64,000 bases of DNA from the NCBI GenBank assembly GCA_000752675.2, contig LM994627.1:554429-618428 (forward strand), given 5' to 3'. The stretch is from a bacterium OL-1 (lineage in GTDB: Bacteria > Actinomycetota > Coriobacteriia > Coriobacteriales > Atopobiaceae). Positions 1 to 64,000 of this stretch are shown here, piece after piece. The notes below the pieces were generated by a model. That model was given only the letters and a program-made list of their open reading frames with translations. It ran no database searches and had not been told where the DNA came from. The stretch's first letter is position 1; each line of letters opens with the position of its first letter. The translations under genes were made by a program, and so were the position numbers.

Positions 1-691
1 GACTCCCATCTTCATCCTCGTGCCACTGCGCGACCCTGCACACGGAAAGCACCGGCATGTCAAGCCCCGCCTCCCGAGCGGCGGCACCAATCAGAATAGC
101 CGGCCTGAGCGAACCCGCCTCGGTGGAACGGCAGTCGAGAAGAAAGCCGTTACCACTGGGGCGCACCTCGCACGAGACGAGCGTGCGCCCAAGGTCAACG
201 TGCTTTTCCTTCTCGCCGCGCAAATATGTGAGGTTTCCCTTTGCGCGTGCGGCTTCTACCCCCAGGACAAGCGCCTCTACGCTGGTCTCGTCAATCACAT
301 TCACGCTCCATGTGGAGCGCGTGAGCCATGCCTCAAGGGCAGGCAGGCCATAGGGAACATAGGCCGCCGCCGTTGGTGCCAAGAGCGTGGGGCTCGACGC
401 GACAAGCCGGTTGAGCGCCACCTTGGGGTCCACCTCCTCGGTCAGGAAGAGGTCGAAGTACTCCCCCATCGACGCCGCCCCCACGGGAAGGGCCTGCGTG
501 AACTGCAGGCGCATGCGACGCGCGAAGCCGTTGCCAACCGCAAAGGGAAGCTGCGAGCGACGCACGCTTCGGTTGATGGTGTTAATGACCTCGAGGTGCC
601 CCAGATGCGCGAGCCGGCCGTCCTTGCGGTAGCGCACGCGCAGCCGGTACTGGTTGAGCTTGCTGTTGGTGATTGCGACGGTGTTGATCAT
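1..691 (-). CDS. TIGR03936-type radical SAM-associated protein (DUF2344), 3' end missing
   Basis: The frame opens with MINTVAITNSKLNQYRLRV and continues through RYRKDGRLAHLGHLEV to the left edge, so about 230 residues are seen and the C-terminus lies outside the window. The RY.K.G...LGHL.. pattern is the hallmark of DUF2344, a partner domain of the TIGR03960 radical SAM enzyme. Its ATG overlaps the TGA of the upstream radical SAM gene by 4 nt (ATGA), so the two are translationally coupled. The pair commonly precedes ribonuclease E/G in Firmicutes and Actinobacteria, which cannot be checked here. The molecular role of the family is not established. Confidence 0.85.
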   Translation of the reverse strand, partial: MINTVAITNSKLNQYRLRVRYRKDGRLAHLGHLEVINTINRSVRRSQLPFAVGNGFARRMRLQFTQALPVGAASMGEYFDLFLTEEVDPKVALNRLVASSPTLLAPTAAAYVPYGLPALEAWLTRSTWSVNVIDETSVEALVLGVEAARAKGNLTYLRGEKEKHVDLGRTLVSCEVRPSGNGFLLDCRSTEAGSLRPAILIGAAAREAGLDMPVLSVCRVAQWHEDEDGS

Positions 692-2565
692 GCGCGCTCG
701 CCCCAAACCACGTTGGCCACACCAAGCGTGGGACACACACCGCAGCCCACGCAGGAGTCGCGCGTGCAATCCGGTGTGGTGACGCCCTGGGCCGCACGTC
801 GCCACTCGCGCTGAAGGAAGCCCTTAGAGACGCCGGGCGAAGTGTGGTCCCACGGGAGCCTCGCGTCAAGCGGGAAGCCCTCAGACGCAATGGAAGGAAG
901 GTCGTAGCCAAGCTCATGCGCGGCGGCATCCCAGGCGTCATAGTCGAACTCGTTCGTCCATGCGTCAAAGCGGCATCCACGGCGCCATGCGGCAAGCACC
1001 AAGTCAAAGCCCGCGCGTCCCATCTTGGAGAGCGCCCCCTCCACAAGCGAGGTCCTGGGGTCGTGATAGGAGATCTTCACGTCGCGGTCGGTGTTGGCGC
1101 CCAGTAGCAGTCTGGCGCGGCGCTCCACCTCTCCCACCTCGAGCTGCCCCGCCCACTGGAAGGGGGTGTACGCCTTGGGCACAAAGACGGCAACAGAGGC
1201 AGAGACTTGTACCTTGCTCTTCTTGCCACGCCCCACGACCTCGCGGCCTATCTCGAGGACACGATGCGTGGCGGCGGGTATTGCCAGGATGTCCTCGTCT
1301 GTCTCGGTGGGAAGGCCCATCATGAAGTAGAGCTTGACGCGACGCCAGCCGTGCTCGAAGGCGTTTCTCGCAGCGCGCTCGAGGTCCTCCTCGGTCACGT
1401 TCTTGTTGATGACATCACGTAGACGCTGGGTGCCCGCCTCGGGCGCAAAGGTGAGACCGCCGCGCTTGGAGCCAGAGGCGGCGTTTGCCATGTCAACGCC
1501 AAACGAGTCAAGGCGCTGAGAGGGAATCGAGACGCGGATGCCACGACCAGAGAGGCGCTCGTCGAGCTCGTTCAGCATGGGTGCGCACTGCGAGTGGTCC
1601 GTTGTCGAGAGAGACGTGAGGGATAGCTCGTCATAGCCCGTCTCGGCAAGGCCGCGCTCGCTTGCCTCCACCACCTGGTCCATGGGACGCTCTCGCACGG
1701 GACGGTAGGTCATGCCCGCCTGGCAGAAGCGGCACCCACGCGCGCAGCCGCGCAGGACCTCGATGGCAAGGCGGTCCTGGACAATCCCCATGTATGGCAC
1801 GATGTGCTCGGCGCAGGCGGGCGTTGACGCAAAGTCCGCGACGCAGCGCTTGAGTACGACCTCTGGTGCACCGGATCCAGGCTTGGGCACGGCGTAGCCC
1901 CAACGCGTCGACGTGCTGTCCACGACCACGTCGTAGAGCGAGGGCACGTAGACGCCCTGGATGCGCGAAAGCGCAAGGAGGATGTTCTCGCGCGATGCCC
2001 CGACAGATCTGGCATCGCGAACGCAAGCGGCAATCTCGACGATGGCGTCCTCGCCATCGCCCAGCAGGATCGCATCGAACATGGGGGCAAGCGGCTCCGC
2101 ATTCCACACGGAAGGACCGCCGGCGATGACTATTGCATCGTCCTCGGCGCGATCAGCCGCGCGAACGGGAATACCGGCGAGGTCGAGGGTCTCCATGATG
2201 TTCGTAGCCACAAGCTCGTGGGCAAGCGTGAAGCCCACCAGGTCAAAGGAGGCCAGCGGGGCCGCAGACTCGAGGGCAAGCAGCGGCACGTGACGCTCGC
2301 GCATGAGGTCTGCCATGTCATGCCAGGGCAGATAGCAGCGCTCGCAGGAGATGCCATCGGCGCCGTTGAGGGCGTCGTAAAGAATCGATATGCCCAGGTT
2401 GGGCTGGCCGACCTCATAGGCGTCGGGATAGACGAGACACGCATGGAAGGGGCCAGGCTGCTCCTCGACGGCGCCCCACTCGTGATCGAGGTAGCGCGAG
2501 GGCTTCTCGACAAGCGGCAGCAGGGGCTCGATGAGCCGGAAGAGGTCCTCTCTTGCTAGGCGCAC
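688..2565 (-). CDS. TIGR03960-type B12-binding-domain radical SAM protein
   Basis: The protein has 625 residues. The N-terminal half resembles a cobalamin-binding-like fold (VYPDAYEVGQPNLG, LGDGEDAIVE). It is followed by a radical SAM CxxxCxxC cluster motif at C274, C278 and C281 (RGCARGCRFCQAGM). The C-terminus carries another Cys group (DCTRDSCVGCGVC), typical of the family and a possible second Fe-S site. The start is GTG at 2565, two bases after the stop of the DUF697 gene and preceded by GGGTGAG. It is coupled by ATGA to the DUF2344 gene. The substrate is unknown. In genomes with this pair it is usually near rng/rne and ribosomal genes, which suggests an RNA or ribosome-linked modification (inference). 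Confidence 0.88.
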   Translation of the reverse strand: MRLAREDLFRLIEPLLPLVEKPSRYLDHEWGAVEEQPGPFHACLVYPDAYEVGQPNLGISILYDALNGADGISCERCYLPWHDMADLMRERHVPLLALESAAPLASFDLVGFTLAHELVATNIMETLDLAGIPVRAADRAEDDAIVIAGGPSVWNAEPLAPMFDAILLGDGEDAIVEIAACVRDARSVGASRENILLALSRIQGVYVPSLYDVVVDSTSTRWGYAVPKPGSGAPEVVLKRCVADFASTPACAEHIVPYMGIVQDRLAIEVLRGCARGCRFCQAGMTYRPVRERPMDQVVEASERGLAETGYDELSLTSLSTTDHSQCAPMLNELDERLSGRGIRVSIPSQRLDSFGVDMANAASGSKRGGLTFAPEAGTQRLRDVINKNVTEEDLERAARNAFEHGWRRVKLYFMMGLPTETDEDILAIPAATHRVLEIGREVVGRGKKSKVQVSASVAVFVPKAYTPFQWAGQLEVGEVERRARLLLGANTDRDVKISYHDPRTSLVEGALSKMGRAGFDLVLAAWRRGCRFDAWTNEFDYDAWDAAAHELGYDLPSIASEGFPLDARLPWDHTSPGVSKGFLQREWRRAAQGVTTPDCTRDSCVGCGVCPTLGVANVVWGERA

Positions 2566-2567
2566 GG

Positions 2568-3572
2568 CTACTCACCCCTGCCCACGGAGCCGTCGGGACA
2601 GAGCACCACGTACGGCAGAGCAGAGGCGTGCCCAGCTCGGGCATGCCTGCCATCCTCCTGCTTGTGAGCGTGCTCACCGGACCTCTTGGGAAGCTCGAGG
2701 TGACGCGCCGGCGCCTGGCGGGAGATCTCCTCGCCATGCGGGCGGAGCGAACCATCCTCGAAGTCAAAGCGAACCTGCAGCGCGCGTGCCGTAGCCACGG
2801 TGCCGGCATAGCCCATGGCACCCTTGAACGCCCAGCCAAGGCCGGGAACAACGCGCGAGACAGCGCGGGCCAGCGCACGGTAGCCAAAGCCGGCGCCAAC
2901 CACGCCCGCGAGCTCCAGCGCACGCGAGGGGTCGAGGCCACGCCCATAGGCAACCGCGATGTCGAGGGCGAGCTTTGCCTGGTTTGCCGTCATGACCGCC
3001 ATGTCAGAGCCTGGGATGAGGGTCACAGCCCCCACGGCAGCATTCTCCATGGCGCAGCGCCTCACCAGCGAGTCGACCTCAGCAGGACGGCAGAAGGGGA
3101 AGTTTGCCGCAAGTGCCAGGCCTTTGTCGGTGGCTCCCACGAGCCAGGTGCCAAGCCGTGGAACCAGCGCGAGGGCATCCGCACATGCAAGGACTTCCAG
3201 GAAGGGCAAGGCCTCCTCGGGAAGCTCGACGTCGGGGACCTCGACCGCTGACTCCGCCACGAGCGCCACGGGCACGGCGCGCCTGGCAGCATCGCGGGCA
3301 AGCGCGGCCTCGGCAGCGGTCTGCTCTCCGCACACAATCACCAGGGCGTCGGGGGCCACACCATCGGGAGCGGGTGCGTCTACAGGCCGGACGTCCACGA
3401 TGCCTGTCGCCTCACGAGCGACAAGAGCCTCCTTGATGGCAAGCACAAGCCCTCGGGGTGCGCCCGACGAGATGCGCACCCACACGCGCACGGCCTCAGA
3501 CCCGCCCTCGCGGGCATCCCTGCCTGCGCCGGCGACCTCCAGAATCTTTCCCCATGGAATCTTGCGCGCCAT
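2568..3572 (-). CDS. DUF697 (YcjF-like) domain protein
   Basis: The protein has 334 residues and starts at ATG 3572 behind a strong AAGGAGG. The middle and C-terminal half (roughly residues 160-265) fit DUF697: paired hydrophobic helices, the string LDIAVAYGRGLDPSRALEL, and IPG/VPG..WAFKGAMGYAGT before the last helix. DUF697 proteins are often next to or fused with small GTPases, but no GTPase G-motifs are present in this protein. It ends 2 nt before the radical SAM gene and follows rodA by 24 nt, so it probably shares the elongasome transcript. The last 50 residues are His/Arg-rich and polar. Function unknown. Confidence 0.7.
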   Translation of the reverse strand: MARKIPWGKILEVAGAGRDAREGGSEAVRVWVRISSGAPRGLVLAIKEALVAREATGIVDVRPVDAPAPDGVAPDALVIVCGEQTAAEAALARDAARRAVPVALVAESAVEVPDVELPEEALPFLEVLACADALALVPRLGTWLVGATDKGLALAANFPFCRPAEVDSLVRRCAMENAAVGAVTLIPGSDMAVMTANQAKLALDIAVAYGRGLDPSRALELAGVVGAGFGYRALARAVSRVVPGLGWAFKGAMGYAGTVATARALQVRFDFEDGSLRPHGEEISRQAPARHLELPKRSGEHAHKQEDGRHARAGHASALPYVVLCPDGSVGRGE

Positions 3573-3596
3573 AATCCTCCTTACGACCGGCCGCCG

Positions 3597-4814
3597 CTAG
3601 GCGGACTTCTGCCGGTGCCTCCACACAGACTGTACCATCCCCACGGCCATGAGCTGCGCAATCATGGAGGTTGCGCCATAGCTGATGAACGGGAGCGGAA
3701 TGCCCGTGATGGGCATGATGCCCATGCACATGCCCACCTCCTCAAGCACCTGGAACGTCCACATGGCGGCGCAGCCCACGCACACGAGCTTGCCAAACAT
3801 AGACTCGCAACGCATGCCCAAAAGTATTGTCGAGAGAATCATCCACGCAAAGAGCCCGAGCAGCACGACGCCCCCAACAAAGCCAAACTCCTCGGCGAGG
3901 AGGGCAAAGACGAAGTCTGTCTGGGCCTCGGGAAGAAAGCCGTTACCCGCCTGAGTGGCGCCGCCAATGCCCTTGCCGAGAAGCCCGCCAGACCCTACGG
4001 CGATCTTTGCCTGCTGCAGGTTGTACCCGTTATTTGTGGGGTCAACAGAGGGGTCGACAAACACGATGAGGCGGTTGAGCTGGTAGGTCTTCAGGATATG
4101 CGGGAAGCCGTCGAGCATGGACGTCACGATGATGGCGGCAGCGCCAACAACGATGAGCGCAATGGTCACGAGGACCCAGCTGCGCTTGGCACCCGAGCAA
4201 ATGATGATCGTTGCACCAAACACCAGAAGCACCAGGCCGGTGCCAAGGTCTGGCTGGAGAAGAATCAAGCCAAAGGGCACCAGGAGGATCGCACAGAGCC
4301 GCACGTAGTCGCGAAGCGACTCGATCTTTCCGTTGTACTGGGCACCAAGCGCCGCCATGAGGTAAATCACCACGAGCTTGGCGAGCTCAGAGGGCTGAAA
4401 CGTGATGCCAATGCCTGGCACCTTGACCCAGCCCGTGATGCCCTTCGCCGAGTAGCTGAGGCCGGGGATCTTGGGTGCGATCATGAGGATGCAGGCAATG
4501 ATGAGGAGCGTGCGCGTCATGCCCTGGAGGTTTCGGTAGTCATAGCGCCATACGAGCACGGCACCCACGAGGCCCATGGCAATGCCCACGAGGTGTCTGG
4601 GGAAGTTTGCCTCGGGAATTGTGAGGGACGCAGACCAGATGACAACCACGCCATAGACCACGAGAAGCAGCGCTGGAATGAGCTGCGAGAGGTAGAGCCC
4701 GCCCAAGGTCTTGCCAAGCCGGCCGGAGCCCGTGGTCGCCCTTCTCGAGGAACCCCGGTTGAGGTGGTTGCTTGCAGAATTGAGAAGCCCTTGCCTTCTT
4801 GCCATGTTTGCCAT
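3597..4814 (-). CDS. rodA: Peptidoglycan glycosyltransferase RodA (SEDS family)
   Basis: RodA polymerises lipid II into glycan strands with PBP2 and MreBCD during lateral wall growth. The 405-residue product has about ten hydrophobic segments and SEDS signatures: GVKVPGIG-like loop with FQPSELAKLVVI, LLQPDLGTGLVLL, and the C-terminal GIPLPFISYGATS. I chose ATG 4814 because GGGGAGG sits 7 nt upstream. An upstream in-frame extension to 5048 would lie inside mrdA and is low-quality sequence. It begins 13 nt after the mrdA stop. The soluble N-terminus (MANMARRQ...) is rather long for the family but not exceptional. Confidence 0.95.
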   Translation of the reverse strand: MANMARRQGLLNSASNHLNRGSSRRATTGSGRLGKTLGGLYLSQLIPALLLVVYGVVVIWSASLTIPEANFPRHLVGIAMGLVGAVLVWRYDYRNLQGMTRTLLIIACILMIAPKIPGLSYSAKGITGWVKVPGIGITFQPSELAKLVVIYLMAALGAQYNGKIESLRDYVRLCAILLVPFGLILLQPDLGTGLVLLVFGATIIICSGAKRSWVLVTIALIVVGAAAIIVTSMLDGFPHILKTYQLNRLIVFVDPSVDPTNNGYNLQQAKIAVGSGGLLGKGIGGATQAGNGFLPEAQTDFVFALLAEEFGFVGGVVLLGLFAWMILSTILLGMRCESMFGKLVCVGCAAMWTFQVLEEVGMCMGIMPITGIPLPFISYGATSMIAQLMAVGMVQSVWRHRQKSA

Positions 4815-4827
4815 GAGTCCGCCTCCC

Positions 4828-6861
4828 CTACCGGTCGACGTTGGTCGTGTCGTAGGAGACGTCATCCGGCTGACCGTAGATGGCACCGATGATGTCGCGG
4901 ACCACGTACATTGCAGACGAGGCACCCGAGAGAACGCGGTCCATGTTTGCACCAATCGCGTACTTGGGATTCTCGGCAGGCACAAACGCCATGAACCAAC
5001 CAACAGGCTCGCCCACGGAGGTCTGCTCTGCCGTGCCGGTCTTGCCACGTACGGCGACGTCTAGGTTGGTCCAGTGGGCCGCCTGGGTGGCAGACTCCTG
5101 GTAAACAACGCCGGAGAGGCCCTCGTCGACAACGTCGAGGTTGGCCGAGTCCTCGTCGGCGTTGATGATGACTTCCGGGTTGTAGTCGATGACGGTTCCT
5201 GAGCCCGTGGCGCTCTTGACGCTCTTGAGCACGTGCGGCTTGTAGATTGGCCCGCGGTTGGCGATGCCCGCATATGCGTCGACCATCTGCATGCACGTGA
5301 CGAGAAGGTCGCCCTGGCCAATGGCAAGGTTGCAGTTGTCGCCGCCTTGCCAGGTGCGCTGCTCATCCGTAGCGCTGGACCAGTAGTTCCACTTCCAGTC
5401 GGCGTCGGGGACGCGGCCTTCCACCTCGCTAGGAAGGTCTATGCCCGTGAGGGAGCCCAAGCCAAACTTCTTGAAGGTGTCCTGCATGCCCTCAGGGTGG
5501 TCCTGGTCGTAGTAGAAGCCCTTGCCTATCTCGTAGAAGACGACATCGCAGGAGTAGGTGATGCCCGTCACAAGGTTCATCTCGCCGTGGCCAGTTGTCC
5601 ACCAGCACTTCATGGGGTAGGCGTCGCCAAAGCCCGTCCACCAGCCGGTGCAGTACCACGAGGAGCTGGCTGTGGCGATCCCGTAGCTCAGCGCGGCGAG
5701 GGTGGTGAGGGACTTGATGATTGAGCCAGAGGGGTACTGCCCCGAAATCGCACGGTTCATGAGCGGGTAGTTTGCGTCCTCGGACTGCAGCGACTCCCAG
5801 TCGCTGGTCGAGATGCCGCCCACAAAGATGCTCGGGTTGTAGGTAGGGTAGCTTGCCATGGCGATGACCTCGCCATTTGTGCAGTCGATGGCGACGGCGC
5901 AGGCACCCGTGGCAGAGTATCCGGCCTTTTGCTGGTACTCGGCCACCTTGACTAAGGACTCCTCCGCCGCCTTCTGAACGTCCATGTCCAGCGTGAGCAC
6001 CACGTCAGAGCCGCTACGTGGTTCTACGTAGGTGGAGTAGTCAAGCACGTTGCCGTCTGCGTCAACGTAGACGGTCTGCTCGCCCGCAACACCCTGCAGC
6101 ACGCTCTCATACTGGAGCTCGACGCCCGACTGCCCCACGGTGTCGCCAGAGCTGTAGTGGACGGCGCCCTCATCGGAAGAGTCCATAGAGTTGAGCTGGT
6201 CAGAGGTAACGGTACCGGTGTAGCCCACAACGTGCGCGGCAAGGGAGCCGTAGGGGTAGGAGCGTTGGGTCCTCTCAGCCACCGAGACGCCCGTGAATAC
6301 GGTGGGGTGCTCGCCCAGGAACGCCACGACACGCCGGGAGACGTCGACAGCCACCGAACGCAGGCTCTGGGCACCTGCCGAGGAGTCCTCGACCTTGCGT
6401 TTGACGGCCAGGGCAGGCATGCCAATCAGGTTGCCGATGAGCGTGAGCTCGATGTCGTCGTTGGCGACATCCGCCTCAGCGAGGACCGTAAGGCTCGAGC
6501 GGTTGGTGACAATCTCCTTGCCGTTGCGGTCGAGGATGCGCCCACGCGGTGCCGGAACCGAGACGGTGCGTGTGCGGTTGGACTCGGCCTGCTTGGTGTA
6601 CTCGTCGGAGGACAAAAGCTGCATGGACCAGAGCTTGCCCAGGAGGACGGCAAAGATTCCTCCGGTGACGGCAGCCTGACCCACAAGGCGTCCCTGGGTG
6701 GTTGTCTCGGCGGACGTGTCGGAGCCGCCCGAGGCCTTAGGGCCGTTGCCCCCAATATCAAACTTGAAGTTGGTCTCGGAGCGTCCAAAGACGAGGAACA
6801 CAGCGACAAGAGCCGCCGCCACCGCGACGCAGACGATGATGATAATGACCGTGAAACTCAT
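4828..6861 (-). CDS. mrdA: Penicillin-binding protein 2 (class B transpeptidase of the elongasome)
   Basis: The protein has 677 residues and cross-links new peptidoglycan together with RodA. Visible motifs are the dimerisation start PAPRGRILDRNGKEI (about 103-117), the catalytic SIIK with Ser380 and Lys383, SCD as the second motif (SxD is also used by E. coli PBP2) and KTGTAEQ near the C-terminus. It carries two N-terminal hydrophobic segments (about 4-26 and 59-80) separated by a polar Gly/Ser/Thr linker, whereas PBP2 normally has one. Start ATG 6861 follows AGGG. It lies between mreD and rodA in the usual order. Confidence 0.94.
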   Translation of the reverse strand: MSFTVIIIIVCVAVAAALVAVFLVFGRSETNFKFDIGGNGPKASGGSDTSAETTTQGRLVGQAAVTGGIFAVLLGKLWSMQLLSSDEYTKQAESNRTRTVSVPAPRGRILDRNGKEIVTNRSSLTVLAEADVANDDIELTLIGNLIGMPALAVKRKVEDSSAGAQSLRSVAVDVSRRVVAFLGEHPTVFTGVSVAERTQRSYPYGSLAAHVVGYTGTVTSDQLNSMDSSDEGAVHYSSGDTVGQSGVELQYESVLQGVAGEQTVYVDADGNVLDYSTYVEPRSGSDVVLTLDMDVQKAAEESLVKVAEYQQKAGYSATGACAVAIDCTNGEVIAMASYPTYNPSIFVGGISTSDWESLQSEDANYPLMNRAISGQYPSGSIIKSLTTLAALSYGIATASSSWYCTGWWTGFGDAYPMKCWWTTGHGEMNLVTGITYSCDVVFYEIGKGFYYDQDHPEGMQDTFKKFGLGSLTGIDLPSEVEGRVPDADWKWNYWSSATDEQRTWQGGDNCNLAIGQGDLLVTCMQMVDAYAGIANRGPIYKPHVLKSVKSATGSGTVIDYNPEVIINADEDSANLDVVDEGLSGVVYQESATQAAHWTNLDVAVRGKTGTAEQTSVGEPVGWFMAFVPAENPKYAIGANMDRVLSGASSAMYVVRDIIGAIYGQPDDVSYDTTNVDR

Positions 6862-6870
6862 GATCCGACC

Positions 6871-7431
6871 CTAGAGACCCCTGGTGCTGAGGTGCGAACC
6901 ACCGCGGTGCCGGCCGCCCATCGAGAGGTTGGGCCCGCCGCCAGTGGAACGCGAATAGAACCAGGCAAAAGGCAGGAAAGCGATGATGGTGAGAAGTGTC
7001 GTGGGAAGCGTGCGGAGGACGATCACGTCGAGAAGCGACGAGGACTGCCCCATCATGAGCATCGCAAGGTGGTAGACGAGAGACACCACGAGGGTGGCGA
7101 TCGAGAACTCGGCGACACTCGCGCCAAACTCGCCAGCCATGCGGTTTCTCCCCTCCTGGCCCATCACGTAGGCTGCGGCAGCGCAAAGTCCTGCCATGAG
7201 CCCGATGGGCCCCGTGGTCGAAAGGTCAAAGAAAAGCCCCACGAAGAAGCCCGCAAGGACGCCCCTCCGTCCACCCACGTTAAAAGCAACGCACAAGGTG
7301 AAGATGAGAGCGAAGTTGGCACGGCCATTGCCGATGCCAATGTTGGGCGCAAGCGCAAGCTGCAGCACAGCGCACACGATGGCGAGGACGAGCGTGCCCC
7401 GCCGGTCCCTGTTCTTATCGGCCACCTGCAT
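6871..7431 (-). CDS. mreD: Rod shape-determining protein MreD
   Basis: This small integral membrane protein (186 residues) has about five or six hydrophobic segments and bridges MreC to the elongasome. The family pattern is seen in the N-terminal helix, in the loop GRRGVLAGFFVGLFFDLSTT (G..G...G...D is typical of MreD) and in the length. It starts at ATG 7431 behind a run of G residues (GGAGGGGGG) and begins 15 nt after the mreC stop. The last 25 residues (Gly/Arg/His-rich) extend beyond the membrane part. The assignment rests on context as much as on sequence, because MreD is poorly conserved. Confidence 0.88.
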   Translation of the reverse strand: MQVADKNRDRRGTLVLAIVCAVLQLALAPNIGIGNGRANFALIFTLCVAFNVGGRRGVLAGFFVGLFFDLSTTGPIGLMAGLCAAAAYVMGQEGRNRMAGEFGASVAEFSIATLVVSLVYHLAMLMMGQSSSLLDVIVLRTLPTTLLTIIAFLPFAWFYSRSTGGGPNLSMGGRHRGGSHLSTRGL

Positions 7432-7446
7432 GGCGAGCCCCCCTCC

Positions 7447-8487
7447 CTAGTCTCCCGTGGACGTGATCGACGTGGTTGTCGACGACGTGGTAGACGTGCC
7501 AGTGGTTGAACTGCTGTCGGTGCTCGAAGAGTCCGTGCTGGTAGAGTCTGTACTCGTGGAGTCGGTCGTGCTCTCAGAGGTCTCCTGGGCATCAGCTGCC
7601 GCAACGTCCTCGGAGGTCGCGACCTGCGAGTCAGTGAGCGAAGTAATGACGAGGACCTCCTCGGCATTCTCGGTGTGGGCGTACGGCTCGACCACGATCG
7701 TGTAGTACATGGAACCGGGGTTCTTCTCGACGCTGGTGACCTTGCCAAGCGGCAGACCCTTGGGGAAGACTCCGCCTAGGCCACTCGTAACCACGATGTC
7801 GCCCACCTCGACCGTCTGGTCGGTGCGGATCATGTCGAGGCTCACCTCGCCAGCGGCAGAACCATTTAGCATGCCCTGGGCCCTGCTCGACTGGACTATG
7901 GCCGAGATACTCGAGGACTCGTCGGTCACCAGGAGCACCGTGGAGGACGTGGCGCTGCACTCGACAATCTGGCCTATGACGCCAGAGGACGAGGTCACGG
8001 GCATGCCTACGGAGAGACCCGAGCTGGTGCCCTTGTCGATAGTGACGGTCGAGGACCACGAGTCACTCGAGCCCGAGATGATATGGGCTGCAGTCGACTG
8101 CAGGTTGTAGGTGCTCTGAAGGTCGAGAAGCCCCTGCAGGCGCGTAGCCGTCTGCTCTGCCTCCTCGAGTTCGGCGTTCCTGCTACGCAGCTGGTCATTC
8201 TCCGCCTCGAGCTCCGAGAGCGTAGCCTGGTCGGCCGTGAGGTTGGAGAAGATGTTTCCCAGCCCCTGGAATGGCATGGAGATGGCAGAGCCCACCAGGC
8301 GCACCGGCGTGGTGATGGTCTGGAAGCCGCCGCGAACGGCAGCGAGCGGGCCATCCTCACCCGTACGAACGCCAACGGTGATAAGCACGACCGAGATAAT
8401 AAGGCACACGACAAGCTCGCGCCCACCCGTGCCCTGGCTGTTGTTTCCCAGCCCCGAGGACGGGGCCCGGCTTCCTCCGAGCGGCAC
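7447..8487 (-). CDS. mreC: Rod shape-determining protein MreC with Ser/Thr-rich tail
   Basis: MreC is the periplasm/wall-side scaffold of the elongasome. The 346-residue protein has a single N-terminal membrane helix (about 25-42), then a coiled coil (LSELEAENDQLRSRNAELEE, about 90-120) and the beta-domain core with GVIGQIVE and VVTSGLGGVFPKGLPLGKV, a conserved MreC signature. The final 55 or so residues are almost only Ser, Thr, Asp and Gly and are predicted to be disordered. The start is GTG 8487, 2 nt after the mreB stop. No strong ribosome binding site is visible, so expression probably depends on coupling to mreB. Confidence 0.94.
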   Translation of the reverse strand: MPLGGSRAPSSGLGNNSQGTGGRELVVCLIISVVLITVGVRTGEDGPLAAVRGGFQTITTPVRLVGSAISMPFQGLGNIFSNLTADQATLSELEAENDQLRSRNAELEEAEQTATRLQGLLDLQSTYNLQSTAAHIISGSSDSWSSTVTIDKGTSSGLSVGMPVTSSSGVIGQIVECSATSSTVLLVTDESSSISAIVQSSRAQGMLNGSAAGEVSLDMIRTDQTVEVGDIVVTSGLGGVFPKGLPLGKVTSVEKNPGSMYYTIVVEPYAHTENAEEVLVITSLTDSQVATSEDVAAADAQETSESTTDSTSTDSTSTDSSSTDSSSTTGTSTTSSTTTSITSTGD

Positions 8488-8489
8488 GC

Positions 8490-9533
8490 CTACTGGCCCG
8501 TACTCTGGACAAAGCCACCGGAGAGCGCGTTGGCCTCGAGGACCTTGGCGCAGCCGGTGACGACGTTTTCGAGGGCAGTGGGGCTCACGTTGACGGGAAC
8601 GCCCGTCTCTTCGCGGAGACGCTGGTCGAGCCCGCGGAGAAGCCCGCCGCCACCCGTGAGCAGGATGCCGTAGAACATGAGGTCAGAGGCAAGGTCGGGC
8701 GGCGTCACGTCGAGGGCGTCCTTGACGGCCTTGGTGACCTCGTCGAGCGGACGATCCAGGGCACGGCGGATCTCCTCGCTCTCGATGCGGACCGTCTTGG
8801 GAAGGCCACTCATGACGTCACGACCGTTGACCTCAACGTCAAGCTCCTCAGCGAGCGGTGCCGCCGAGCCGACCTTGATCTTGATGTCCTCGGCCGTGCG
8901 CTCGCCGATGGAAAGGTTGTAGGCATCGCGGACGTGCTCGAGGATGGTCTGATCGAACTCGTCGCCGGCGGTACGGATGGACTGAGAGACAACAATGCCG
9001 CCCATGGAGATGACGGCCACCTCTGTGGTGCCACCGCCAATGTCCACGACCATCGAGCCAGTAGGGTCCTCGATGGGGAGGTCGGCGCCGATAGCAGCTG
9101 CCATGGGCTCCTCGATGAGGTAGGCCTGGCGTGCGCCGGCCTGAATGGTTGCCTCGAAGACGGCGCGCTTCTCGACGGACGTAACGCCCGAGGGAACGCA
9201 GACAACCACGCGCGGCCGTGGCGACCAGGGGTAGCGGCGCTCGCGCGCCTTCTCGATGAAGTACCTGAGCATGACTTCAGTGACATCAAAGTCGGCGATG
9301 ACGCCGTCCTTGAGGGGGCGCTCGGCGATGATGGAGCCAGGAGTGCGGCCAATCATGCGCTTGGCGTCGGCGCCTACGGCAAGGACGCGGCTCTCGCTCT
9401 TGTCGATGGCGACGACCGAGGGCTCGTTGATGACGATGCCCTGGCCCCTAACGGCCACGAGCGTGTTGGCGGTGCCCAGGTCGATAGCAAGGTCGCCGCC
9501 ATATTCGCCGAACAGTGAGTCGAAGATCGACAT
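8490..9533 (-). CDS. mreB: Actin-like rod shape-determining protein MreB
   Basis: MreB is the actin-like ATPase filament that positions the wall synthesis complex at the inner membrane face. The 347-residue product shows phosphate 1 (DLAIDLGTANTLV), phosphate 2 (MVVDIGGGTTEVAVIS) and adenosine (ILLTGGGGLLRGLD) motifs of the actin fold. The amphipathic start MSIFDSLFGEYG is typical of membrane-binding MreB. I chose ATG 9533 (AAGGAAG upstream) rather than an in-frame GTG at 9557, which would add eight charged residues. It heads the run mreB-mreC-mreD-mrdA-rodA. Confidence 0.96.
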   Translation of the reverse strand: MSIFDSLFGEYGGDLAIDLGTANTLVAVRGQGIVINEPSVVAIDKSESRVLAVGADAKRMIGRTPGSIIAERPLKDGVIADFDVTEVMLRYFIEKARERRYPWSPRPRVVVCVPSGVTSVEKRAVFEATIQAGARQAYLIEEPMAAAIGADLPIEDPTGSMVVDIGGGTTEVAVISMGGIVVSQSIRTAGDEFDQTILEHVRDAYNLSIGERTAEDIKIKVGSAAPLAEELDVEVNGRDVMSGLPKTVRIESEEIRRALDRPLDEVTKAVKDALDVTPPDLASDLMFYGILLTGGGGLLRGLDQRLREETGVPVNVSPTALENVVTGCAKVLEANALSGGFVQSTGQ

Positions 9534-9550
9534 AGCTTCCTTATCCCGTC

Positions 9551-9570
9551 TGCGCACCGGGCGGTGCGCA
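9551..9570. promoter_or_regulatory. Perfect 8-bp hairpin in front of mreB
   Basis: TGCGCACC and GGTGCGCA form perfect arms around a GGGC loop. The hairpin lies after the TPR gene stop (9592) and 18 nt before the mreB ATG. No U-tract follows on the minus strand, so it is a weak candidate for a terminator. It may instead be a processing site or mRNA-stabilising element that separates TPR from elongasome expression. Confidence 0.5.
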
Positions 9571-9591
9571 CGTTGTCTGCCGCGAGGAGCC

Positions 9592-10992
9592 CTAGCCCTG
9601 CGACGCGGTTCCCGTAGTGGTCGTAGTGGTCCCGGTCGAAGCCGTGGTCGACGAGGTCGAGTCCGAGGTGGTGGACGTGGTGTCTGCCGTGGTGGACGTG
9701 GTATCCGCGGAGGTAGACGCGGCGTCGCTAGTCACGTTTGTCACCTTCCAGGAGATGCCGTCGCGTACCAGGGAGATGGTGTAGGTCTGCGTGTCCCCCG
9801 TGGGGAGCGCAGCGGTGACCGTGGCCGTGGACTCGGTGGTGCTCCTGTCGACCTGGGTGGACTTGATGGTCGCGCCCGTGGGCACCGTGGACTCGATGGT
9901 TGCGGCATCAGAGGCCGGGACCGAGGCGGCGATGAAGCTGCCCAGGTCCTCGCCAGAGGTCTTGGCATCAAAGAGCTGCTCGATCACGGCCTCCTGCGTG
10001 GGCCAGCCAAAGCCGCGGTAGTAGGCAAATCCGGCGGCACCAAGCGCCACCACGAGGATGACGAGGATGGTGATGAAGATCTTGAGGCCACGGTGGTTGT
10101 GCTTGCGGCGAATCTTGCGCTCCTTCTTGTCCTGCTCGACAAGGTCCTCCTCAGAGACCGAGAAGAAGCCGGTGTCGTCGGCGGAGGGCATGAGCTCGCC
10201 AGAGGCTCCCGTTGGGTCGAGCGGGTCGTATCCCCCACCGTAGCCCGCAGCGGCGAGGAGGGCGTCGGTGTCCGAGGGGCGCTTCTTGCCGGCAATGGCA
10301 GCCATGGCCTTGCGCGCGGCGTCGTAGGAGGCCTGCGCCTCGGGCGAGAGCACGAGCGTACCGTCTGCCGTGGCGTAATCGAAGGCGTCGACCGCCTCGG
10401 ACATGCGGTTGGCGGCAACGTAGGCAAGGCCAAGATCGCAGTAGACCTGGTTCTGGCTCTGGAGGGGCGCCGAGAAGTCAAGTGCCGTGCGATATGCCTC
10501 GACGGCATCGACGGGACGGCCGAGCTGCATGAAGCAGCCACCAAGGTCGCACAGGGCAGAGGACGGGTTGGGGTTGGACTCATCGATAGCGGCATTCCTG
10601 TAGGCGATACCCGCGTTGCGGGGGTCTCCCAGGCGCTCGTAGGCGGTACCCAAGGCCATGTGGGCCTTATACGGGGTGGAATAGGAGGTGTCGCTCAGCG
10701 CCTGCGTGAGGGCGGTAACGGCCTCGGCAGGATGTCCGGCGGCGAGAAGAGCGCGGCCACGGTTGCACGAGAGCGGGCCCACCTTGCCGTACGTGGTGTC
10801 GCGCAGAGCGCTCTCGTATGCGGCAGCAGCAGCCTCGTACTGCCCGAGCTTCATGTAGGAGTTACCCACGAGGTGGTCGACGGGACCAGAGACCTCGCCC
10901 GGGTTCTTTGCCTGGGAGAGCCTGTCGACCGCGGTGAGCCAGTCGCCCTGCTGATAGGCGGCCTTGCCCGCCTCATATGCCTGTTGATTCAC
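9592..10992 (-). CDS. TPR-repeat single-span membrane protein with Ser/Thr-rich C-terminus
   Basis: The 466-residue protein has three visible parts. About residues 1-210 are several tetratricopeptide units (NQQAYEAGKAAYQQGDWLTAVDRL, GNSYMKLGQYEAAAAAYESAL, ALGTAYERLGDPRNAGIAYRNA and others). A polar linker leads to one membrane helix (about 303-327, IFITILVILVVALGAAGFAYY) after a Lys/Arg/His-rich stop. An outside domain of about 90 residues then ends in a Thr/Ser/Asp tract. The topology would be TPR inside, short domain outside. Start GTG 10992 follows GAGGGGG. It sits between a cyclophilin and mreB. I infer an envelope scaffold role, possibly linked to the elongasome, but the function is unknown. 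Confidence 0.8.
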   Translation of the reverse strand: MNQQAYEAGKAAYQQGDWLTAVDRLSQAKNPGEVSGPVDHLVGNSYMKLGQYEAAAAAYESALRDTTYGKVGPLSCNRGRALLAAGHPAEAVTALTQALSDTSYSTPYKAHMALGTAYERLGDPRNAGIAYRNAAIDESNPNPSSALCDLGGCFMQLGRPVDAVEAYRTALDFSAPLQSQNQVYCDLGLAYVAANRMSEAVDAFDYATADGTLVLSPEAQASYDAARKAMAAIAGKKRPSDTDALLAAAGYGGGYDPLDPTGASGELMPSADDTGFFSVSEEDLVEQDKKERKIRRKHNHRGLKIFITILVILVVALGAAGFAYYRGFGWPTQEAVIEQLFDAKTSGEDLGSFIAASVPASDAATIESTVPTGATIKSTQVDRSTTESTATVTAALPTGDTQTYTISLVRDGISWKVTNVTSDAASTSADTTSTTADTTSTTSDSTSSTTASTGTTTTTTGTASQG

Positions 10993-11025
10993 GTGAGACC
11001 CCCTCGCTTCGACACTGGCGAAACG

Positions 11026-11520
11026 CTACGCGCGGTGTTCGATCGTTATCGAGTTGATGACATCGCCCTTGCGCAGGGCGGCAATGGTGTCGAGACCCTC
11101 GATGGTCTGCCCGAACACGGTGTAACCCTTGTCCAGGAAGTGCTGGGGGCCAAGGCAGAAATAGAACTGGGAGCCGGCGGAGTTGGGATCAGACGCGCGG
11201 GCCATGGCAAGCGCACCGTCCTCGTGGCTGTTGTGAGGGTTGGTGGTGTACTCCTCATGGATGCAGTAGCCCGGACCACCGGTGCCGTTACCCGCAGGGT
11301 CGCCACCCTGAATAACAAAGCCGGGCTCGTAGCGGTGGAACGTGAGGCCATCGTAGAAGCCCTTCTCGGCCAGCTCGCAAAAGTTCGCCACATGGATAGG
11401 GGCACCCTCGCCGTCAAGGCGCACCACGATGGTGCCCTTGCTGGTGTCAAAGACCGCGACCTCGTCACCCTTCACCTTATACGCCGGCGTGTAGAGCGGC
11501 TTAGAACCAAAGAGACCCAT
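11026..11520 (-). CDS. Cyclophilin-type peptidyl-prolyl cis-trans isomerase
   Basis: This single-domain, cytosolic cyclophilin has 164 residues. Family motifs are FHRYEPGFVIQGGDP (active-site FHR...QGGD), GALAMARASDPNSAGSQFYFC and GYTVFGQTIEGLDTI. No signal peptide is present: the N-terminus MGLFGSKPLYTPAYKVKGDE is polar. ATG 11520 follows GGAGGGGAC. It probably catalyses prolyl isomerisation of folding proteins. It lies 33 nt upstream of the TPR gene and is likely cotranscribed with it. Confidence 0.93.
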   Translation of the reverse strand: MGLFGSKPLYTPAYKVKGDEVAVFDTSKGTIVVRLDGEGAPIHVANFCELAEKGFYDGLTFHRYEPGFVIQGGDPAGNGTGGPGYCIHEEYTTNPHNSHEDGALAMARASDPNSAGSQFYFCLGPQHFLDKGYTVFGQTIEGLDTIAALRKGDVINSITIEHRA

Positions 11521-11651
11521 GTCCCCTCCAAAATGTCAAGCTCACAACGTCACGTGGACGTCGAGAGAATAGCGGCAATCTTTCATCCCTACGATAGTAC
11601 CAGCAAGCGACGGCCTGCACGCAATCGCCAGACGCAACACGCCCCCACCGC

Positions 11652-12701
11652 CTACTGCTCCGTAGGCTTCCATGCGTCGTAGTTCTCGTCGAAGAGTGTT
11701 TTGTAGCTGTCCGTGCCCGAGGAGTAGCCGATCTTCTCGAGCGGGGCCAGGATCTTCTTCTCCGTGGTCTTGGTGACAGAGAGCTTCCAGGCCTCGCAAA
11801 TGGCATCCGAGCGGTTGCGCAGCCAGTTCCCCAGCGTAGTCATGTTGGAGATGTCATCCGCGTAGGTGCCGTCGGAGTCATCAAGCGAGGCGATGTCATC
11901 AATGAGATTGGAGAGCTCGATAGCGGTCTGGTCGGCGGTGGCCTTGCCAGACTCGCGCTCGGACTCGGTGCCGCTTACCCCCGTCGTGGTAAGGTCCGCC
12001 ACGCTCTGGTCGAGCTGATCCGCATAGGTGCCGAGTTTATCGTAGTCATCGCTAATGGACTGGTAGACAGACTTGGTGCCGGTATCGGAGCTAGAATCCG
12101 AGCTGGAGTCCGAGCTGTCGCTCGACGAGTCGGTGGTGGTTGCCGAGGAGCCGTCCTGCCCGGTGAGTGCAGAGATGTAGCCAGGGTAGCCTGCCATCGA
12201 CGTGTCGGCATCCGTTTGCGCATGCGTAATGTAGAGGTTGGGATTCCACGGATGCGTAATCCAGAGAGCCATGCCACCTGCCAGGACAAGCGCGGCTCCC
12301 GCGGCAACCATGAGCACCCGCGTGCGCGGCATGCGGTCATGGCGCACCGTCGCAGACTCCGGGCCAGGCTCAGACGGAATGGCGCTCTCGATGCGCGGCA
12401 TGGCGCGCGTGGCGTCTGCGCCACCCTCGTCGACATCCTCTCCATCGGTGGCAACCGGCCCCTCTATGGTGGGTATGCCCAGATCACGCACGGCCTGTCC
12501 ACTCTTGGAACGGGCTGTCACGCCAACAGGGGCGCCGCACTTGGGGCAGGAGTGGGCATCTGGCGGAACCAGAGCCCCGCAGGTTGGGCACCAAGCGACC
12601 TTGGTCACGGGAATCCTCTGCGTAAGACCAAGGTCATAGTGGCAAGACGGGCAGGCGACGGCACCCGCAGGCACCTCCGCACCACAGTTTGGACACCTCA
12701 T
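11652..12701 (-). CDS. Zinc-ribbon membrane protein with Ser/Asp-rich linker
   Basis: The 349-residue protein starts at ATG 12701 (GGGAGG 7 nt upstream). The N-terminus carries two double-Cys zinc ribbons (CPNCGAEVPAGAVACPSC and CPTCGALVPPDAHSCPKC) inside the cell. A linker follows, then one membrane helix (about residues 128-147), then an outside part with a Ser/Asp/Thr run and a roughly 150-residue helical domain rich in Asp, Leu and Ser. The arrangement resembles zinc-ribbon envelope proteins of Gram-positives whose roles are mostly unknown. It is separated from ppiB by about 130 nt. No specific function can be assigned. Confidence 0.75.
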   Translation of the reverse strand: MRCPNCGAEVPAGAVACPSCHYDLGLTQRIPVTKVAWCPTCGALVPPDAHSCPKCGAPVGVTARSKSGQAVRDLGIPTIEGPVATDGEDVDEGGADATRAMPRIESAIPSEPGPESATVRHDRMPRTRVLMVAAGAALVLAGGMALWITHPWNPNLYITHAQTDADTSMAGYPGYISALTGQDGSSATTTDSSSDSSDSSSDSSSDTGTKSVYQSISDDYDKLGTYADQLDQSVADLTTTGVSGTESERESGKATADQTAIELSNLIDDIASLDDSDGTYADDISNMTTLGNWLRNRSDAICEAWKLSVTKTTEKKILAPLEKIGYSSGTDSYKTLFDENYDAWKPTEQ

Positions 12702-12806
12702 GCAAATCCCTCCCGTCTGTCTCTTACCCAGCAAAGCGAGTCCAGCCGCACATTCTCGCCGTTCCGCCCGCCGCGCACAATACCGCCAAGCAAGCTCTCA
12801 CAAGGC

Positions 12807-15503
12807 CTATGAAATCTCGTCCAGGACGTATGGAAGGATGCCACCCTTCGCGAGGAAGCGTCCCTCCATGGGCGTGTCGACGCGCACGATGCAGACAAAG
12901 GTGACTGCCGTACCATCCGGCCGTGCGGCCGTGACCTCGACCTCGCGCGGGCTGGGGAGTCCCTCGGCAAGGTTCACGGGAGCGACGTCGAAGGTCTCCT
13001 CGCCCGTGAGGCCCAGCGTGGCGGCATTCTCGCCCTCCTTGAACTGCAGCGGGAGCACTCCCATCTGCACCAGGTTGGAGCGGTGGATGCGCTCGAAGCT
13101 CTCGGCGATGACGGCGCGCACGCCAAGGAGCAGCGGCCCCTTGCCAGCCCAGTCGCGGCTCGAACCAGAGCCGTAGAGCTTGCCCGCGACCACCACCAAT
13201 GGCACGTCATGCTTCGCGTAGTCCACCGCGGCGTCGAAGATGCTCTTGACCTCGCCGTCGAGAAAATCGCGAGTCCAGCCTCCCACGCGGCCATCTGCCA
13301 GCGCATTCTTTAGCTTGACGTTGGCAAAGGTACCACGCGCCATGACCTCGTGGTTGCCCCTGCGGCTGCCGTAGGTGTTGAAGTCCTGCTGAGCCACGCC
13401 GTGCTCGGTGAGGTAGCGCGCCGCCGGCGAGTCCGGGGCAATGGCGCCTGCGGGCGAGATGTGGTCCGTGGTCACAAAGTCGCCGAGGAGTGCCAGGGCA
13501 CGAGCGCCCGAAACCTCGACGGTCTCTCGCTGTCGCGCGATGTCGAAGTAAGGCGCGCGACGAACGTAGGTGGACGACTCGTCCCATGGAAAAGTCGAGG
13601 AGGACGAGGACTCGATGGCCTGCCAGGACGCTGAACCCTCCTTGAGCGACCCCTGAGCATCGGCGAAGAGCGACGGCGTAAGTACGTGCGAGAGGACCTC
13701 GGCGACCTCGTCGTTGGAGGGAACCAGATCCGCAAGCATCACGGGCTCGCCGTTGACGCCCGTTCCAACGGGCTCCTTGGTAAGATCAACGTCCATGGTG
13801 CCCACAAGTGAGTAGGCAACAACGTAGGCGGGCTGGCACAGGTAGTTCTGGCTCACGTAGGGCGAAATGCGGCCCTCGAAGTTGCGGTTACCGGAAAGAA
13901 CGCTCGTGAGCTCCATCTCGTCCGCTCGCTCGCGCAGCGCCGGGTGGATGTCGCCGGAGTTGCCAATGCAGCTCATGCAGCCAAAGCCGCAGGTGAAAAA
14001 GCCGAGCTTGGCAAGGGGCGCGGTGAGGCCGGCACGTTCTAGCAGGAGCTGCGTGGCGTGGCTGCCAGGGGCAAGAATCTTCTTCACCCAGGGCTTGGGC
14101 GCAAGGCCGCGCTCGACGGCGCGCTTGGCGAGAAGCCCCGCGGCAACCATCATTGCCGGGTCGGTCGCGGTAGTGCAGCTGGTGATGGCAGCAATGGCCA
14201 GCGCGCCGTGGTGCAGGTCAAAGGCGTTATCGCCGCACGTGACCGAGAATGCCCGGGAGAGGTCCCCGTGGCCGTTCTTCTCGGCGCTCTGCTCGAAGCG
14301 CTCCCGCAGGCCAGCAATGGTCACGCGGTCGTGCGGGCGCGAGGGACCAGCAAGGCTCGGCTCAACCGTACCAAGGTCGAGCGAGACCGTGCGGGCGTAG
14401 GTGCGGCCGGTCGTGGCGCCAAAGGTGCCCTGGCGCTCAAGGTATGCCTGCGCAAACGCAACGTCATCAGCATTGCGGCCGGTGAGCTTGAGGTAGTCCA
14501 GGGTCTTCTCGTCCACAGGGAAGAGCGTGGTTGTGGCGCCGTACTCAGGCGTCATGTTGGCAACGCAGGAGCGCTGCGTGGCCGTAAGGGTCGCCACGCC
14601 ATCGCCCGTCACCTCCACGAGGCAGCCAACGACACCCGCGGCACGCATGAGCTGCGCCACCGTGAGCGCAAGGTCCATGCCTGAGACGCCGTCGCGCAGG
14701 GCACCGGTGAGCCGAAGCTCCACCACCGGCGGCACAAGCATCGAGATGGGCTGTCCCAGCGCCGCAGCCTCGGCCTCAATGCCGCCAACGCCCCAGCCCA
14801 TGACACCCACGCCGTTTGCCGTGGTGGTGTGGGAGTCGGTGCCCACGAGCGTGTCAAAGCAGGCAACGGGTTCGTCTTTAGTGGAGAGCGCGTCGGTGGT
14901 CACCACGCGGCAGAAGCGCTCGATGTTGAGCTGATGGCAGATGCCGCCTCCAGGCGGAACGATCTCGACGTTGCCAAAGGACTGGCCGGCCCACTTGAGG
15001 AAAGCAAAACGCTCGTGGTTGCGCTTCGCCTCGAGCTCCTGGTTCTTCTCGCACGCGTCCTTTTCGCCTGCGACGTCCGCGATCACCGAATGGTCAACAA
15101 CGAGCGTGCAGGGGATGTGCGGGTTCACGCGCGAGGGGTCTCCACCGCGGGCGACCATGGCGTCGCGCATGGAGGCAAAGTCGACAAAGACGGGCACGCC
15201 GGTGAAGTCCTGGAAGAGGACGCGCGCGGGCATGAACTCGATCTCGGTGCCCTGCTCGCCGGCGAGGCCCGCCTTTACCACAGCCTGGGCCTGACGCACG
15301 GCGTCTTCGTCTGTGGCCGAGCGGCGAACGACGTTCTCGAGAAGCTCGACCAGGGCGCGGGGCAGACGGCTGGCGCCCGGGATGCCAGAGACGTCAAAGG
15401 CAAGGGCGTCTTGTCCGCCCGCAGAGATACGGACGGGATGGCGAGCAGCGAGAACGGCGTCCCTAAACTCCCTGGTGCTTGGCGTTCCTTCTGTGAGTGA
15501 CAT
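12807..15503 (-). CDS. acnA: Aconitate hydratase (AcnA type)
   Basis: Aconitase interconverts citrate and isocitrate with a [4Fe-4S] cluster. The 898-residue product has the full aconitase A layout. Cluster ligands are seen in ITSCTTATDP and FGCMSCIGNSG, DSHTTTANGVG is present, and the C-terminal swivel domain holds YGSGSSRDWAGKGP and NLVQMGVLPLQF. ATG 15503 was chosen because GGAGGAG lies 4 nt upstream. This start overlaps the end of the P-type ATPase gene by 41 nt. No citrate synthase or isocitrate dehydrogenase is nearby in the window, so it may serve a partial TCA branch towards glutamate (inference). Confidence 0.96.
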   Translation of the reverse strand: MSLTEGTPSTREFRDAVLAARHPVRISAGGQDALAFDVSGIPGASRLPRALVELLENVVRRSATDEDAVRQAQAVVKAGLAGEQGTEIEFMPARVLFQDFTGVPVFVDFASMRDAMVARGGDPSRVNPHIPCTLVVDHSVIADVAGEKDACEKNQELEAKRNHERFAFLKWAGQSFGNVEIVPPGGGICHQLNIERFCRVVTTDALSTKDEPVACFDTLVGTDSHTTTANGVGVMGWGVGGIEAEAAALGQPISMLVPPVVELRLTGALRDGVSGMDLALTVAQLMRAAGVVGCLVEVTGDGVATLTATQRSCVANMTPEYGATTTLFPVDEKTLDYLKLTGRNADDVAFAQAYLERQGTFGATTGRTYARTVSLDLGTVEPSLAGPSRPHDRVTIAGLRERFEQSAEKNGHGDLSRAFSVTCGDNAFDLHHGALAIAAITSCTTATDPAMMVAAGLLAKRAVERGLAPKPWVKKILAPGSHATQLLLERAGLTAPLAKLGFFTCGFGCMSCIGNSGDIHPALRERADEMELTSVLSGNRNFEGRISPYVSQNYLCQPAYVVAYSLVGTMDVDLTKEPVGTGVNGEPVMLADLVPSNDEVAEVLSHVLTPSLFADAQGSLKEGSASWQAIESSSSSTFPWDESSTYVRRAPYFDIARQRETVEVSGARALALLGDFVTTDHISPAGAIAPDSPAARYLTEHGVAQQDFNTYGSRRGNHEVMARGTFANVKLKNALADGRVGGWTRDFLDGEVKSIFDAAVDYAKHDVPLVVVAGKLYGSGSSRDWAGKGPLLLGVRAVIAESFERIHRSNLVQMGVLPLQFKEGENAATLGLTGEETFDVAPVNLAEGLPSPREVEVTAARPDGTAVTFVCIVRVDTPMEGRFLAKGGILPYVLDEIS

Positions 15504-17907
15504 GGGTCTCCTCCAGTCTGTCCGCAAGGCGGGCGATGCCCCCACCTGCATTGGCAAGGGCTATCGAGCGGTTGAAGAGCGTATCGAACAGGGCGCACGA
15601 GAGCACACCCGTAACGATGACCAAGACACACATACTAAGCGTGAGGGGGGACACCATGAAGAAGGCACCAAAGACCGTACACCCGACGGCAACAATCGCC
15701 GCAACAGTTATAAGAAGCGCGGTGCGAAGGGGGGTCAAGGGCTGCGAGATGCGCCAGATGAGACGAATGCCCACGATTGCAACGAGCAGCATACAGACGG
15801 TAGAGGTCTCGGCAAAGTCCATGGGCATGATGCGCTCGGCGGCGAGGGCCACGACGAGCGCCACGGTGATGCCGGCCGATGCGGGAAGCGAGCGCGCGAG
15901 CACGTGGCCAAGGAAACCGCCGCTCACGCGGTCGTGGTTAGGCTCCAGCGCAAGCACGAACGACGGGATGCCGATGATGGCAGCCGAGATGAGCGACATC
16001 TGTATGGGAATGAAGGGGTACGGCGGGAAGAAGATGCACACCAGCGCGAGAACTGCCGTGTAGACGGTCTTGACGAGGAAGAGTGATGCCGAACGCTGCA
16101 GGTTGTTGATTGAACGACGCCCCTCGGCAACGACCTCGGGCATGTGGGAGAAGTCGTTGTCGGCAAGGACGATCTCCGAGACGTTGCGGGCCGCGGCAGA
16201 ACCGGAGGCAACAGAGATTGAGCAGTCCGCCTCGCGCAGCGCGAGCACGTCGTTCACGCCGTCGCCCGTCATAGCAACCACGTGGCCGTCCGCGCGAAGG
16301 GCGCGCACGAGCGAGCGCTTCTGCTCGGGTGTCACACGCCCAAAGACGTGGTAGCTGTGAGCGGCGGCAATGAGGTCCTCCTCAGTCTTGAGCGTTGTTG
16401 CGTCAACGGCTTGCTCCGCGTGCGGCACGCCCGCCCTCGCGGCAATTGCCGAGACGGTCGAGGGGTCGTCGCCAGAGATGACGCGCAGGTCAACGCCCTG
16501 CTCGATGAAGTAGCGCATGGTCTGCGGGGCAGTAGCGCGAAGCTCGTCCTGTATGCCGACCACACCGAGAAGCGACGCCTTGCCAAGGGGAGCGCCCTCG
16601 GCGTCAAAACCTGTGACCTCGCAGACAACAAGCACGCGCTCGCAGGGGTCAAAGCCGGCCGCAAGGTCCGCCGCCTGGGCCGCGCCCTTCTCGTCCAGCA
16701 CAAAGCGCGCGGCCCCTAGAACAAACGCCTGTCCCTCAGACGTCACGCAGCCAGAGCACTTGCGCCGCGAGTTGAAGGGGACCACGCGCAGCGGAGCCCC
16801 TCCCCTCTCGACGCCAGCCTTGTTTGCGTAGGCGAGAAGCGCCTGCGCCGTGTCGTTTGCGTCGTCCTCGGACGCGCGGACGACCTCTGCCAGTGCCTTG
16901 TCGACCTCTGACAGCGTGTGGCCAGGCGCCGGCTCGACGCGCGAGACCTCCATGCGGCCTGTGGTGATGGTCCCCGTCTTGTCGAGGCACAGAGTGTCGA
17001 CGCGCGCAAGCGTCTCCACGCAATAGGTCTGCTGCACGAGGACCTTGCGCGATGCCAGCCGCGTAGTGGCAATGGCAAGGATGCTCGAGGTGAGCAGCAC
17101 GAGCCCCTGCGGGATCATGCCCACCACGGCAGCGACGGCGGAGAGAATGGCGTCGTTGAGCGTCGCGCTGTCCATGAAGAGCGTGCGCAGGAAAAGACCA
17201 ATGCCCAGCGGAAAGAGCACGTAGGTGCCCAGGCGGATGATTGCCCTCAGTGAGTCGAGAATCTGCGAGTGCACGGGTTTCAAATACTTTGCCTCGGCGT
17301 TGATGCGCGCGGCGTAGCCCTGCTGCCCCACCTTGGTCACGCGGGCGAGAAGGTCGCCGGAGTCAATGAAGCTGCCACTCAAGAGTGTGTCGCCGGGACC
17401 CTTGGGAACAGGTCGGCTCTCGCCCGTGAGCAGGGATTCGTCCATCTGGACCTGGCCCCTGAGCACCACGGAGTCCGCAGGGACCTGCTCGCCGTGTGCC
17501 AGGAGGATGCAGTCGTCGAGCACCAGCTCGGAAGGGAGCAGCTCCACTACCTGGCCGTCACGCTTCACGCGGACGCGCTTCTCTGTAAGGATGGAGAGCT
17601 TGTCGACCATGCGCTTGGCCCGGATCTCCTGAAAGACGCCGATGACCAGGTTGCAGATGACCACGCCTATGAAAAGCAGGTTTCGCCATTGGCCCGTTAT
17701 GGCAACGAGGATTGCCATGGCAACGTTGACACCATTGAAGAGCGTGAACGTGTGCTCGGCCAGGATTTGGCGCACGGACTTGGTCTTGACGTCGGTGTTG
17801 GCGTTGGTCTTCCCGGCGGCGACGCGCTCCTCGACCTCGGCGGAAGAGAGGCCCTCGACGTTTGTCTCGGGCGTGTCCCCGGTGGCAGGTGTGGTGTTGC
17901 GCGTCAT
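15463..17907 (-). CDS. Cation-translocating P-type ATPase (CtpE-like)
   Basis: The 814-residue membrane pump has the P-type core: LLTGESRPVPKG actuator loop, DKTGTIT phosphorylation site, ERVLVVCEV in the nucleotide domain, and the hinge MTGDGVNDVLALREADCSIS. The fourth membrane helix reads GMIPQGLVLLTSS, close to the PEGL of CtpE-type calcium pumps but with Gln in place of Glu. There are about ten hydrophobic segments. No heavy-metal-binding N-domain (CxxC) is present. ATG 17907 follows GGGGAGACC. Ca2+ or another divalent cation is the likely substrate, from family resemblance only. A possible -10 TACAAT (minus strand) lies at 17958-17963. Confidence 0.88.
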   Translation of the reverse strand: MTRNTTPATGDTPETNVEGLSSAEVEERVAAGKTNANTDVKTKSVRQILAEHTFTLFNGVNVAMAILVAITGQWRNLLFIGVVICNLVIGVFQEIRAKRMVDKLSILTEKRVRVKRDGQVVELLPSELVLDDCILLAHGEQVPADSVVLRGQVQMDESLLTGESRPVPKGPGDTLLSGSFIDSGDLLARVTKVGQQGYAARINAEAKYLKPVHSQILDSLRAIIRLGTYVLFPLGIGLFLRTLFMDSATLNDAILSAVAAVVGMIPQGLVLLTSSILAIATTRLASRKVLVQQTYCVETLARVDTLCLDKTGTITTGRMEVSRVEPAPGHTLSEVDKALAEVVRASEDDANDTAQALLAYANKAGVERGGAPLRVVPFNSRRKCSGCVTSEGQAFVLGAARFVLDEKGAAQAADLAAGFDPCERVLVVCEVTGFDAEGAPLGKASLLGVVGIQDELRATAPQTMRYFIEQGVDLRVISGDDPSTVSAIAARAGVPHAEQAVDATTLKTEEDLIAAAHSYHVFGRVTPEQKRSLVRALRADGHVVAMTGDGVNDVLALREADCSISVASGSAAARNVSEIVLADNDFSHMPEVVAEGRRSINNLQRSASLFLVKTVYTAVLALVCIFFPPYPFIPIQMSLISAAIIGIPSFVLALEPNHDRVSGGFLGHVLARSLPASAGITVALVVALAAERIMPMDFAETSTVCMLLVAIVGIRLIWRISQPLTPLRTALLITVAAIVAVGCTVFGAFFMVSPLTLSMCVLVIVTGVLSCALFDTLFNRSIALANAGGGIARLADRLEETHVTHRRNAKHQGV

Positions 17908-18062
17908 GGTCTCCCCTCGCTTGGGCTGCCGCAGGGGGCAGCGGGTACCGAGAGTCCATTGTATGCGAGCGGCCCAAACTGGCGACGGGTCGACTTAGGT
18001 GTTGTGGGCGAGTCGTGATGATGGCAATCTGCGGTGACGGTAGCCAAGTTGGGAAGTTTGCC

Positions 18063-18068
18063 TATAAT
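18063..18068 (+). promoter_or_regulatory. -10 box for tRNA-Arg
   Basis: A perfect TATAAT ends 11 nt before the first tRNA base, the expected distance for a transcription start just upstream of it. No clear -35 hexamer is seen at 16-18 nt. Confidence 0.6.
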
Positions 18069-18079
18069 CAAAGGCCGTT

Positions 18080-18156
18080 GGCCCCGTAGCTCAGTGGATT
18101 AGAGCGTTCGCCTCCGGAGCGAAAGGTCGTGGGTTCGAACCCCACCGGGGTCACCA
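18080..18156 (+). tRNA. tRNA-Arg (anticodon CCG)
   Basis: This 77-nt cloverleaf includes an encoded CCA. The acceptor GGCCCCG pairs with CGGGGTC (one G-U). The D arm is TAGCTCAGTGGATTAGAGC-like, the anticodon stem TTCGC/GCGAA encloses loop CTCCGGA (anticodon CCG, reading CGG) and the T arm is GTGGGTTCGAACCCCAC. It is preceded by TATAAT and followed by a hairpin terminator, so it forms its own transcription unit. Confidence 0.97.
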
Positions 18157-18167
18157 GGTGTTCGTGC

Positions 18168-18199
18168 AGCCCAGGGTGCTTGTCACCTTGGGCTTTTTC
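18168..18199 (+). terminator. Rho-independent terminator of tRNA-Arg
   Basis: Arms AGCCCAGGGTG and CACCTTGGGCT (11 bp, one G-U) surround a 5-nt loop and are followed by TTTTT. It lies 12 nt after the tRNA CCA. Confidence 0.88.
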
Positions 18200-18554
18200 T
18201 TTGGCTGCGCAACGGGGTTCTTCTCGATGGCCCCTCTCGACAGCCCCGTCGCCGCCCCTCTCGGCGGACTTTAGCTCCTTTTCTTAAAAACGCCATGCGT
18301 TACCTGGTCAAACGTCGACTCGTTTTAAGAAAAGGAGCTATTCTCCGAGAAATAATCGGAGCGCGGGCGAGAGGTGCCTCGGGAGCAGACGGGCGCGGCC
18401 CAGCCACAGCCCAGCGAGCGTGCCCCAGCAATAGTTCGCCTTTGTTAACGCCGCAGGCACAAGTCCTGCAAAGAGACTCCTCCGTGGTAGCATTCCAATC
18501 CCTATGCGACAAGACGGCCGCTGCCCACACGCGGCCTCGGAAAGGCATGTCACC
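18200..18554. other. Noncoding region upstream of the aromatic cluster
   Basis: About 355 nt lie between the tRNA terminator and aroF. The region holds the long hairpin at 18272-18340 and a small 5-bp hairpin (GCAGG/CCTGC near 18451-18467). No convincing -35/-10 pair, T-box or known riboswitch signature was found. The aroF promoter should be here, probably downstream of the hairpin. Confidence 0.5.
18272..18340. repeat. Dispersed long-loop inverted repeat, copy 1
   Basis: Perfect 18-bp arms (18272-18289 and 18323-18340; TAGCTCCTTTTCTTAAAA on the left) enclose a 33-nt loop. The right flank continues TTCTCCGAGAAA. A second copy at 41204-41270 shares arms, loop size and right flank (GGAGCTrTTCTCCGA) but has a T-to-A change that is compensated in the other arm. 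No open reading frame is inside. Confidence 0.75.
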
Positions 18555-19583
18555 ATGATTGCAGTAGTTAAAGAAACAGCCACCCAAGACCAGCTTGATC
18601 ACTTCGTCAAGTGGATCGAAGGGCGCGGCTTCAAGACCAACGTGTCCCAGGGCGACAACGAGACCATCGTCGGCATCATTGGCGATACCACCCAGATTGA
18701 CCCCTTCCTCCTCGAATCGATGGACATCATCGAACGCGTCCAGCGTGTCTCGGAGCCCTTCAAGAAGGCCAACCGCAAGTTCCACCCAGAGGACACTATC
18801 GTCGACTGCGGCCACGGCGTGAAGATCGGCGGCGGTAACTTCCAGGTCATCGCCGGCCCCTGCTCCGTTGAGGGCAAGAATCTCTTCGACATAGCCCGTG
18901 CCGTCAAGGCCTCCGGAGCAACCATGCTCCGCGGCGGCGCCTACAAGCCCCGTACCAGCCCGTACTCCTATCAGGGCATGGGCGAGAAGGGCCTCGACCT
19001 TCTCGTTGAGGCGTCCGCAGAGCTCGACATGCCCATCGTGACCGAGGTCATGGACCCGCGCGACGTCCAGCTCTTCCTCGACAAGGGCATCGACGTCATG
19101 CAGATTGGCGCCCGCAACGCCCAGAACTTCCCCCTGCTGCGTGAGGTTGGCAAGACCCAGGTGCCAGTGCTTCTCAAGCGCGGCCTCTCCGAGACCATCG
19201 ACGAGCTCCTCATGGGCGCCGAGTACATCATGAGCGAGGGCAACCCCAACGTAATCCTGTGCGAGCGCGGCATCCGCACGTTCGAGACGCGCACGAGAAA
19301 CACCTTTGACGTGAACGCAATCCCCGTCCTGCACCACCTGTCTCACCTGCCGGTTGTTGGCGACCCCAGCCACGCCACGGGCTACACCCGCTACGTGCGG
19401 TCGGCGGCATACGCCGCAACGGCCGCGGGCGCAGACGGCCTTGAGATCGAGGTCCACGACAACCCCAGCGAGGCCTGGTCCGACGGAGCCCAGGCGCTCA
19501 CCCCGGCCCAGTTCGACGACGCCATGCGCCGCATCCGCCTCATCCGCGAGGCTGTGACCGCACCCGTCGAGGAGGCAAAGTGA
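18555..19583 (+). CDS. aroF: 3-deoxy-7-phosphoheptulonate synthase (DAHP synthase, type I beta)
   Basis: This enzyme condenses PEP and erythrose-4-phosphate, the first step of the shikimate pathway. In the 342-residue protein, residues 1-70 form a ferredoxin-like regulatory domain of the Thermotoga type (MIAVVKETATQDQLDHFVKW), usually the site of Tyr/Phe feedback. The TIM barrel follows with VIAGPCSVEG, RGGAYKPRTSPYSYQG and HLPVVGDPSHATG. I chose ATG 18555 rather than an upstream ATG at 18504 because homologues begin at this point and GGAAAGG precedes it. It heads the aromatic cluster, and its stop overlaps the tyrA start by one base. Confidence 0.95.
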   Translation: MIAVVKETATQDQLDHFVKWIEGRGFKTNVSQGDNETIVGIIGDTTQIDPFLLESMDIIERVQRVSEPFKKANRKFHPEDTIVDCGHGVKIGGGNFQVIAGPCSVEGKNLFDIARAVKASGATMLRGGAYKPRTSPYSYQGMGEKGLDLLVEASAELDMPIVTEVMDPRDVQLFLDKGIDVMQIGARNAQNFPLLREVGKTQVPVLLKRGLSETIDELLMGAEYIMSEGNPNVILCERGIRTFETRTRNTFDVNAIPVLHHLSHLPVVGDPSHATGYTRYVRSAAYAATAAGADGLEIEVHDNPSEAWSDGAQALTPAQFDDAMRRIRLIREAVTAPVEEAK

Positions 19584-20467
19584 TGGCCGAGAATAACCAG
19601 CGCTCCGGTTCCTCCACCTTTGTCCCCGACCGCGTGGGCGTCGTTGGCCTGGGCCTCATGGGCGGCTCGTTTGCCAAGGCGCTTGCGGCTGCGGGGCGCG
19701 AGGTGTACGGCTGGAACCGCACGCATTCCGTCACCGAGATGGCAGAGATTGAGACCATCGCCGGCGAGCTCACCGACGAGACGATTCCCACCTGCGAGCT
19801 CATCATCCTCGCGGGCTACCCACAGGTGAGCATCGACTGGCTGGGAGAGATGGCCAACCTCATCTCGCCGGGCGCCATCGTCATCGACACCGTGGGCGTC
19901 AAGCGCATCATCTGCGAGCGCTGCGACAAAATCTCTGAGGGCCAGGCCTGGACCTTCGTGGGCTGCCACCCCATGGCAGGCACCCAGTACTCCGGCTTTG
20001 CGCACGCCCGCGCGAACATGTTCCACAACGCGCCCATGGTCGTGGTGCCCCCGCAGATGGACGACTTCGAGCGTGTGGCCATCCTGGAGCGCTTGAAGCA
20101 CCTGCTCAAGCCGTGCGGCTTTGGCTCGTTCACGCTCTCAACTGCTGAGAACCACGACCGCATGATTGCCTACACCTCGCAGCTCGCGCACGTGGTCTCC
20201 AACGCTTACGTCAAGAGCCCCACGGCGCAGGAGCACAAGGGCTTCTCGGCCGGCTCGTACAAGGACCTCACGCGCGTGGCGCGTCTCAACGCCCCCATGT
20301 GGACCGAGCTCTTCCTTGACAACGCCGACAACCTCTCGCGTGAGGTGGGCACTATCATCGAGAACCTCCAGGCCTACAAGGACGCCATCGACGCCCACGA
20401 TGCCGAGAAGCTCCAGGCACTGCTCGCGGAGGGCGACCGCCTCAAGAGGGAGGCCGAGGCCCGATGA
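19583..20467 (+). CDS. tyrA: Prephenate dehydrogenase
   Basis: TyrA oxidatively decarboxylates prephenate to 4-hydroxyphenylpyruvate for tyrosine. The 294-residue protein has an N-terminal Rossmann fold (VGVVGLGLMGGSFAKAL), ISPGAIVIDTVGVK, the family HPMAG (CHPMAGTQYSG) and the C-terminal dimer helices with SQLAHVVSNA. No ACT domain is present, so feedback may act elsewhere in the pathway. ATG 19583 overlaps the aroF stop (TGATG) and follows GGAGG by 7 nt. It is coupled by ATGA to aroB. Confidence 0.94.
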   Translation: MAENNQRSGSSTFVPDRVGVVGLGLMGGSFAKALAAAGREVYGWNRTHSVTEMAEIETIAGELTDETIPTCELIILAGYPQVSIDWLGEMANLISPGAIVIDTVGVKRIICERCDKISEGQAWTFVGCHPMAGTQYSGFAHARANMFHNAPMVVVPPQMDDFERVAILERLKHLLKPCGFGSFTLSTAENHDRMIAYTSQLAHVVSNAYVKSPTAQEHKGFSAGSYKDLTRVARLNAPMWTELFLDNADNLSREVGTIIENLQAYKDAIDAHDAEKLQALLAEGDRLKREAEAR

Positions 20468-21555
20468 GCGAGACACACGTCATCCCAGTAAACACGCCCT
20501 CGCGCTCGTACGAGGTCCACGTTGACCGCGGGCTTCTCGGTTCGATGGGCTCTCTTGTCGCCAAGGCATGCCCCAAGGTCACGCACGTTGCCCTCGTCTC
20601 GGACTCGAACGTGGCACCGCTCTACGCTGGCCCCGTCAAAGAGTCGCTTGAGGCTGCGGGCATTGCAGTCTCGACCATCACCTTCCCCGCGGGCGAGGAG
20701 CACAAGCGCCTCGCGACGCTGGGGGACATCCTCGAGCGCATGGCGCAGGCGGGCATCACGCGCGCCGACGCCGTCGTGGCCGTGGGCGGAGGCGTCACAG
20801 GTGACATGGCCGGCCTTGCCGCAGCCCTCTACCAGCGCGGCATTCAGGTGGTCCAGGTGCCCACGTCGCTTCTCGCGATGGTCGACTCGTCCGTGGGCGG
20901 CAAGACCGCCGTAGACCTGGAAGCCGGCAAAAACCTTGCCGGGGCCTTCCTCCAACCTTCGCTGGTTGTTGCCGACATCGACTGCTTGGCCACCGTCTCG
21001 CCCGAGCTGCTGCGCGACTCGTGCGGCGAGATGATCAAGCATGGTGTGCTTGCAGATGAGAAGCTCTTTGACCAGCTATTCGAGGACCCCGTGTGCGCAC
21101 CCGGCTTTGACCCCGACAAGCTCGTGGACATTGTTGCCAGAAACGTCCAGATCAAGCGCGACGTGGTCGACGCGGACGAGCGGGAGCACGGGCGTCGCCA
21201 AACGCTCAACCTGGGCCACACCATCGGTCACGCCATCGAGGCGGCAAGTGACTTCAAACTGGGCCACGGGAGCTGCGTCGCTGCAGGCCTCTGCTGCGTT
21301 GCCCGCGCCTCCGCACGCCTTGGCTGGTGTGAGCAGAACGTCGCGGACCGCATCGTGGCCTGCGTCGAGGCCTACGGGCTTCCCACCAACACGGACATCG
21401 GCCACGAAACGCTCCTCGAATACGCGGCACGCGACAAGAAGCGCCGCTCCGACGGCGTGACCCTCGTGGTGCCCACGCGCATTGGCGCAGTCGAGCTGCG
21501 CAAGGTCTCACTCGAGGAACTCCGCCACGTGATCGACCTCGGCTGCGGGGAGTAG
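20464..21555 (+). CDS. aroB: 3-dehydroquinate synthase
   Basis: AroB cyclises DAHP to 3-dehydroquinate using NAD and a divalent metal. The 363-residue protein shows GGGVTGDMAGLAAALYQRG (NAD-binding region), SSVGGKTAVDLEAGKN and the metal-binding RQTLNLGHTIGHAIE. Length and motifs are standard. The ATG overlaps the tyrA stop by 4 nt. It is the second enzyme of the shikimate route and lies third in the cluster. Confidence 0.96.
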   Translation: MSETHVIPVNTPSRSYEVHVDRGLLGSMGSLVAKACPKVTHVALVSDSNVAPLYAGPVKESLEAAGIAVSTITFPAGEEHKRLATLGDILERMAQAGITRADAVVAVGGGVTGDMAGLAAALYQRGIQVVQVPTSLLAMVDSSVGGKTAVDLEAGKNLAGAFLQPSLVVADIDCLATVSPELLRDSCGEMIKHGVLADEKLFDQLFEDPVCAPGFDPDKLVDIVARNVQIKRDVVDADEREHGRRQTLNLGHTIGHAIEAASDFKLGHGSCVAAGLCCVARASARLGWCEQNVADRIVACVEAYGLPTNTDIGHETLLEYAARDKKRRSDGVTLVVPTRIGAVELRKVSLEELRHVIDLGCGE

Positions 21556-21558
21556 CAC

Positions 21559-22869
21559 ATGGACGTGACCATCCATCCCGCACCGCTTCACGGCACCATT
21601 CCTGCCATCGCCTCGAAGTCGATGGCACACAGGCTGCTCATCACGGCAGCGCTTTGCCCTGGGACCACAGACATCAATTGCAACGCAACCTCCAAGGACA
21701 TCGAGGCCACCGTCAGTTGCCTGGAGGCGCTTGGCGCACGCATCGCGAGCACGCGCTTGGGCTTTAGGGTGAATCCCCTTCCCGGCACGAGCGCCACGGA
21801 CAACATCCGGCAGGCCACGCCGGGGGCGTACCTAGACTGCGGCGAGTCTGGCTCGACGCTTCGCTTCATGCTGCCAGTCGTCGCAGCGCTTGGACGCGGG
21901 GGCAGCCTCGATGGTCACGGCCGCTTGGCCGAGCGCCCCCTCTCGCCCCTCTACGAGGAGCTCGTCTGCCATGGCGTCACGCTCTCCACGCGCGGGGAGC
22001 TTCCCCTCGAGGTCTCGGGCACGCTCCTGCCGGGCCGCTTCTCCATCCCCGGGAATGTCTCGTCCCAGTTTGTGAGCGGCCTGCTCATGGCAGCCCCGCT
22101 CCTCTCGGCGCCCAGCGAGATCGTAGTCACGGAGCCCGTCGAGTCGCGTTCCTACATCCGCCTCACAATTCGCTCGCTCGCCGAGTTTGGCATCGACGTG
22201 GGTGTGACGCACGAGACTGTTGACGGCAACCGTGCCACGGTTCTCTCGGTCTCTCCTGCCCGCAGCGCCGTCTCGCCGGGCACTGTGACGGTCGAGGGCG
22301 ACTGGTCCAACGCCGCCTTCTGGCTTGCAGCCGGTGCCGTTGCCGGGGGCGTCTCGGTGAGCGGGCTCGACCTTGCGAGCGCACAGGGCGACCGCGCCAT
22401 CATGGCCTGCGCCGCCGCGTTTGGCGCGCGCGTGGGACGCTCTGGCAACGTTGCCACCACGATCCCCGACGCTCTGCGCGGCCGCACCATCGACGTGCGC
22501 GACACGCCGGACCTCGTGCCCCCACTTGCCGCCATCGCCGCAAATGCCACGGGCACCACCGTTATCGCCAACGCCGGCCGCCTTCGCCTCAAGGAGTCAG
22601 ACCGCCTGAAGACCGTGCTAGCGGCCCTCACGGCCATGGGGGCCAGCATCGAGGAAAAGCCCGATGCCCTTGTCATCCATGGCAAGGGGCCGCTTTCCGG
22701 TGGCACGGTGGACGCGGCGAACGACCACCGCATCGCCATGATGGCGGCAATTGCCGGTGCCAACGCAACAGGCCCCACAACCATCCGCGGCGCCGAGTGC
22801 GTCGCCAAGTCGTACCCACGCTTCTTCGAGGACTTCCGCGCCCTCGGAGGCATTGCAGAGGAAGGCTAG
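21559..22869 (+). CDS. aroA: 3-phosphoshikimate 1-carboxyvinyltransferase (EPSP synthase)
   Basis: AroA transfers enolpyruvyl from PEP to shikimate-3-phosphate. The 436-residue protein has SKSMAHRLLI near the N-terminus, LDCGESGSTLRFMLP (the PEP-site loop with Gly in the glyphosate-contact position) and GRLRLKESDRL and NDHRIAMMAAI in the second half. Start ATG 21559 is 3 nt after the aroB stop, with GGGGAG upstream. Confidence 0.96.
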   Translation: MDVTIHPAPLHGTIPAIASKSMAHRLLITAALCPGTTDINCNATSKDIEATVSCLEALGARIASTRLGFRVNPLPGTSATDNIRQATPGAYLDCGESGSTLRFMLPVVAALGRGGSLDGHGRLAERPLSPLYEELVCHGVTLSTRGELPLEVSGTLLPGRFSIPGNVSSQFVSGLLMAAPLLSAPSEIVVTEPVESRSYIRLTIRSLAEFGIDVGVTHETVDGNRATVLSVSPARSAVSPGTVTVEGDWSNAAFWLAAGAVAGGVSVSGLDLASAQGDRAIMACAAAFGARVGRSGNVATTIPDALRGRTIDVRDTPDLVPPLAAIAANATGTTVIANAGRLRLKESDRLKTVLAALTAMGASIEEKPDALVIHGKGPLSGGTVDAANDHRIAMMAAIAGANATGPTTIRGAECVAKSYPRFFEDFRALGGIAEEG

Positions 22870-22871
22870 AG

Positions 22872-23987
22872 ATGCCCTCGAGCTTTGGACAGATGCTCCG
22901 TGTCACCGTGTTTGGACAATCTCACTCCCCCGCCATCGGCTGCGTTGTCGAGGGCCTGCCCTCAGGCATCGTTGTTGACCAGGACGCCCTTGCTGCCTTC
23001 ATGGCACGTCGCGCGCCCGGCCAGGGCAGCTGGACCACGCCCCGCCGCGAGGAGGACCGCCCCCACATCGTAAGCGGCCTAAACGTCCACGGCGCCACTT
23101 GTGGGGCTCCCCTTGCCGCCATCATCGAGAACACCAACACACGCTCGGGCGACTACGACAACCTCCTCAAGGTGCCGCGTCCCGGCCACGCCGATCTCAC
23201 CGCATGGGAGAAGTGGCACGGCAACCAGGATGTCCCCGGCGGCGGGCACTTCTCCGGCCGTCTTACCGCGCCCCTGTGCGTAGCGGGCGGCATCGCCCTC
23301 CAGGCGCTCGCGGCGCGCGGCGTGCGCATTGGCGCCCACCTGCTCTCCGTTGCCAACGTCGAGGACGAGCGCTTCGACGCCCTGGACAACTCCCCCGCCG
23401 CCCAGGCGCACCTCGCCGAGCAGCTCGACATGCTCGCGTCCGGCCCGCGTTTCCCCACGATCGACGCGGACGCCGGCACGCGCATGCTCGCAGCCATCGA
23501 TGACGCGCGTCGCAGCCTTGACTCCGTTGGTGGCGTCATCGAGTGCGTTGCCTGCGGCATGCCTGCGGGCGCAGGCTCGCCCATGTTCGACGGCATCGAG
23601 AACATGCTGGCACGTGCCGCGTTTGGCATCCCTGCCGTCAAGGGCATCGAGTTTGGCCGCGGCTTCGAGGCAGCACGCCTCCATGGCAGCGAGAACAACG
23701 ACCCCTACGAGATGCGCGATGGCGTGCCCACGCCCAAGACCAACAACGCTGGTGGCATCCTCGGCGGCATCACCACCGGCGCTCCCGTGCTCTTTAGGAT
23801 CGCCCTGAAGCCCACCTCGTCCATCGCGCGCGAGCAGGATTCCGTTGACCTCGAGAGCGGCACCAACGCCAAGCTCAGCGTGCACGGTCGCCACGACCCG
23901 TGCGTGGCCACGCGTGCCGTGCCCGTTGCCGAGGCCGTCTGCGCCCTCGTGCTTTTCGACGCCCTGCTCAGCTACCCCGCAGAGTAG
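22872..23987 (+). CDS. aroC: Chorismate synthase
   Basis: AroC removes phosphate from EPSP with reduced FMN to give chorismate. The 371-residue protein has all the typical blocks: FGQSHSPAIGCVVEG, ENTNTRSGDY, PRPGHADLT, GGGHFSGR, KGIEFGRGFEAARLHGSE and NNAGGILGGITTG. ATG 22872 lies 2 nt after the aroA stop, within GGAAGGCTAGAG. The open frame extends upstream of this ATG, but that part is aroA sequence in another frame. Confidence 0.96.
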   Translation: MPSSFGQMLRVTVFGQSHSPAIGCVVEGLPSGIVVDQDALAAFMARRAPGQGSWTTPRREEDRPHIVSGLNVHGATCGAPLAAIIENTNTRSGDYDNLLKVPRPGHADLTAWEKWHGNQDVPGGGHFSGRLTAPLCVAGGIALQALAARGVRIGAHLLSVANVEDERFDALDNSPAAQAHLAEQLDMLASGPRFPTIDADAGTRMLAAIDDARRSLDSVGGVIECVACGMPAGAGSPMFDGIENMLARAAFGIPAVKGIEFGRGFEAARLHGSENNDPYEMRDGVPTPKTNNAGGILGGITTGAPVLFRIALKPTSSIAREQDSVDLESGTNAKLSVHGRHDPCVATRAVPVAEAVCALVLFDALLSYPAE

Positions 23988-24032
23988 CCGCCGAACCCAT
24001 TGCCCTACCACATCGAACCGGAGATACGCCCC

Positions 24033-25181
24033 ATGGAAGACCTCTCGGACATCCGTCATGAGATCGATGACATAGACAACGCCATCCTCGACCTGTTCCA
24101 GCAGCGCATGGACTGCGCGGAGCGCGTGGCCGCCTACAAGCGCGCAAACAACCTCCTCGTGCTCGACCGCTCGCGCGAGCGCGCACACATGGCGGCGCTC
24201 GCGGACAAGGCTCCCGAGGACCTGAGGACCTACACCGAGGTCCTGTTCCAGCTCCTCATGGAGGCCTCGCGCGCCCGCCAGGGCCAGCGCCTCGCGGCGG
24301 AGCACGCGCCCAAGACCCTTGCTGCCATCGACCAGGCCCGCGAGACTACCCCGGACCTCTTCCCCCGCGAGGCCTACGTTGCCTGCCAGGGCGTCGAGGG
24401 CGCCTACTCGCAGTTTGCGGCCGATCGTATCTTCAAGCACCCGCTCATCTCGTACTTCGAGTCCTTCGAGGGCGTGTTCCGCGCCGTCGAGACGGACTTC
24501 TCGCGCTATGGCGTGCTGCCAATCGAGAACTCCACGGCAGGATCTGTGAACAAGGTCTATGACCTCATGATGCAGCACGACTTCCATGTGGTGCGCACCA
24601 CGCGCGTCAAGATTGACCACAACCTCCTGGCCAAACCGGGCACCGCGATCGAGCAGATCCATGACGTATACAGCCACGAGCAGGCCATCAACCAGTGCGC
24701 TGGCTTCATCGAGCGCATGGGGCTCACACCGCACGTGGTCGAGAACACGGCCATGGCTGCCAAGAGCGTAGCAGACAGCGACCGCCCGGACGTGGCGGCC
24801 CTCTCAAGCCGCGCGTGCGCCCAGCTCTATGGCCTCGACGTGCTTATGCGCGACGTCCAGGACCGAGACGACAACTACACACGCTTTGCCTGCATCTCTA
24901 AGTCCCTCGAGGTCTACCCAGGCGCGGACCGCACATCCCTCATGATCGTGGTGGACCACCGCCCGGGCACGCTCTTCAAGGTGCTCGCGAAGTTCTATGC
25001 ACTCGACATCAACATCATCAAGCTCGAGAGCCGCCCGATCCCCGGACGCGACTTCGAGTTCATGTTCTACTTCGATGTGGAGTGCCCCGTCACGGCGCCA
25101 GAGTTCCGCACCCTCATGGCAACCATTGGGGACGCCTGCGAGGAGTGCCGCTACCTTGGCAGCTACTCGGAGGTGCTCTAG
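24033..25181 (+). CDS. pheA: Bifunctional chorismate mutase / prephenate dehydratase (P-protein)
   Basis: The 382-residue protein makes phenylpyruvate from chorismate. An N-terminal chorismate mutase (about 1-85, MEDLSDIRHEIDDIDNAILD...) is followed by prephenate dehydratase (about 110-285, with GVEGAYSQFAA, PIENSTAGSVN and the YTRF motif) and a C-terminal ACT domain (about 300-378, ESRPIPGRDFEFMFYFD) that normally binds Phe for feedback. I prefer ATG 24033 (GGAG 9 nt upstream) to an in-frame TTG at 24000. It is followed directly by aroE/aroK. Confidence 0.93.
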   Translation: MEDLSDIRHEIDDIDNAILDLFQQRMDCAERVAAYKRANNLLVLDRSRERAHMAALADKAPEDLRTYTEVLFQLLMEASRARQGQRLAAEHAPKTLAAIDQARETTPDLFPREAYVACQGVEGAYSQFAADRIFKHPLISYFESFEGVFRAVETDFSRYGVLPIENSTAGSVNKVYDLMMQHDFHVVRTTRVKIDHNLLAKPGTAIEQIHDVYSHEQAINQCAGFIERMGLTPHVVENTAMAAKSVADSDRPDVAALSSRACAQLYGLDVLMRDVQDRDDNYTRFACISKSLEVYPGADRTSLMIVVDHRPGTLFKVLAKFYALDINIIKLESRPIPGRDFEFMFYFDVECPVTAPEFRTLMATIGDACEECRYLGSYSEVL

Positions 25182-26480
25182 ATGACCAGCACACCTGCAC
25201 AGCAGCCACAGACCGCAACGGCACCCTTTGGCCTTCTCGGCAGAAAGCTCGGCCACAGCTGGTCTCCACGCATCCACGCCACCCTGGGGAGCGTCCCCTA
25301 CGAGCTCTTCGAGCGCGAGCCCGAGGAAGTTGAGCCATTCATCCGCGAGGGCTCGTGGCGCGGCATCAACGTGACCATTCCCTACAAGCGAGACGCTGCG
25401 CGCCTGGCAGACGAGCGCTCGCCCCGCGTTGAGCGCCTGGGCGCGGCCAACACCCTGGTCCGCCGCCCCAATGGCAGCATCTACGCCGAGAACACCGACG
25501 TACTGGGCTTCTCGCTCATGCTCCAGCGTTTCTGCGAGCGCAGGCTGGGCACAACCGCACAGGCGCTGCTCTCCGGCAAGCCCGCCCTCGTGCTGGGAAG
25601 CGGCGGTGCCAGCGCTGCCGTCCAGGCGGCTCTCGAGGACGCGGGAACGCAGGTCTCCGTCATCTCGCGCTCCGGCGAGGACACGTACCAGACGCTGACC
25701 GAGCGCCATGCGGACGCGGTTCTCGTAGTCAACGCAACGCCCGTGGGGATGTATCCCAACTGCCCCGCGACTCCCGTGCCCGAGAAGGACCTCGCGCAGC
25801 TCAAGAGCCTCGCCGGCGTACTCGACGTGATCTACAACCCCACGCGCACGGGCATCGTGCTTGCGGCGGAGCACCTGGGCATTCCCGCCGAGACGGGCCT
25901 TTCCATGCTGGTAGCACAGGCACTGCGGTCGAGCGAGCTCTTCCAGGGCCGCCAGCTGGACGTCTCCCTCGTCGACCGGATCGAGGCCCAGATCCTCTCG
26001 GAGACGGGCAACGTCATTCTCATAGGCATGCCGGGCTGCGGCAAGACCACCACGGGCAAGCGCCTGGCGCGCATGCTTGGAAGGCCTTTCGTCGACATCG
26101 ACGACGCCATCGAGGCAAGCACGGGCAAGACAGCCGCGTACATCATAAGCACCCAGGGCGAGCATGAGTTCAGGCGTGTCGAGTCCAGTGTCACAGGCGA
26201 GTATGGCGCGCGCTCGGGACTTGTCATCGCCTGCGGGGGCGGCGTGGTCACGGTGCCTGCCAACTACGACCTCCTCCACCAGAACGGCACTATCATCTTC
26301 ATTGACAGGCCCATAACGGAGCTCGAGACTGTAGGACGGCCCGTCTCTGCGGCCAAGGGGGTTGAGACGCTCGCCCGTGAGCGCATGGATATCTATCGTG
26401 CCTGGTCAGACATCACAATCTCCTCGATGGGGTCTCCTGCCGGAAACGCCCACGCGATAAGGGACCAGCTTGGCCTCTAG
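25182..26480 (+). CDS. Fused shikimate dehydrogenase-shikimate kinase
   Basis: The 432-residue protein joins two consecutive pathway enzymes. Residues about 15-270 are AroE (GLLGRKLGHSWSPRIH, catalytic K69 in NVTIPYK, ENTD with D106, LVLGSGGASAAV for NADP, NATPVGMYP). Residues about 277-432 are AroK (IGMPGCGKTTTGKRLA P-loop at 282-290, PFVDIDDAIE, GEHEFRRVES, ACGGGVV). The junction is a short linker (ILSETGN), with no stop codon or frameshift. Order AroE-AroK matches the chemistry, dehydroshikimate to shikimate to shikimate-3-phosphate. The ATG follows the pheA stop immediately. Confidence 0.93.
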   Translation: MTSTPAQQPQTATAPFGLLGRKLGHSWSPRIHATLGSVPYELFEREPEEVEPFIREGSWRGINVTIPYKRDAARLADERSPRVERLGAANTLVRRPNGSIYAENTDVLGFSLMLQRFCERRLGTTAQALLSGKPALVLGSGGASAAVQAALEDAGTQVSVISRSGEDTYQTLTERHADAVLVVNATPVGMYPNCPATPVPEKDLAQLKSLAGVLDVIYNPTRTGIVLAAEHLGIPAETGLSMLVAQALRSSELFQGRQLDVSLVDRIEAQILSETGNVILIGMPGCGKTTTGKRLARMLGRPFVDIDDAIEASTGKTAAYIISTQGEHEFRRVESSVTGEYGARSGLVIACGGGVVTVPANYDLLHQNGTIIFIDRPITELETVGRPVSAAKGVETLARERMDIYRAWSDITISSMGSPAGNAHAIRDQLGL

Positions 26481-26563
26481 CGCAACTCGCAACGTCAGCC
26501 GAAAATGGGCAACGTCTACGGAGTCATAGCCAACCAAACACCGTGACGTGTCTGCGATAGCCC

Positions 26564-26569
26564 TATACT
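26564..26569 (+). promoter_or_regulatory. Possible -10 box before the EIIB-aroQ gene
   Basis: TATACT lies in the 186-nt gap after aroE/aroK. The -35 region (GTGACG, 15-nt spacer) is poor. If used, this would let the EIIB-dehydroquinase gene be transcribed apart from the upstream cluster. Confidence 0.35.
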
Positions 26570-26666
26570 CTGCTCAACACATTTAAACAAGTGGGGCAGC
26601 GATGGAAGACCTTGGGGAGAAGGCCTTTTTGAGCTGTGCGCCGCAGGAAGAAAGGGTTTGGCGCAA

Positions 26667-27602
26667 ATGGCAAAGACGGATGTCGCCGAGCAGGTCCTCG
26701 ACGCCCTAGGTGGCAAGGACAACGTGAAGGCGAACGACATCTGCATGACGAGGCTCAGGATTCTCACCGAGGAACCAGACCTTATCGACCTCAACAGGCT
26801 CCGCTCCATCAAGGGCGTACTTGGCACCGTGCGTCGCGGCTCAAACGGTGTCGAGATTGTCTTTGGCCCCGGCTCCATTAACGAGGTCAGCAATGATATC
26901 GTGCGGCTCACCGGCATCGAGCCCAGCTACTCCGCCTTCCGCGGCTCTTCCTCTGCCCCAGAGGACTCCATTAGCGTGCAGATCAACGGCCATGCGCCCA
27001 TCCCAAAGGCGGTCCGTGCGGCGGTTGCCGCAAAGAAAACGCTGGCCTCAGCACACGTTGATGCCCCCGCAGTCGATGATGATGACGCGGATGACATGGA
27101 GGAGCTCGCCTCGCTCCTCGAGGCAACGGATGCCGCTAGTGCAAACCGCCTCCTGGTGGTCAACGGTCCCAACATCAACATGCTCGGCGTGCGCGAGCCC
27201 AAGATCTACGGTCGCAAGACCTATGCCGACCTCGTGCGCCTTTGCCGCACGGCCGCCCGCGAGGCGGGCTTCTCTGAGTGCCGCTGCTTCCAGTCCAACC
27301 ACGAGGGGGACCTCGTCGACGTGATCCAGGCCGCCTATGGCGAGTTCGACGGCATTGTCATCAACCCCGCCGCCTACACGCACACCTCGGTGGCGCTGCT
27401 CGACGCGCTCAAGTCCGTGGCGCTCCCCACAATCGAGGTCCACATCTCAAAGGTCGACGAGCGTGAGGACTTCCGCCAGGTCTCCTACGTGCGTGCGGCG
27501 TGCTTCGAGACCATCGTTGGCATGGGACTCGACGGCTATCGCAAGGCAATCAAGGACATGGCCGCCTACCTCCGCGAGCACAAGGGTGCCGAGAAGGCCT
27601 AG
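26667..27602 (+). CDS. aroQ: PTS EIIB-like domain fused to type II 3-dehydroquinate dehydratase
   Basis: The product has 311 residues, about twice a normal AroQ. Residues 1-85 match a glucose-family PTS EIIB domain: ALGGKDNV, then DICMTRLRI with Cys26 at the phospho-Cys position (compare ACITRLR), SIKGVLGTVRRGSNGVEIVFGPGS at the end. An acidic, flexible linker (about 86-159) follows. Residues 160-311 are a full AroQ (VVNGPNINMLGVREPKIYG, SNHEGDLVD, NPAAYTHTSVAL, EVHISK, FRQVSY). The usual Asn after VHIS is Lys. ATG 26667 follows AAAGGG, and an in-frame TTG lies 9 nt upstream. I infer PTS-linked control of the dehydratase. A non-regulatory relic is the alternative. Confidence 0.9.
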   Translation: MAKTDVAEQVLDALGGKDNVKANDICMTRLRILTEEPDLIDLNRLRSIKGVLGTVRRGSNGVEIVFGPGSINEVSNDIVRLTGIEPSYSAFRGSSSAPEDSISVQINGHAPIPKAVRAAVAAKKTLASAHVDAPAVDDDDADDMEELASLLEATDAASANRLLVVNGPNINMLGVREPKIYGRKTYADLVRLCRTAAREAGFSECRCFQSNHEGDLVDVIQAAYGEFDGIVINPAAYTHTSVALLDALKSVALPTIEVHISKVDEREDFRQVSYVRAACFETIVGMGLDGYRKAIKDMAAYLREHKGAEKA

Positions 27603-27625
27603 CAAAAAGCGTCAGGATACGGCGT

Positions 27626-28231
27626 TTATCGCACCACGGGGTTGCAGCACCATGTGCCGGACTCGCTCACAAGCCAGTCCACGGGCACGTCGTGCTCGTC
27701 TCTTGGCAGCGGGTTTCCCGATAGCTGCCGCGAGCGCACCAGCGCGACCTTCTCGCCAGGGTAGAAGGCAAGGAACCTGTCGTAGTAGCCACCACCGTAG
27801 CCAATGCGGTAGCCGTCGGCATCAAACACAAGGCCAGGCACAATGCACAGCGAGCCCACCATCTGCGGCGGTGTGAGGGGACGTCCACAATCTGGGGAAG
27901 GCTCCATGAGCCCACGGAGGCCGGGCTCGAGGTCATCCTCCGAGGAGATCACATAGAAGTCGAGCGAATGGGAGCGGCGACAGCGCGGGACCGCAACCTG
28001 CTTGCCGGCAGACCAGGCGGCCTGCATGAGGGCGTGCGTATCCACCTCGCTGCCAAACGAGACATAGGTGAGGACGAGACGGGCTTCTCGCCACGTGGGA
28101 AGCTCTACGAGCCTTTGGAGTATGCGTGCGTCTGTTGTTGCACGCAGTGCAGGGGAGATTTTCGTGCGAATGCGCACGTACTCTGCGCGGAGGGCGGTCT
28201 TGCCAGCATCTGATCCTTGGGAGCTCGCCAC
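27626..28231 (-). CDS. 5-formyltetrahydrofolate cyclo-ligase
   Basis: This enzyme uses ATP to turn 5-formyl-THF into 5,10-methenyl-THF. The 201-residue protein shows the N-terminal K..LR.EY..R, the middle TYVSFGSEVDT and the family signature GYRIGYGGGYYDRFLA with PGLVFDADG just before it. Start GTG 28231 follows a strong AAGGAGG. It converges on aroQ with 23 nt between stops. The C-terminus (ESGTWCCNPVVR) is slightly longer than usual. Confidence 0.93.
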   Translation of the reverse strand: MASSQGSDAGKTALRAEYVRIRTKISPALRATTDARILQRLVELPTWREARLVLTYVSFGSEVDTHALMQAAWSAGKQVAVPRCRRSHSLDFYVISSEDDLEPGLRGLMEPSPDCGRPLTPPQMVGSLCIVPGLVFDADGYRIGYGGGYYDRFLAFYPGEKVALVRSRQLSGNPLPRDEHDVPVDWLVSESGTWCCNPVVR

Positions 28232-28401
28232 CGCATCCTCCTTCTCCGTCGTAGTCCACTTTACCCCATAATCGCAAGCGGCCAGGCAACGTTACCCATC
28301 TTGCAACCCTGTGGCAAGGCATGGGTCCCAAATACCGGTCTTGCAAACCCAGGGCGGACAGCAAGGTCTGGTTGCCGTAAGATGGATGTTTGTGAACCCA
28401 C

Positions 28402-28418
28402 GTGCCGCCCTGCGGCAC
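28402..28418. promoter_or_regulatory. Small hairpin in the trpS leader
   Basis: GTGCCGC and GCGGCAC form a perfect 7-bp stem with loop CCT, 26 nt before the trpS ATG. No T-box sequence was found in the 213-nt gap, so trpS is probably not tRNA-regulated here. Confidence 0.4.
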
Positions 28419-28444
28419 TTCCACGCAAAGGACCAGGAGACATC

Positions 28445-29494
28445 ATGCCCAACGAGGGAAGCTACGAAGCCGCGCTCAAGCGCAGCGACCAGATTCAGGC
28501 CGACCTGCCCCAGCACCCCGAGAACTACACCATGCTCACGGGCGACAGGCCAACGGGCCGCCTGCACCTTGGCCACTACTTTGGCACCATCAAGGAGCGC
28601 GTGCGTCTCCAGGACCTAGGCGTCAACACCAACATCATCATTGCTGACTACCAGGTGATCACGGACCGCGACACCACCGAGCACATCCGCGACAACGTGT
28701 ACAACATGGTCATCGACTACCTTGCCTGCGGCATCGACCCCGAGAAGACCATGATCTTCACCCACTCCGCGGTCCCCGAGGAGAACCAGCTCATGCTGCC
28801 GTTCCTCTCGCTGGTGACCGAGGCCGAGATGGAGCGCAACCCCACCGTGAAGGCAGAGCAAGCGGCCTCCGGCCACGCGCTCACGGGACTGCTCCTCACC
28901 TACCCCGTGCACCAGGCATGCGACATCCTCTTCTGCAAGGGCAACATCGTGCCCGTGGGACGCGACCAGCTCCCCCACATCGAGATCACCTCGAAGATCG
29001 CCCGTCGCTTCAACGAGCGCTACGGCAAGGTCTTTCCCGAGGTTGCAGGGCTTCTCACCTCGACGCCGCTCCTGCCCGGCCTTGACGGCCGCAAGATGAG
29101 CAAGTCCTACGGCAACGCCATCTCGCTCTCGATGACTGCCGAGGAGACCGCCAAGCTCATCAAGAAGTCGAAGACCGACTCCGAGCGCAACATCACGTTT
29201 GACCCCGAGGGACGCCCCGGCGTCTCGGCGCTGCTCACCACGGCCGGCATCTGCAGTGGCCGCGACCCCAAGGAGATCGCAGACGAGATTGGCATGGGCG
29301 GCGCTGGCCAGCTCAAGCGCTACACCACCGAGGTCGTGAACGAGTACTTCGCCCCCATTCGCGAGCGCCGCGAGAAGCTCGCCGGCGACCTCGACTACGT
29401 GAAGGACGTCCTCCACGACGGCAACCGACGCGCGAACGAGATCGCCCACCAGACCCTGAACGAGGTTCGCGAGGCCATGGGCATGGTGTACTAG
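28445..29494 (+). CDS. trpS: Tryptophan-tRNA ligase
   Basis: TrpRS charges tRNA-Trp. The 349-residue class I synthetase has the HIGH-type motif in GDRPTGRLHLGHYFGT, the KMSKS in GRKMSKSYGNAI, and VHQACDILFCKGNIVPVGRDQ at the Trp site. ATG 28445 follows AGGAG by 5 nt. The open frame upstream is noncoding. It ends at a hairpin shared with the convergent SprT-like gene. Confidence 0.95.
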   Translation: MPNEGSYEAALKRSDQIQADLPQHPENYTMLTGDRPTGRLHLGHYFGTIKERVRLQDLGVNTNIIIADYQVITDRDTTEHIRDNVYNMVIDYLACGIDPEKTMIFTHSAVPEENQLMLPFLSLVTEAEMERNPTVKAEQAASGHALTGLLLTYPVHQACDILFCKGNIVPVGRDQLPHIEITSKIARRFNERYGKVFPEVAGLLTSTPLLPGLDGRKMSKSYGNAISLSMTAEETAKLIKKSKTDSERNITFDPEGRPGVSALLTTAGICSGRDPKEIADEIGMGGAGQLKRYTTEVVNEYFAPIRERREKLAGDLDYVKDVLHDGNRRANEIAHQTLNEVREAMGMVY

Positions 29495-29523
29495 GATCCA
29501 GCACAAAGAATTCTGACAAGGCA

Positions 29524-29553
29524 AGCTACCTCGGAGTTCGCTCCGGGGTAGCT
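29524..29553. terminator. Bidirectional terminator between trpS and the SprT-like gene
   Basis: AGCTACCTCGGAG pairs with CTCCGGGGTAGCT (13 bp, one G-U) around loop TTCG, followed by TTTC on the plus strand. The stop codon of the minus-strand SprT-like gene (29526-29528) is inside the stem. Confidence 0.8.
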
Positions 29554-30089
29554 TTCATATGCGCAAGCACATAGGCAGGTGCGCACACGTAGAGGCGGCC
29601 CCGCTCGTCCGCAAGGTTGCAGCAGCGCTTTGGCCGCTCGTTCATGCCCACGAATCGGTAGCGCTTACCACGAACGACCAGCTCGGTTCCAACGAGGGGT
29701 TCCACCTGCGAGCGAGGAACCTCCGACACCTTGCGGACAGGCTCGCGGCGCGTGGCGCGAACGTCGGTGCCATACGCCGCATTGACCATGGCAGCAACCT
29801 CGCGGAAACGCCTCCCATGGTCAAAGCAGCCAGGAAGCGTGTGGATGAGCTCGTGGAAGAGGACGTCACGCACCTGGGCGTCAGTCTTGCACGCATCGAC
29901 GGAGCATGAAATCTGGAAGAGCGGCTTGCGCCCGCCACGCAGCTTCTTGCAGCTGCCAATGCGCGAGCGGTTGTGCGTGAGCCTCACGGAGGGCAGGTAC
30001 TCGCGCGGAGAGAGACCAATGCGCCGCAGGCAGAGATCACAATCTGCGAGCAGTGCATCAAACCTCTCCTGCAGCTCCGCGTCCCCCAC
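29526..30089 (-). CDS. SprT-like zinc metalloprotease
   Basis: The 187-residue protein has the zinc motif HELIHT (HExxH) followed by DHGRRFREVAAMVN, where the third ligand His is expected, as in the SprT/Spartan family. The C-terminus has KRCCNLADERGRLYVC, a Cys pattern that may form a zinc ribbon. The family includes enzymes for DNA-protein cross-links, but that role in bacteria is inferred. GTG 30089 follows GGGAGGG. The gene is transcribed alone. Confidence 0.82.
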   Translation of the reverse strand: MGDAELQERFDALLADCDLCLRRIGLSPREYLPSVRLTHNRSRIGSCKKLRGGRKPLFQISCSVDACKTDAQVRDVLFHELIHTLPGCFDHGRRFREVAAMVNAAYGTDVRATRREPVRKVSEVPRSQVEPLVGTELVVRGKRYRFVGMNERPKRCCNLADERGRLYVCAPAYVLAHMKATPERTPR

Positions 30090-30183
30090 TAGTTGCCCTC
30101 CCGACGGCGTACTTTGCCCTTAAGAAGCGTGGTCCGCTGCATGCCACGACGCTGAAGCAGGCGGACGATAACGGAAGGCAGGG

Positions 30184-30245
30184 GTTGGGCTTTCCCTCGG
30201 AGGGCGTGTCCTTGATGTCCTTCGCCCTCCGAGGGAAAGCCCAAC
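30184..30245. repeat. Perfect 23-bp hairpin between the ornithine carbamoyltransferase and SprT-like genes
   Basis: Arms at 30184-30206 and 30223-30245 are exact reverse complements. The 16-nt loop contains the direct repeat TGTCCTT twice. There is no U-tract in either direction. It may protect or end the arcA-argF transcript, but its length and perfection suggest a dispersed repeat or a double-stranded RNA feature. Confidence 0.6.
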
Positions 30246-30268
30246 ACCCGCCCAACAGCTACGTCCGC

Positions 30269-31264
30269 CTACTTGAGCGTCGCGTACATCACAGCCTTTA
30301 TCGTATGCATGCGGTTCTCGGCCTCATTGAAGACGCGGGAACGCGGTCCCTCGAAGACCTCGTTGGTAACCTCCATCTCGGGCAAGCCGAACTTCTCGTA
30401 GATGTCCTCGCCAATGGTGGTGTGACGGTCGTGGAAGCTGGGCAGGCAGTGCATGAAGATGGCGTCGGGAGCGGCCTTTGCCATCACGTCAGCGGTGACC
30501 TGGTAGGGCTTCAGGAGCTTGATGCGCTCGGCCCAGAGGCTGTCGGGCTCGCCCATCGAGACCCAGATGTCCGTGTAGATGACGGAGGCGTTGCGCGCGC
30601 CCTCGTCCACGTCCTCGGTGAGGGTGATCGTGGAGCCATTCTCTGCCGCGATTGCACGGCACTGCTCGACAAGCTCGGGCGCGGGCATCTGCTTCTCAGG
30701 CCCGCACGCGCAGAAGTCAATGCCAAGCTTGGCGCATACAACCATCAGCGAGTTGCCCACGTTGTTGCCTGCGTCGCCCATGAAGGTGAGCTTGCGGCCG
30801 GAGAGGTCGTTGCCAAACTCCTCACGCATGGTGAGGACGTCGGCGAGCATCTGCGTGGGGTGGAACTCGGTGGTAAGGCCGTTCCACACGGGGACACCAG
30901 CATAATCGGCCAGCGTCTGGACGATGGACTGCGCGTAGCCGCGGTACTCGATGCCGTCGAACATGCGGCCAAGCACGCGCGCGGTGTCCTCGATAGACTC
31001 CTTCTTGCCCATCTGGCTCGAGCCGGGGTCGAGATAGGTCACGTTCATGCCCAGGTCGTGGCCAGCGACCTCGAAGCTGCAGCGCGTGCGCGTGGAGGTC
31101 TTCTCAAAGAGCAGGACGATGTTCTTGCCCTCGAGGTAGCGGTGCGGCTCGTGCGCGTGCTTCTTTGCCTTGAGGTCGGCAGAGAGCTCAAGGAGGTAGC
31201 GAATCTCCTCGGGCGTGAAGTCGAGCAGCTTGAGGAAGTTGCGTCCAGAGAGGTTGACGGCCAT
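30269..31264 (-). CDS. argF: Ornithine carbamoyltransferase (probably catabolic)
   Basis: The enzyme exchanges citrulline plus phosphate with ornithine plus carbamoyl phosphate. The 331-residue protein has STRTRCSFE (carbamoyl phosphate), HPTQMLADV, FMGDAGNNVGNS and FMHCLPSFHD, where the usual Ala of CLPAFHD is Ser. ATG 31264 follows AAGGA by 7 nt. Lying 105 nt after arcA on the same strand, it probably works in the arginine deiminase pathway (arcB role), although anabolic enzymes share the same motifs. Confidence 0.93.
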   Translation of the reverse strand: MAVNLSGRNFLKLLDFTPEEIRYLLELSADLKAKKHAHEPHRYLEGKNIVLLFEKTSTRTRCSFEVAGHDLGMNVTYLDPGSSQMGKKESIEDTARVLGRMFDGIEYRGYAQSIVQTLADYAGVPVWNGLTTEFHPTQMLADVLTMREEFGNDLSGRKLTFMGDAGNNVGNSLMVVCAKLGIDFCACGPEKQMPAPELVEQCRAIAAENGSTITLTEDVDEGARNASVIYTDIWVSMGEPDSLWAERIKLLKPYQVTADVMAKAAPDAIFMHCLPSFHDRHTTIGEDIYEKFGLPEMEVTNEVFEGPRSRVFNEAENRMHTIKAVMYATLK

Positions 31265-31369
31265 GGATGGTCCTTTCTTCCCGTACGCGGGATGAGGGTG
31301 TGGTGCCCGCTGCGCTGGGCAGCAAGTCAAAGTCTAAACCCTCGTTGGCACGAGAAGTCAACCGCACGC

Positions 31370-32620
31370 CTACTTCACGGCATCCCTCCAGAACGCCATG
31401 CTCATGCAGTGCGGGCCGCCCCGTCCGCGCGAGAGCTCCGCCGAGGGAATCTCCAGAAGGTTCACGCCCGCGCGGTAGAGGATGTCGTTGGTGACGGCGT
31501 TTCGCTGGTAGACCATCACGGTGCCAGGACGCACGGCCAGGGTGTTGGAGCCGTCGTTCCACTGCTCGCGCGCCGCAGCGATTGGGTCGTCTCCCCCGCA
31601 CTTGATAAGCCGCACGGCAGGGAGCCCAAGCGCGCTGGCAAGCACCTGGTCGAGCGTACCCTCCATCTGCGAGATGCGCGTCTCGCCCTCGTGAGCGCCA
31701 CGCGTGATGGAAAAGACCTTGAGCGTGCCGAGAATACCGGGGTGAACCGTGAAGGTGTCGACGTCCACCTGCGTAAACACGGTGTCGAGGTGCATGAACG
31801 AGCGCTTGTGCGGAATCGAGAAGGCATACACCGCGCGCACCGGGGACTGCTCGCTCCAGAGCAGGTGCTTGGCAAGCCGGTCTATTGCCGCCGGCTGCGT
31901 GCGCTCGGAGATACCCACGCCAATCACGTTGGCACTCAGCACCAGGATGTCTCCGCCCTCGATGTGATAGGGGCTCGCCGGGTCGTACCAGATGGGTGCG
32001 TGCGAGTACTCGGGGTGATACGTAAAGAGGTAGCGGCCAAAGAGAGACTCGCGGCGCCTCGTCGCCGAGCGCATGCGGTTGAGGCTCACGCCAGAGCCAA
32101 TGACCGAGAAGGTGTCGCGCGTGAAGTAGACGTTGGGGATAGGGTCCACAAGGATGGGATTCTCGTCTCCTCCGCCCGCCTCCATCACGTCGGCAAGCGA
32201 GGCATCCTTAACCGAGGCAAGGTCCACCTCGTCGGTGCGCACGCCGGTGATGGCCTTCTCGACAAGTTCGCGGGGGTCATCGATGGCCTCCAGGCGCTGG
32301 CGGACGGCCTCGCGCACACCAGGCCCGTCAATGCCGCACTCGGCCACGTAGTCGCGAATGAACGACTCGCGCGCCATGGGGTATGCAGCCAGCGCCTCTG
32401 CTACGAGCTGATCGAGGTAGAGCACCTCGACGCCCTCATCGCGAAGCATCTGGGCAAAGCGGTCGTGCTCTGCCTGGGCTGTCTCCAGGAACGGGATGTC
32501 ATCAAAGAGGAGGCGACCGATGTTGTCGGGCGAGAGGTTGAGAAGCTCGTCACCCGGCCTGTGGAGCATGACCTTGCGAAGCTCGCCAATCTCAGAGCAA
32601 ATGTTGAGACCCGTTGTCAT
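31370..32620 (-). CDS. arcA: Arginine deiminase
   Basis: ArcA hydrolyses arginine to citrulline and ammonia. The 416-residue protein has the guanidino-modifying fold: YFTRDTF, EGGDILVLSANVIGVGISERT, MHLDTVFTQVD and the catalytic Cys405 in GRGGPHCMSMAF. ATG 32620 follows GGAGG. A 6-bp hairpin (ATGCTT/AAGCAT) lies just upstream at 32634-32649. With the carbamoyltransferase it gives an arginine catabolic route. The matching carbamate kinase and antiporter are not in this window. Confidence 0.96.
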   Translation of the reverse strand: MTTGLNICSEIGELRKVMLHRPGDELLNLSPDNIGRLLFDDIPFLETAQAEHDRFAQMLRDEGVEVLYLDQLVAEALAAYPMARESFIRDYVAECGIDGPGVREAVRQRLEAIDDPRELVEKAITGVRTDEVDLASVKDASLADVMEAGGGDENPILVDPIPNVYFTRDTFSVIGSGVSLNRMRSATRRRESLFGRYLFTYHPEYSHAPIWYDPASPYHIEGGDILVLSANVIGVGISERTQPAAIDRLAKHLLWSEQSPVRAVYAFSIPHKRSFMHLDTVFTQVDVDTFTVHPGILGTLKVFSITRGAHEGETRISQMEGTLDQVLASALGLPAVRLIKCGGDDPIAAAREQWNDGSNTLAVRPGTVMVYQRNAVTNDILYRAGVNLLEIPSAELSRGRGGPHCMSMAFWRDAVK

Positions 32621-32703
32621 CGCATCCTCCGTAATGCTTTCGTAAGCATCTCCCTACCTCCTAAACGATACCCCATGAGAGCCGGCTAAGTCATTTTGAC
32701 CCC

Positions 32704-32712
32704 TGCTAGAAT
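32704..32712 (+). promoter_or_regulatory. Extended -10 promoter for ppk1
   Basis: TGCTAGAAT fits an extended -10 (TGnTAnAAT), 56 nt before the ppk1 start. It lies in the 147-nt gap divergent from arcA. Confidence 0.55.
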
Positions 32713-32767
32713 CAGGACCAGAACAATCAATCCATTCGCGCGGAAACGTGCGCGGGGAGGAATGATC

Positions 32768-35485
32768 ATGTCGGAGCAGCAGATGACACCTTCGAAGAGT
32801 GCGGAATCCCTAAAGGAAAAGACGCGCGGCAACGCCCTCGAGAAGGCAGCCGCGGAGTTTGCCGACGACGCAACCGAGAAGGACGAGACGGGCGCCCGTC
32901 GCAAGCGCGACTTCTCCTACACCCAGAACCGCGAGCTCAGCTGGCTGCGCTTTGACAGCCGCGTGCTCGACGAGGCATTCGACGAGACGGCCCCCCTCTT
33001 CGAGCGCCTCAAGTTCTGCGCCATCTTTGGCTCCAACCTCGACGAGTGGTTCATGATCCGCATTGGCGGCCTGTCCGACCTCGCCTCACTCAAGAACCAG
33101 CCGCGTGACAACAAGTCAAACAGGACGCCCGCCGAGCAGCTCGACGACATCTTTGCCGCGCTGCCCGCAGACGTGGCGCGCCATCAGGAGGCGCTTGCGC
33201 TGGTCGAGGGCGAGCTTGCCTCCCACGGACTTGCCCGCGTGACTCCCGATGCGTACACGCCGGAGGACCGCACCGCCCTCTCCAAGTACTTCGACGCCCG
33301 TCTCGCACCCATCATCTCCCCCATGGTGGTCGACCCGCGCCACCCCTTCCCCAACCTGAGGAACGGCCGTCTCTTTGTGGCCTGCACGCTCAACGGCCCG
33401 GACGAGACAGGCGTCCTAGGCATCATCGAGGTGCCTGCCTCGGAGTCTCGCGTGGTCGCCCTGCCCTCAGGCGCCAGGACCTTCCGCTACACCCTCATCG
33501 AGGACGTCATGCGCACCTTCCTCGACCGCAGCTTTGGCGACTACGTCCCCAAGAAGTCCGCAGTGCTGCGCGTCACACGCAACGCCGACATCGACCCCGA
33601 TGGCGAGGGAGTCGAGGAGGAAGAGGACTACCGTCAGCACATGAAGAAGATCCTCAAGCTGCGCCAGCGGCTGCAGCCGGTGCGGCTCGAGGTCTCCGGC
33701 GAGCTTGGCCGCAAGTGGGAGGCGCTTGTCGCGCAGGAGCTTGGCCTTGAGGAGCGTCGCGTCTTCCACGTGAGCATGCCGCTCGACTTGGGCTACGTCT
33801 ATGGCCTCGAGGCAAAGATCCCCGACTGGGCCCACGCCGAGGTTGTCTTCCCGCCCTTCGAGCCCCAGCCCTCGCCCATGGTCAACGCCAAGCTCCCCAT
33901 GCGCGGCCAGGTGGAGGACCACGACGTCCTTCTCACCTACCCGTACGAGAGCATGTCTCCGCTGCTTCGCCTTGTGCGCGAGGCCTCCTCGGACGACCAG
34001 TGCATCTCTATCAAGATCACGCTCTACCGCGTGGCAAAGAGCAGCCACCTCTGCGAGAGCCTCATAGCCGCCGCCGAGGCAGGCAAGGACGTCACCGTCC
34101 TCATGGAGCTGCGCGCCCGCTTTGACGAGGAGAACAACATCGCCTGGGCAGAGCGCCTGGAGGATGCCGGCTGCACCGTAATCTACGGCTCCGAGGGCTT
34201 CAAGTGCCACTCGAAGATCTGCCAGATTACCTACCATGACAACGCCGGCATCAGCCGCATCACCTGCCTGGGAACGGGCAACTTCAACGAGAAGACCGCC
34301 AAGCTCTACTCGGACTTCATGCTCATGACGGCCAACCCCACCATTGGCACGGACGGCAACACGTTCTTCCGCAACCTCTCGCTGGGAAATCTCCGCGGCT
34401 CCTACCAGCTGCTGGGCGTGGCGCCGGCAAGCCTCAAGCCGCTCGTGATGCGCGGCCTCGACCGCGAGATCGAGCGCGCCCGAGCCAACCAGCCCGCGCA
34501 GGTCTTCCTCAAGATGAACTCCCTCACCGACCGCGACGTGATCGACAAGATCGCCGAGGCCTGCGAGGCCGGCGTGCGCGTGCTCATGATCGTGCGCGGC
34601 ATCTGCTGCATCCGCGCCAACGTCCCCGGCAAGACCGACGGCCTTGTTGTGCGGCAGATCGTGGGACGCTTTCTCGAGCACGCCCGCGTCTACGCCTTTG
34701 GTGCCGAGTCCGACACGATCTACCTCTCCAGCGCCGACATGATGACGAGAAACACCGAGCGACGCGTGGAGATCGCCTACCCGGTGCTCGACCCCAGCTG
34801 CCGCGCTCTGGTCACAACCTTCGTGAACCTCCAGCTTGCCGACAACGTAAAGGCGCGCCAGCTCACGGCCAAGGGGACCTGGGAGAAGGTCCCTCGCGAG
34901 AAGGACGAGCCGCCCATCAACAGCCAGGAGGTCCTGCTCGCGCTTGCCCGCGTGCGGGCTCACACCAAGCGTTCCGAGGCCATCGCCCTCACGCCCTTCT
35001 CGCGCATCGAGAAAATTCCGCACGGGCTTGCGCAGGCGCTCTCGTCGCTGCCCGCAACGGGCGGATATGACCACCCGCACGCTGCCGAGAAGCTCGTTGC
35101 CTCAATCGACCCCACGTCCGATGCAACAGTGCGCATCACCGAGCGAGAGGAGCGTCGCGAGGAGGAAGAGAAGCGCGAGGAGCTGCACGCCGCGCAAGTT
35201 GCCGAGCGCGTGCTCACCGCTGCCGAAGACGCAGAGGTGGAAGAGGAGGTCCACGCGGGCGAGGAGCCAGTGGCGGTCGATGCTGCCAAGCCGCAGGAGT
35301 CTGCGGAGCCGGCGCTCGTAGCCAAGGCGGAGACCAAGCCGTCACCAGAGCCCGCTCCGGCGCCCACGCCCGCCGCAACGTTCCCAGCGCCCGCGAAAAG
35401 GAAGCGCAGCCGCATTGCCACAGCTTTCTCACTCATTGGTCGCGGATTTGGCGTACTCTTTGGCGGACCGATGGACGAGGACTAA
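32768..35485 (+). CDS. ppk1: Polyphosphate kinase 1 with long C-terminal tail
   Basis: PPK1 polymerises ATP gamma-phosphate into polyphosphate. The 905-residue protein is about 200 longer than usual. The core (about 55-720) has RELSWLRFDSRVLDEA, the conserved IGSNLDEW-type FGSNLDEWFMIRIG and the PLD-like part with autophosphorylated His in the CHSKICQI region and TGNFNEKTAKLYSD. The tail has a Glu/Ala/Pro-rich stretch and ends with a basic then hydrophobic segment (IATAFSLIGRGFGVLFGG). ATG 32768 has GGGGAGG 7 nt upstream. An ATG at 32762 is too close to the SD. Confidence 0.94.
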   Translation: MSEQQMTPSKSAESLKEKTRGNALEKAAAEFADDATEKDETGARRKRDFSYTQNRELSWLRFDSRVLDEAFDETAPLFERLKFCAIFGSNLDEWFMIRIGGLSDLASLKNQPRDNKSNRTPAEQLDDIFAALPADVARHQEALALVEGELASHGLARVTPDAYTPEDRTALSKYFDARLAPIISPMVVDPRHPFPNLRNGRLFVACTLNGPDETGVLGIIEVPASESRVVALPSGARTFRYTLIEDVMRTFLDRSFGDYVPKKSAVLRVTRNADIDPDGEGVEEEEDYRQHMKKILKLRQRLQPVRLEVSGELGRKWEALVAQELGLEERRVFHVSMPLDLGYVYGLEAKIPDWAHAEVVFPPFEPQPSPMVNAKLPMRGQVEDHDVLLTYPYESMSPLLRLVREASSDDQCISIKITLYRVAKSSHLCESLIAAAEAGKDVTVLMELRARFDEENNIAWAERLEDAGCTVIYGSEGFKCHSKICQITYHDNAGISRITCLGTGNFNEKTAKLYSDFMLMTANPTIGTDGNTFFRNLSLGNLRGSYQLLGVAPASLKPLVMRGLDREIERARANQPAQVFLKMNSLTDRDVIDKIAEACEAGVRVLMIVRGICCIRANVPGKTDGLVVRQIVGRFLEHARVYAFGAESDTIYLSSADMMTRNTERRVEIAYPVLDPSCRALVTTFVNLQLADNVKARQLTAKGTWEKVPREKDEPPINSQEVLLALARVRAHTKRSEAIALTPFSRIEKIPHGLAQALSSLPATGGYDHPHAAEKLVASIDPTSDATVRITEREERREEEEKREELHAAQVAERVLTAAEDAEVEEEVHAGEEPVAVDAAKPQESAEPALVAKAETKPSPEPAPAPTPAATFPAPAKRKRSRIATAFSLIGRGFGVLFGGPMDED

Positions 35486-35500
35486 CGCAAGGACGAGCGC

Positions 35501-36832
35501 ATGACAACAAAGAGGCTAAAGATCGAGCGTATGGGCTACGGCCCAGAGGCGATTGCGCACGATGCCGATGGCAAGACCGTGTTCGTTACGGGTGGCGTGC
35601 CCGGCGATACCGTGGAGGCCGAGACGGACGCCGAGGAGGCGCGCTTCTCTCGTGCGCATGTGACCACGGTGCTCGAGGACTCGCCTGACCGCGTGACACC
35701 GCCCTGCCCCTTTGTGGACGTCTGTGGCGGTTGTCCCTGGGCGCATCTGTCCTACGAGGCCCAGCTTGCCGCCAAGCGCTCCGGCGTTGTCGACGCGCTC
35801 ACGCGCCTGGGGGGCTTCTCGGCAGAGGATGCCGAGGCCCTCGTAGCGCCCATCGTGGCCCCCGGCGAGCCCTGGGGCTACCGCAACAAGGTCGAGCTTG
35901 CCGTGGGAACCCAGCGCGGGCGCACCATGGTGGGCATGCATGCGGCGGGATCCGCGGGCGTGGTGAAGGTTCCCTCCTGCCCGCTTCTGGACTCCAAGTT
36001 CAAGGGCGTCGTGAAGGCCGTGCAGGGGGCCATGAACTTCCTTGCCGGCTCTCGCGACCTGGGCTTGGAGCGTGTGGGCATACGCGCTTCTCGGCGCACG
36101 AAGGAGCTCGAGGTAGCCCTCTGGGGCGCACCCGGCCCCTTCCCGCGCCCCCAGGTGGCCAAGGTGCTGGGGGATGCCACCAAGGTGACTTCCGTGGTCC
36201 GAGTCATGCAGAAGGGACCGGCTAAGGCGCGCCGCATCGCCGGCGTCGAGCGCCTCTCGGGCAAGGGCTCCTGGGGCGAGCTTGTGGGAAGCGAGTCCAT
36301 GCGTGTCTCGGCACCCTCGTTCTTCCAGGTGAACACCAGGGGCGCGGACAAGCTCGTCTCGCTGGTGATGGAGGGTCTCTCCCCCAGCGAGGACGAGGAG
36401 GCCATGGACCTCTACTGCGGGGCAGGCACCTTCACGCTGCCGCTGGCGCGCAAGTCCGGCTTTGTCTCGGCTGTCGAGTCCTACGGCCCAGCCGTGCGAG
36501 ACCTGCGTCACAACCTTGACGCGGCAAACCTCACCAATGTCGACCCCATTGGCGGAGACGCGGGCATCGAGTTCCCAGACGTCGACGCGGACGTCATCGT
36601 GGTCGACCCGCCACGCGCGGGCCTTGCTGCCGACGTGGTGGCGCAGCTCTCCGACCAGCCGGCGCGCGCCATCGCCTACGTCTCCTGCGACCCCGCGACG
36701 CTTGCCCGCGACCTCGCGCGCTTCCGTGACGAGGGCGTGTTCGAACCCGTGAGCGTGACGCCCGTGGACCTCTTCCCGCAGACCTTCCACGTGGAGAACG
36801 TGACCATCCTGCACAGGCTTGACGCGCGGTAG
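35501..36832 (+). CDS. rlmD: RlmD/TrmA-family SAM-dependent RNA uridine methyltransferase
   Basis: The 443-residue protein has an N-terminal TRAM domain (about 1-60), an Fe-S Cys set (CPFVDVCGGCPWAHL ... CPLL), the SAM fold DLYCGAGTFTLPLA, VVDPPRAGL and the catalytic YVSCDPATLARDLARF. It methylates a uridine to m5U in RNA, most likely 23S rRNA. Which position (RlmD versus RlmCD type) cannot be told from sequence. ATG 35501 lies 15 nt after ppk1, with AAGGA upstream. Confidence 0.85.
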   Translation: MTTKRLKIERMGYGPEAIAHDADGKTVFVTGGVPGDTVEAETDAEEARFSRAHVTTVLEDSPDRVTPPCPFVDVCGGCPWAHLSYEAQLAAKRSGVVDALTRLGGFSAEDAEALVAPIVAPGEPWGYRNKVELAVGTQRGRTMVGMHAAGSAGVVKVPSCPLLDSKFKGVVKAVQGAMNFLAGSRDLGLERVGIRASRRTKELEVALWGAPGPFPRPQVAKVLGDATKVTSVVRVMQKGPAKARRIAGVERLSGKGSWGELVGSESMRVSAPSFFQVNTRGADKLVSLVMEGLSPSEDEEAMDLYCGAGTFTLPLARKSGFVSAVESYGPAVRDLRHNLDAANLTNVDPIGGDAGIEFPDVDADVIVVDPPRAGLAADVVAQLSDQPARAIAYVSCDPATLARDLARFRDEGVFEPVSVTPVDLFPQTFHVENVTILHRLDAR

Positions 36833-36838
36833 AGACTG

Positions 36839-36871
36839 AATGAGACAAAGGGACAGCCCCTTTGTCTCATT
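36839..36871. repeat. 33-nt palindromic repeat, copy 1
   Basis: AATGAGACAAAGGG (36839-36852) and its exact complement (36858-36871) flank ACAGC. The same arms recur at 60765-60797. This copy lies 6 nt after the rlmD stop and has no U-tract. Confidence 0.85.
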
Positions 36872-36919
36872 GCAAGCATGGGATTGATGCACGGTAGGGC
36901 TTGAACAGGAGATTCTGGT

Positions 36920-37336
36920 TTGGAGATTCGCTCGTATCACTCGCTTCCACAGGAGGCGGTTCTCGTCCGCACGAAGGTCTTCGTGGAAGAGCAGGGATTC
37001 CAGAACGAGTTTGACGATATCGACGACTCGGCGCTGCACCTTGTTGCCTTCGAAGACGGTGCGCCGATAGGGACCTGCCGCCTGTTCTTCTCGGATAAGC
37101 GTAGGTGCCTTGTGATTGGAAGGCTTGCGGTGCTCAAGGCCGGCAGAGGCAAGGGCACTGGTCGGGCTCTCGTACGCGCATGCGAGAGGTGCGCTGCAGA
37201 AGACGGCAAGCACCGCATCGAGCTGTTGGCGCAGGCGAGGGTTCAGGACTTCTACGAGAAGCTCGGCTTTCGCGCGCTCGACGAGAGATGCGATGATGAG
37301 GGCTGTCCCCACCTCTGGATGAGAAAAGACCTCTAA
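36920..37336 (+). CDS. GNAT family N-acetyltransferase (ElaA-like)
   Basis: The 138-residue single-domain acetyltransferase has the GNAT motif A in VIGRLAVLKAGRGKGTGRALV, and FVEEQGFQNEFDDIDDSALHLV resembles the ElaA subgroup. The C-terminus has FYEKLGFRALDE. It starts at TTG 36920 behind AGGAG (8 nt); no ATG is available in frame before an upstream stop. The acyl acceptor is unknown. Confidence 0.85.
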   Translation: MEIRSYHSLPQEAVLVRTKVFVEEQGFQNEFDDIDDSALHLVAFEDGAPIGTCRLFFSDKRRCLVIGRLAVLKAGRGKGTGRALVRACERCAAEDGKHRIELLAQARVQDFYEKLGFRALDERCDDEGCPHLWMRKDL

Positions 37337-37358
37337 GTGAGGGCGCTGCCGCTTGCTG

Positions 37359-37401
37359 AAGTGGGCCTTCGGGCGAGTTATTGACGCCCGAAGGTCCACT
37401 T
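37359..37401 (+). terminator. Terminator after the GNAT gene
   Basis: 17-bp arms (37359-37375 and 37385-37401, one G-U) enclose a 9-nt loop. The right arm ends CTT and runs into TTGTG. The U-run is short but the position fits. Confidence 0.65.
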
Positions 37402-37527
37402 TGTGCGGGATTACGTCGGCAACGTGCCCTCCGGCGCCAAATCCCCCTCCACAGCTAGGAATAAACCGCAGTTCAACGGCCCAATTCTGTGGCTCGCAGC
37501 TCTTTTTAGACCGCAGGCAGAATAACG

Positions 37528-37556
37528 TTGCGCACCGCTTCGGAAACGTGTAAAAA
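37528..37556 (+). promoter_or_regulatory. Promoter of the ferredoxin gene
   Basis: TTGCGC (37528-37533) and TAAAAA (37551-37556) are 17 nt apart and lie 59 nt before the ferredoxin start. The -10 is AT-rich but not canonical. Confidence 0.5.
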
Positions 37557-37614
37557 GATTAAGACCTTGGGTAAGGGGCCCAGGGACGAGAAGTTCAAGT
37601 GAGAGGAACGCAAC

Positions 37615-37800
37615 ATGAAGGCTTCTGTCAACGAGGATTGCATCGGCTGCGGTCTTTGCGAGGGCACCTGCCCCGACGTCTTCAGCATCGGCGACGACGG
37701 CGTCGCGCACGCCATCGAGGGCGACGTGCCCGAGGATGCCGAGGACGGCGCCCAGGAGGCGGCTGACAACTGCCCCGTCTCCGCCATCACCGTCGAGTAG
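37615..37800 (+). CDS. Single-cluster [4Fe-4S] ferredoxin
   Basis: The 61-residue protein has CIGCGLCEGTCPDVF near the N-terminus and NCPVSAITVE near the C-terminus. Four Cys (9, 12, 15 and the one in NCP) should bind one [4Fe-4S] cluster, and the Cys in GTCP is extra, as in Thermotoga-type ferredoxins. The middle is very acidic. ATG 37615 follows GAGAGG. It has its own promoter and a strong terminator, so it is a monocistronic electron carrier. Confidence 0.95.
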   Translation: MKASVNEDCIGCGLCEGTCPDVFSIGDDGVAHAIEGDVPEDAEDGAQEAADNCPVSAITVE

Positions 37801-37829
37801 CCCACACGGCTCATACGGCTCTGGCACAG

Positions 37830-37868
37830 GCGAGGGGGTCGCACAAGCGGCCCCCTCGCTTTGTCTTT
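37830..37868 (+). terminator. Ferredoxin terminator
   Basis: GCGAGGGGGTCGC pairs with GCGGCCCCCTCGC (13 bp, one G-U) around ACAA and is followed by TTTGTCTTT. Confidence 0.88.
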
Positions 37869-37940
37869 GGCTAGCGTTGGCGCCATCGCGCCCCAGAACG
37901 ACTATGCTACCAACGAGCAAACCCAAGCGATTGGAAGCAC

Positions 37941-38564
37941 ATGTACCTGGCATCGCAATCCCCCAGACGGCGGCAGCTCCTCGAGGCTGCGGGCTTCTCG
38001 CTCACCATCGTGCCTGCAGACATAGACGAAACACGCCAAGAGGGCGAGACGCCCACGCACCTGGTGGAGCGGCTTGCCCGTCAGAAGGCCGAGGCAACAC
38101 GCGGCTCGCTGGCAGGAAGGGCAACTGAGGATGTGCTTCTCGCCGCCGACACCATCGTCTGGACCGAGGACGGCGACGTTCTGGGCAAACCAGTGGACGT
38201 GAAGGCCGCCTGCGCCATGCTACAGGAGCTTTCTGGCCGGACGCATCACGTCTCAACGGGGGTCTGCCTCATGCACCTTGACCCCACGGCAAAGGCACTT
38301 GCCACCCGCTCGTTCGTCGAGACCACGCGCGTCTCGTTCTTTGACCTCACAGACGAGGAGATCCGTGCCTACGTTGCCTCCGGCGAGCCCATGGACAAGG
38401 CAGGCGCCTACGGCATACAGGGGCGCGGTAGGCTGCTTGTGAGCGGCATCGAAGGCGACTGGGCAAACGTCGTGGGTCTGCCGGTGGCCCGCGTGGTGAG
38501 AGAACTTGAGGCGCTTTTCGGCAGACGGGACCTCGTTGCCCACTGCCTGGGTGCGCAGGGCTAG
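37941..38564 (+). CDS. maf: Maf-type nucleotide pyrophosphatase
   Basis: Maf proteins hydrolyse non-canonical or pyrimidine nucleoside triphosphates. The 207-residue protein has YLASQSPRRRQLLEAAG (family ASxSPRR), LAADTIVWTEDGDVLGKP and EPMDKAGAYGIQGRG. ATG 37941 follows GGAAG. The N-terminus starts directly in the first beta-strand. It is followed by the P1 peptidase 18 nt downstream. Confidence 0.92.
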   Translation: MYLASQSPRRRQLLEAAGFSLTIVPADIDETRQEGETPTHLVERLARQKAEATRGSLAGRATEDVLLAADTIVWTEDGDVLGKPVDVKAACAMLQELSGRTHHVSTGVCLMHLDPTAKALATRSFVETTRVSFFDLTDEEIRAYVASGEPMDKAGAYGIQGRGRLLVSGIEGDWANVVGLPVARVVRELEALFGRRDLVAHCLGAQG

Positions 38565-38582
38565 CTGACGAGAGGAACAACC

Positions 38583-39557
38583 ATGGCAAGCATCGAGAGC
38601 ATCACCCAGATTCCCGGGATCTTTGCCGCGCATGCGACCAACGCCGAGGCCGGCACGGGCTGCACGGTCATCGTGTGCCCCAAGGGCGCCACGGGTGGCG
38701 TCGACGTTCGCGGTGGTGCCCCAGCAACGCGAGAGACGGACCTTCTCCGCCCTGAGGAGACCGTCCAGACCCTCAATGCCGTGGTTCTCTCGGGCGGGTC
38801 CGCATACGGCCTTGCAGCGTCCTGTGGCGTCGCAGAAGAGCTCGAGCGCAACGGCATTGGGCTGGACGTGGGAGTTGGCGTGGTGCCCATTGTCTCGGGC
38901 GCGTGCGTGTTCGACTTGGCGTGTGGAGACGCGCACGTGCGACCCACAGCAGAGGACGGGGCCCATGCCACGCGCTTAGCGCTTGCGGGAAACGGAGAGC
39001 CGCTTGCTCGCGGTAACGTGGGCGCAGGGACGGGTTGCACTGTAGGCAAGGTTGGAGGTCCCGCGCGCGCCATGAAGAGCGGCCTTGGCGAGGGCGTGGA
39101 GAGCGTGGGTGCGTTGGTCTGCGGCGCCGTGGCCGCCGTGAACGCCTGCGGAGACGTGGTCGACTCCGCAACCGGCGCGGCAATTGCAGGTCTTCGCACC
39201 AAGGACGGCGAGGCCCTTGCAAGCACGGAGTGCGAGGTCCTCTCGCTGGCAGCCCAGATGCCGCTCGAGCGTCGCACCAACACAACCATCTCGTGCGTGG
39301 TCACCAACGCACGCCTCACCAAGCCGCAGGCCACGAAGGTGGCGCAGATGGCGGCAGACGCCTACGCCCATGCCATCAGGCCCACCCACACGACCAACGA
39401 CGGCGACACCATCTTTGTGATGGCCACGGGCGAGGTCGAGGCACAGGTGGATGTGGTTGGGGTTCTCGCCACACGCGCCCTCGAGCGGGCGATAGCAGAC
39501 GGGGCGAGAAGCGCCACCGCAGCGTATGGCCTTCCTGCTGCTCGAGACCTGGCGTAA
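38583..39557 (+). CDS. P1 family peptidase (S58, DmpA-like)
   Basis: The 324-residue Ntn-type self-processing aminopeptidase has GTGCTVIVCPKGA, LSGGSAYGLAASCGV, GNVGAGTGCTVGKV and RRTNTTISCVVTNA. Self-cleavage is expected between Asn and Thr in that last segment, based on family knowledge. ATG 38583 follows AGAGGAAC. It is likely cotranscribed with maf. Its peptide substrate is unknown. Confidence 0.88.
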   Translation: MASIESITQIPGIFAAHATNAEAGTGCTVIVCPKGATGGVDVRGGAPATRETDLLRPEETVQTLNAVVLSGGSAYGLAASCGVAEELERNGIGLDVGVGVVPIVSGACVFDLACGDAHVRPTAEDGAHATRLALAGNGEPLARGNVGAGTGCTVGKVGGPARAMKSGLGEGVESVGALVCGAVAAVNACGDVVDSATGAAIAGLRTKDGEALASTECEVLSLAAQMPLERRTNTTISCVVTNARLTKPQATKVAQMAADAYAHAIRPTHTTNDGDTIFVMATGEVEAQVDVVGVLATRALERAIADGARSATAAYGLPAARDLA

Positions 39558-39656
39558 ACGCTGCGGCGACTGGCAAGCGCCGGGCAAGGCTCCTCAATGT
39601 GTGGAGTTCCCAGAAGAGGGGCAGCGCCTTGTACCGAGCATGAAAGGACCGCCACC

Positions 39657-39746
39657 GTGAGCATCCTGTCCGTTCCCTGCCATCAGGGCGATGCACCAAA
39701 GCTCGAGGAAAAGCTTGCAGAGATTCTGCCACCAAAGAAGGTCTAG
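39657..39746 (+). CDS. Possible small protein of 29 residues
   Basis: A GTG at 39657 preceded by AAAGGACC opens a 29-codon frame that ends with KLEEKLAEILPPKKV, an amphipathic and plausible peptide. A terminator-like hairpin starts 7 nt after the stop. An in-frame ATG at 39597 would give 49 residues but has a weak SD. No family was recognised. It could be a relic of a longer gene. Confidence 0.3.
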   Translation: MSILSVPCHQGDAPKLEEKLAEILPPKKV

Positions 39747-39752
39747 GGCAAA

Positions 39753-39784
39753 GAGCGGGGCTGCCCAGCTGGACAGTCCCGCTC
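39753..39784. terminator. Hairpin between the small ORF and the amidase gene
   Basis: GAGCGGGGCTGCCC and GGACAGTCCCGCTC pair with one G-U and one mismatch around AGCT. The genes on both sides converge here, so it may serve both strands. It has no strong U-tract. Confidence 0.6.
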
Positions 39785-39803
39785 ACCATTATTGTCCTCT
39801 GCG

Positions 39804-40829
39804 CTATTCCTCGTGGGGAATGCCGGGAATCGGTGCCCACTTGACGCCCGGAAGCGTCCTGGTCATGCCCTCGACCTCTTTCTGGGTGCCTTCGGGGTCT
39901 TCGACCCACTTGCGGTAGAACTCGAACTGGCACTTTGGCTCGCCAAAGCGCTCTTCGCCCGAATTGATTGTGCCGGTATAGCCGCGGTGCAAGAGCTTGT
40001 AGAGATGGTTTTGAGACTGCCAGTTGGCACGGGCATCGCGAATGGCAGACACTGAGAGCTGCGCATACTGGTAGCTGTAGTCCTCTGCGCCAGTCATGCC
40101 GAGGATATGTCCGTCAAAACCGCAGATCGAGCTGTGGCCGAAGTAGGAATAGACCCCATCGAAGCCCGATGCATTGGCAACTGCTGCATAGACATTGTTG
40201 CACCATGCCATGACGGGAACGACATTGACCTCTTCCTGATTCGCCGGATACATGTAGCCCTGGCAGCGAATAACGAGCTCGGCCCCGCGCATCGCGCAGT
40301 CGCGCCAAATCTCGGGATAGTTGCCGTCATCGCAGATGATGAGGGAAATCTTGAGGCCCTTGGGGCCCTCGCTCACATAGGTCGAATCTCCCGGATACCA
40401 GCCCTCGATTGGCGTCCAGGGAATCATCTTGCGGTACTTCTGGACAATCTCTCCCTTGTCGTTGACCAGAATCAGGGTGTTGTAGGGGACCTTCTTCGGA
40501 TGCTCTTCGTGGCGTTCTCCTGTCAGGGAGAAGACGCCCCAGACATGGTTCTCGATGCAAGCCTTCTTGAAGATTGCGACCTCAGGACCATCAACTGTAG
40601 TCGCATTGGCCATCATCTCGTCAAAATCGTACATGATGCCATGCGTCGAGTACTCAGGAAAGACCACGAGGTCGAGCCCGGGAAGTCCGGTCTTGAGCCC
40701 CTTGATATAGGAAGCGATGTGCTCACAGTTCTCGAGGATGCCTGCCTGGTCGTGAAGACGCGGCATCTTCCAGTTCACAACCGCAACGCCTACACAGTCC
40801 GCGCTTGAAGAGATGTCACCGTGGTTCAT
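39804..40829 (-). CDS. amiE: Aliphatic amidase
   Basis: AmiE hydrolyses short aliphatic amides to the acid and ammonia. The 341-residue protein tracks the Pseudomonas enzyme nearly residue for residue in the core: [21 protein letters not shown]59 in FPEYS, K134 in QKYRKMIPW and C166 in [11 protein letters not shown] form the nitrilase triad. ATG 40829 follows AAAGGGG. Base composition looks less GC-rich than its neighbours and it stands alone between hairpin-rich gaps, which suggests horizontal acquisition. No amiR/amiC-type regulators or amide transporter are nearby. Confidence 0.95.
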
Positions 40830-41203
40830 TGCATGCCCCTTTCACATCAGCTTCCAGCTCTTCCCTCAACTGGCTGTGCCCCATTTTCGGAAGGTACAGT
40901 TATGGACAGGAGACACGGTCGTTGAGTCATGGTTGCGTCTTCTCTTCTGGCAGGTTACAGGAGGCATTGCGACGCGGCAGCACTGAATCTGCCCGTTGCG
41001 GACTAGCTGCCCGGCTCTTTTGAAGTTCGGTGGCCAATTGTCATCTATATGCGATGGCCAGAAAACAGCAGCCGGCACCCTGCGCTCTGGTCCACAGCCT
41101 CAGTGCCGACCCGTATAGTCACCCAGATGCCATCAAGGAAAGCACGGCCTAAGGCGAGGCCTCAGAGCCCATAGCCAGGTCGTTCTCGCCCCTCGCAGAG
41201 AAG

Positions 41204-41270
41204 AGCTCCATTTCTTAAAAGCAATCCGCATTTGCCCTGTTGGCGTGCAGTCGTATTAAGAAATGGAGCT
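41204..41270. repeat. Dispersed long-loop inverted repeat, copy 2
   Basis: Arms AGCTCCATTTCTTAA (41204-41218) and TTAAGAAATGGAGCT (41256-41270) are perfect, with a 37-nt loop. The right flank GTTCTCCGAAAA matches the flank of copy 1 at 18272-18340. The single arm difference from copy 1 is compensated on the other side. Confidence 0.75.
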
Positions 41271-41339
41271 GTTCTCCGAAAAGGAAGGACCCCGAGCCAA
41301 GACCCGAAGCCAGACGCACCGAGGGAATACGCATGCACC

Positions 41340-41400
41340 GGGGCCCTGTCTGCTTAAGGAGTTCTTCGCGCAGCGTAACTCCAAAAGCAGACAGGGCCCC
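41340..41400. terminator. Nested hairpin downstream of the glycosyltransferase gene
   Basis: A 16-bp outer stem (GGGGCCCTGTCTGCTT at 41340-41355, complement 41385-41400) and a 6-bp inner stem (GGAGTT/AACTCC) are separated by a symmetric AA/AA internal loop. It follows the minus-strand glycosyltransferase stop at 41433. There is no U-tract, so simple intrinsic termination is uncertain. Confidence 0.55.
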
Positions 41401-41432
41401 AGCGCTTCAGGTACGTCTCCCCTTGCGCGTCC

Positions 41433-42467
41433 CTAGTTGAATTTCACGTGCTTCTGAGCCACGCGATAGCCCCAGAGCGTGATGTCCTTGCCCACGAGGC
41501 CAGGCAGGTTGGTCGCAATGCCCACAACCCCGTGGCGCGCGCGACGATACATCTTGGGGTCATAGGCCTTGAGGTCGTCCCAGAGCTTCTTGAGCTGCTC
41601 CTCGGCATCGGGCCTGTCGGACTTCTTCGAGAAGACCGAGCAGATCGCCATGATGATCGTGAAGTAGCTCATCATGTACTCGCGGAGCTTGCGCGGCTGC
41701 ACGTCGTCGTAGAGGTGGTAGGCCTCCCACATGACGCGGGCAACGCGCCAGTAGTGGTCCACCCGGCTCGTGAGCACGGCGTCGTTCACGGACTGGTCCT
41801 CACGCCCAATGAAGTAGCGGTAGAGGTCCACGTCCAGGTAGTAGAGGTTGTGGCACCTGGGGAACGGCACGTAGGCGTAGATGTTGTCGACATAGAACGT
41901 GTGAGCCGGCATCTGGAGGTTGGCCGCGCGCAGCGTCTTGGTGCGGTACGTGAGCGCATGCATGAGCAGGTACTGCGTCTTCTTGAAGTGACCAATGTCG
42001 CTCCAGGTAAAGACGCGGCCCACCGGCAACACGTGACGGTAGTCGACCACGTTCTGGGTGCCGTCCTCGACGTGCTCGTACACGTAATTGGTGATCACAA
42101 GGTCGACGCTGTCGCCCATCTCATGAAAACGGCGGAGCGTGGTGAGAAGTCGCTGGAGCGCCTCTGCGTCAAACCAGTCGTCCGAGTCGATGTTCTTGAA
42201 GTACGCACCCTGAGCCGCGCCCACGGCAGCCATCACGGCCTTGCCGTGACCGCCGTTCTCCTGGTGCACCGCGCGAATGATGTTGGGATAGCGCTCGGCC
42301 CACTCATCGGCCTTCTGGGGCGTTTCGTCCTTGGTGGAGCCGTCATCCACAATCACGATCTCGACGTCCTCGGCGTAGCCGGACCCCTCGAGGATGGAAG
42401 TGATGCATTTGTCCATGTAGGCCGCCGCGTTGTAGCACGGGATGCCAAAGGTGATGGTCTTCTCCAT
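41433..42467 (-). CDS. Family 2 glycosyltransferase
   Basis: The 344-residue protein has a GT-A fold. It opens TITFGIPCYNAAAYMDKCITSIL, then IVIVDDGSTKDETP, then GGHGKAVMAAVGAAQGAYFKNIDSDDWFD, where DSDD supplies the metal-binding DxD. About 170 further residues with no membrane helix follow. Donor and acceptor are not deducible. Adjacent glf suggests a galactofuranose-containing or other surface glycan, but that is inference. The start at ATG 42467 has a weak SD. It follows glf by 112 nt and a terminator. Confidence 0.88.
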   Translation of the reverse strand: MEKTITFGIPCYNAAAYMDKCITSILEGSGYAEDVEIVIVDDGSTKDETPQKADEWAERYPNIIRAVHQENGGHGKAVMAAVGAAQGAYFKNIDSDDWFDAEALQRLLTTLRRFHEMGDSVDLVITNYVYEHVEDGTQNVVDYRHVLPVGRVFTWSDIGHFKKTQYLLMHALTYRTKTLRAANLQMPAHTFYVDNIYAYVPFPRCHNLYYLDVDLYRYFIGREDQSVNDAVLTSRVDHYWRVARVMWEAYHLYDDVQPRKLREYMMSYFTIIMAICSVFSKKSDRPDAEEQLKKLWDDLKAYDPKMYRRARHGVVGIATNLPGLVGKDITLWGYRVAQKHVKFN

Positions 42468-42545
42468 GTGTGTCTGCCGTTCTCAGTCGGTGGTGCGTAA
42501 AAGAGCTTGAGCGAGGGAGACGCCCCCCGCCCCGGTAGAAAATGA

Positions 42546-42572
42546 GGGCGGGGAACCTCGTTCTCCCCGCCC
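42546..42572 (-). terminator. Terminator of glf
   Basis: GGGCGGGGA and TCCCCGCCC (9 bp) flank a 9-nt loop. On the minus strand the stem is followed by CATTTTC. Confidence 0.75.
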
Positions 42573-42579
42573 CAGCATA

Positions 42580-43782
42580 CTAGTTGTGTGCCTGGATGAG
42601 CTCGTCAGAGAGGTTGAGCGCCGAGGCAACAACGCCGTCCATGTCGTAGTAGCGGTACTCCGCAAGGCGCCCCACGCAGTGGAAGTTGAGAATGCCGGCC
42701 ACACGTTCACGATAGCGGCGGTAGAGCTCGAGGTTCTCGTCCTCCAGGATGGCGTAGTACGGCGTCTGCCCGCTCTCGGGCACATACGCCTTTGAGTACT
42801 CACGCATGATGGTGGTGCGGCCGGGAGCCACCTGACCGGTCATGTTCTTGAACTCCGTAATACGCGTGAAGTCCTCGGACGTGGTGTAGTTGACGGTACC
42901 CACGGGCTGGAACTGGTCCACGGGCAGCGTCTCAAACTGCATGTCCAGCGTTCGGTACGGAAGCGCGCCCAAATCAAGCCCGAAGAGCTCGTCGAGAGGA
43001 CCGGAGTAGACAATCTCGCCACCGTAGGGGCGCCCGCACACGAGCACGTTTGAGGTGCCAACCTTGAGGATGTCGCGAACGTCGACACCAAGGAAGACGG
43101 AGACGAGGTCGTGGTTGAGCATGTTCTCGAAGAGCTTGGTGTAGCCCCCGGCAGGCATGCCCTGATACTTGGCCGTGGGGAAGTAGCGGTCATCGTCGCC
43201 CACAGAGACGGGAACACGGCCGGTAATGGACGGATCGATCTGGTCGGGCGTCTTGCCCCACTGCTTCATGGTGTAGTGGAGGAAGACATTCTCGTAGACG
43301 TAGTCGGCAACCTCGGAGAGCTCGGGGTCGTTCTTCTCACGCAGCTCCATGATGGGGACCTTCTTGTTCTCGCCAAAGGTCGCCACGAGCTTCTGGTAGA
43401 GCGCCTCTCCCCTCTCGTCACCAAAGGCGAGCTTGAGGGAGGTGTGGTTGAAGGGAACCGGCATGAGCGTACCGTGGATGTTGGCAAGGACCTTGTGCTG
43501 GTAGCCCGTCCACTCCGTGAAACGCGAGAGGTACTGGTTCACGCGGTCGTTCATGGTGTGGTAGATGTGCGGACCGTACTTGTGCACAAGAATGCCGGCA
43601 TCATCCACGTAGTCGTAGGCGTTGCCGCCAATGTGGTCGCGTCGCTCGATGACGGCAACCTTCATGCCGCATGCCTCGGCAAGGCGGCGGGCGCAGACCG
43701 CACCCGCGTAGCCCGCGCCCACGATGATGGCGTCATATACATCTGGGTTGAAGCCAGCCGGCAGTCCGTTAGCGATTCCCAT
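42580..43782 (-). CDS. glf: UDP-galactopyranose mutase
   Basis: Glf converts UDP-galactopyranose to UDP-galactofuranose with reduced FAD. The 400-residue protein has the N-terminal FAD motif IIVGAGYAGAVCARRLAE, RRDHIGGNAYD, the catalytic region with KYGPHIYHT and PVPFNHTSL, and the C-terminal GRLAEYRYYDMD. ATG 43782 follows AAGGA by 5 nt. The longer open frame to 43902 has no SD. Galactofuranose is used in some Gram-positive surface polysaccharides. Confidence 0.95.
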   Translation of the reverse strand: MGIANGLPAGFNPDVYDAIIVGAGYAGAVCARRLAEACGMKVAVIERRDHIGGNAYDYVDDAGILVHKYGPHIYHTMNDRVNQYLSRFTEWTGYQHKVLANIHGTLMPVPFNHTSLKLAFGDERGEALYQKLVATFGENKKVPIMELREKNDPELSEVADYVYENVFLHYTMKQWGKTPDQIDPSITGRVPVSVGDDDRYFPTAKYQGMPAGGYTKLFENMLNHDLVSVFLGVDVRDILKVGTSNVLVCGRPYGGEIVYSGPLDELFGLDLGALPYRTLDMQFETLPVDQFQPVGTVNYTTSEDFTRITEFKNMTGQVAPGRTTIMREYSKAYVPESGQTPYYAILEDENLELYRRYRERVAGILNFHCVGRLAEYRYYDMDGVVASALNLSDELIQAHN

Positions 43783-43909
43783 GAAAGTCCTTCCCAAGCG
43801 CCCCGTGGGGCCCCGATACCTCGAACCGCGAAGCGCGGCCAAAAAGAATCGAGAGTGTGCGCAGGGCGCAACGCATCTCGATCTGGCTGTTGATTCTAAC
43901 ACTCGCTCC

Positions 43910-43915
43910 TATAAT
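43910..43915 (+). promoter_or_regulatory. -10 box of pta
   Basis: TATAAT lies 117 nt before the pta start. The -35 side has TGTTGA at 16 nt. The long leader contains complementary CCCTTGCGG near 43925 and CCGCACAAGGG near 43982, which could fold into a long-range stem. Confidence 0.55.
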
Positions 43916-44032
43916 GGGTAGTGACCCTTGCGGACGGCCGGGCACGGTCTCACAATCTACAGGCCAATAGCCGCGAACGGACCGCACAAGGGGTGTAAGC
44001 GGCACACCACAAGACAAGAGGGAGCAGCATCG

Positions 44033-45010
44033 ATGAGTGAGTTTCTTGACCGTATGAAGACCGCCGCCAAGGCCGACAGGAAGAAGATCGTCCTTCCCGA
44101 GGGCGAGGATCCGCGCACCATTGCGGCGGCGCGCCAGATTGTTGACGAGGGGATTGCCGACCTTGTCATCCTTGGCGACCCCGCCAAGATCGACGTCCCC
44201 GGCGTTACCGTAATCGATCCGCGCACCGCCGAGAAGCACGACGAGTACGCTGCCGCCTTCGCCGAGCTGCGCAAGAAGAAGGGCGTCACGCTGCCCGAGG
44301 CCATGGAGCAGATGAACGATGCCACCTACTTTGGCACCATGATGGTCAAGATGGGCGACGCTGACGGCCTGGTCTCCGGCGCCTGCCACTCCACCGCCAA
44401 CACGCTGCGCCCCGCGCTCCAGATCCTGAAGACCGCCCCCGGCACCAAGCTTGTCTCGGCGTTCTTCATCATGTGCACCGACAAGACCGAGTACGGCGAG
44501 AACGGCACGCTGCTCTTCGCTGACTGCGGCCTCAACATCAACCCCACAGCCGACGAGCTTTCCGAGATCGCCATCGCCTCCGCAGGCTCCTGGAAGAAGT
44601 ACATGAGCTCCGAGCCCAAGGTTGCCATGCTCTCCTTCTCCACCATGGGCTCCGCCAAGGGCGACGTGCCCACTAAGGTCCAGGAGGCAACCACGCTGGC
44701 GCACGAGAAGGCACCCGAGCTTGCCGTTGACGGCGACCTGCAGCTTGACGCCGCCCTGGTCCCGAGCGTCGCCGAGCTCAAGGCTCCCGGCTCCACCGTT
44801 GCCGGCCACGCCAACGTGCTCGTCTTCCCCGACCTCGAGGCCGGCAACATTGGCTACAAGCTGGTCCAGCGTTTCGCCGGCGCCGAGGCCTACGGCCCGG
44901 TGCTCCAGGGCATTGCCAAGCCCGTCAACGACCTTTCGCGCGGCTGCTCCGCCGAGGACATCGTGGGTGTTGTGGCCATCACCGCCGTCCAGGCGCAGAT
45001 GGCCGAGTAG
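44033..45010 (+). CDS. pta: Phosphate acetyltransferase
   Basis: Pta exchanges CoA of acetyl-CoA for phosphate. The 325-residue short form has no N-terminal DRTGG regulatory domain. Family blocks are KKIVLPEGEDPRTIAAA, GDADGLVSGACHSTANTLRPALQI, MLSFSTMGSAKGD, DGDLQLDAALVP and VLVFPDLEAGNIGYKLVQR. ATG 44033 follows GGGAG by 8 nt. It is not adjacent to ackA, which lies 3 kb away on the other strand. Confidence 0.95.
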   Translation: MSEFLDRMKTAAKADRKKIVLPEGEDPRTIAAARQIVDEGIADLVILGDPAKIDVPGVTVIDPRTAEKHDEYAAAFAELRKKKGVTLPEAMEQMNDATYFGTMMVKMGDADGLVSGACHSTANTLRPALQILKTAPGTKLVSAFFIMCTDKTEYGENGTLLFADCGLNINPTADELSEIAIASAGSWKKYMSSEPKVAMLSFSTMGSAKGDVPTKVQEATTLAHEKAPELAVDGDLQLDAALVPSVAELKAPGSTVAGHANVLVFPDLEAGNIGYKLVQRFAGAEAYGPVLQGIAKPVNDLSRGCSAEDIVGVVAITAVQAQMAE

Positions 45011-45038
45011 GGATGCTCGACCCTCTCAGCATGTAAGC

Positions 45039-45096
45039 GCTCAAGCGCACGCGCCCTCCGGAAAGCACGATGGCTCCGGAGGGCGCGCTATTGAGC
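45039..45096. terminator. Bidirectional hairpin between pta and pckA
   Basis: A 12-bp inner stem (GCGCCCTCCGGA 45051-45062, complement 45075-45086) plus an outer stem GCTCAA/TTGAGC (45039-45044 and 45091-45096) lie between convergent genes. No U-tract. Confidence 0.65.
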
Positions 45097-45132
45097 AAGC
45101 GCTGTCAGACAGCGGCCTGGCGGCGAGAACCT

Positions 45133-46734
45133 CTACTTCCCCAGCGGGCGCGGGCCGGCAGCACGGACCTCGGGGGTCATCGACTGCAGTCGCTTCTCGG
45201 CGTTCTCAACGAACATCTGCGCGAGCTTCTCGGCAGTAGCGTCGTAGGCGTCCTTGTCTGCCCAGGTGCTGCGCGGGTTAAGCAGCTCGTCGGGCACGCC
45301 GGAGCAGCTCGTGGGCACGTCGAGGTTGAAGCGCTCGTCGTGCACGAACTCGGAGTCGTCGATGATGCCGGACTGCGCGGCCTCGACCATCTTGCGCGTG
45401 TACTTGAGCTTGATGCGGCTGCCGGTGCCGTAGGAGCCGCCGGACCAGCCGGTGTTGATGAGGTAGACACGCGTGCCGTTGTGCTCGATCTTCTCGCCGA
45501 GCATCTTTGCGTAGACCATGGGGTCAAGCGGCATGAACGGCTCGCCAAAGAGCGAGGAGAACGTGGGCGTGGGCTCCTTGATGCCGCGCTCGGTGCCGGC
45601 AACCTTGGAGGTGAAGCCGGTCATGAAGTGGTACATGGCGGCATTCTCGTCCAGCTTTGAGATGGGGGGAAGCACGCCAAAGGCGTCCGCGGTGAGGAAG
45701 ATCACCACGTCGGGCGTACGCTTTGCGCGGCCCTTGACCACGGCGTTGTCGATGAACTCAACAGGGTAGGCAACGCGGCCGTTCTCGGTGAGCGAGTCGT
45801 CGTCGTAGTCTGCCACGCGGCTGTTGGGGTCGAGCACAACGTTCTCGCAAAGCGAGCCAAAGCGAATGGCGTGCCAGATCTGGGGCTCGGTCTCCTCGGA
45901 GATGCGGATGGTCTTGGCGTAGCAGCCGCCCTCGATGTTGAAGACAGAGTCCTTTGCCCAGCCGTGCTCGTCGTCGCCAATGAGCAGACGTCCCTCGGCG
46001 GCAGAAAGCGTGGTCTTGCCGGTGCCCGAGAGGCCAAAGAAGACCGTGGTGCCGTGCGACTGCGGGTTCATGTTGCAGGAGCAGTGCATGGTGAGCACGT
46101 TCTCCTCAACGGGGAGCAGGTAGTTCATGACCGAGAAGATGGACTTCTTGATCTCGCCGGAGTACTGCGTGCCGGCGATGAGAACAACGCGCTCCTTGAA
46201 GTTGATGATGACCGCGGCCTCGGAATGGGTGTGGTGCACCGCCGGGTCGAGCTTGAGGCCCGGGCACGCCATGACCACGAAGTCCGCGCGGCCGTAGTTG
46301 GCAAGCTCCTCCTCGGTGGGGCGCACGAGCATCTGGTGCGCAAAGAGCGCCTGGCTGGCAAGCTCGGTCAGGACCAGGATCTTGCGAGAGTAGCGCCTGT
46401 CGGCACCCGCGATGCCGTGGACCATGAAGATGCGACGCTCGGAGAGGTACGAGATGACCTCATCGTGAACGAGCTGGTAGTCCTCCTCGGAGAAGGGCAC
46501 GTTCACGTTGCCCCAGGCAATCTTGTCATGGACGTCGGGGGTGTCCACGATGAAGCGGTCCTTTGGCGAGCGGCCCGTGTACTTGCCCGTGGTGACCGCA
46601 AGTGCGCCCGTGCTGGTGAGAATGCCCTCCCCGCGCGAGACGGCCTTCTCGATCAGCCGAGCGGGCGACGGGTCTATTGCCGTCCTGTCATCGGTGTGGT
46701 GAATACCATACTGCTCAAGTTCCTCAACTACCAT
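45133..46734 (-). CDS. pckA: Phosphoenolpyruvate carboxykinase (ATP)
   Basis: PckA interconverts oxaloacetate plus ATP with PEP, CO2 and ADP. The 533-residue protein has the family start MVVEELEQYGIHHT, TGRSPKDRFIV, the P-loop GLSGTGKTTLS and LIGDDEHGW with metal ligands, plus YLINTGWSGGSYGTGSRI. Start ATG 46734 begins MVVEE; the SD (GGAGG region) is close upstream. In fermenters it may run in the carboxylating direction (PEP to oxaloacetate), but this cannot be told here. Confidence 0.96.
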   Translation of the reverse strand: MVVEELEQYGIHHTDDRTAIDPSPARLIEKAVSRGEGILTSTGALAVTTGKYTGRSPKDRFIVDTPDVHDKIAWGNVNVPFSEEDYQLVHDEVISYLSERRIFMVHGIAGADRRYSRKILVLTELASQALFAHQMLVRPTEEELANYGRADFVVMACPGLKLDPAVHHTHSEAAVIINFKERVVLIAGTQYSGEIKKSIFSVMNYLLPVEENVLTMHCSCNMNPQSHGTTVFFGLSGTGKTTLSAAEGRLLIGDDEHGWAKDSVFNIEGGCYAKTIRISEETEPQIWHAIRFGSLCENVVLDPNSRVADYDDDSLTENGRVAYPVEFIDNAVVKGRAKRTPDVVIFLTADAFGVLPPISKLDENAAMYHFMTGFTSKVAGTERGIKEPTPTFSSLFGEPFMPLDPMVYAKMLGEKIEHNGTRVYLINTGWSGGSYGTGSRIKLKYTRKMVEAAQSGIIDDSEFVHDERFNLDVPTSCSGVPDELLNPRSTWADKDAYDATAEKLAQMFVENAEKRLQSMTPEVRAAGPRPLGK

Positions 46735-47079
46735 GCAGACCTCCTAGGTGCAGCTTACGTGCGCCGAACAAAGACAAGCATGCGAGCGATGGCGCGAAGC
46801 GGATGCGCTCACCGTGGGATTGACAGACGCCCAGAAAGCAAATCCGGGTGCCGCGCCCCGACGATTGATTCTACCCGTACCTTTGGTGGAGCGACTATTT
46901 GTTAACAATCGCGGCACCTTGACCAATCTTTGATGAACTTCCGCCCCTTCAGGCCGGATATGTCGAAATGATCCCGTCAGGAGGTGGACGCTGTCCGATT
47001 TTGGGAATAGACAAAGCGGGCACCAAAGGTGCTCATGCCAGGCACCCGCCTGGGTCGCATGCGACGTTTGGGGGAAGAG
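46735..47079. promoter_or_regulatory. Divergent control region of pckA and the aldose-epimerase-like gene
   Basis: About 345 nt without a gene. A 10-bp palindrome TTGTTAACAA (46899-46908) lies in an AT-rich core. On the minus strand TAGAAT, about 30 nt away towards pckA, could be its -10. The palindrome is a candidate operator for a repressor. No regulator can be named. Confidence 0.4.
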
Positions 47080-47964
47080 ATGCCGACCATCACCACAATA
47101 CGCAAGGGCGCGCTCGAGGCGTCGATAGACTCACAGGGCGCCCAGCTCATGAGCCTCAAGCTCGATGGCAACGAGTACCTCTGGCAGGGCGACGAACGCT
47201 TCTGGCCGAGAAGGGCTCCCATCCTCTTCCCCATCGTGGGTTGCCTGCGCAACAACTTCGCCAAGAGCGCTGCCGGTGAGGTTCACCTTGGCCGCCACGG
47301 CCTGGCAAGGAACTACGATCACCGAATCGTCGAGAAGACCGAAAACTCCGTGACCTTCGAACTTGAGAGCACGCCAGAGACCCTGCACGCCTACCCTTAT
47401 GCCTTCCGTCTCAACATGACCTACGCGGTCGACGGCGAGCGCATGCTTCAGCGCTTCACCGTCACCAACACCGGCGACGAGATCATGCCCTTCACGCTTG
47501 GTGGCCACCCCGCGTTCAACGTTCCCGCACCAGACACTGACGGCGAGTCCTTCGGCGACTACGAACTGCGCTTCACGCGCCCCTGGACGGCCGTCTCCCC
47601 CAGCATCGACACAAACGGCCTCTGCGACTTTGACCAGACCAACACGCTCCTCGAGGATGCGGACGCACTGCCCCTCTCGCACGAGCTCTTCGACAAGTAC
47701 CTCACGCTCACGTTCCAGGACGTTCCCGGGCGCACCGTCACGCTCTTGGGCACCAAGAGCGGCCACGGCGTAGAACTTGACTTCGACGACTTCCCCTACC
47801 TTGGCGTGTGGTCGGCGCCCGACGCGCCCTTTGTTGCCATCGAGCCCTGGCGCGGCATTGCCACCTGTCATGACGAGTCGGACATCTTCGAGGAGAAGCG
47901 TGGCATGGAGTCGCTCGACCTGGGCGAGAAGGTATCCTACGAGTTCTCGGTGTCCCCGTTCTAA
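47080..47964 (+). CDS. Aldose 1-epimerase family protein
   Basis: The 294-residue beta-sandwich protein is galactose-mutarotase-like. Motifs are LWQGDERFWPRRAPILFPIVG, GRHGLARNYDH (first His), FTLGGHPAFNVP (second His) and VAIEPWRG with the catalytic-type Glu. The YeaD/LacX-like subgroup fits by length. ATG 47080 lies close to GGGGGAAG. It interconverts sugar anomers, but the sugar is unknown. It converges on ackA. Confidence 0.85.
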   Translation: MPTITTIRKGALEASIDSQGAQLMSLKLDGNEYLWQGDERFWPRRAPILFPIVGCLRNNFAKSAAGEVHLGRHGLARNYDHRIVEKTENSVTFELESTPETLHAYPYAFRLNMTYAVDGERMLQRFTVTNTGDEIMPFTLGGHPAFNVPAPDTDGESFGDYELRFTRPWTAVSPSIDTNGLCDFDQTNTLLEDADALPLSHELFDKYLTLTFQDVPGRTVTLLGTKSGHGVELDFDDFPYLGVWSAPDAPFVAIEPWRGIATCHDESDIFEEKRGMESLDLGEKVSYEFSVSPF

Positions 47965-48004
47965 AAGCGCGCCGTTCTGAGCGCAACCGTACCCCGCACC
48001 CCAA

Positions 48005-48040
48005 GAAGGCCGCCCCGGAAGCGAGTCCGGGGCGGCCTTC
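48005..48040. terminator. Bidirectional terminator between the epimerase-like gene and ackA
   Basis: GAAGGCCGCCCCGGA and TCCGGGGCGGCCTTC form a perfect 15-bp stem with a 6-nt loop, between convergent genes. Confidence 0.8.
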
Positions 48041-48066
48041 TCGTTGATCGACTGCTTTGAACAGCG

Positions 48067-49248
48067 CTACTTGGAGAGCAGCTCCTCGACGTCGAGGGCA
48101 ATCATGTACTCCTCGTTGGTGGGGACGACGAGCACCTTCACCTTGGAGTCCGGCGTGGAGATGACACGCGGGTCGTCGGAGCGGACCTCGTTTGCCTTCT
48201 CGTCGATCTTGACGCCCAGCCACTCGAGCTCCTTTGCCACGCCCAGGCGCATCTCGGCGGAGTTCTCGCCAATGCCCGCGGAGAAGGCCATGGTGTCAAA
48301 GCCGTGCATGGACTGCGCCATCTCGGCGATGAGCTGGGAGGTGCGGTAGTAGAACATGTCAAGCGCCATCTGGCAGTTCTTGTCGCCCTTCTCGGCACCC
48401 GCCTCGATATCGCGGGAGTCAGAGGAGACGCCGGAGAGCGCGAGCAGACCGGACTGCTTGTTCATCATGGTGTCGACCTCGTCAATGGTGTAGCCGCCCT
48501 CGCGCACCAGGTAGCAGACGGTGGCCGGGTCGATGGTGCCGCAGCGAGTGCCCATGATGAGACCGTCGAGCGGCGTGAGGCCCATGGTGGTGTCCATGTC
48601 GTGACCGTCCTGGATTGCGGCAAGCGAGGCACCAGAGCCAAGATGGCAGGAGACCAGCTTGTGCACGTCACCGTTGAGGAACTGGTTGGTGGTGCGCCAG
48701 ATGTAGCGGTGAGAGGTGCCGTGAGCACCGTACTTGCGGATGTGCAGCTTGTCCACGACGTCACGCGGCAGGGCGTAGCGCCAGGCCTTCTCGGGGATGT
48801 TGTAGTGGAACGAGGTGTCGGCCACGATCACGTTGCCGATGGAGGGGAACATGTCGCGGCAGATCTCGATAACGTCAGCCTCGGCGTAGTTGTGCAGCGG
48901 CGCGAGCGGCGCGACCTCGCGGACCCAACCCAGGGTCTCGTCGGTGACGACCTTCGACTCGGGGAAGTACCAGCCACCCTGAACGACGCGGTGACCAATG
49001 CCCTCAATCTTGGCGGTATCGAAGCCGGCCTCGTCGAGGATCTGGAAGACGTACTTCACAGCCGTCTTGTGGTCGGGCAGGGCCACCTCGAGCTTCTGCT
49101 TCTCGCCGCCACGCTCCTCGTGGCCAACGAATGAGCCGTCGATGCCGATGCGCTCGCAGTTGCCCTTGGCGTAGACCTCGCGGGTCTTGGTGTCGAGCAA
49201 CTGGTACTTAAGAGACGAGCTGCCGGCGTTGATGACAAGAACGTTCAT
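48067..49248 (-). CDS. ackA: Acetate kinase
   Basis: AckA makes ATP from acetyl phosphate. The 393-residue protein has the N-terminal LVINAGSSSLKYQLLD, GHRVVQGG, YGAHGTSHRYI, HLGSGASLAAIQDG, DGLIMGTRCGTIDP and FSAGIGENSAEMR. ATG 49248 has GAGGAG 5 nt upstream. An upstream open frame to 49659 is a shadow. Together with pta it forms the acetate branch, though the two are separate transcription units. Confidence 0.97.
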   Translation of the reverse strand: MNVLVINAGSSSLKYQLLDTKTREVYAKGNCERIGIDGSFVGHEERGGEKQKLEVALPDHKTAVKYVFQILDEAGFDTAKIEGIGHRVVQGGWYFPESKVVTDETLGWVREVAPLAPLHNYAEADVIEICRDMFPSIGNVIVADTSFHYNIPEKAWRYALPRDVVDKLHIRKYGAHGTSHRYIWRTTNQFLNGDVHKLVSCHLGSGASLAAIQDGHDMDTTMGLTPLDGLIMGTRCGTIDPATVCYLVREGGYTIDEVDTMMNKQSGLLALSGVSSDSRDIEAGAEKGDKNCQMALDMFYYRTSQLIAEMAQSMHGFDTMAFSAGIGENSAEMRLGVAKELEWLGVKIDEKANEVRSDDPRVISTPDSKVKVLVVPTNEEYMIALDVEELLSK

Positions 49249-49375
49249 GAATCTCCTCTCGAAGGGTGCGATGCCCCAAATGCACACGCAACAAGGGCCA
49301 TGATAGCGCCGCGCGGGCCCGTTGCCACCCAGATGGCCGCGAACCCGCGCGGAAGGCGCAGAAAACCCTGTGAGG

Positions 49376-49795
49376 CTAGGAGTCCCTGCCCGAGAAGAGC
49401 GTCTTCTCGACAAGGTCGCAGGCAATCTCGATGCAGCGCGGGCAGGGGGTGAGAACCACGCCCGTCTCGCGGCCCTTGAGGTCATGGCACGCCGTGGCGC
49501 CGGCCTCGCTCGCAAACTGGGACACCATCTGGCGGGAGAGCGCGTAGGTGGAACCCTTGCTCGTGGGGTGCGCAAGGTCGCCCGTGCTGTTGACAAGTCC
49601 TGCCAGCATGCAGGCGCCCGAAAGTGCCCCGCAGGTGCCCTCCATGCCGCCCATGCCAAGGCCCAGGCCCTCGCACGCTTTGAAGAGCGTCACCTCGTCC
49701 ACATCCACAAGGTCCCCGTACGTGCAGGCCACGGCCTGGGCGCAGTTGTAGCCCCGTGCATGGCGCTCGGCTGCGGATTGGCTTCTGGACTCCAC
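49376..49795 (-). CDS. C_GCAxxG_C_C family protein
   Basis: The 139-residue protein carries the family pattern: NCAQAVACTYGD, then EGTCGALSGACMLAGL, then CHDLK and PCPRCIEIACDLVEK. Conserved Cys residues suggest a metal or redox site, but the function is unknown. I chose GTG 49795 because GAGGGGAAG lies just upstream and the homologous part starts there. It overlaps nothing and begins 1 nt after the HIT stop, so the two genes form a pair. Confidence 0.83.
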   Translation of the reverse strand: MESRSQSAAERHARGYNCAQAVACTYGDLVDVDEVTLFKACEGLGLGMGGMEGTCGALSGACMLAGLVNSTGDLAHPTSKGSTYALSRQMVSQFASEAGATACHDLKGRETGVVLTPCPRCIEIACDLVEKTLFSGRDS

Positions 49796-49796
49796 G

Positions 49797-50144
49797 CTAC
49801 TTCCCCTCGCCGGCGTTGGGATCGAGCTTGCGGCCACCAAGCACGTGGACGTGCAGGTGGTGCACGGACTGGCCGCCGTCGTCACCGGTATTGGTGATGC
49901 AACGGAATCCGGTCTTGTCGATGCCCGTCTGCTCGGTGACCACCTTCACGGCGTGCGCAATGGCAGCAAGTGTCTCGGCGGGAACGTTGTCGGTGATGTT
50001 CTCATAGTGCTTCTTGGGGACAACGAGCACGTGGGTGGGCGTCAGCGGGTTGATATCCGGGAAGGCGACCACGAGGTCATCCTCATACAGAAAGTTGGTA
50101 GGAATCTCTCCGTTGGCAATCTTGCAGAAGAGGCAGTCTGACAT
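49797..50144 (-). CDS. HIT family (HinT-like) nucleotide hydrolase
   Basis: The 115-residue protein has DCLFCKIANGEIP at the start and the histidine triad HHLHVHVLGG near the end, as in HinT/PKCI proteins that hydrolyse nucleoside phosphoramidates. ATG 50144 follows AAGGAGAAG. It is followed without gap by the Cys-rich protein. Confidence 0.94.
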   Translation of the reverse strand: MSDCLFCKIANGEIPTNFLYEDDLVVAFPDINPLTPTHVLVVPKKHYENITDNVPAETLAAIAHAVKVVTEQTGIDKTGFRCITNTGDDGGQSVHHLHVHVLGGRKLDPNAGEGK

Positions 50145-50205
50145 TTCTTCTCCTTAGCACGTCTCTTGGGCGAGGGGCGAGTTGTCCCGCCCCCTCACCT
50201 TGAGT

Positions 50206-50487
50206 CTACTCGTCAAGGTAGGCCGTGGAGGGCGCAGCCGTGGTATCGGTGACGGGCGCATCCTCGTCGGTTGCGTCGAGAAGCACGCGGACCTTCTGCT
50301 CCGCGTTGGCAAGGCGCTCGCGCAGGCTCTTCAGGAGCTCCACGCCCCTGGTGTAGCGCTCGAGCGACTCCTCAAGCTCGAGGTCTCCGGCCTCAAGCGA
50401 GCGTACGATCTGCTCGAGCTCGACGGAAGCCTCCTTGAAGCTGAGGTCCTCGACCTTCCTCGTGTCCTTGGTGGCGTCTTCTGCCAT
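50206..50487 (-). CDS. xseB: Exodeoxyribonuclease VII small subunit
   Basis: The 93-residue protein has the XseB core FKEASVELEQIVRSLEAGDLELEESLERYTRGVELLK. Charged N- and C-terminal extensions add 10-20 residues. ATG 50487 follows GGGAGAC. It lies 61 nt after xseA on the same strand, consistent with joint function in degrading single-stranded DNA. Confidence 0.94.
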   Translation of the reverse strand: MAEDATKDTRKVEDLSFKEASVELEQIVRSLEAGDLELEESLERYTRGVELLKSLRERLANAEQKVRVLLDATDEDAPVTDTTAAPSTAYLDE

Positions 50488-50548
50488 CTTTGTCTCCCTT
50501 CCTCGCGAGCAAGCCGCGTGTTTGTACTGCAGTTGGTATCAAGGCACC

Positions 50549-51907
50549 CTATGAGGCTGCCTTGCCCGTGCTGGTGACCGTTGCCCCAAGTTCTCCTTCG
50601 TCGAGAAGGACTGAGATGCTGTCGCCCACCTCTACCTGGGACGCGTTTGAAAGTATGTGTCCCTCGGCGTCGCGTGCCAGGGCGTATCCGCGGCCCAGCA
50701 CCTTGAGTGGCGAGAGCGCGTCGAGCGAGGCAGCGTAGCGTGCCACAGAGGTCTGGTACGGGCGCAGGAGCCCCCTTCCCGCAACCGAGAGCCTCTGAGC
50801 GTCTCCGTCAACGCGCTCTCGCGAGCGCGAAAGCGATTTGGGGATTGCACCGTGAAGGCGCTCCTCCGTAAGGTCAAGCGTACGAGCGCGGTCCTCGAGC
50901 GTTGCCATGGGGTCAGTGAGGCAGCGCCGAGACGCCAGCGAATCCACAAAGACCGTGAGGCGAGAAAGGCGCGCCTCCATCGAGCGGGCGGCCCTCTCGC
51001 CAAGCGCGTCAACCTCCCGGCCATCCGCTTGCAGCATGGCCGCCATGGCGTTGCCCAGACGAACGCCGCGCTGGTTGATGAGGGTCTCAATCTCATTCAT
51101 GGCAGGTGCCACAGACTCTGCCGCTGCCGTGGGCGTAGAGCAGCGCCTGTCCGAGACCATGTCGCAGATGGATGTGTCCGGCTCGTGGCCAATGCCCGTG
51201 ATCACCGGCACGGGACAGGCGGCGACGGCGCGAGCAAGCTGCTCATCATTGAAGCACATGAGGTCCTCGAAGGAGCCACCACCGCGCACGAGCAGGATTG
51301 CGTCTGGCTTCGACGCCGCGGCGACCTCAAGCGCGCGGATGATGGTTGCCGGGGCATGCTTGCCCTGCACGGCACAGCCCACCGCGTCTATCTGCACGAG
51401 CGGGTTCCTTCTCCGCAGCGTGCGCTTGACGTCCTCGATAACGCTGCCGGAAAGCGATGTGACAACGCAGACGCGCGTGCAGAATGCGGGGATGCGCCTC
51501 TTGCGCGCAGGGTCCATGAGGCCCTCGCGCTCGAGCTTGCGCGCAAGCTCGGCAACCTGCTGGCGGAGAAGCCCCTCCCCCGCCACCGTGATGTGCTTGG
51601 CGACAAACGAGAGCTTGCCCGTGTTCTGGTAGACGTCGAAGGCGCCTGTCATCTGGATCTGGAGGCCGTCACGCAACTGCGTGCCAGAGGTCTCGACAAA
51701 GTCACGGTAGACGCCGCGCCAGGCTATGGTCGACATAGCCGCCGTGGCATCCTTGACCTCGAAGTAGCAGTGCCCGGAGCGGGCGTTAGGCCCACGGAAA
51801 CCGCTCACCTCGCCCATGACCAAGAGGGCGGGAATCTGCGCCACCTGCCCCTTGGCCACCTGCACCGCCTCGGTCACCGAGAGCGGCTCCTCCTTGGTGC
51901 CGGCCAT
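50549..51907 (-). CDS. xseA: Exodeoxyribonuclease VII large subunit
   Basis: The 452-residue protein has an OB-fold N-terminus (SVTEAVQVAKGQ... VMGEVSGFRGPNARSGHCYFEVKD), then the nuclease domain with VTSLSGSVIEDVKRTLRRR, LLVRGGGSFEDLMCFNDE, GIGHEPDTSICDMVSDRRCSTPTAAAE and the long C-terminal helices. ATG 51907 is 3 nt after the stop of the membrane protease gene, with GGAGGG in that stop region. Confidence 0.95.
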   Translation of the reverse strand: MAGTKEEPLSVTEAVQVAKGQVAQIPALLVMGEVSGFRGPNARSGHCYFEVKDATAAMSTIAWRGVYRDFVETSGTQLRDGLQIQMTGAFDVYQNTGKLSFVAKHITVAGEGLLRQQVAELARKLEREGLMDPARKRRIPAFCTRVCVVTSLSGSVIEDVKRTLRRRNPLVQIDAVGCAVQGKHAPATIIRALEVAAASKPDAILLVRGGGSFEDLMCFNDEQLARAVAACPVPVITGIGHEPDTSICDMVSDRRCSTPTAAAESVAPAMNEIETLINQRGVRLGNAMAAMLQADGREVDALGERAARSMEARLSRLTVFVDSLASRRCLTDPMATLEDRARTLDLTEERLHGAIPKSLSRSRERVDGDAQRLSVAGRGLLRPYQTSVARYAASLDALSPLKVLGRGYALARDAEGHILSNASQVEVGDSISVLLDEGELGATVTSTGKAAS

Positions 51908-51910
51908 GGG

Positions 51911-52606
51911 CTAGTCCCTCCTGTCCGTGCGGCCCATGAGGTAGAGCAGCTGCACCACCGAGACAAGAGCCGCAGCGACGTAGGTGAGCGCAGCCGCCGT
52001 GAGCACTTCCTTGGCTCCCTGACGGTCTATGCCCTGGCCATGCGTCTCGAGGAACTGGACTGCGCGCCTGGAGGCGTTGATCTCTACGGGAAGCGTGACC
52101 AGCTGGAAGATTACGGAGAAGGCAAAGAGCGCAATGGCAATGCGCACGAGGCCCACGGCGTTCATGAAGACGCCAGCGAGAAAGACGAGCATCCACACGT
52201 TTTGCGAGAAGTTGACCACCGGCACAAGGGCCGTGCGCACTCGCATGGGGGCGTAGTCCTTGGCGTGCTGCACCGCGTGACCCGCCTCGTGGCAGGCAAC
52301 GGCGACGGAGGCAACAGAGCCCCCACGCATGTTTTCCTCGGAGAGGTGCAGGTTGTTGTCGCGCGGGTCGTAGTAGTCCGTGAGGTGACCGGGAACCGAT
52401 GTGATGCCCACGCTTGAGGCACCGCCCTCATTGAGCATCTGGCGCGCGACGTCCGCACCGGTGCCGTCAAACGATGCGTCGACCTTGGACCAGCGCTCGT
52501 ACTTGCGCCTGATATAGGACTGGGTGATAAGTCCCAGGAAGAGGGAAAGGATCACGATGCCGTAGTAGGCAAAGTCAATCCCGTATCCATACGTGTAATA
52601 GCCCAT
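51911..52606 (-). CDS. Membrane zinc metallopeptidase (YugP family)
   Basis: The 231-residue protein has an N-terminal membrane helix (YYGIVILSLFLGLITQSYI), the HExxH motif in ACHEAGHAVQHAKDY and two or three C-terminal membrane helices. The SEENMRGGSVASVAVACHE block is a family feature. ATG 52606 follows GGAG by 8 nt. Target proteins are unknown. It heads a minus-strand run with xseA and xseB. Confidence 0.87.
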   Translation of the reverse strand: MGYYTYGYGIDFAYYGIVILSLFLGLITQSYIRRKYERWSKVDASFDGTGADVARQMLNEGGASSVGITSVPGHLTDYYDPRDNNLHLSEENMRGGSVASVAVACHEAGHAVQHAKDYAPMRVRTALVPVVNFSQNVWMLVFLAGVFMNAVGLVRIAIALFAFSVIFQLVTLPVEINASRRAVQFLETHGQGIDRQGAKEVLTAAALTYVAAALVSVVQLLYLMGRTDRRD

Positions 52607-52747
52607 GTGAGAAGCTCCAATCGTTGGGGGCCGTGGGGCATATGTACCCAAGGCCGTCCGGCACCAACGATGATACAAAAGCCGCGCGACACAAATAGCA
52701 TGCTCACGAGAAGGCCGCAGCTGCGGCAGCTTCGCCTTGAAGCTCGC

Positions 52748-53878
52748 CTAGATGACCTCGATGCGGCCGTCGCGCACCGTGAGGCCCACAGAACCCTCGA
52801 GCAGGCTCTCGAGCTGCTTGCCGGCCAGCTCGTGTCGCCAACCGGTCGCAAGACGCGACTTGGAGCGGTCTTGCGCGAACTCCACCAGGTCATCCCTTGT
52901 GGCTATGAGCTGCGTGGCAATGCCGGACTTCTCGGAGACAATCCTCACCAGCGCAACCATGAGGTCCACCACGCTCTCCACCTCGGCGGAGGGGTGCGCA
53001 TGGCGCTCCGGCTGTGGGCAGGCAGAGCCGGGGACTTCCTCCCCTGCGTGGACGGCGTCGAGAAGGTCGCGCACGTCCCTCTCGCTAAGCTGGTCGGTAC
53101 CGCGGATCTTGCGCAGGCGGTCGCGGTTGCGCGGCGCACGCTTGCAGACCTCGACCACCACCTCGTCCGAGAGGACCCACTTGCGGGGCACGTCGTGACT
53201 CGCCGCCGTCTGCTCGCGCCATGCGCAGACCTCGCGCGCAATGGCGAGCTGCCGGCGCGTGAGGGAGCTCGAGCGCTTGAGCCTGAGGTAGGCCTCGCGA
53301 GGGTCCCTGTGCATGTGGGATGGGTCGGTCGCCTCGGCCATCTCGGGCTGGACCCAGGCAAGGCGGTCCCTCTCGACGAGCTGCTCCACCATGCGGTCAT
53401 AGATTCCGGGAAGATAGCGTACGTCATCCTCGGCGTAGGTGAGCTGCTCTGGGTCGAGCGGGCGGCGCGACCAATCCGTGAGGGACTCTGCCTTGGGAAG
53501 TCTCACGCCTGCGTAGACCTCAACCAGCGAAGCGTAGCTCACCTGCTGGCGCATGCCCAGAAACGCGGCAGCGACCTGCGTGTCGAAGACCGAAGTGCAG
53601 GTCACACCCATGCCGTCGAGAATGACCTCGAGGTCCTGTCCGCAGGCGTGGAAGACCTTAGTGACCCGCTCGTCTGCAAAGATGTGCGCCAAGGGCGAGA
53701 GGTCCTCGATCAGGATGGGGTCGATGGCACCAATCTCTGTGGGCGTACCAACCTGCACGAGGCAGAGCTTGGGATAGTAGGTCCTCTCGCGGAGGAACTC
53801 CGTGTCCACGGCAATGACGGGCTCGTTGCCAATTCGCTCGCAGAAGGCACTCAGTTCATCGCTTGTGGATATGTACAC
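52748..53878 (-). CDS. rnd: Ribonuclease D
   Basis: RNase D trims RNA 3' ends. The 376-residue protein has a DEDD-type exonuclease domain (AVDTEFLRERTYYPKLCLVQ, VFHACGQDLEVI, YAEDDVRYLPGIYD) and a helical HRDC domain (about 210-290). The start at GTG 53878 has GGGAG 6 nt upstream. A much longer frame in the same phase would run to 54343 through the divergent lipid kinase gene and is rejected. It is 141 nt after the protease gene. Confidence 0.94.
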   Translation of the reverse strand: MYISTSDELSAFCERIGNEPVIAVDTEFLRERTYYPKLCLVQVGTPTEIGAIDPILIEDLSPLAHIFADERVTKVFHACGQDLEVILDGMGVTCTSVFDTQVAAAFLGMRQQVSYASLVEVYAGVRLPKAESLTDWSRRPLDPEQLTYAEDDVRYLPGIYDRMVEQLVERDRLAWVQPEMAEATDPSHMHRDPREAYLRLKRSSSLTRRQLAIAREVCAWREQTAASHDVPRKWVLSDEVVVEVCKRAPRNRDRLRKIRGTDQLSERDVRDLLDAVHAGEEVPGSACPQPERHAHPSAEVESVVDLMVALVRIVSEKSGIATQLIATRDDLVEFAQDRSKSRLATGWRHELAGKQLESLLEGSVGLTVRDGRIEVI

Positions 53879-54010
53879 TCGACTCTCCCAGCTCAAAGGT
53901 GTTAGCCAAAGGCCCCAGCGTTGGGCTACCATGTGCATGTGGCCCGGCGGGGGGCCGGCGCCCGGAACATGATACATGCTATCCCTTGTTGGGGGACCGG
54001 GGAGGACATC

Positions 54011-54985
54011 ATGCGCAGCGTCATCATCCACAACCCCATGTCGGGGTTTGGCTCGGATGCCATATTCGAGTTCGAGCGGGCCCTCGTCCATGCTGGCGAC
54101 GAGTGCACGTTCCGTGCGCTCGCACCGGACTTCGTTGCCGAGGAGGCTGTGGCAGACGCCGAAGACTTTGACGTCTGCGTGCTCTCCGGTGGCGACGGCT
54201 CCGTGACGGGGCTGCTCTATGCCCTGCGTAACCGCAACGTTTCCGCCTGCGTGTTTCCCTCGGGCACGGCAAACCTGCTCTTCGCGAACATTGGCAACGC
54301 ACCCGAGCCGGCGGCGCTCGCGCGTGCGTGCCGCGTGGGACACACCGCCTGCATCGACCTCGGAGAGATCTCCTGGCTAGACGAGCGGGGCGTCCAACAT
54401 GTGAAGGGTTTTGGACTCATGTCAGGAACGGGCTTCGATGCCCAGCTCATGGAAGCAGCTCTGCCAAACAAGGCGGCCATGGGACAGGCGGCATACTTCG
54501 CCGCGGCGTTTGCCAACCCGCGCCCCACGGTTGAGGAGTTCACCATCATCGTTGATGGCCAGGAGTACCACCGCCGCGGCATCTCCTGCATGGTTGCAGA
54601 CAATGCCATGATGCAGGGAGACATCCAGATTGTGCCCGACTGCCGGATGGACGATGGTCTTCTCGACGTCATTGTCATCGAGACACAGGACGCAGCCCAG
54701 GTGCTGCGCCCGCTCTTCTCGGGCATCGTAGACAAGACAGGCAAGTCCATTGGTCGACCGCACCTCGAGGCATTCCGCGGCCGCGAGATCACAGTGCGCA
54801 CCGAGGAGCCCGTGCCGCTCGAGATCGACGGAGACGTTGTGAGCTCGGGCGTCACCGAGTACCACGCGAGGGCCCTTCCCGGAGTGTGCAACATCGTGGT
54901 GGACAGCATGAGCTCGTACCAGCCAAGCTCAGACGCACCTGCCCGCTTCGCGGATGCCGACGAGATCGCATTTCCCAAGGAGTAG
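54011..54985 (+). CDS. Diacylglycerol kinase family lipid kinase
   Basis: The 324-residue DagK/YegS-type protein has HNPMSGFGSDAI at the N-terminus, VCVLSGGDGSVTGLLYAL (GGDGS nucleotide motif), FPSGTANLLFANIG and the C-terminal domain with MQGDIQIVPDCRMDDGLLDVIV. It probably phosphorylates a diacylglycerol or other lipid. ATG 54011 follows GGGGAGG. It is divergent from rnd and converges on the Gfo/Idh/MocA gene with 4 nt between stops. Confidence 0.92.
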   Translation: MRSVIIHNPMSGFGSDAIFEFERALVHAGDECTFRALAPDFVAEEAVADAEDFDVCVLSGGDGSVTGLLYALRNRNVSACVFPSGTANLLFANIGNAPEPAALARACRVGHTACIDLGEISWLDERGVQHVKGFGLMSGTGFDAQLMEAALPNKAAMGQAAYFAAAFANPRPTVEEFTIIVDGQEYHRRGISCMVADNAMMQGDIQIVPDCRMDDGLLDVIVIETQDAAQVLRPLFSGIVDKTGKSIGRPHLEAFRGREITVRTEEPVPLEIDGDVVSSGVTEYHARALPGVCNIVVDSMSSYQPSSDAPARFADADEIAFPKE

Positions 54986-54989
54986 CGGC

Positions 54990-56060
54990 CTAGGCCTCGT
55001 CGTCTGCGGGGAAGCGGATGCCGGCCTGTGCGCGGGCCTCGTCCATCACTTCGAGCGACGCCAGTGTGACATCTGCCCACATATTCGCGTGCTCGATTGC
55101 AACGGCATCGCCGTTGACCGCCTCGCAGAAATCGGCCAGCTCGCAGACCATGTCGTTCTCGGGATTCTCGACAGCAACCGTGCGCTCGTTGCCGCCTACG
55201 GTCCCCCAGGTCATGCCACGGTCGACGTGCTCGACCACACGGAGGTCGTGCGGCTTGGTGATGTCCTGATAAATAAGGGTCGCCCGCTCGCCCTCAACCT
55301 GGCACGGTGCCAGGTCATCCGAGACCTTGCCAAACGAGAGCGTCACGACCTTGTCGCCATACCCAAGGAGAATGGCACCGGCAAGGTCCACCTTGCGGTA
55401 CGGGGAATCGGCAGGCTCCCCGGGTACCTGCGTAGTGACCAACGATGCGCTCACGGTGGAGGGGCGTTCAAAGAGCGCCATGGCGGGCTCGACGCAGTAG
55501 ATGCCAATGTCCATGAGGCTGCCCCCGGCAAGCCGCGGGTCAAACACGTTGAGGCGCTCCCCCGCCCTCAGGCGCGATATGCGCGACGTGACCTTTGCGA
55601 AGCCCATCTGGGCGAGACGGACCTCGCCAAGCTGCGGCAATGCCTCCACGACGGCGCGAAATCCCGGCGTGTGGATCGAACGCATGGCCTCCATGGCAAC
55701 AACGCCCTGCTCGGCGGCTGCGTCAAACACGCGCTTGGCCTCGCGTGCGTTGGAGGCGAAGGCCTTCTCGACCAGCACATGCTTGCCAGCGCGCACGCAC
55801 GCGAGCGCCTGCGAAGCGTGAACTGCATTAGGGGAACTAATGTAGACTGCATCGGCATCGGGGCAGGCGCAAAGCTCATCGAGGGAATCGAAGGCGAGCG
55901 TGCCTCCGTGCTCGCTCGAAAAGGCACGGGCGCGACCGAGGTCCCTCGAGTAGGCTCCCGCATACGTGGCGCCCTCATAACCCGCCAGCGCATCGAGGAA
56001 GCGCTGGGCTATCCCGCTTGTGCCAATGGTTGCGATGCGTACCTTCTGCCCCTGGGTCAT
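54990..56060 (-). CDS. Gfo/Idh/MocA family NAD(P)-dependent oxidoreductase
   Basis: The 356-residue protein has a Rossmann fold start (VRIATIGTSGIAQRFLDAL), ADAVYISSPNAVHASQALACVRAGKHVLVEKAFA with the EKP-type motif changed to EKA, and the C-terminal beta-sheet domain with GGSLMDIGIYCVEPAMALF. ATG 56060 follows AAAGGGG. The substrate, probably a sugar or cyclitol derivative, is unknown. It is not in an obvious operon. Confidence 0.9.
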   Translation of the reverse strand: MTQGQKVRIATIGTSGIAQRFLDALAGYEGATYAGAYSRDLGRARAFSSEHGGTLAFDSLDELCACPDADAVYISSPNAVHASQALACVRAGKHVLVEKAFASNAREAKRVFDAAAEQGVVAMEAMRSIHTPGFRAVVEALPQLGEVRLAQMGFAKVTSRISRLRAGERLNVFDPRLAGGSLMDIGIYCVEPAMALFERPSTVSASLVTTQVPGEPADSPYRKVDLAGAILLGYGDKVVTLSFGKVSDDLAPCQVEGERATLIYQDITKPHDLRVVEHVDRGMTWGTVGGNERTVAVENPENDMVCELADFCEAVNGDAVAIEHANMWADVTLASLEVMDEARAQAGIRFPADDEA

Positions 56061-56174
56061 GGGACGCCCCTTTCGCCTGCCACCGCTCGGCGCGATCGCA
56101 CCGCACAAGACAGCGCGACACGCATCTGATACAAGAGATTCTAGAGCAGAGAAGGCCGGGCGTTGGCGGAGGAG

Positions 56175-56801
56175 CTATGCGCAGTTAGTATCTCCGGTTG
56201 GAGCCGTAGCCATAGAGCGCACGGCACCCAGGCACGAGCGCACCGACTGTATGACAGTCTGCGAAAGCTCATCCTCGCTTATGACACGCTCTCCAAAGAG
56301 CCAGCTGGCAAGAAGCGACACGATGCCTCCCGCGGCAAAGTCGACGGCGCATGAAACTCGAGACGAGAGGGATGCGGAGAGCTGCGAGGATACGGCCGAG
56401 AGTCCGCCCAGGTGCCCGGAGAGCTCGCGCCTGAGACGTTCGGAGAGAAGCATGCGGGCAGGCGTACGGGCGAGCGCGCCAAAGGCAGAACCGTCGTTCG
56501 TGGAAAGCGTCTTGAGCTGCGCAAGCACCTTCGAGAGGCCTGAGGGCGTGCTTACGTCTCCGGATTCGACAATTCCCGAAACCTCGCTCACCGCGTCGTT
56601 CTCGATCTCCTGCAGGACCGCACGCACGCTTGGGTAATGAGCGTAGAACGTCTTCTTGTTGATGAGGGCACGCTCGGCGACGTCCTTAGCGGTGATGTCC
56701 TGCGTAGGTTTCTCGAAGAGCAACGAGACCACGGCGGAGCGTATGTCTGCCTGTGAGCGCTTGACGCGAAGGTCGATGTGTCCCTTGGACTGAACGCCCA
56801 T
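56175..56801 (-). CDS. TetR/AcrR family transcriptional regulator
   Basis: The 208-residue protein has an N-terminal DNA-binding domain: RSAVVSLLFEKPTQDITAKDVAERALINKKTFYAHYPSVRAVLQE, the TetR helix-turn-helix with K-T-F-Y-x-H-Y. The C-terminal ligand domain is variable and gives no clue to the ligand. ATG 56801 has GAGAGG 8 nt upstream. A perfect palindrome lies 63 nt upstream and is the probable operator, also covering the divergent HD gene promoter. Confidence 0.93.
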   Translation of the reverse strand: MGVQSKGHIDLRVKRSQADIRSAVVSLLFEKPTQDITAKDVAERALINKKTFYAHYPSVRAVLQEIENDAVSEVSGIVESGDVSTPSGLSKVLAQLKTLSTNDGSAFGALARTPARMLLSERLRRELSGHLGGLSAVSSQLSASLSSRVSCAVDFAAGGIVSLLASWLFGERVISEDELSQTVIQSVRSCLGAVRSMATAPTGDTNCA

Positions 56802-56863
56802 GTAAGTCACCTCTCGAGAACGACGTGACGCAGTACGTGTGCAGCGAATACTTCTGATAGTAT

Positions 56864-56889
56864 ACTTATTTCCAAAATTGGAAATAAGT
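56864..56889. promoter_or_regulatory. Probable TetR operator
   Basis: ACTTATTTCCAA and TTGGAAATAAGT flank AA, a perfect 12-bp-arm palindrome in an otherwise GC-rich region. It overlaps the end of TATACT (56861-56866), a -10 candidate that reads similarly on both strands (AGTATACT). A bound repressor would block both the TetR gene and the HD gene. Confidence 0.75.
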
Positions 56890-56915
56890 CGATTCTCCGG
56901 ATTAAGGAGACACCT

Positions 56916-57416
56916 GTGGATTCTACCCCAGAAGAGATACGCAAGCGTTACGAGGAGCTTGCGGCGCCCACGCTTGCGGCGCCGCGTGTGGCGCTCATGG
57001 CCGGCTACGTGCAGCACGGCCAGACAACCACGCTCGAGCACGTTGCTGCCGTGGCCTACCTTAGCCTTGCTCTGGTGAGAAAGCTTGGCATCCGGTGCGA
57101 CGAGCGCGCGCTGGTGCGCGGGGCGCTTCTCCACGACTACTGCCTCTACGACTGGCATGACCACAACGCCGCCCCAGACGCCTGGCATGGCTTCACCCAC
57201 CCCCGCCATGCGCTGAGAAACGCCGAGGCAGACTTTCCCGACCTTACCCCGCTCGAGCGCGACATCATAGCCCACCACATGTTCCCGCTGGTACCCTCGC
57301 CGCCGCGTCACGTGGAGTCGCTCGTAGTCTCGCTTGTCGACAAGGCCTGCTCGACGGTCGAGGTCTTCGCGCAACGCCCCTGGGCCACCACATCTGAGGG
57401 AGGTGCCGCATGCTAG
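56916..57416 (+). CDS. HD domain phosphohydrolase-like protein
   Basis: The 166-residue protein has the His/Asp pattern of HD domains: TTLEHVAAVAYLSLALVRK, RGALLHDYCLYDWHD (HD pair), HGFTHPRHAL and IIAHHMFPL. It may hydrolyse a phosphate ester or bind a metal, but the substrate is unknown. GTG 56916 has AAGGAG 7 nt upstream. Its stop overlaps the start of the following membrane protein gene by 7 nt. The pair is likely TetR-controlled. Confidence 0.88.
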   Translation: MDSTPEEIRKRYEELAAPTLAAPRVALMAGYVQHGQTTTLEHVAAVAYLSLALVRKLGIRCDERALVRGALLHDYCLYDWHDHNAAPDAWHGFTHPRHALRNAEADFPDLTPLERDIIAHHMFPLVPSPPRHVESLVVSLVDKACSTVEVFAQRPWATTSEGGAAC

Positions 57417-58009
57417 AGCGCATTGTGGCGGTAATTGCCGCGCTCGCCACCATGAACGCGTCAGACCTTACGCCATGGGGCATCTCGATTCTCATGCTCT
57501 CGATGACAACGATATCCGTGGGAGGGTGGGTCTGGGAGACCGTGTACTGCTCGATTGTGGAGAGGCGCCCCGTGCGGCGCGGCTTTCTCTTTGGACCCGC
57601 ATGCCCCATCTACGGCACCGGCGCAGTTGCCGTCTACGTTCTTCTCGGGCACCTGGAGAGCCCGCTGGCCGTGTTTGTTGCGGGTTCCATCCTTGCAACA
57701 GCCATCGAGTACGCCACCGGACGCGTACTTGAGGAGCGCTTTGGGAGGCGCTGGTGGGACTACACGGGCTGGCCGCTCAACTATCGCGGTCTCGTCTGCC
57801 CCATAGCCTCGGCGGTCTTTGGCGTCTTCTCGGTGCTGGTGGTATTCGTCATCGAGCCACAGCTCATTGCCTTCTTCTCCTCATGGGGAGAGGCGGCGTG
57901 CGAGGCGGCCGCCACCGCGTGCGTGCTGACCTTTGCCGCAGACACGGCGCTTTCCGTGATGGCGCAAGACAAGGGTGCCAGTAGGTGGAGAATCACGCTG
58001 CGTCGCTAG
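57410..58009 (+). CDS. CmpB-type (PF06541) putative ABC transporter permease
   Basis: The 199-residue membrane protein has about five hydrophobic segments. The conserved pattern (GWVWETVYC, RRGFLFGPACPIYGTGAV, RWWDYTGWPLNYRGLVC) matches the putative ABC permease/CmpB family, whose biochemical role is not established. ATG 57410 lies within the HD gene end (ATGCTAG), so the two are translationally coupled. The HD plus CmpB pairing is common in Gram-positives, which suggests a joint role. Confidence 0.88.
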   Translation: MLERIVAVIAALATMNASDLTPWGISILMLSMTTISVGGWVWETVYCSIVERRPVRRGFLFGPACPIYGTGAVAVYVLLGHLESPLAVFVAGSILATAIEYATGRVLEERFGRRWWDYTGWPLNYRGLVCPIASAVFGVFSVLVVFVIEPQLIAFFSSWGEAACEAAATACVLTFAADTALSVMAQDKGASRWRITLRR

Positions 58010-58058
58010 CCCGGATTGCTGTAAGGTGAGGAGGTTTACCTACCTTACCGGAGGCAGC

Positions 58059-58781
58059 ATGTACTCATTCGACAGCAGGGTGCGCTACAGCGAGTGCGAC
58101 GAGAACGGCGTTCTCGCCCTTGTCCCCATGATGAACTACCTGCAGGACTGCTCCACCTTTCAGTGCGAGGAGGTGGGCAGGGGGCTCAAGCAGCTCCGCG
58201 ATGACCACCTTGGCTGGTTTGTGACCTCCTGGCTCATCCAGATCGACTCGCTCCCCAAGTTCTGCGACACCATCACGACAAGCACCTGGTGCTACGCCAT
58301 GAAGCGCCTCCAGGCGGAGCGCTGCTTCGAGATTCGCGGGGCAGACGGCGCCACGCACGTGCGCGCGGATTCCCAGTGGTACATGTACGACTTCTCGCAG
58401 GAGCGAGTCATCAGCATCCCGCAGAGCGAATCGGTCTTCCTGCAGGGAGACGAGCGTCCGGCGGACCTGCCGCAGATCTCGCGCCACCTGAAGCCCCAGG
58501 GAGAGGGCACGCCAACCTCCCCCATCGTGATAACCGAGCAGCACCTGGACACCAACCGTCACGTGAACAATGCGGAGTACGTGCGCTTTGCCCTTCTCGC
58601 CGCCGGTGAGCTGGGGCACGCCATCGACCTTGTGCGCCTTGAGGTGCAGTACCGCACCATGGCACTCCTCGGCGACACCTTGACCCCCGTGGTCTATGGC
58701 GACGGCAACGACATCACCGTGAGCATCAACGGCGATGACGGCAAGGCCCGAGCCATCGTGAGGATGGAGGGCCGCGCATGA
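58059..58781 (+). CDS. Acyl-ACP thioesterase-like protein
   Basis: The 240-residue protein is a double hotdog. The N-terminal half starts YSFDSRVRYSECDENGVLALVPMMNYLQDC, with the Asp typical of hotdog thioesterases, and the second half has ITEQHLDTNRHVNNAEYVRFAL, the FatA-like DxNxHVNN motif. It may release fatty acids from ACP. ATG 58059 has GGAGG 4 nt upstream. Its stop overlaps the Nudix start by 4 nt. Confidence 0.86.
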   Translation: MYSFDSRVRYSECDENGVLALVPMMNYLQDCSTFQCEEVGRGLKQLRDDHLGWFVTSWLIQIDSLPKFCDTITTSTWCYAMKRLQAERCFEIRGADGATHVRADSQWYMYDFSQERVISIPQSESVFLQGDERPADLPQISRHLKPQGEGTPTSPIVITEQHLDTNRHVNNAEYVRFALLAAGELGHAIDLVRLEVQYRTMALLGDTLTPVVYGDGNDITVSINGDDGKARAIVRMEGRA

Positions 58782-59218
58782 CGGAGGAGACCGAGGTCGC
58801 GCTTCCCACGGTCCACGTGGCGGCAGCGATCATCCAGCGAGACGGGCTCATCCTGGCAGCTCGGCGCGCGCACGGCATGGACGGCTGGGAGTTTCCCGGC
58901 GGCAAGGTGGAGCCCGGCGAGACGAGCGAGGAGGCCTGCCGTCGAGAGGTCACGGAGGAGCTTGGCTGCAAGCTTCAGGTGATGTGGCTTCTCGACACGC
59001 TGGCCTACGACTACCCCGAGTTCCACCTGGTCATGGACTGCTTTGTATGCACGTTGGCACCGGGGACCGAGCCCGTCGCAAAGCCCGGTGAGCACAAGGA
59101 GCTGCGGTGGCTTGGACGCGACGGGCTTCTCGGCGTGGACTGGCTTCCGGCAGACAAAGGGCTCATCCAGACGCTGGGGACTGCCTGGGACCAGATAATT
59201 GAATCGGAGCCCCTGTAG
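58778..59218 (+). CDS. MutT-like Nudix hydrolase
   Basis: The 146-residue protein has the complete Nudix box GGKVEPGETSEEACRREVTEELG. HVAAAIIQRDGLILAARRAHGMDGWEFPGG upstream suits an 8-oxo-dGTP diphosphatase. LRWLGRDGL near the C-terminus also fits MutT. ATG 58778 overlaps the thioesterase stop (ATGA), and thyA follows 41 nt later, a fitting neighbour for nucleotide-pool sanitation. Confidence 0.92.
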   Translation: MTEETEVALPTVHVAAAIIQRDGLILAARRAHGMDGWEFPGGKVEPGETSEEACRREVTEELGCKLQVMWLLDTLAYDYPEFHLVMDCFVCTLAPGTEPVAKPGEHKELRWLGRDGLLGVDWLPADKGLIQTLGTAWDQIIESEPL

Positions 59219-59259
59219 GAAGACGAGCCCATAAGCCACCACGCACGGGAGGGAGACCC

Positions 59260-60108
59260 ATGAGCAAGGCAGACGACATCTTTGTCGACATGTGCACCGA
59301 TATTCTTGAGAACGGCACCACCACCGAGGGCCAGAAGGTTCGTCCGCACTGGGAGGACGGTACTCCAGCCTACACCATCAAGCGCTTTGGCGTGTGCAAT
59401 CGCTACGACCTGCGAGAGGAGTTCCCGGCCATCACGCTGAGACGCACGGCGCTCAAGAGCTGCATGGACGAGGTCCTCTGGATCTACCAGCGCAAGTCCA
59501 ACAACGTCCACGATCTTCACAGCCACATCTGGGACGAGTGGGCAGACGAGACGGGCTCCATTGGCAAGGCGTACGGCTATCAGGTGGGCAAGGTCTCCCA
59601 CTACGCCGACGGCGACTATGACCAGATGGACCGCGTTCTCAAGGACCTGCGCGAGAACCCCTACTCACGCCGCATCATGACCAACCTCTACACATTCTCG
59701 GACCTCTCCGAGATGCACCTGTATCCCTGCGCCTACAACGCCATCTACAACGTGACACAGGAGCCTGGCGAGAGCCGACCCACGCTCAACATGCTCCTTG
59801 TCCAGCGCAGCCAGGACGTGCTTGCGGCAAACAACTGGAACGTGTGCCAATACGCCATCCTGCTCATGATGGTGGCGCAGGTCTCCAACATGAACGCGGG
59901 CGAGCTTGTGCACATGATTGCCGATGCCCACATCTACGACCGCCACGTGCCCATCATCCGCGAGCTCATCTCCCGCCCGCGCCACACGGCGCCCAAGGTA
60001 AGCCTCAACCCCGAGGTCACGGACTTCTACCAGTTCACGACTGATGACCTCATCGTCGAAGACTACGAGTGTGGTCCGCAGGTCAAGAACATCCCCATCG
60101 CCATCTAG
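59260..60108 (+). CDS. thyA: Thymidylate synthase (ThyA)
   Basis: ThyA methylates dUMP with methylene-THF. The 282-residue protein has an N-terminal R-containing loop, KSCMDEVLWIYQRKSN, RRIMTNLYTFSDLSEMHLYPCAYNAIYNV with the catalytic Cys, QRSQDVLAANNWNVCQYAIL and DAHIYDRH. The catalytic-site LYPCAYN differs from the common PPCH but is known in Bacillus-type ThyA. ATG 59260 follows GGGAGGGAG. folA lies 172 nt downstream. Confidence 0.95.
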   Translation: MSKADDIFVDMCTDILENGTTTEGQKVRPHWEDGTPAYTIKRFGVCNRYDLREEFPAITLRRTALKSCMDEVLWIYQRKSNNVHDLHSHIWDEWADETGSIGKAYGYQVGKVSHYADGDYDQMDRVLKDLRENPYSRRIMTNLYTFSDLSEMHLYPCAYNAIYNVTQEPGESRPTLNMLLVQRSQDVLAANNWNVCQYAILLMMVAQVSNMNAGELVHMIADAHIYDRHVPIIRELISRPRHTAPKVSLNPEVTDFYQFTTDDLIVEDYECGPQVKNIPIAI

Positions 60109-60143
60109 CCCCTGCCCCCTCTAACCGCTCGCTACCCCACCCT

Positions 60144-60232
60144 CCCCGTTCTTTATCGGTATTTGAGAATCGGACTTCTCGCCAACTGGGCAAATGCAGG
60201 GGCGTTTTCTCAGAAACCGACAAAGAACGGGG
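60144..60232. repeat. Long-loop hairpin between thyA and folA
   Basis: 26-nt arms (60144-60169 and 60207-60232) pair with two mismatches and one G-U around a 37-nt loop. The left arm starts CCCCGTTCTTTATCGG. The architecture (long AT-leaning stem, 33-37 nt loop) is like the repeats at 18272 and 41204, but the sequence is different. It may attenuate or separate thyA from folA. Confidence 0.7.
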
Positions 60233-60280
60233 GGAGAAAGATGGGGTGCGAACAGCTGGGATGGAAAATTGGAGGTCTCA

Positions 60281-60769
60281 ATGAACGCAATCGTTGCTGT
60301 GTGCCGTGACTGGGGTATTGGCTACCAGGGCTCGCTTCTTGTCCACAGCAAGGTCGACATGCACCGGTTTGTGGAGCTGACCATGGGTGACACCGTCGTC
60401 ATGGGGAGAAAGACCCTCGAGAGCTTCCCTGGCGGCCCCCTCAAGGGACGCCGCAACGTCGTGATTACGCATGACCCCTCGGCGCTGCCAGAGGGGGTTG
60501 TGGGCGTTGACTCCCCCGCTGCGGCGCTGAAGGCTGTTGCGGCAGATGACCCCAACAGGGTGTGGCTCATTGGTGGTGAGTCTGTCTACAGGGCGCTTCT
60601 CGGCCAGTGCACGCATGCCTACGTGACCAAGTTCGACGTCGAGAAGCCCGCCGACGCCTTCTTCCCCAACCTGGACGATGACCCCGCGTGGCGCGTCGAG
60701 CACGAGGAGGACGCCGGCGTTACCGCAAAGGGCACGCACTTCTCGTTTGTCACGTATGTAAGGGAATGA
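60281..60769 (+). CDS. folA: Dihydrofolate reductase
   Basis: DHFR regenerates THF used up by ThyA. The 162-residue protein has the N-terminal AIVAVCRDWGIGYQGSL, MGRKTLESFPGGPLKGR and VWLIGGESVYRALL. The usual active-site acidic residue is expected near DMHRF (HSKVDMHRFVELTMG). ATG 60281 has GGAGG 5 nt upstream. Its TGA stop lies inside the 33-nt palindromic repeat. Confidence 0.95.
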   Translation: MNAIVAVCRDWGIGYQGSLLVHSKVDMHRFVELTMGDTVVMGRKTLESFPGGPLKGRRNVVITHDPSALPEGVVGVDSPAAALKAVAADDPNRVWLIGGESVYRALLGQCTHAYVTKFDVEKPADAFFPNLDDDPAWRVEHEEDAGVTAKGTHFSFVTYVRE

Positions 60770-60797
60770 GACAAAGGGACTGTCCCTTTGTCTCATT
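60765..60797. repeat. 33-nt palindromic repeat, copy 2
   Basis: Arms AATGAGACAAAGGGA (60765-60779) and the exact complement (60783-60797) flank CTG. The folA stop TGA (60767-60769) and the stop of the convergent lipoprotein gene (60793-60795) are both inside, one in each arm. It shares its arms with 36839-36871. Confidence 0.88.
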
Positions 60798-61488
60798 GAG
60801 TGACGGCCTCCTCGGCGGTGCGGATATCGGTACCGCCATAGAGCGCCGCGTAGAACTCATCAGAAAGCGGGGTATCGATGACCCAGGTGCCGTCATCGCC
60901 CTTGGTAAGCGTTAGCGTTGTGTCTGTCGTAGCACACGTGGCATCATCGGCATCAAGACGCTGGTAGAGAAAGTCAAAGAGCTTGTCGACGAGGGCGGCA
61001 CGCCCGCCGGAGTCAAGCGTTGACTGCATCTCGTCTGTGAGCATCCAGGCCTCGAAGTCTGAGGCGGCGTTGGTGATGGCATCCGAGAGCGTTGCGTTGG
61101 TGACGCTCACGGTTGCCGTGGCCGTCTTGCCGTCATCCGCCACGCTCACGTCCCCTACCTGGTAAGAGAAGTGCGAGAGCAGGTGCTGGTGGTACTCCCC
61201 CGACTCAACCCCAAACTCGTCGAGCTTGGCGATGGTCGCATCGTCACCAAACTGGGGATCGGGCACGCCGTCATCCTTGGGCTTCTCGTCATCATTCTTG
61301 TCACCCTCGTCCGAGGGGTGCACGAGGGCGTCATAGCCGTCCATGAACTGCGTCACGGTCTCCGTAACCTTCTCGGTGTCGCTCTTGCAGGCAGAAAGCG
61401 AGAGGGTCACAACCACGGCGAGCGCAAAGACCCCCAGGCACGAGAGTACCCGGGCAAACGGGCGACGATGGCAAGACGAGAGACGCAT
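60793..61488 (-). CDS. Putative lipoprotein
   Basis: The 231-residue protein has a lipoprotein signal peptide: basic RLSSCHRRPFARVL, a hydrophobic core and LSAC lipobox before Cys34. An acidic linker (EGDKNDDEKPKDDG) leads to a mostly beta mature part with VGDVSVADDGKTATATVSVTNATL, which recalls small DUF4878-like or NTF2-like lipoproteins (tentative). ATG 61488 has AAGGAG 6 nt upstream. Function unknown. Confidence 0.82.
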   Translation of the reverse strand: MRLSSCHRRPFARVLSCLGVFALAVVVTLSLSACKSDTEKVTETVTQFMDGYDALVHPSDEGDKNDDEKPKDDGVPDPQFGDDATIAKLDEFGVESGEYHQHLLSHFSYQVGDVSVADDGKTATATVSVTNATLSDAITNAASDFEAWMLTDEMQSTLDSGGRAALVDKLFDFLYQRLDADDATCATTDTTLTLTKGDDGTWVIDTPLSDEFYAALYGGTDIRTAEEAVTQ

Positions 61489-61574
61489 GGATAGCTCCTT
61501 GCGATGAGGCGTGCGGCACCTTCCTGAAAGTAACCAGTCAAGCTTAGACGAAACGGACGTCTCCTGCACAGAAA

Positions 61575-61602
61575 GAGGCACCCGGCTTGCACCGGGTGCC
61601 TC
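61575..61602 (-). terminator. Terminator of the phosphotransferase gene
   Basis: GAGGCACCCGG and CCGGGTGCCTC (11 bp, perfect) enclose a 6-nt loop. The stem is followed by TTTCTG on the minus strand. Confidence 0.85.
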
Positions 61603-61633
61603 GATCAAACTGAACGGCGAGAAGGTCGAAGGC

Positions 61634-62407
61634 CTACTCGTAGTCGTTGGCCATGTCGATCCAGCCCTTGAGGAACTCCTCGTTGCCCTTGCGACCGCGG
61701 GAGAGCTCTGCGGCAGCAACGACGGGCAGCCAGTACATGATCTTCTGCTTGGGGACGTCGGCAGACTTGGAGTAGACGTCGAGGTACTTGTCAGCGGCCT
61801 CGGGGAACTCAAGCTTGAGCAGCATGTAGGTCATGGCTGCGTCCGCCTCGGGCAGGCCCACCGTCACGTGGGTCCAGTCGCAGACAAACGGCTCGCCCTC
61901 GCCGACCACGATGTTCGTGGGGTTGAAGTCGCCGTGGCAGATCGCCGTGCCGCGCTTCATGCGGTCCGCACGCATCTGGAGATCGTAGCGGGCGGAGGGG
62001 TCCATACCCTTAACGCGGGAGATCATGCGGACGAGCTTGTCACCCTGCGCCGTGAGAGCCTTGGGCGCGGGAGTGTTCTGAACCTTGATCTGCAGGTCCA
62101 CGAAGAACTTGAGGAGCTCGTCGAACTTGGGCGTGCCCTTGGCCTCGTCCATCATCTCGTGGAGGGTCTTGCCGGGGACGTACTTCATCGCGAGCGCCCA
62201 GGAGCCGTCCTCGACCTGCGAGACCTCTAGCACCTGCGGCGTGTTGAGCCCCTCGGCCTGCTCCATGCGGGCAAGGTTCAGGGCCTCACGGAACACGTCG
62301 ACGGCGGGCTTCGTGGGGACGAAGACCTTCACCGTGCGGTCTCCGTCGTGATAGACGACCTTGTTGTGCCTGCGGACAATCTCGACCTTATCATCGGAAA
62401 GCTTCAT
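61634..62407 (-). CDS. APH-type phosphotransferase
   Basis: The 257-residue kinase-like protein has AICHGDFNPTNIVV (catalytic HGDxxxxN) and VCDWTHVTVG in place of the typical DxD region. The N-terminus has VYHDGDRTVKVFVPT with the ATP-binding Lys. It belongs to the choline/aminoglycoside kinase-like fold. The substrate is not deducible, and a resistance role should not be assumed. ATG 62407 follows AGGAGG. It lies 31 nt downstream of adhE on the same strand and may be cotranscribed with it. Confidence 0.85.
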   Translation of the reverse strand: MKLSDDKVEIVRRHNKVVYHDGDRTVKVFVPTKPAVDVFREALNLARMEQAEGLNTPQVLEVSQVEDGSWALAMKYVPGKTLHEMMDEAKGTPKFDELLKFFVDLQIKVQNTPAPKALTAQGDKLVRMISRVKGMDPSARYDLQMRADRMKRGTAICHGDFNPTNIVVGEGEPFVCDWTHVTVGLPEADAAMTYMLLKLEFPEAADKYLDVYSKSADVPKQKIMYWLPVVAAAELSRGRKGNEEFLKGWIDMANDYE

Positions 62408-62438
62408 GCTTCCTCCTATCAAGCGTGGCCTCTGGACG

Positions 62439-64000
62439 TTACTCTTCTGCGGACTCCGCCTGACCGGCGTGGTCGGTCTTCTCGATCTCGCGGATCTCCA
62501 GGCCCTCGTCCTCGTAGGACGTGGCAGGGCGGCCGTAGTAGGCGTCCAGGTACATGCTCCTGATCTCGGCCACGAGCGGGTAACGGGGGTTGGCGCCGGT
62601 GCACTGGTCGTTGAAGGCGTTGAGGCTCATCTCGTCCAGGGTGTCAAGGAAGTACTTCTCGTCCACGCCATACTCGGCAATGGTCTTCTTGACGCCGATG
62701 AACTCCTTGAGCTTCTCGATGCCGTCCATGAAGCGCTCGAACACCACATCATCGGAGTCGGCAGCGGTGCCAAAGCCGCAGAAGCGGCCCATCTCGGCAT
62801 AGCGGGCCTTGGCGTGGGGGTACTCGTACTGAGAGAACGTGCCCATGCGGGTCGGACGCTCGGCGGCGTTGTAGCGCGCCACGCGGGTGAGGATGACGGC
62901 GTTTGCCCAGCCGTGCGGGATGTGGTGGTAGGCGCCAAGCTTGTGGGCCATGGAGTGGTTGAGGCCGAGGAAGGCGTTGGCGAATGCCATGCCGGCGAGG
63001 CAGGAGGCGTTGGCCATGTGGTCGCGGGCCTCGACGTTCGTGGGCTCGGCATAGGCCTTGGGCAGCCAGTCAAAGACGAGCTTTGCGGCCTTGAGGGCGA
63101 TGGCGTCCGTGTAGTCGGATGCCATGATCGAGACGTAGGCCTCCATGGCGTGGGTGAGAACGTCGATGCCGGAGGCAGAGGTAAGGCCCTTGGGCTGCGT
63201 CATCATGTTGTCGGTGTCCACGATGGACATGGTGGGCATGAGCTCGTAGTCCGTGATGGGCCACTTAATGCCGGTGTTCGCGTCAGTGATGATGGCGAAC
63301 GGGGTGACCTCGGAGCCGGTACCGGAGGACGTGGGGATGGCGACGAACTTTGCCTTCTGGCCCATGGGCTTGAAGCGGTAGACACGCTTGCGGATGTCCA
63401 TGAAGTCGACGGCCATGTCGTCGAACTTCTCCTCCGGGTGCTCGTACATGGTCCACATGATCTTGCCGGCGTCCATGGCGGAGCCACCGCCGATGGCAAT
63501 GATCACATCGGGGTTGAAGGCGCGGAGAAGCTCCTCGCCCTTCTCGGCATCCTGGAGCTTGGGATCAGGCGAGATGGACCAGAAGCTGGAGTGGGTGATG
63601 CCCATCTCGTCCAGCGGGCCCTCGATCTTCTTGGTGAAGCCGGAGGTGTAGAGGAAGGAGTCCGTGACGATGAAGGCGCGCTTGCAGCCGTAGACCTCCT
63701 TGAGCTCGCGGAGAGCGACGGGCATGCAGCCCTTCTTGAAGTAGACCTTCTCGGGAGTCCTGAACCAAAGCATGTTCTCGCGCCTCTCTGCGACCGACTT
63801 GATGTTGAGCAGCTGGTGGATGTCGAGGTTGCCGGAGAAGGAGTTGCCGCCCCAGGAGCCGCAGCCGAGCGTGAGCGACGGAGCAAGCTCAAAGTTGTAG
63901 ATGTCGCCAATGCCGCCGAGAGAGGCCGGGGTGTTGATCAGGATACGGCAGGTCTTCATGGCCTCGGAGTGCTTTTCGACCTTCTCGGTCTCACGGGTGT
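62439..64000 (-). CDS. adhE: Bifunctional acetaldehyde-CoA/alcohol dehydrogenase, N-terminus missing
   Basis: AdhE reduces acetyl-CoA to ethanol and restores NAD. The frame is open to the right edge, so the first part lies outside. The visible part begins TRETEKVEKHSEAMKTCR, then the end of the aldehyde dehydrogenase domain (INTPASLGGIGDIYNF, GCGSWGGNSFSGN), a linker (RRENMLWFRTPEKVYFKKGC) and the iron-dependent alcohol dehydrogenase domain: GGGSAMDAGKIMW, SGTGSEVTPFAI, LTHAMEAYVS and LNHSMAHKLGAYHHIPHG with Fe-binding His residues. The C-terminus is acidic. About 520 residues are seen. Confidence 0.96.
   Translation of the reverse strand, partial: TRETEKVEKHSEAMKTCRILINTPASLGGIGDIYNFELAPSLTLGCGSWGGNSFSGNLDIHQLLNIKSVAERRENMLWFRTPEKVYFKKGCMPVALRELKEVYGCKRAFIVTDSFLYTSGFTKKIEGPLDEMGITHSSFWSISPDPKLQDAEKGEELLRAFNPDVIIAIGGGSAMDAGKIMWTMYEHPEEKFDDMAVDFMDIRKRVYRFKPMGQKAKFVAIPTSSGTGSEVTPFAIITDANTGIKWPITDYELMPTMSIVDTDNMMTQPKGLTSASGIDVLTHAMEAYVSIMASDYTDAIALKAAKLVFDWLPKAYAEPTNVEARDHMANASCLAGMAFANAFLGLNHSMAHKLGAYHHIPHGWANAVILTRVARYNAAERPTRMGTFSQYEYPHAKARYAEMGRFCGFGTAADSDDVVFERFMDGIEKLKEFIGVKKTIAEYGVDEKYFLDTLDEMSLNAFNDQCTGANPRYPLVAEIRSMYLDAYYGRPATSYEDEGLEIREIEKTDHAGQAESAEE

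Follow-up and report, generated by a model that had tools for sequence, protein, structure and literature searches.

We analysed a window of 64,000 nt from contig LM994627.1 of the bacterium OL-1 (family Atopobiaceae; assembly GCA_000752675.2, a genome of 2.46 Mb in 10 contigs). The window holds a complete shikimate run in the order DAHP synthase, TyrA, AroB, AroA, AroC, PheA, AroE-AroK and EIIB-AroQ (Table 1), and a convergent gene for 5-formyltetrahydrofolate cyclo-ligase lies downstream. The last gene of the run is an ORF of 311 aa (26667-27602, +) with an ATG at 26667, a stop codon that ends at 27602, and an in-frame TTG upstream at 26658. AroC probably starts later than its first candidate start at 22797, because the ORF read from there overlaps aroA and the domain match begins only at residue 34. 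For PheA, the table also gives the first candidate start, and the domain search was run from 24033. The best NCBIfam model for the AroE-AroK ORF, TIGR00507 (aroE), scored 136.2 bits, below its cut-off of 200.2; AroE and AroK matches stand in tandem in most relatives examined. A tRNA gene (18080-18153) lies just upstream of the operon. Between positions 18000 and 28500 this tRNA alone reached an Rfam gathering score, and a known RNA element within the operon was rejected. The gap before EIIB-aroQ (26478-26666) is nearly identical, and includes a TATACT, in all four genus members compared, out of 8 in the genus. A simple consensus scan of this gap found no sigma-70 promoter; the gap may contain a promoter of EIIB-aroQ's own.

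Table 1 Features of the aro operon and of the EIIB-AroQ protein (coordinates in the window)
Feature	Coordinates	Strand	Evidence
DAHP synthase, first gene of the aro operon	18504..19577	+	PF00793 (E 1.1e-72), PF18152
TyrA, prephenate dehydrogenase	19580..20461	+	PF02153, PF20463
AroB, 3-dehydroquinate synthase	20464..21549	+	PF01761, PF24621
AroA, EPSP synthase	21559..22863	+	PF00275 (E 1.5e-83)
AroC, chorismate synthase	22797..23981 (first candidate start)	+	PF01264 (E 7.9e-119)
PheA (chorismate mutase, prephenate dehydratase, ACT)	24000..25178	+	PF01817, PF00800, PF01842
AroE-AroK fusion, one ORF	25182..26477	+	PF08501, PF01202
Glucose-type PTS EIIB domain, residues 1-85	26667..26921	+	PF00367, PDB EIIB-Glc matches, AF2
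Phospho-cysteine motif C26-M-T-R-L-R	26742..26759	+	C26, T28, R29, L30, R31 invariant in 125/125 loci
Linker motif 1, strand-like ISVQIN, residues 102-107	26970..26987	+	Recurrent pattern, kept in EIIB-only tails
Linker motif 2, acidic amphipathic DDMEELASLLEATD, residues 142-155	27090..27131	+	Recurrent pattern
AroQ, type II 3-dehydroquinate dehydratase, residues 161-305	27147..27581	+	PF01220, TIGR01088, catalytic residues

The sequence-only reading took this protein for a PTS EIIB-like domain (residues 1-85) joined to a complete type II dehydroquinase in the C-terminal half, and profile searches confirm both parts. With the whole protein as query, PF00367 (PTS_EIIB) matched residues 8-41 at 38.5 bits, against a curated cut-off of 27; residues 1-88 searched alone gave 41.3 bits. 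NCBIfam models of whole PTS proteins matched through their EIIB part (residues 4-89, best E 4.5e-15), and the EIIB-only model TIGR00826 scored 32.8 bits, below its own cut-off of 45.75. The glucose-type EIIB spans residues 4-85, with Cys26 aligned to the cysteine of the CITRLR motif in E. coli EIIB-Glc (PDB 3bp3, 1o2f); the EIIB chain of PDB 3bp8 was also among the PDB matches. In the C-terminal half, PF01220 matched residues 162-298 at 183.8 bits (cut-off 23.3), and TIGR01088 (aroQ) reached 175.8 bits, above its curated cut-off of 169.85. All six scored catalytic residues, located through the alignment, are present (R176, Y181, N233, H239, H259 and R270): the lid Arg and Tyr, an Asn, two His and an Arg. 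A single-chain AlphaFold2 model shows both domains well modelled on either side of a low-confidence linker, with block means of pLDDT between 92 and 98 over residues 1-90. When this model was submitted to Foldseek, the best 50 matches listed were all dehydroquinase chains; the EIIB fold therefore rests on the sequence matches and on 9a6a_B, which ranked 32 in the search made with a model from genus g28.

PF01220 was found in 127 of 140 Atopobiaceae genomes, representing 32 of 35 genera. We fetched 126 of the 127 AroQ loci; the remaining one (G114), with AroQ at a contig end, was left out. An EIIB was present at every fetched locus, and at 125 of the 126 it shares a reading frame with AroQ; in L067 the EIIB and AroQ parts flank an unresolved assembly stretch (X). 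This single reading frame across the family rules out an assembly accident as the source of the fusion. An apparent split gene in G018 was rejected, the break being an unresolved assembly stretch. We conclude that the EIIB-AroQ fusion is genuine and is the norm in Atopobiaceae, a gut-bacterial family; whether it recurs in related genomes had been one of the checks proposed by the sequence-only reading.

The phospho-site is invariant across these loci. C26, T28, R29, L30 and R31, together with G15, G16 and N19, are identical in 125/125 loci, the 126th (L026) being without the Cys column at a contig end, and E63 and P68 are conserved in 125/126 family members. The sequence-only reading had stressed the kept Cys26, and we encountered no relative with the column that lacked it. 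The same reading had also suspected that the Lys after VHIS, in place of the common Asn, might alter catalysis. Of 126 aligned sequences, 60 have Lys at this position (262), 23 have Asp and 11 have Asn, and since it varies while 104 of 106 AroQs from genomes without a type I dehydroquinase are intact, the alignment gives that concern no support.

Among the best 80 of a larger number of loci in a species-genome scan, the fusion occurred in 21 (L174-L193 and L198), from genomes named Olsenella, Thermophilibacter or Atopobium, or from MAGs labelled Atopobiaceae, Coriobacteriaceae, Coriobacteriales or actinobacterium, names that point to Atopobiaceae as the family. The other 59, which include Collinsella, Slackia and many Clostridia, matched only from query residue 107 or later, in the AroQ part, and did not show the fusion. 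In a search of 60 relatives, other families of the order showed, among the matches listed, AroQ alone or EIIBs elsewhere. The fusion was thus unseen outside the family in two limited searches, which do not prove its absence elsewhere.

Thirteen family genomes have no AroQ. Five retain the EIIB alone (G146, G155, G158, G160 and G162), two are cut off by contig ends, five have no match to chorismate synthase (G014, G063, G016, G075 and G161), and one (G115) has chorismate synthase only as a fragment. An AroQ loss in the two contig-end genomes (G022 and G064) was rejected: their contigs stop before the position of the EIIB, and the absences are assembly limits.

Of the 140 genomes, 24 encode a type I dehydroquinase, AroD (PF01487). 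They belong to just two genera, with 15 of the 16 g28 genomes and 9 from g9. The AroQ domain remains in 20 of these 24, and 4 carry only the EIIB; the five EIIB-only genomes are these 4 and one incomplete genome. All six scored catalytic residues are kept at 104/106 AroD-free loci versus 1/20 AroD loci. Where catalytic residues are lost, their number ranges from one (L109 and L110) to five (12 loci), and G150 is the single AroD genome whose AroQ retains all six. The association of AroD with AroQ intactness gives a p of 2.6e-19 (Fisher's exact test) uncorrected for kinship, the related genomes not being independent. The AroD-free exceptions are L113, from a g28 genome that is 77% complete, and L114. 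In L114 (G079, contig C42) an internal deletion of AroQ removes the QSNHEG region and leaves the EIIB and the flanks intact; it may be read either as an assembly error or as a fresh loss without AroD. AroD-linked decay of AroQ is confined to two genera.

In a 66-row tree of AroE-AroK, active and non-active AroQ are separated by at least four changes. This tree was built by a quick method with SH-aLRT support only; AroE-AroK was unusable in 7 of 131 loci, and 66 of the other 124 were taken. The EIIB-only genes nest in a clade of g9 in which dead and active AroQ loci are found as well, an arrangement most naturally read as AroQ having been lost from a fusion. C-A-T-R-L-R is conserved in all five EIIB-only proteins, each of which ends in a tail with the same linker motifs as the fusion, and their loci run DAHP synthase, TyrA, AroB, AroA, PheA, AroE, AroK, EIIB, with AroC placed between AroA and PheA by PF01264. 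Among 20 longer loci examined, the EIIB directly follows AroK in all 18 that reach the place; upstream aro genes lie off the EIIB contig in some loci (e.g. G157). The AroD genes in loci L130-L133 lie outside the aro operon, among unrelated neighbours (DUF1295 with adenosine deaminase, an ECF/ABC transporter, EamA, GH5). In G155 (contig C30), G158 (C15) and G156 (C6), AroD lies within an open frame of 577-578 aa, possibly a further fusion.

An EIIB that is a mere relic is contradicted by the invariant phospho-site together with persistence of the domain without AroQ, as the sequence-only reading had argued from the cysteine. Because the EIIB is retained where AroQ is broken or absent, AroQ catalysis is not its sole target. 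The idea in that reading that the PTS controls the dehydroquinase therefore survives in part: a link to phosphorylation state is supported, indirectly, whereas AroQ as the only thing controlled is not.

We compared the conservation of the two halves, leaving out L026, L067 and L114 and counting L105, which is intact and has AroD, in the g9 AroD set. In active lineages (102 sequences, 5151 pairs), mean identity was 0.51 for the EIIB and 0.69 for AroQ, AroQ being the more conserved in 4944 pairs and the EIIB in 204, with 3 ties. In g28 (16 sequences, 120 pairs) the order was reversed: mean identity was 0.71 for the EIIB and 0.53 for AroQ, and the EIIB was more conserved in 119 pairs, AroQ in none, with 1 tie. 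Of the 10 pairs from the five g9 AroD genomes that still have AroQ, 8 likewise showed higher identity in the EIIB. Over core columns, non-synonymous divergence was higher in AroQ in 118 of 120 g28 pairs, 5 of 28 pairs from the window's genus and 147 of 406 g4 pairs. The median dN/dS in g4 (29 members, L100 left out) was 0.166 for AroQ, slightly above the 0.138 for the EIIB, so that the contrast between the halves, clear in g28, does not hold evenly across active genera. Usable g28 pairs, many of them near saturation, had medians of 0.21 for the EIIB (45 pairs) and 0.34 for AroQ (20 pairs); two informative close pairs gave 0.045 and 0.060 for the EIIB, and 0.06 and 0.12 for AroQ. NGPNxN, QSNHEGDLxD, N233 and S241 are kept in the AroQ of all 16 g28 sequences. 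Together with the dN/dS values, this indicates that the AroQ remnant is also constrained and does not drift freely. A model of a g28 protein retains the dehydroquinase fold (TMt 0.84, first match), with the lid and a C-terminal segment at low confidence.

Two patterns recur in the linker. We counted them in 125 linkers and in the tails of 3 of the five EIIB-only proteins; the linkers measure 59-176 letters and include a few domain residues. The pattern of motif 1, (L/I/F/M)x(V/I)x(I/V), occurs in 99 of 128 sequences versus a shuffled mean of 1.5, and the acidic amphipathic pattern of motif 2 in 119 of 128 versus a shuffled mean of 21.8. Since the patterns were defined post hoc and the sequences are related, these counts show recurrence rather than significance. 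Motif 2 corresponds to a helix at residues 141-151 in the AlphaFold2 model, within the low-confidence stretch. Both linker motifs persist in proteins without AroQ and are candidate docking sites.

We looked for PTS partners of the EIIB in the same genomes. Glucose-type EIIA is present in 134 and HPr in 135 of the 140 family genomes, and in 124 and 125, respectively, of the 127 with AroQ. G034, which is 98% complete and has a dead AroQ, carries the fusion and gave no EIIA match at an E-value of 0.001. Among 36 genomes picked for a PF00367 search, all of which have at least one EIIC of some kind, most carry further EIIBs, including the window genome with two other PF00367 matches and seven EIICs; G075 and G014 have a single PF00367 match each and no AroQ. 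In the window genome, an ordinary glucose-type PTS gene seems to be broken (L001 and L158; contig C2, 671.2-672.9 kb), with the EIIB in a 295-aa frame and the EIIA in a separate downstream frame of 177 aa, at a place where G001 and G002, two relatives, show one frame of 666 aa.

In five near-complete genomes (G094, G024, G023, G118 and G080) the fusion is the sole PF00367 match, and all five possess a glucose-type EIIA. PF00367 covers only 34 positions, so that a divergent EIIB could escape it. These genomes have 17 EIICs, whose best models are lactose/cellobiose for 5, fructose for 11 and mannitol for 1. Four were assigned to lactose/cellobiose when re-read at the same places, and the other 13 comprise 1 lactose/cellobiose, 11 fructose and 1 mannitol; the fructose and mannitol calls exceed curated cut-offs, and 1 of the 5 lactose/cellobiose calls exceeds its subfamily cut-off. 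No glucose-type EIIC model matched in the five genomes at thresholds of 1e-10 and 1e-15, and there is no EIIC domain in the EIIB-AroQ chain itself. In G094, a single contig that is 100% complete, there is one EIIA, and the fusion is the one glucose-type EIIB; both of its EIICs share a frame with a fructose-type EIIB of their own, and there are two of them. The stretch VHVGIDTV, which surrounds the phospho-histidine of EIIA, is kept in the EIIA of G094 and G024; in G080 one of two EIIA matches is without the phospho-histidine stretch. Given the EIIC classes in these five genomes, the EIIA and the fused EIIB show no visible partner but each other.

The shikimate pathway consumes PEP at two steps, DAHP synthase and EPSP synthase. 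Retention of the EIIB beside a dead or absent AroQ suggests a switch that ties sugar status to aromatic synthesis. Considering the sequence evidence as a whole (the fusion, the invariant phospho-site, the operon position, retention without an active AroQ and, in five genomes, EIIA without a glucose-type EIIC), we lean, by a little, towards the EIIB being a working, phosphorylatable cytosolic signal output of the aromatic operon, neither part of a transporter nor solely a regulator of AroQ. We infer phosphorylation by EIIA, a partner, a direction of control and an oligomer. Phosphate would pass from PEP through EI, HPr and glucose-type EIIA to Cys26, whose phosphorylation state would report PEP/pyruvate and PTS-sugar flux. 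Depending on this state, the EIIB would bind to or let go of a partner, which in turn would tune expression or activity of the shikimate pathway. AroQ would provide catalysis in most species and, probably as an oligomer, would carry many EIIB copies; where AroD takes over catalysis, the AroQ half would decay or be shed, and the EIIB and the two linker motifs would remain. In active lineages AroQ itself may be controlled directly as well, but this cannot account for the function entirely. Several observations weigh against the reading: G034 has the fusion and no EIIA match, one of the two EIIA matches of G080 is without the phospho-histidine stretch, AroD-linked decay is confined to two genera, and G150 keeps all six residues despite its AroD. 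So do the shortness of the PF00367 model, the lower conservation of the EIIB in most active pairs, the further EIIBs in most of the 36 genomes and the constraint on the g28 remnant. A broader proposal might as readily fail as stand: that Atopobiaceae have a dedicated, transporter-free PTS branch of HPr, EIIA and EIIB, whose end protein is encoded with the shikimate genes and adjusts this PEP-consuming pathway to PEP and sugar status, AroQ being a dispensable carrier that turned into a pseudoenzyme scaffold in some lineages and was dropped in others.

One alternative is that the EIIB acts on AroQ alone, as an on/off or allosteric domain whose phosphorylation state changes dehydroquinase activity in the same chain. 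A covalent fusion in one frame at 125/126 loci, and an active site intact in 104/106 AroD-free genomes, are what such a domain would predict. We nevertheless consider it unlikely, given that the EIIB is conserved beside an AroQ that lacks catalytic residues (19 of the 20 AroD genomes with AroQ), is the better-conserved half in 119/120 g28 pairs, and stays at five loci without AroQ. Control of AroQ may be one of several roles of the EIIB in active lineages. It is also conceivable, and in our view distinctly unlikely, that this is an ordinary transport EIIB that serves a separate EIIC and is merely co-encoded with AroQ. Both arginines of CxTRLR are kept, EIIA and HPr are nearly always present, and 36/36 genomes tested have some EIIC; however, all 17 EIICs of the five near-complete genomes fit lactose/cellobiose, fructose or mannitol models best, both EIICs of G094 are already framed with a fructose-type EIIB, and the fixed place after AroK would be left unexplained.

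In AroD lineages the AroQ remnant could also have acquired a new ligand-binding or enzymatic role regulated by the EIIB. This would account for the motifs and residues kept throughout g28, for the low dN/dS of AroQ in the two close pairs and for the retained fold, but the lid and a C-terminal segment of the g28 model are of low confidence, AroQ diverges faster than the EIIB, and in part of g9 AroQ is dispensable altogether; we regard this role as very doubtful. Alternatively, the EIIB and linker might be a folding or assembly module, such as a solubility tag or oligomer spacer, in which the cysteine chemistry is irrelevant and the AroQ remnants reflect passive decay. A fused domain can indeed persist through inertia, and AroQ does decay in genomes with AroD. 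However, a tag would not be expected to keep C26 and TRLR unchanged at 125/125 loci from 32 genera; the EIIB also persists without AroQ, and its dN/dS in two informative close g28 pairs is 0.045 and 0.060. We regard this reading as highly improbable.

Each half of the fusion has known counterparts. The AroQ half is a type II enzyme (PF01220, TIGR01088; PDB 8idr) that scores above curated cut-offs and keeps the six residues; compared with plain AroQ, the fusion adds an N-terminal EIIB and an acidic linker, and the AroQ is inactivated or lost in most AroD-bearing relatives. The EIIB half belongs to the same family as E. coli EIICB-Glc (PF00367; 1o2f, 3bp3), with the C-x-T-R-L-R motif and an expected EIIA donor. 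Unlike glucose-type PTS transporters, the fusion is soluble, with no EIIC in its chain and no glucose-type EIIC in the five genomes. The fusion family has E63 and P68 where the EIIB of E. coli, the only one compared, has Q and T. PTS proteins regulate transport and catabolism, and the nitrogen PTS also regulates several cellular processes.

The nearest functional parallels are regulatory. The nitrogen PTS (EI-Ntr, NPr, EIIA-Ntr) is a PTS branch without membrane components that is regulatory only (PMC4635465). The logic is similar, but the fusion is not a member: the donor candidate here is a PF00358 EIIA and the end point is a cysteine EIIB, so that the proposed relay would end at a PF00367 EIIB whereas that of the nitrogen PTS ends at EIIA-Ntr. 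In E. coli, EIICB-Glc sequesters the repressor Mlc when dephosphorylated, and phosphorylation state thus controls the binding of a regulator (PMC3901232); EIICB-Glc is a membrane transporter, whereas the fusion is a soluble protein. A further case of a metabolic enzyme with a glucose/sucrose-type EIIB is the triosephosphate isomerase-EIIB described by a model title (NCBIfam NF011497 / PRK14905), in which the enzyme is glycolytic and the EIIB is C-terminal (match at model positions 276-352 of 357); the best literature matches included no paper on it. The two domains are each known; among the best matches in open-licence literature, neither the EIIB-AroQ fusion nor any EIIB placed within an aro operon was described. 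If the proposed role is correct, a cysteine EIIB fixed in the aro operon would wire a PEP-driven relay directly to a pathway in competition for PEP. Within the family, genomes with the EIIB and a live AroQ, with the EIIB, a dead AroQ and AroD, and with the EIIB alone and AroD form a natural series that separates the role of the EIIB from catalysis, and this makes EIIB function directly testable. The series is also a clear example of a fusion whose enzyme half becomes a pseudoenzyme next to an unrelated enzyme that has the same activity, while the domain attached to it is retained.
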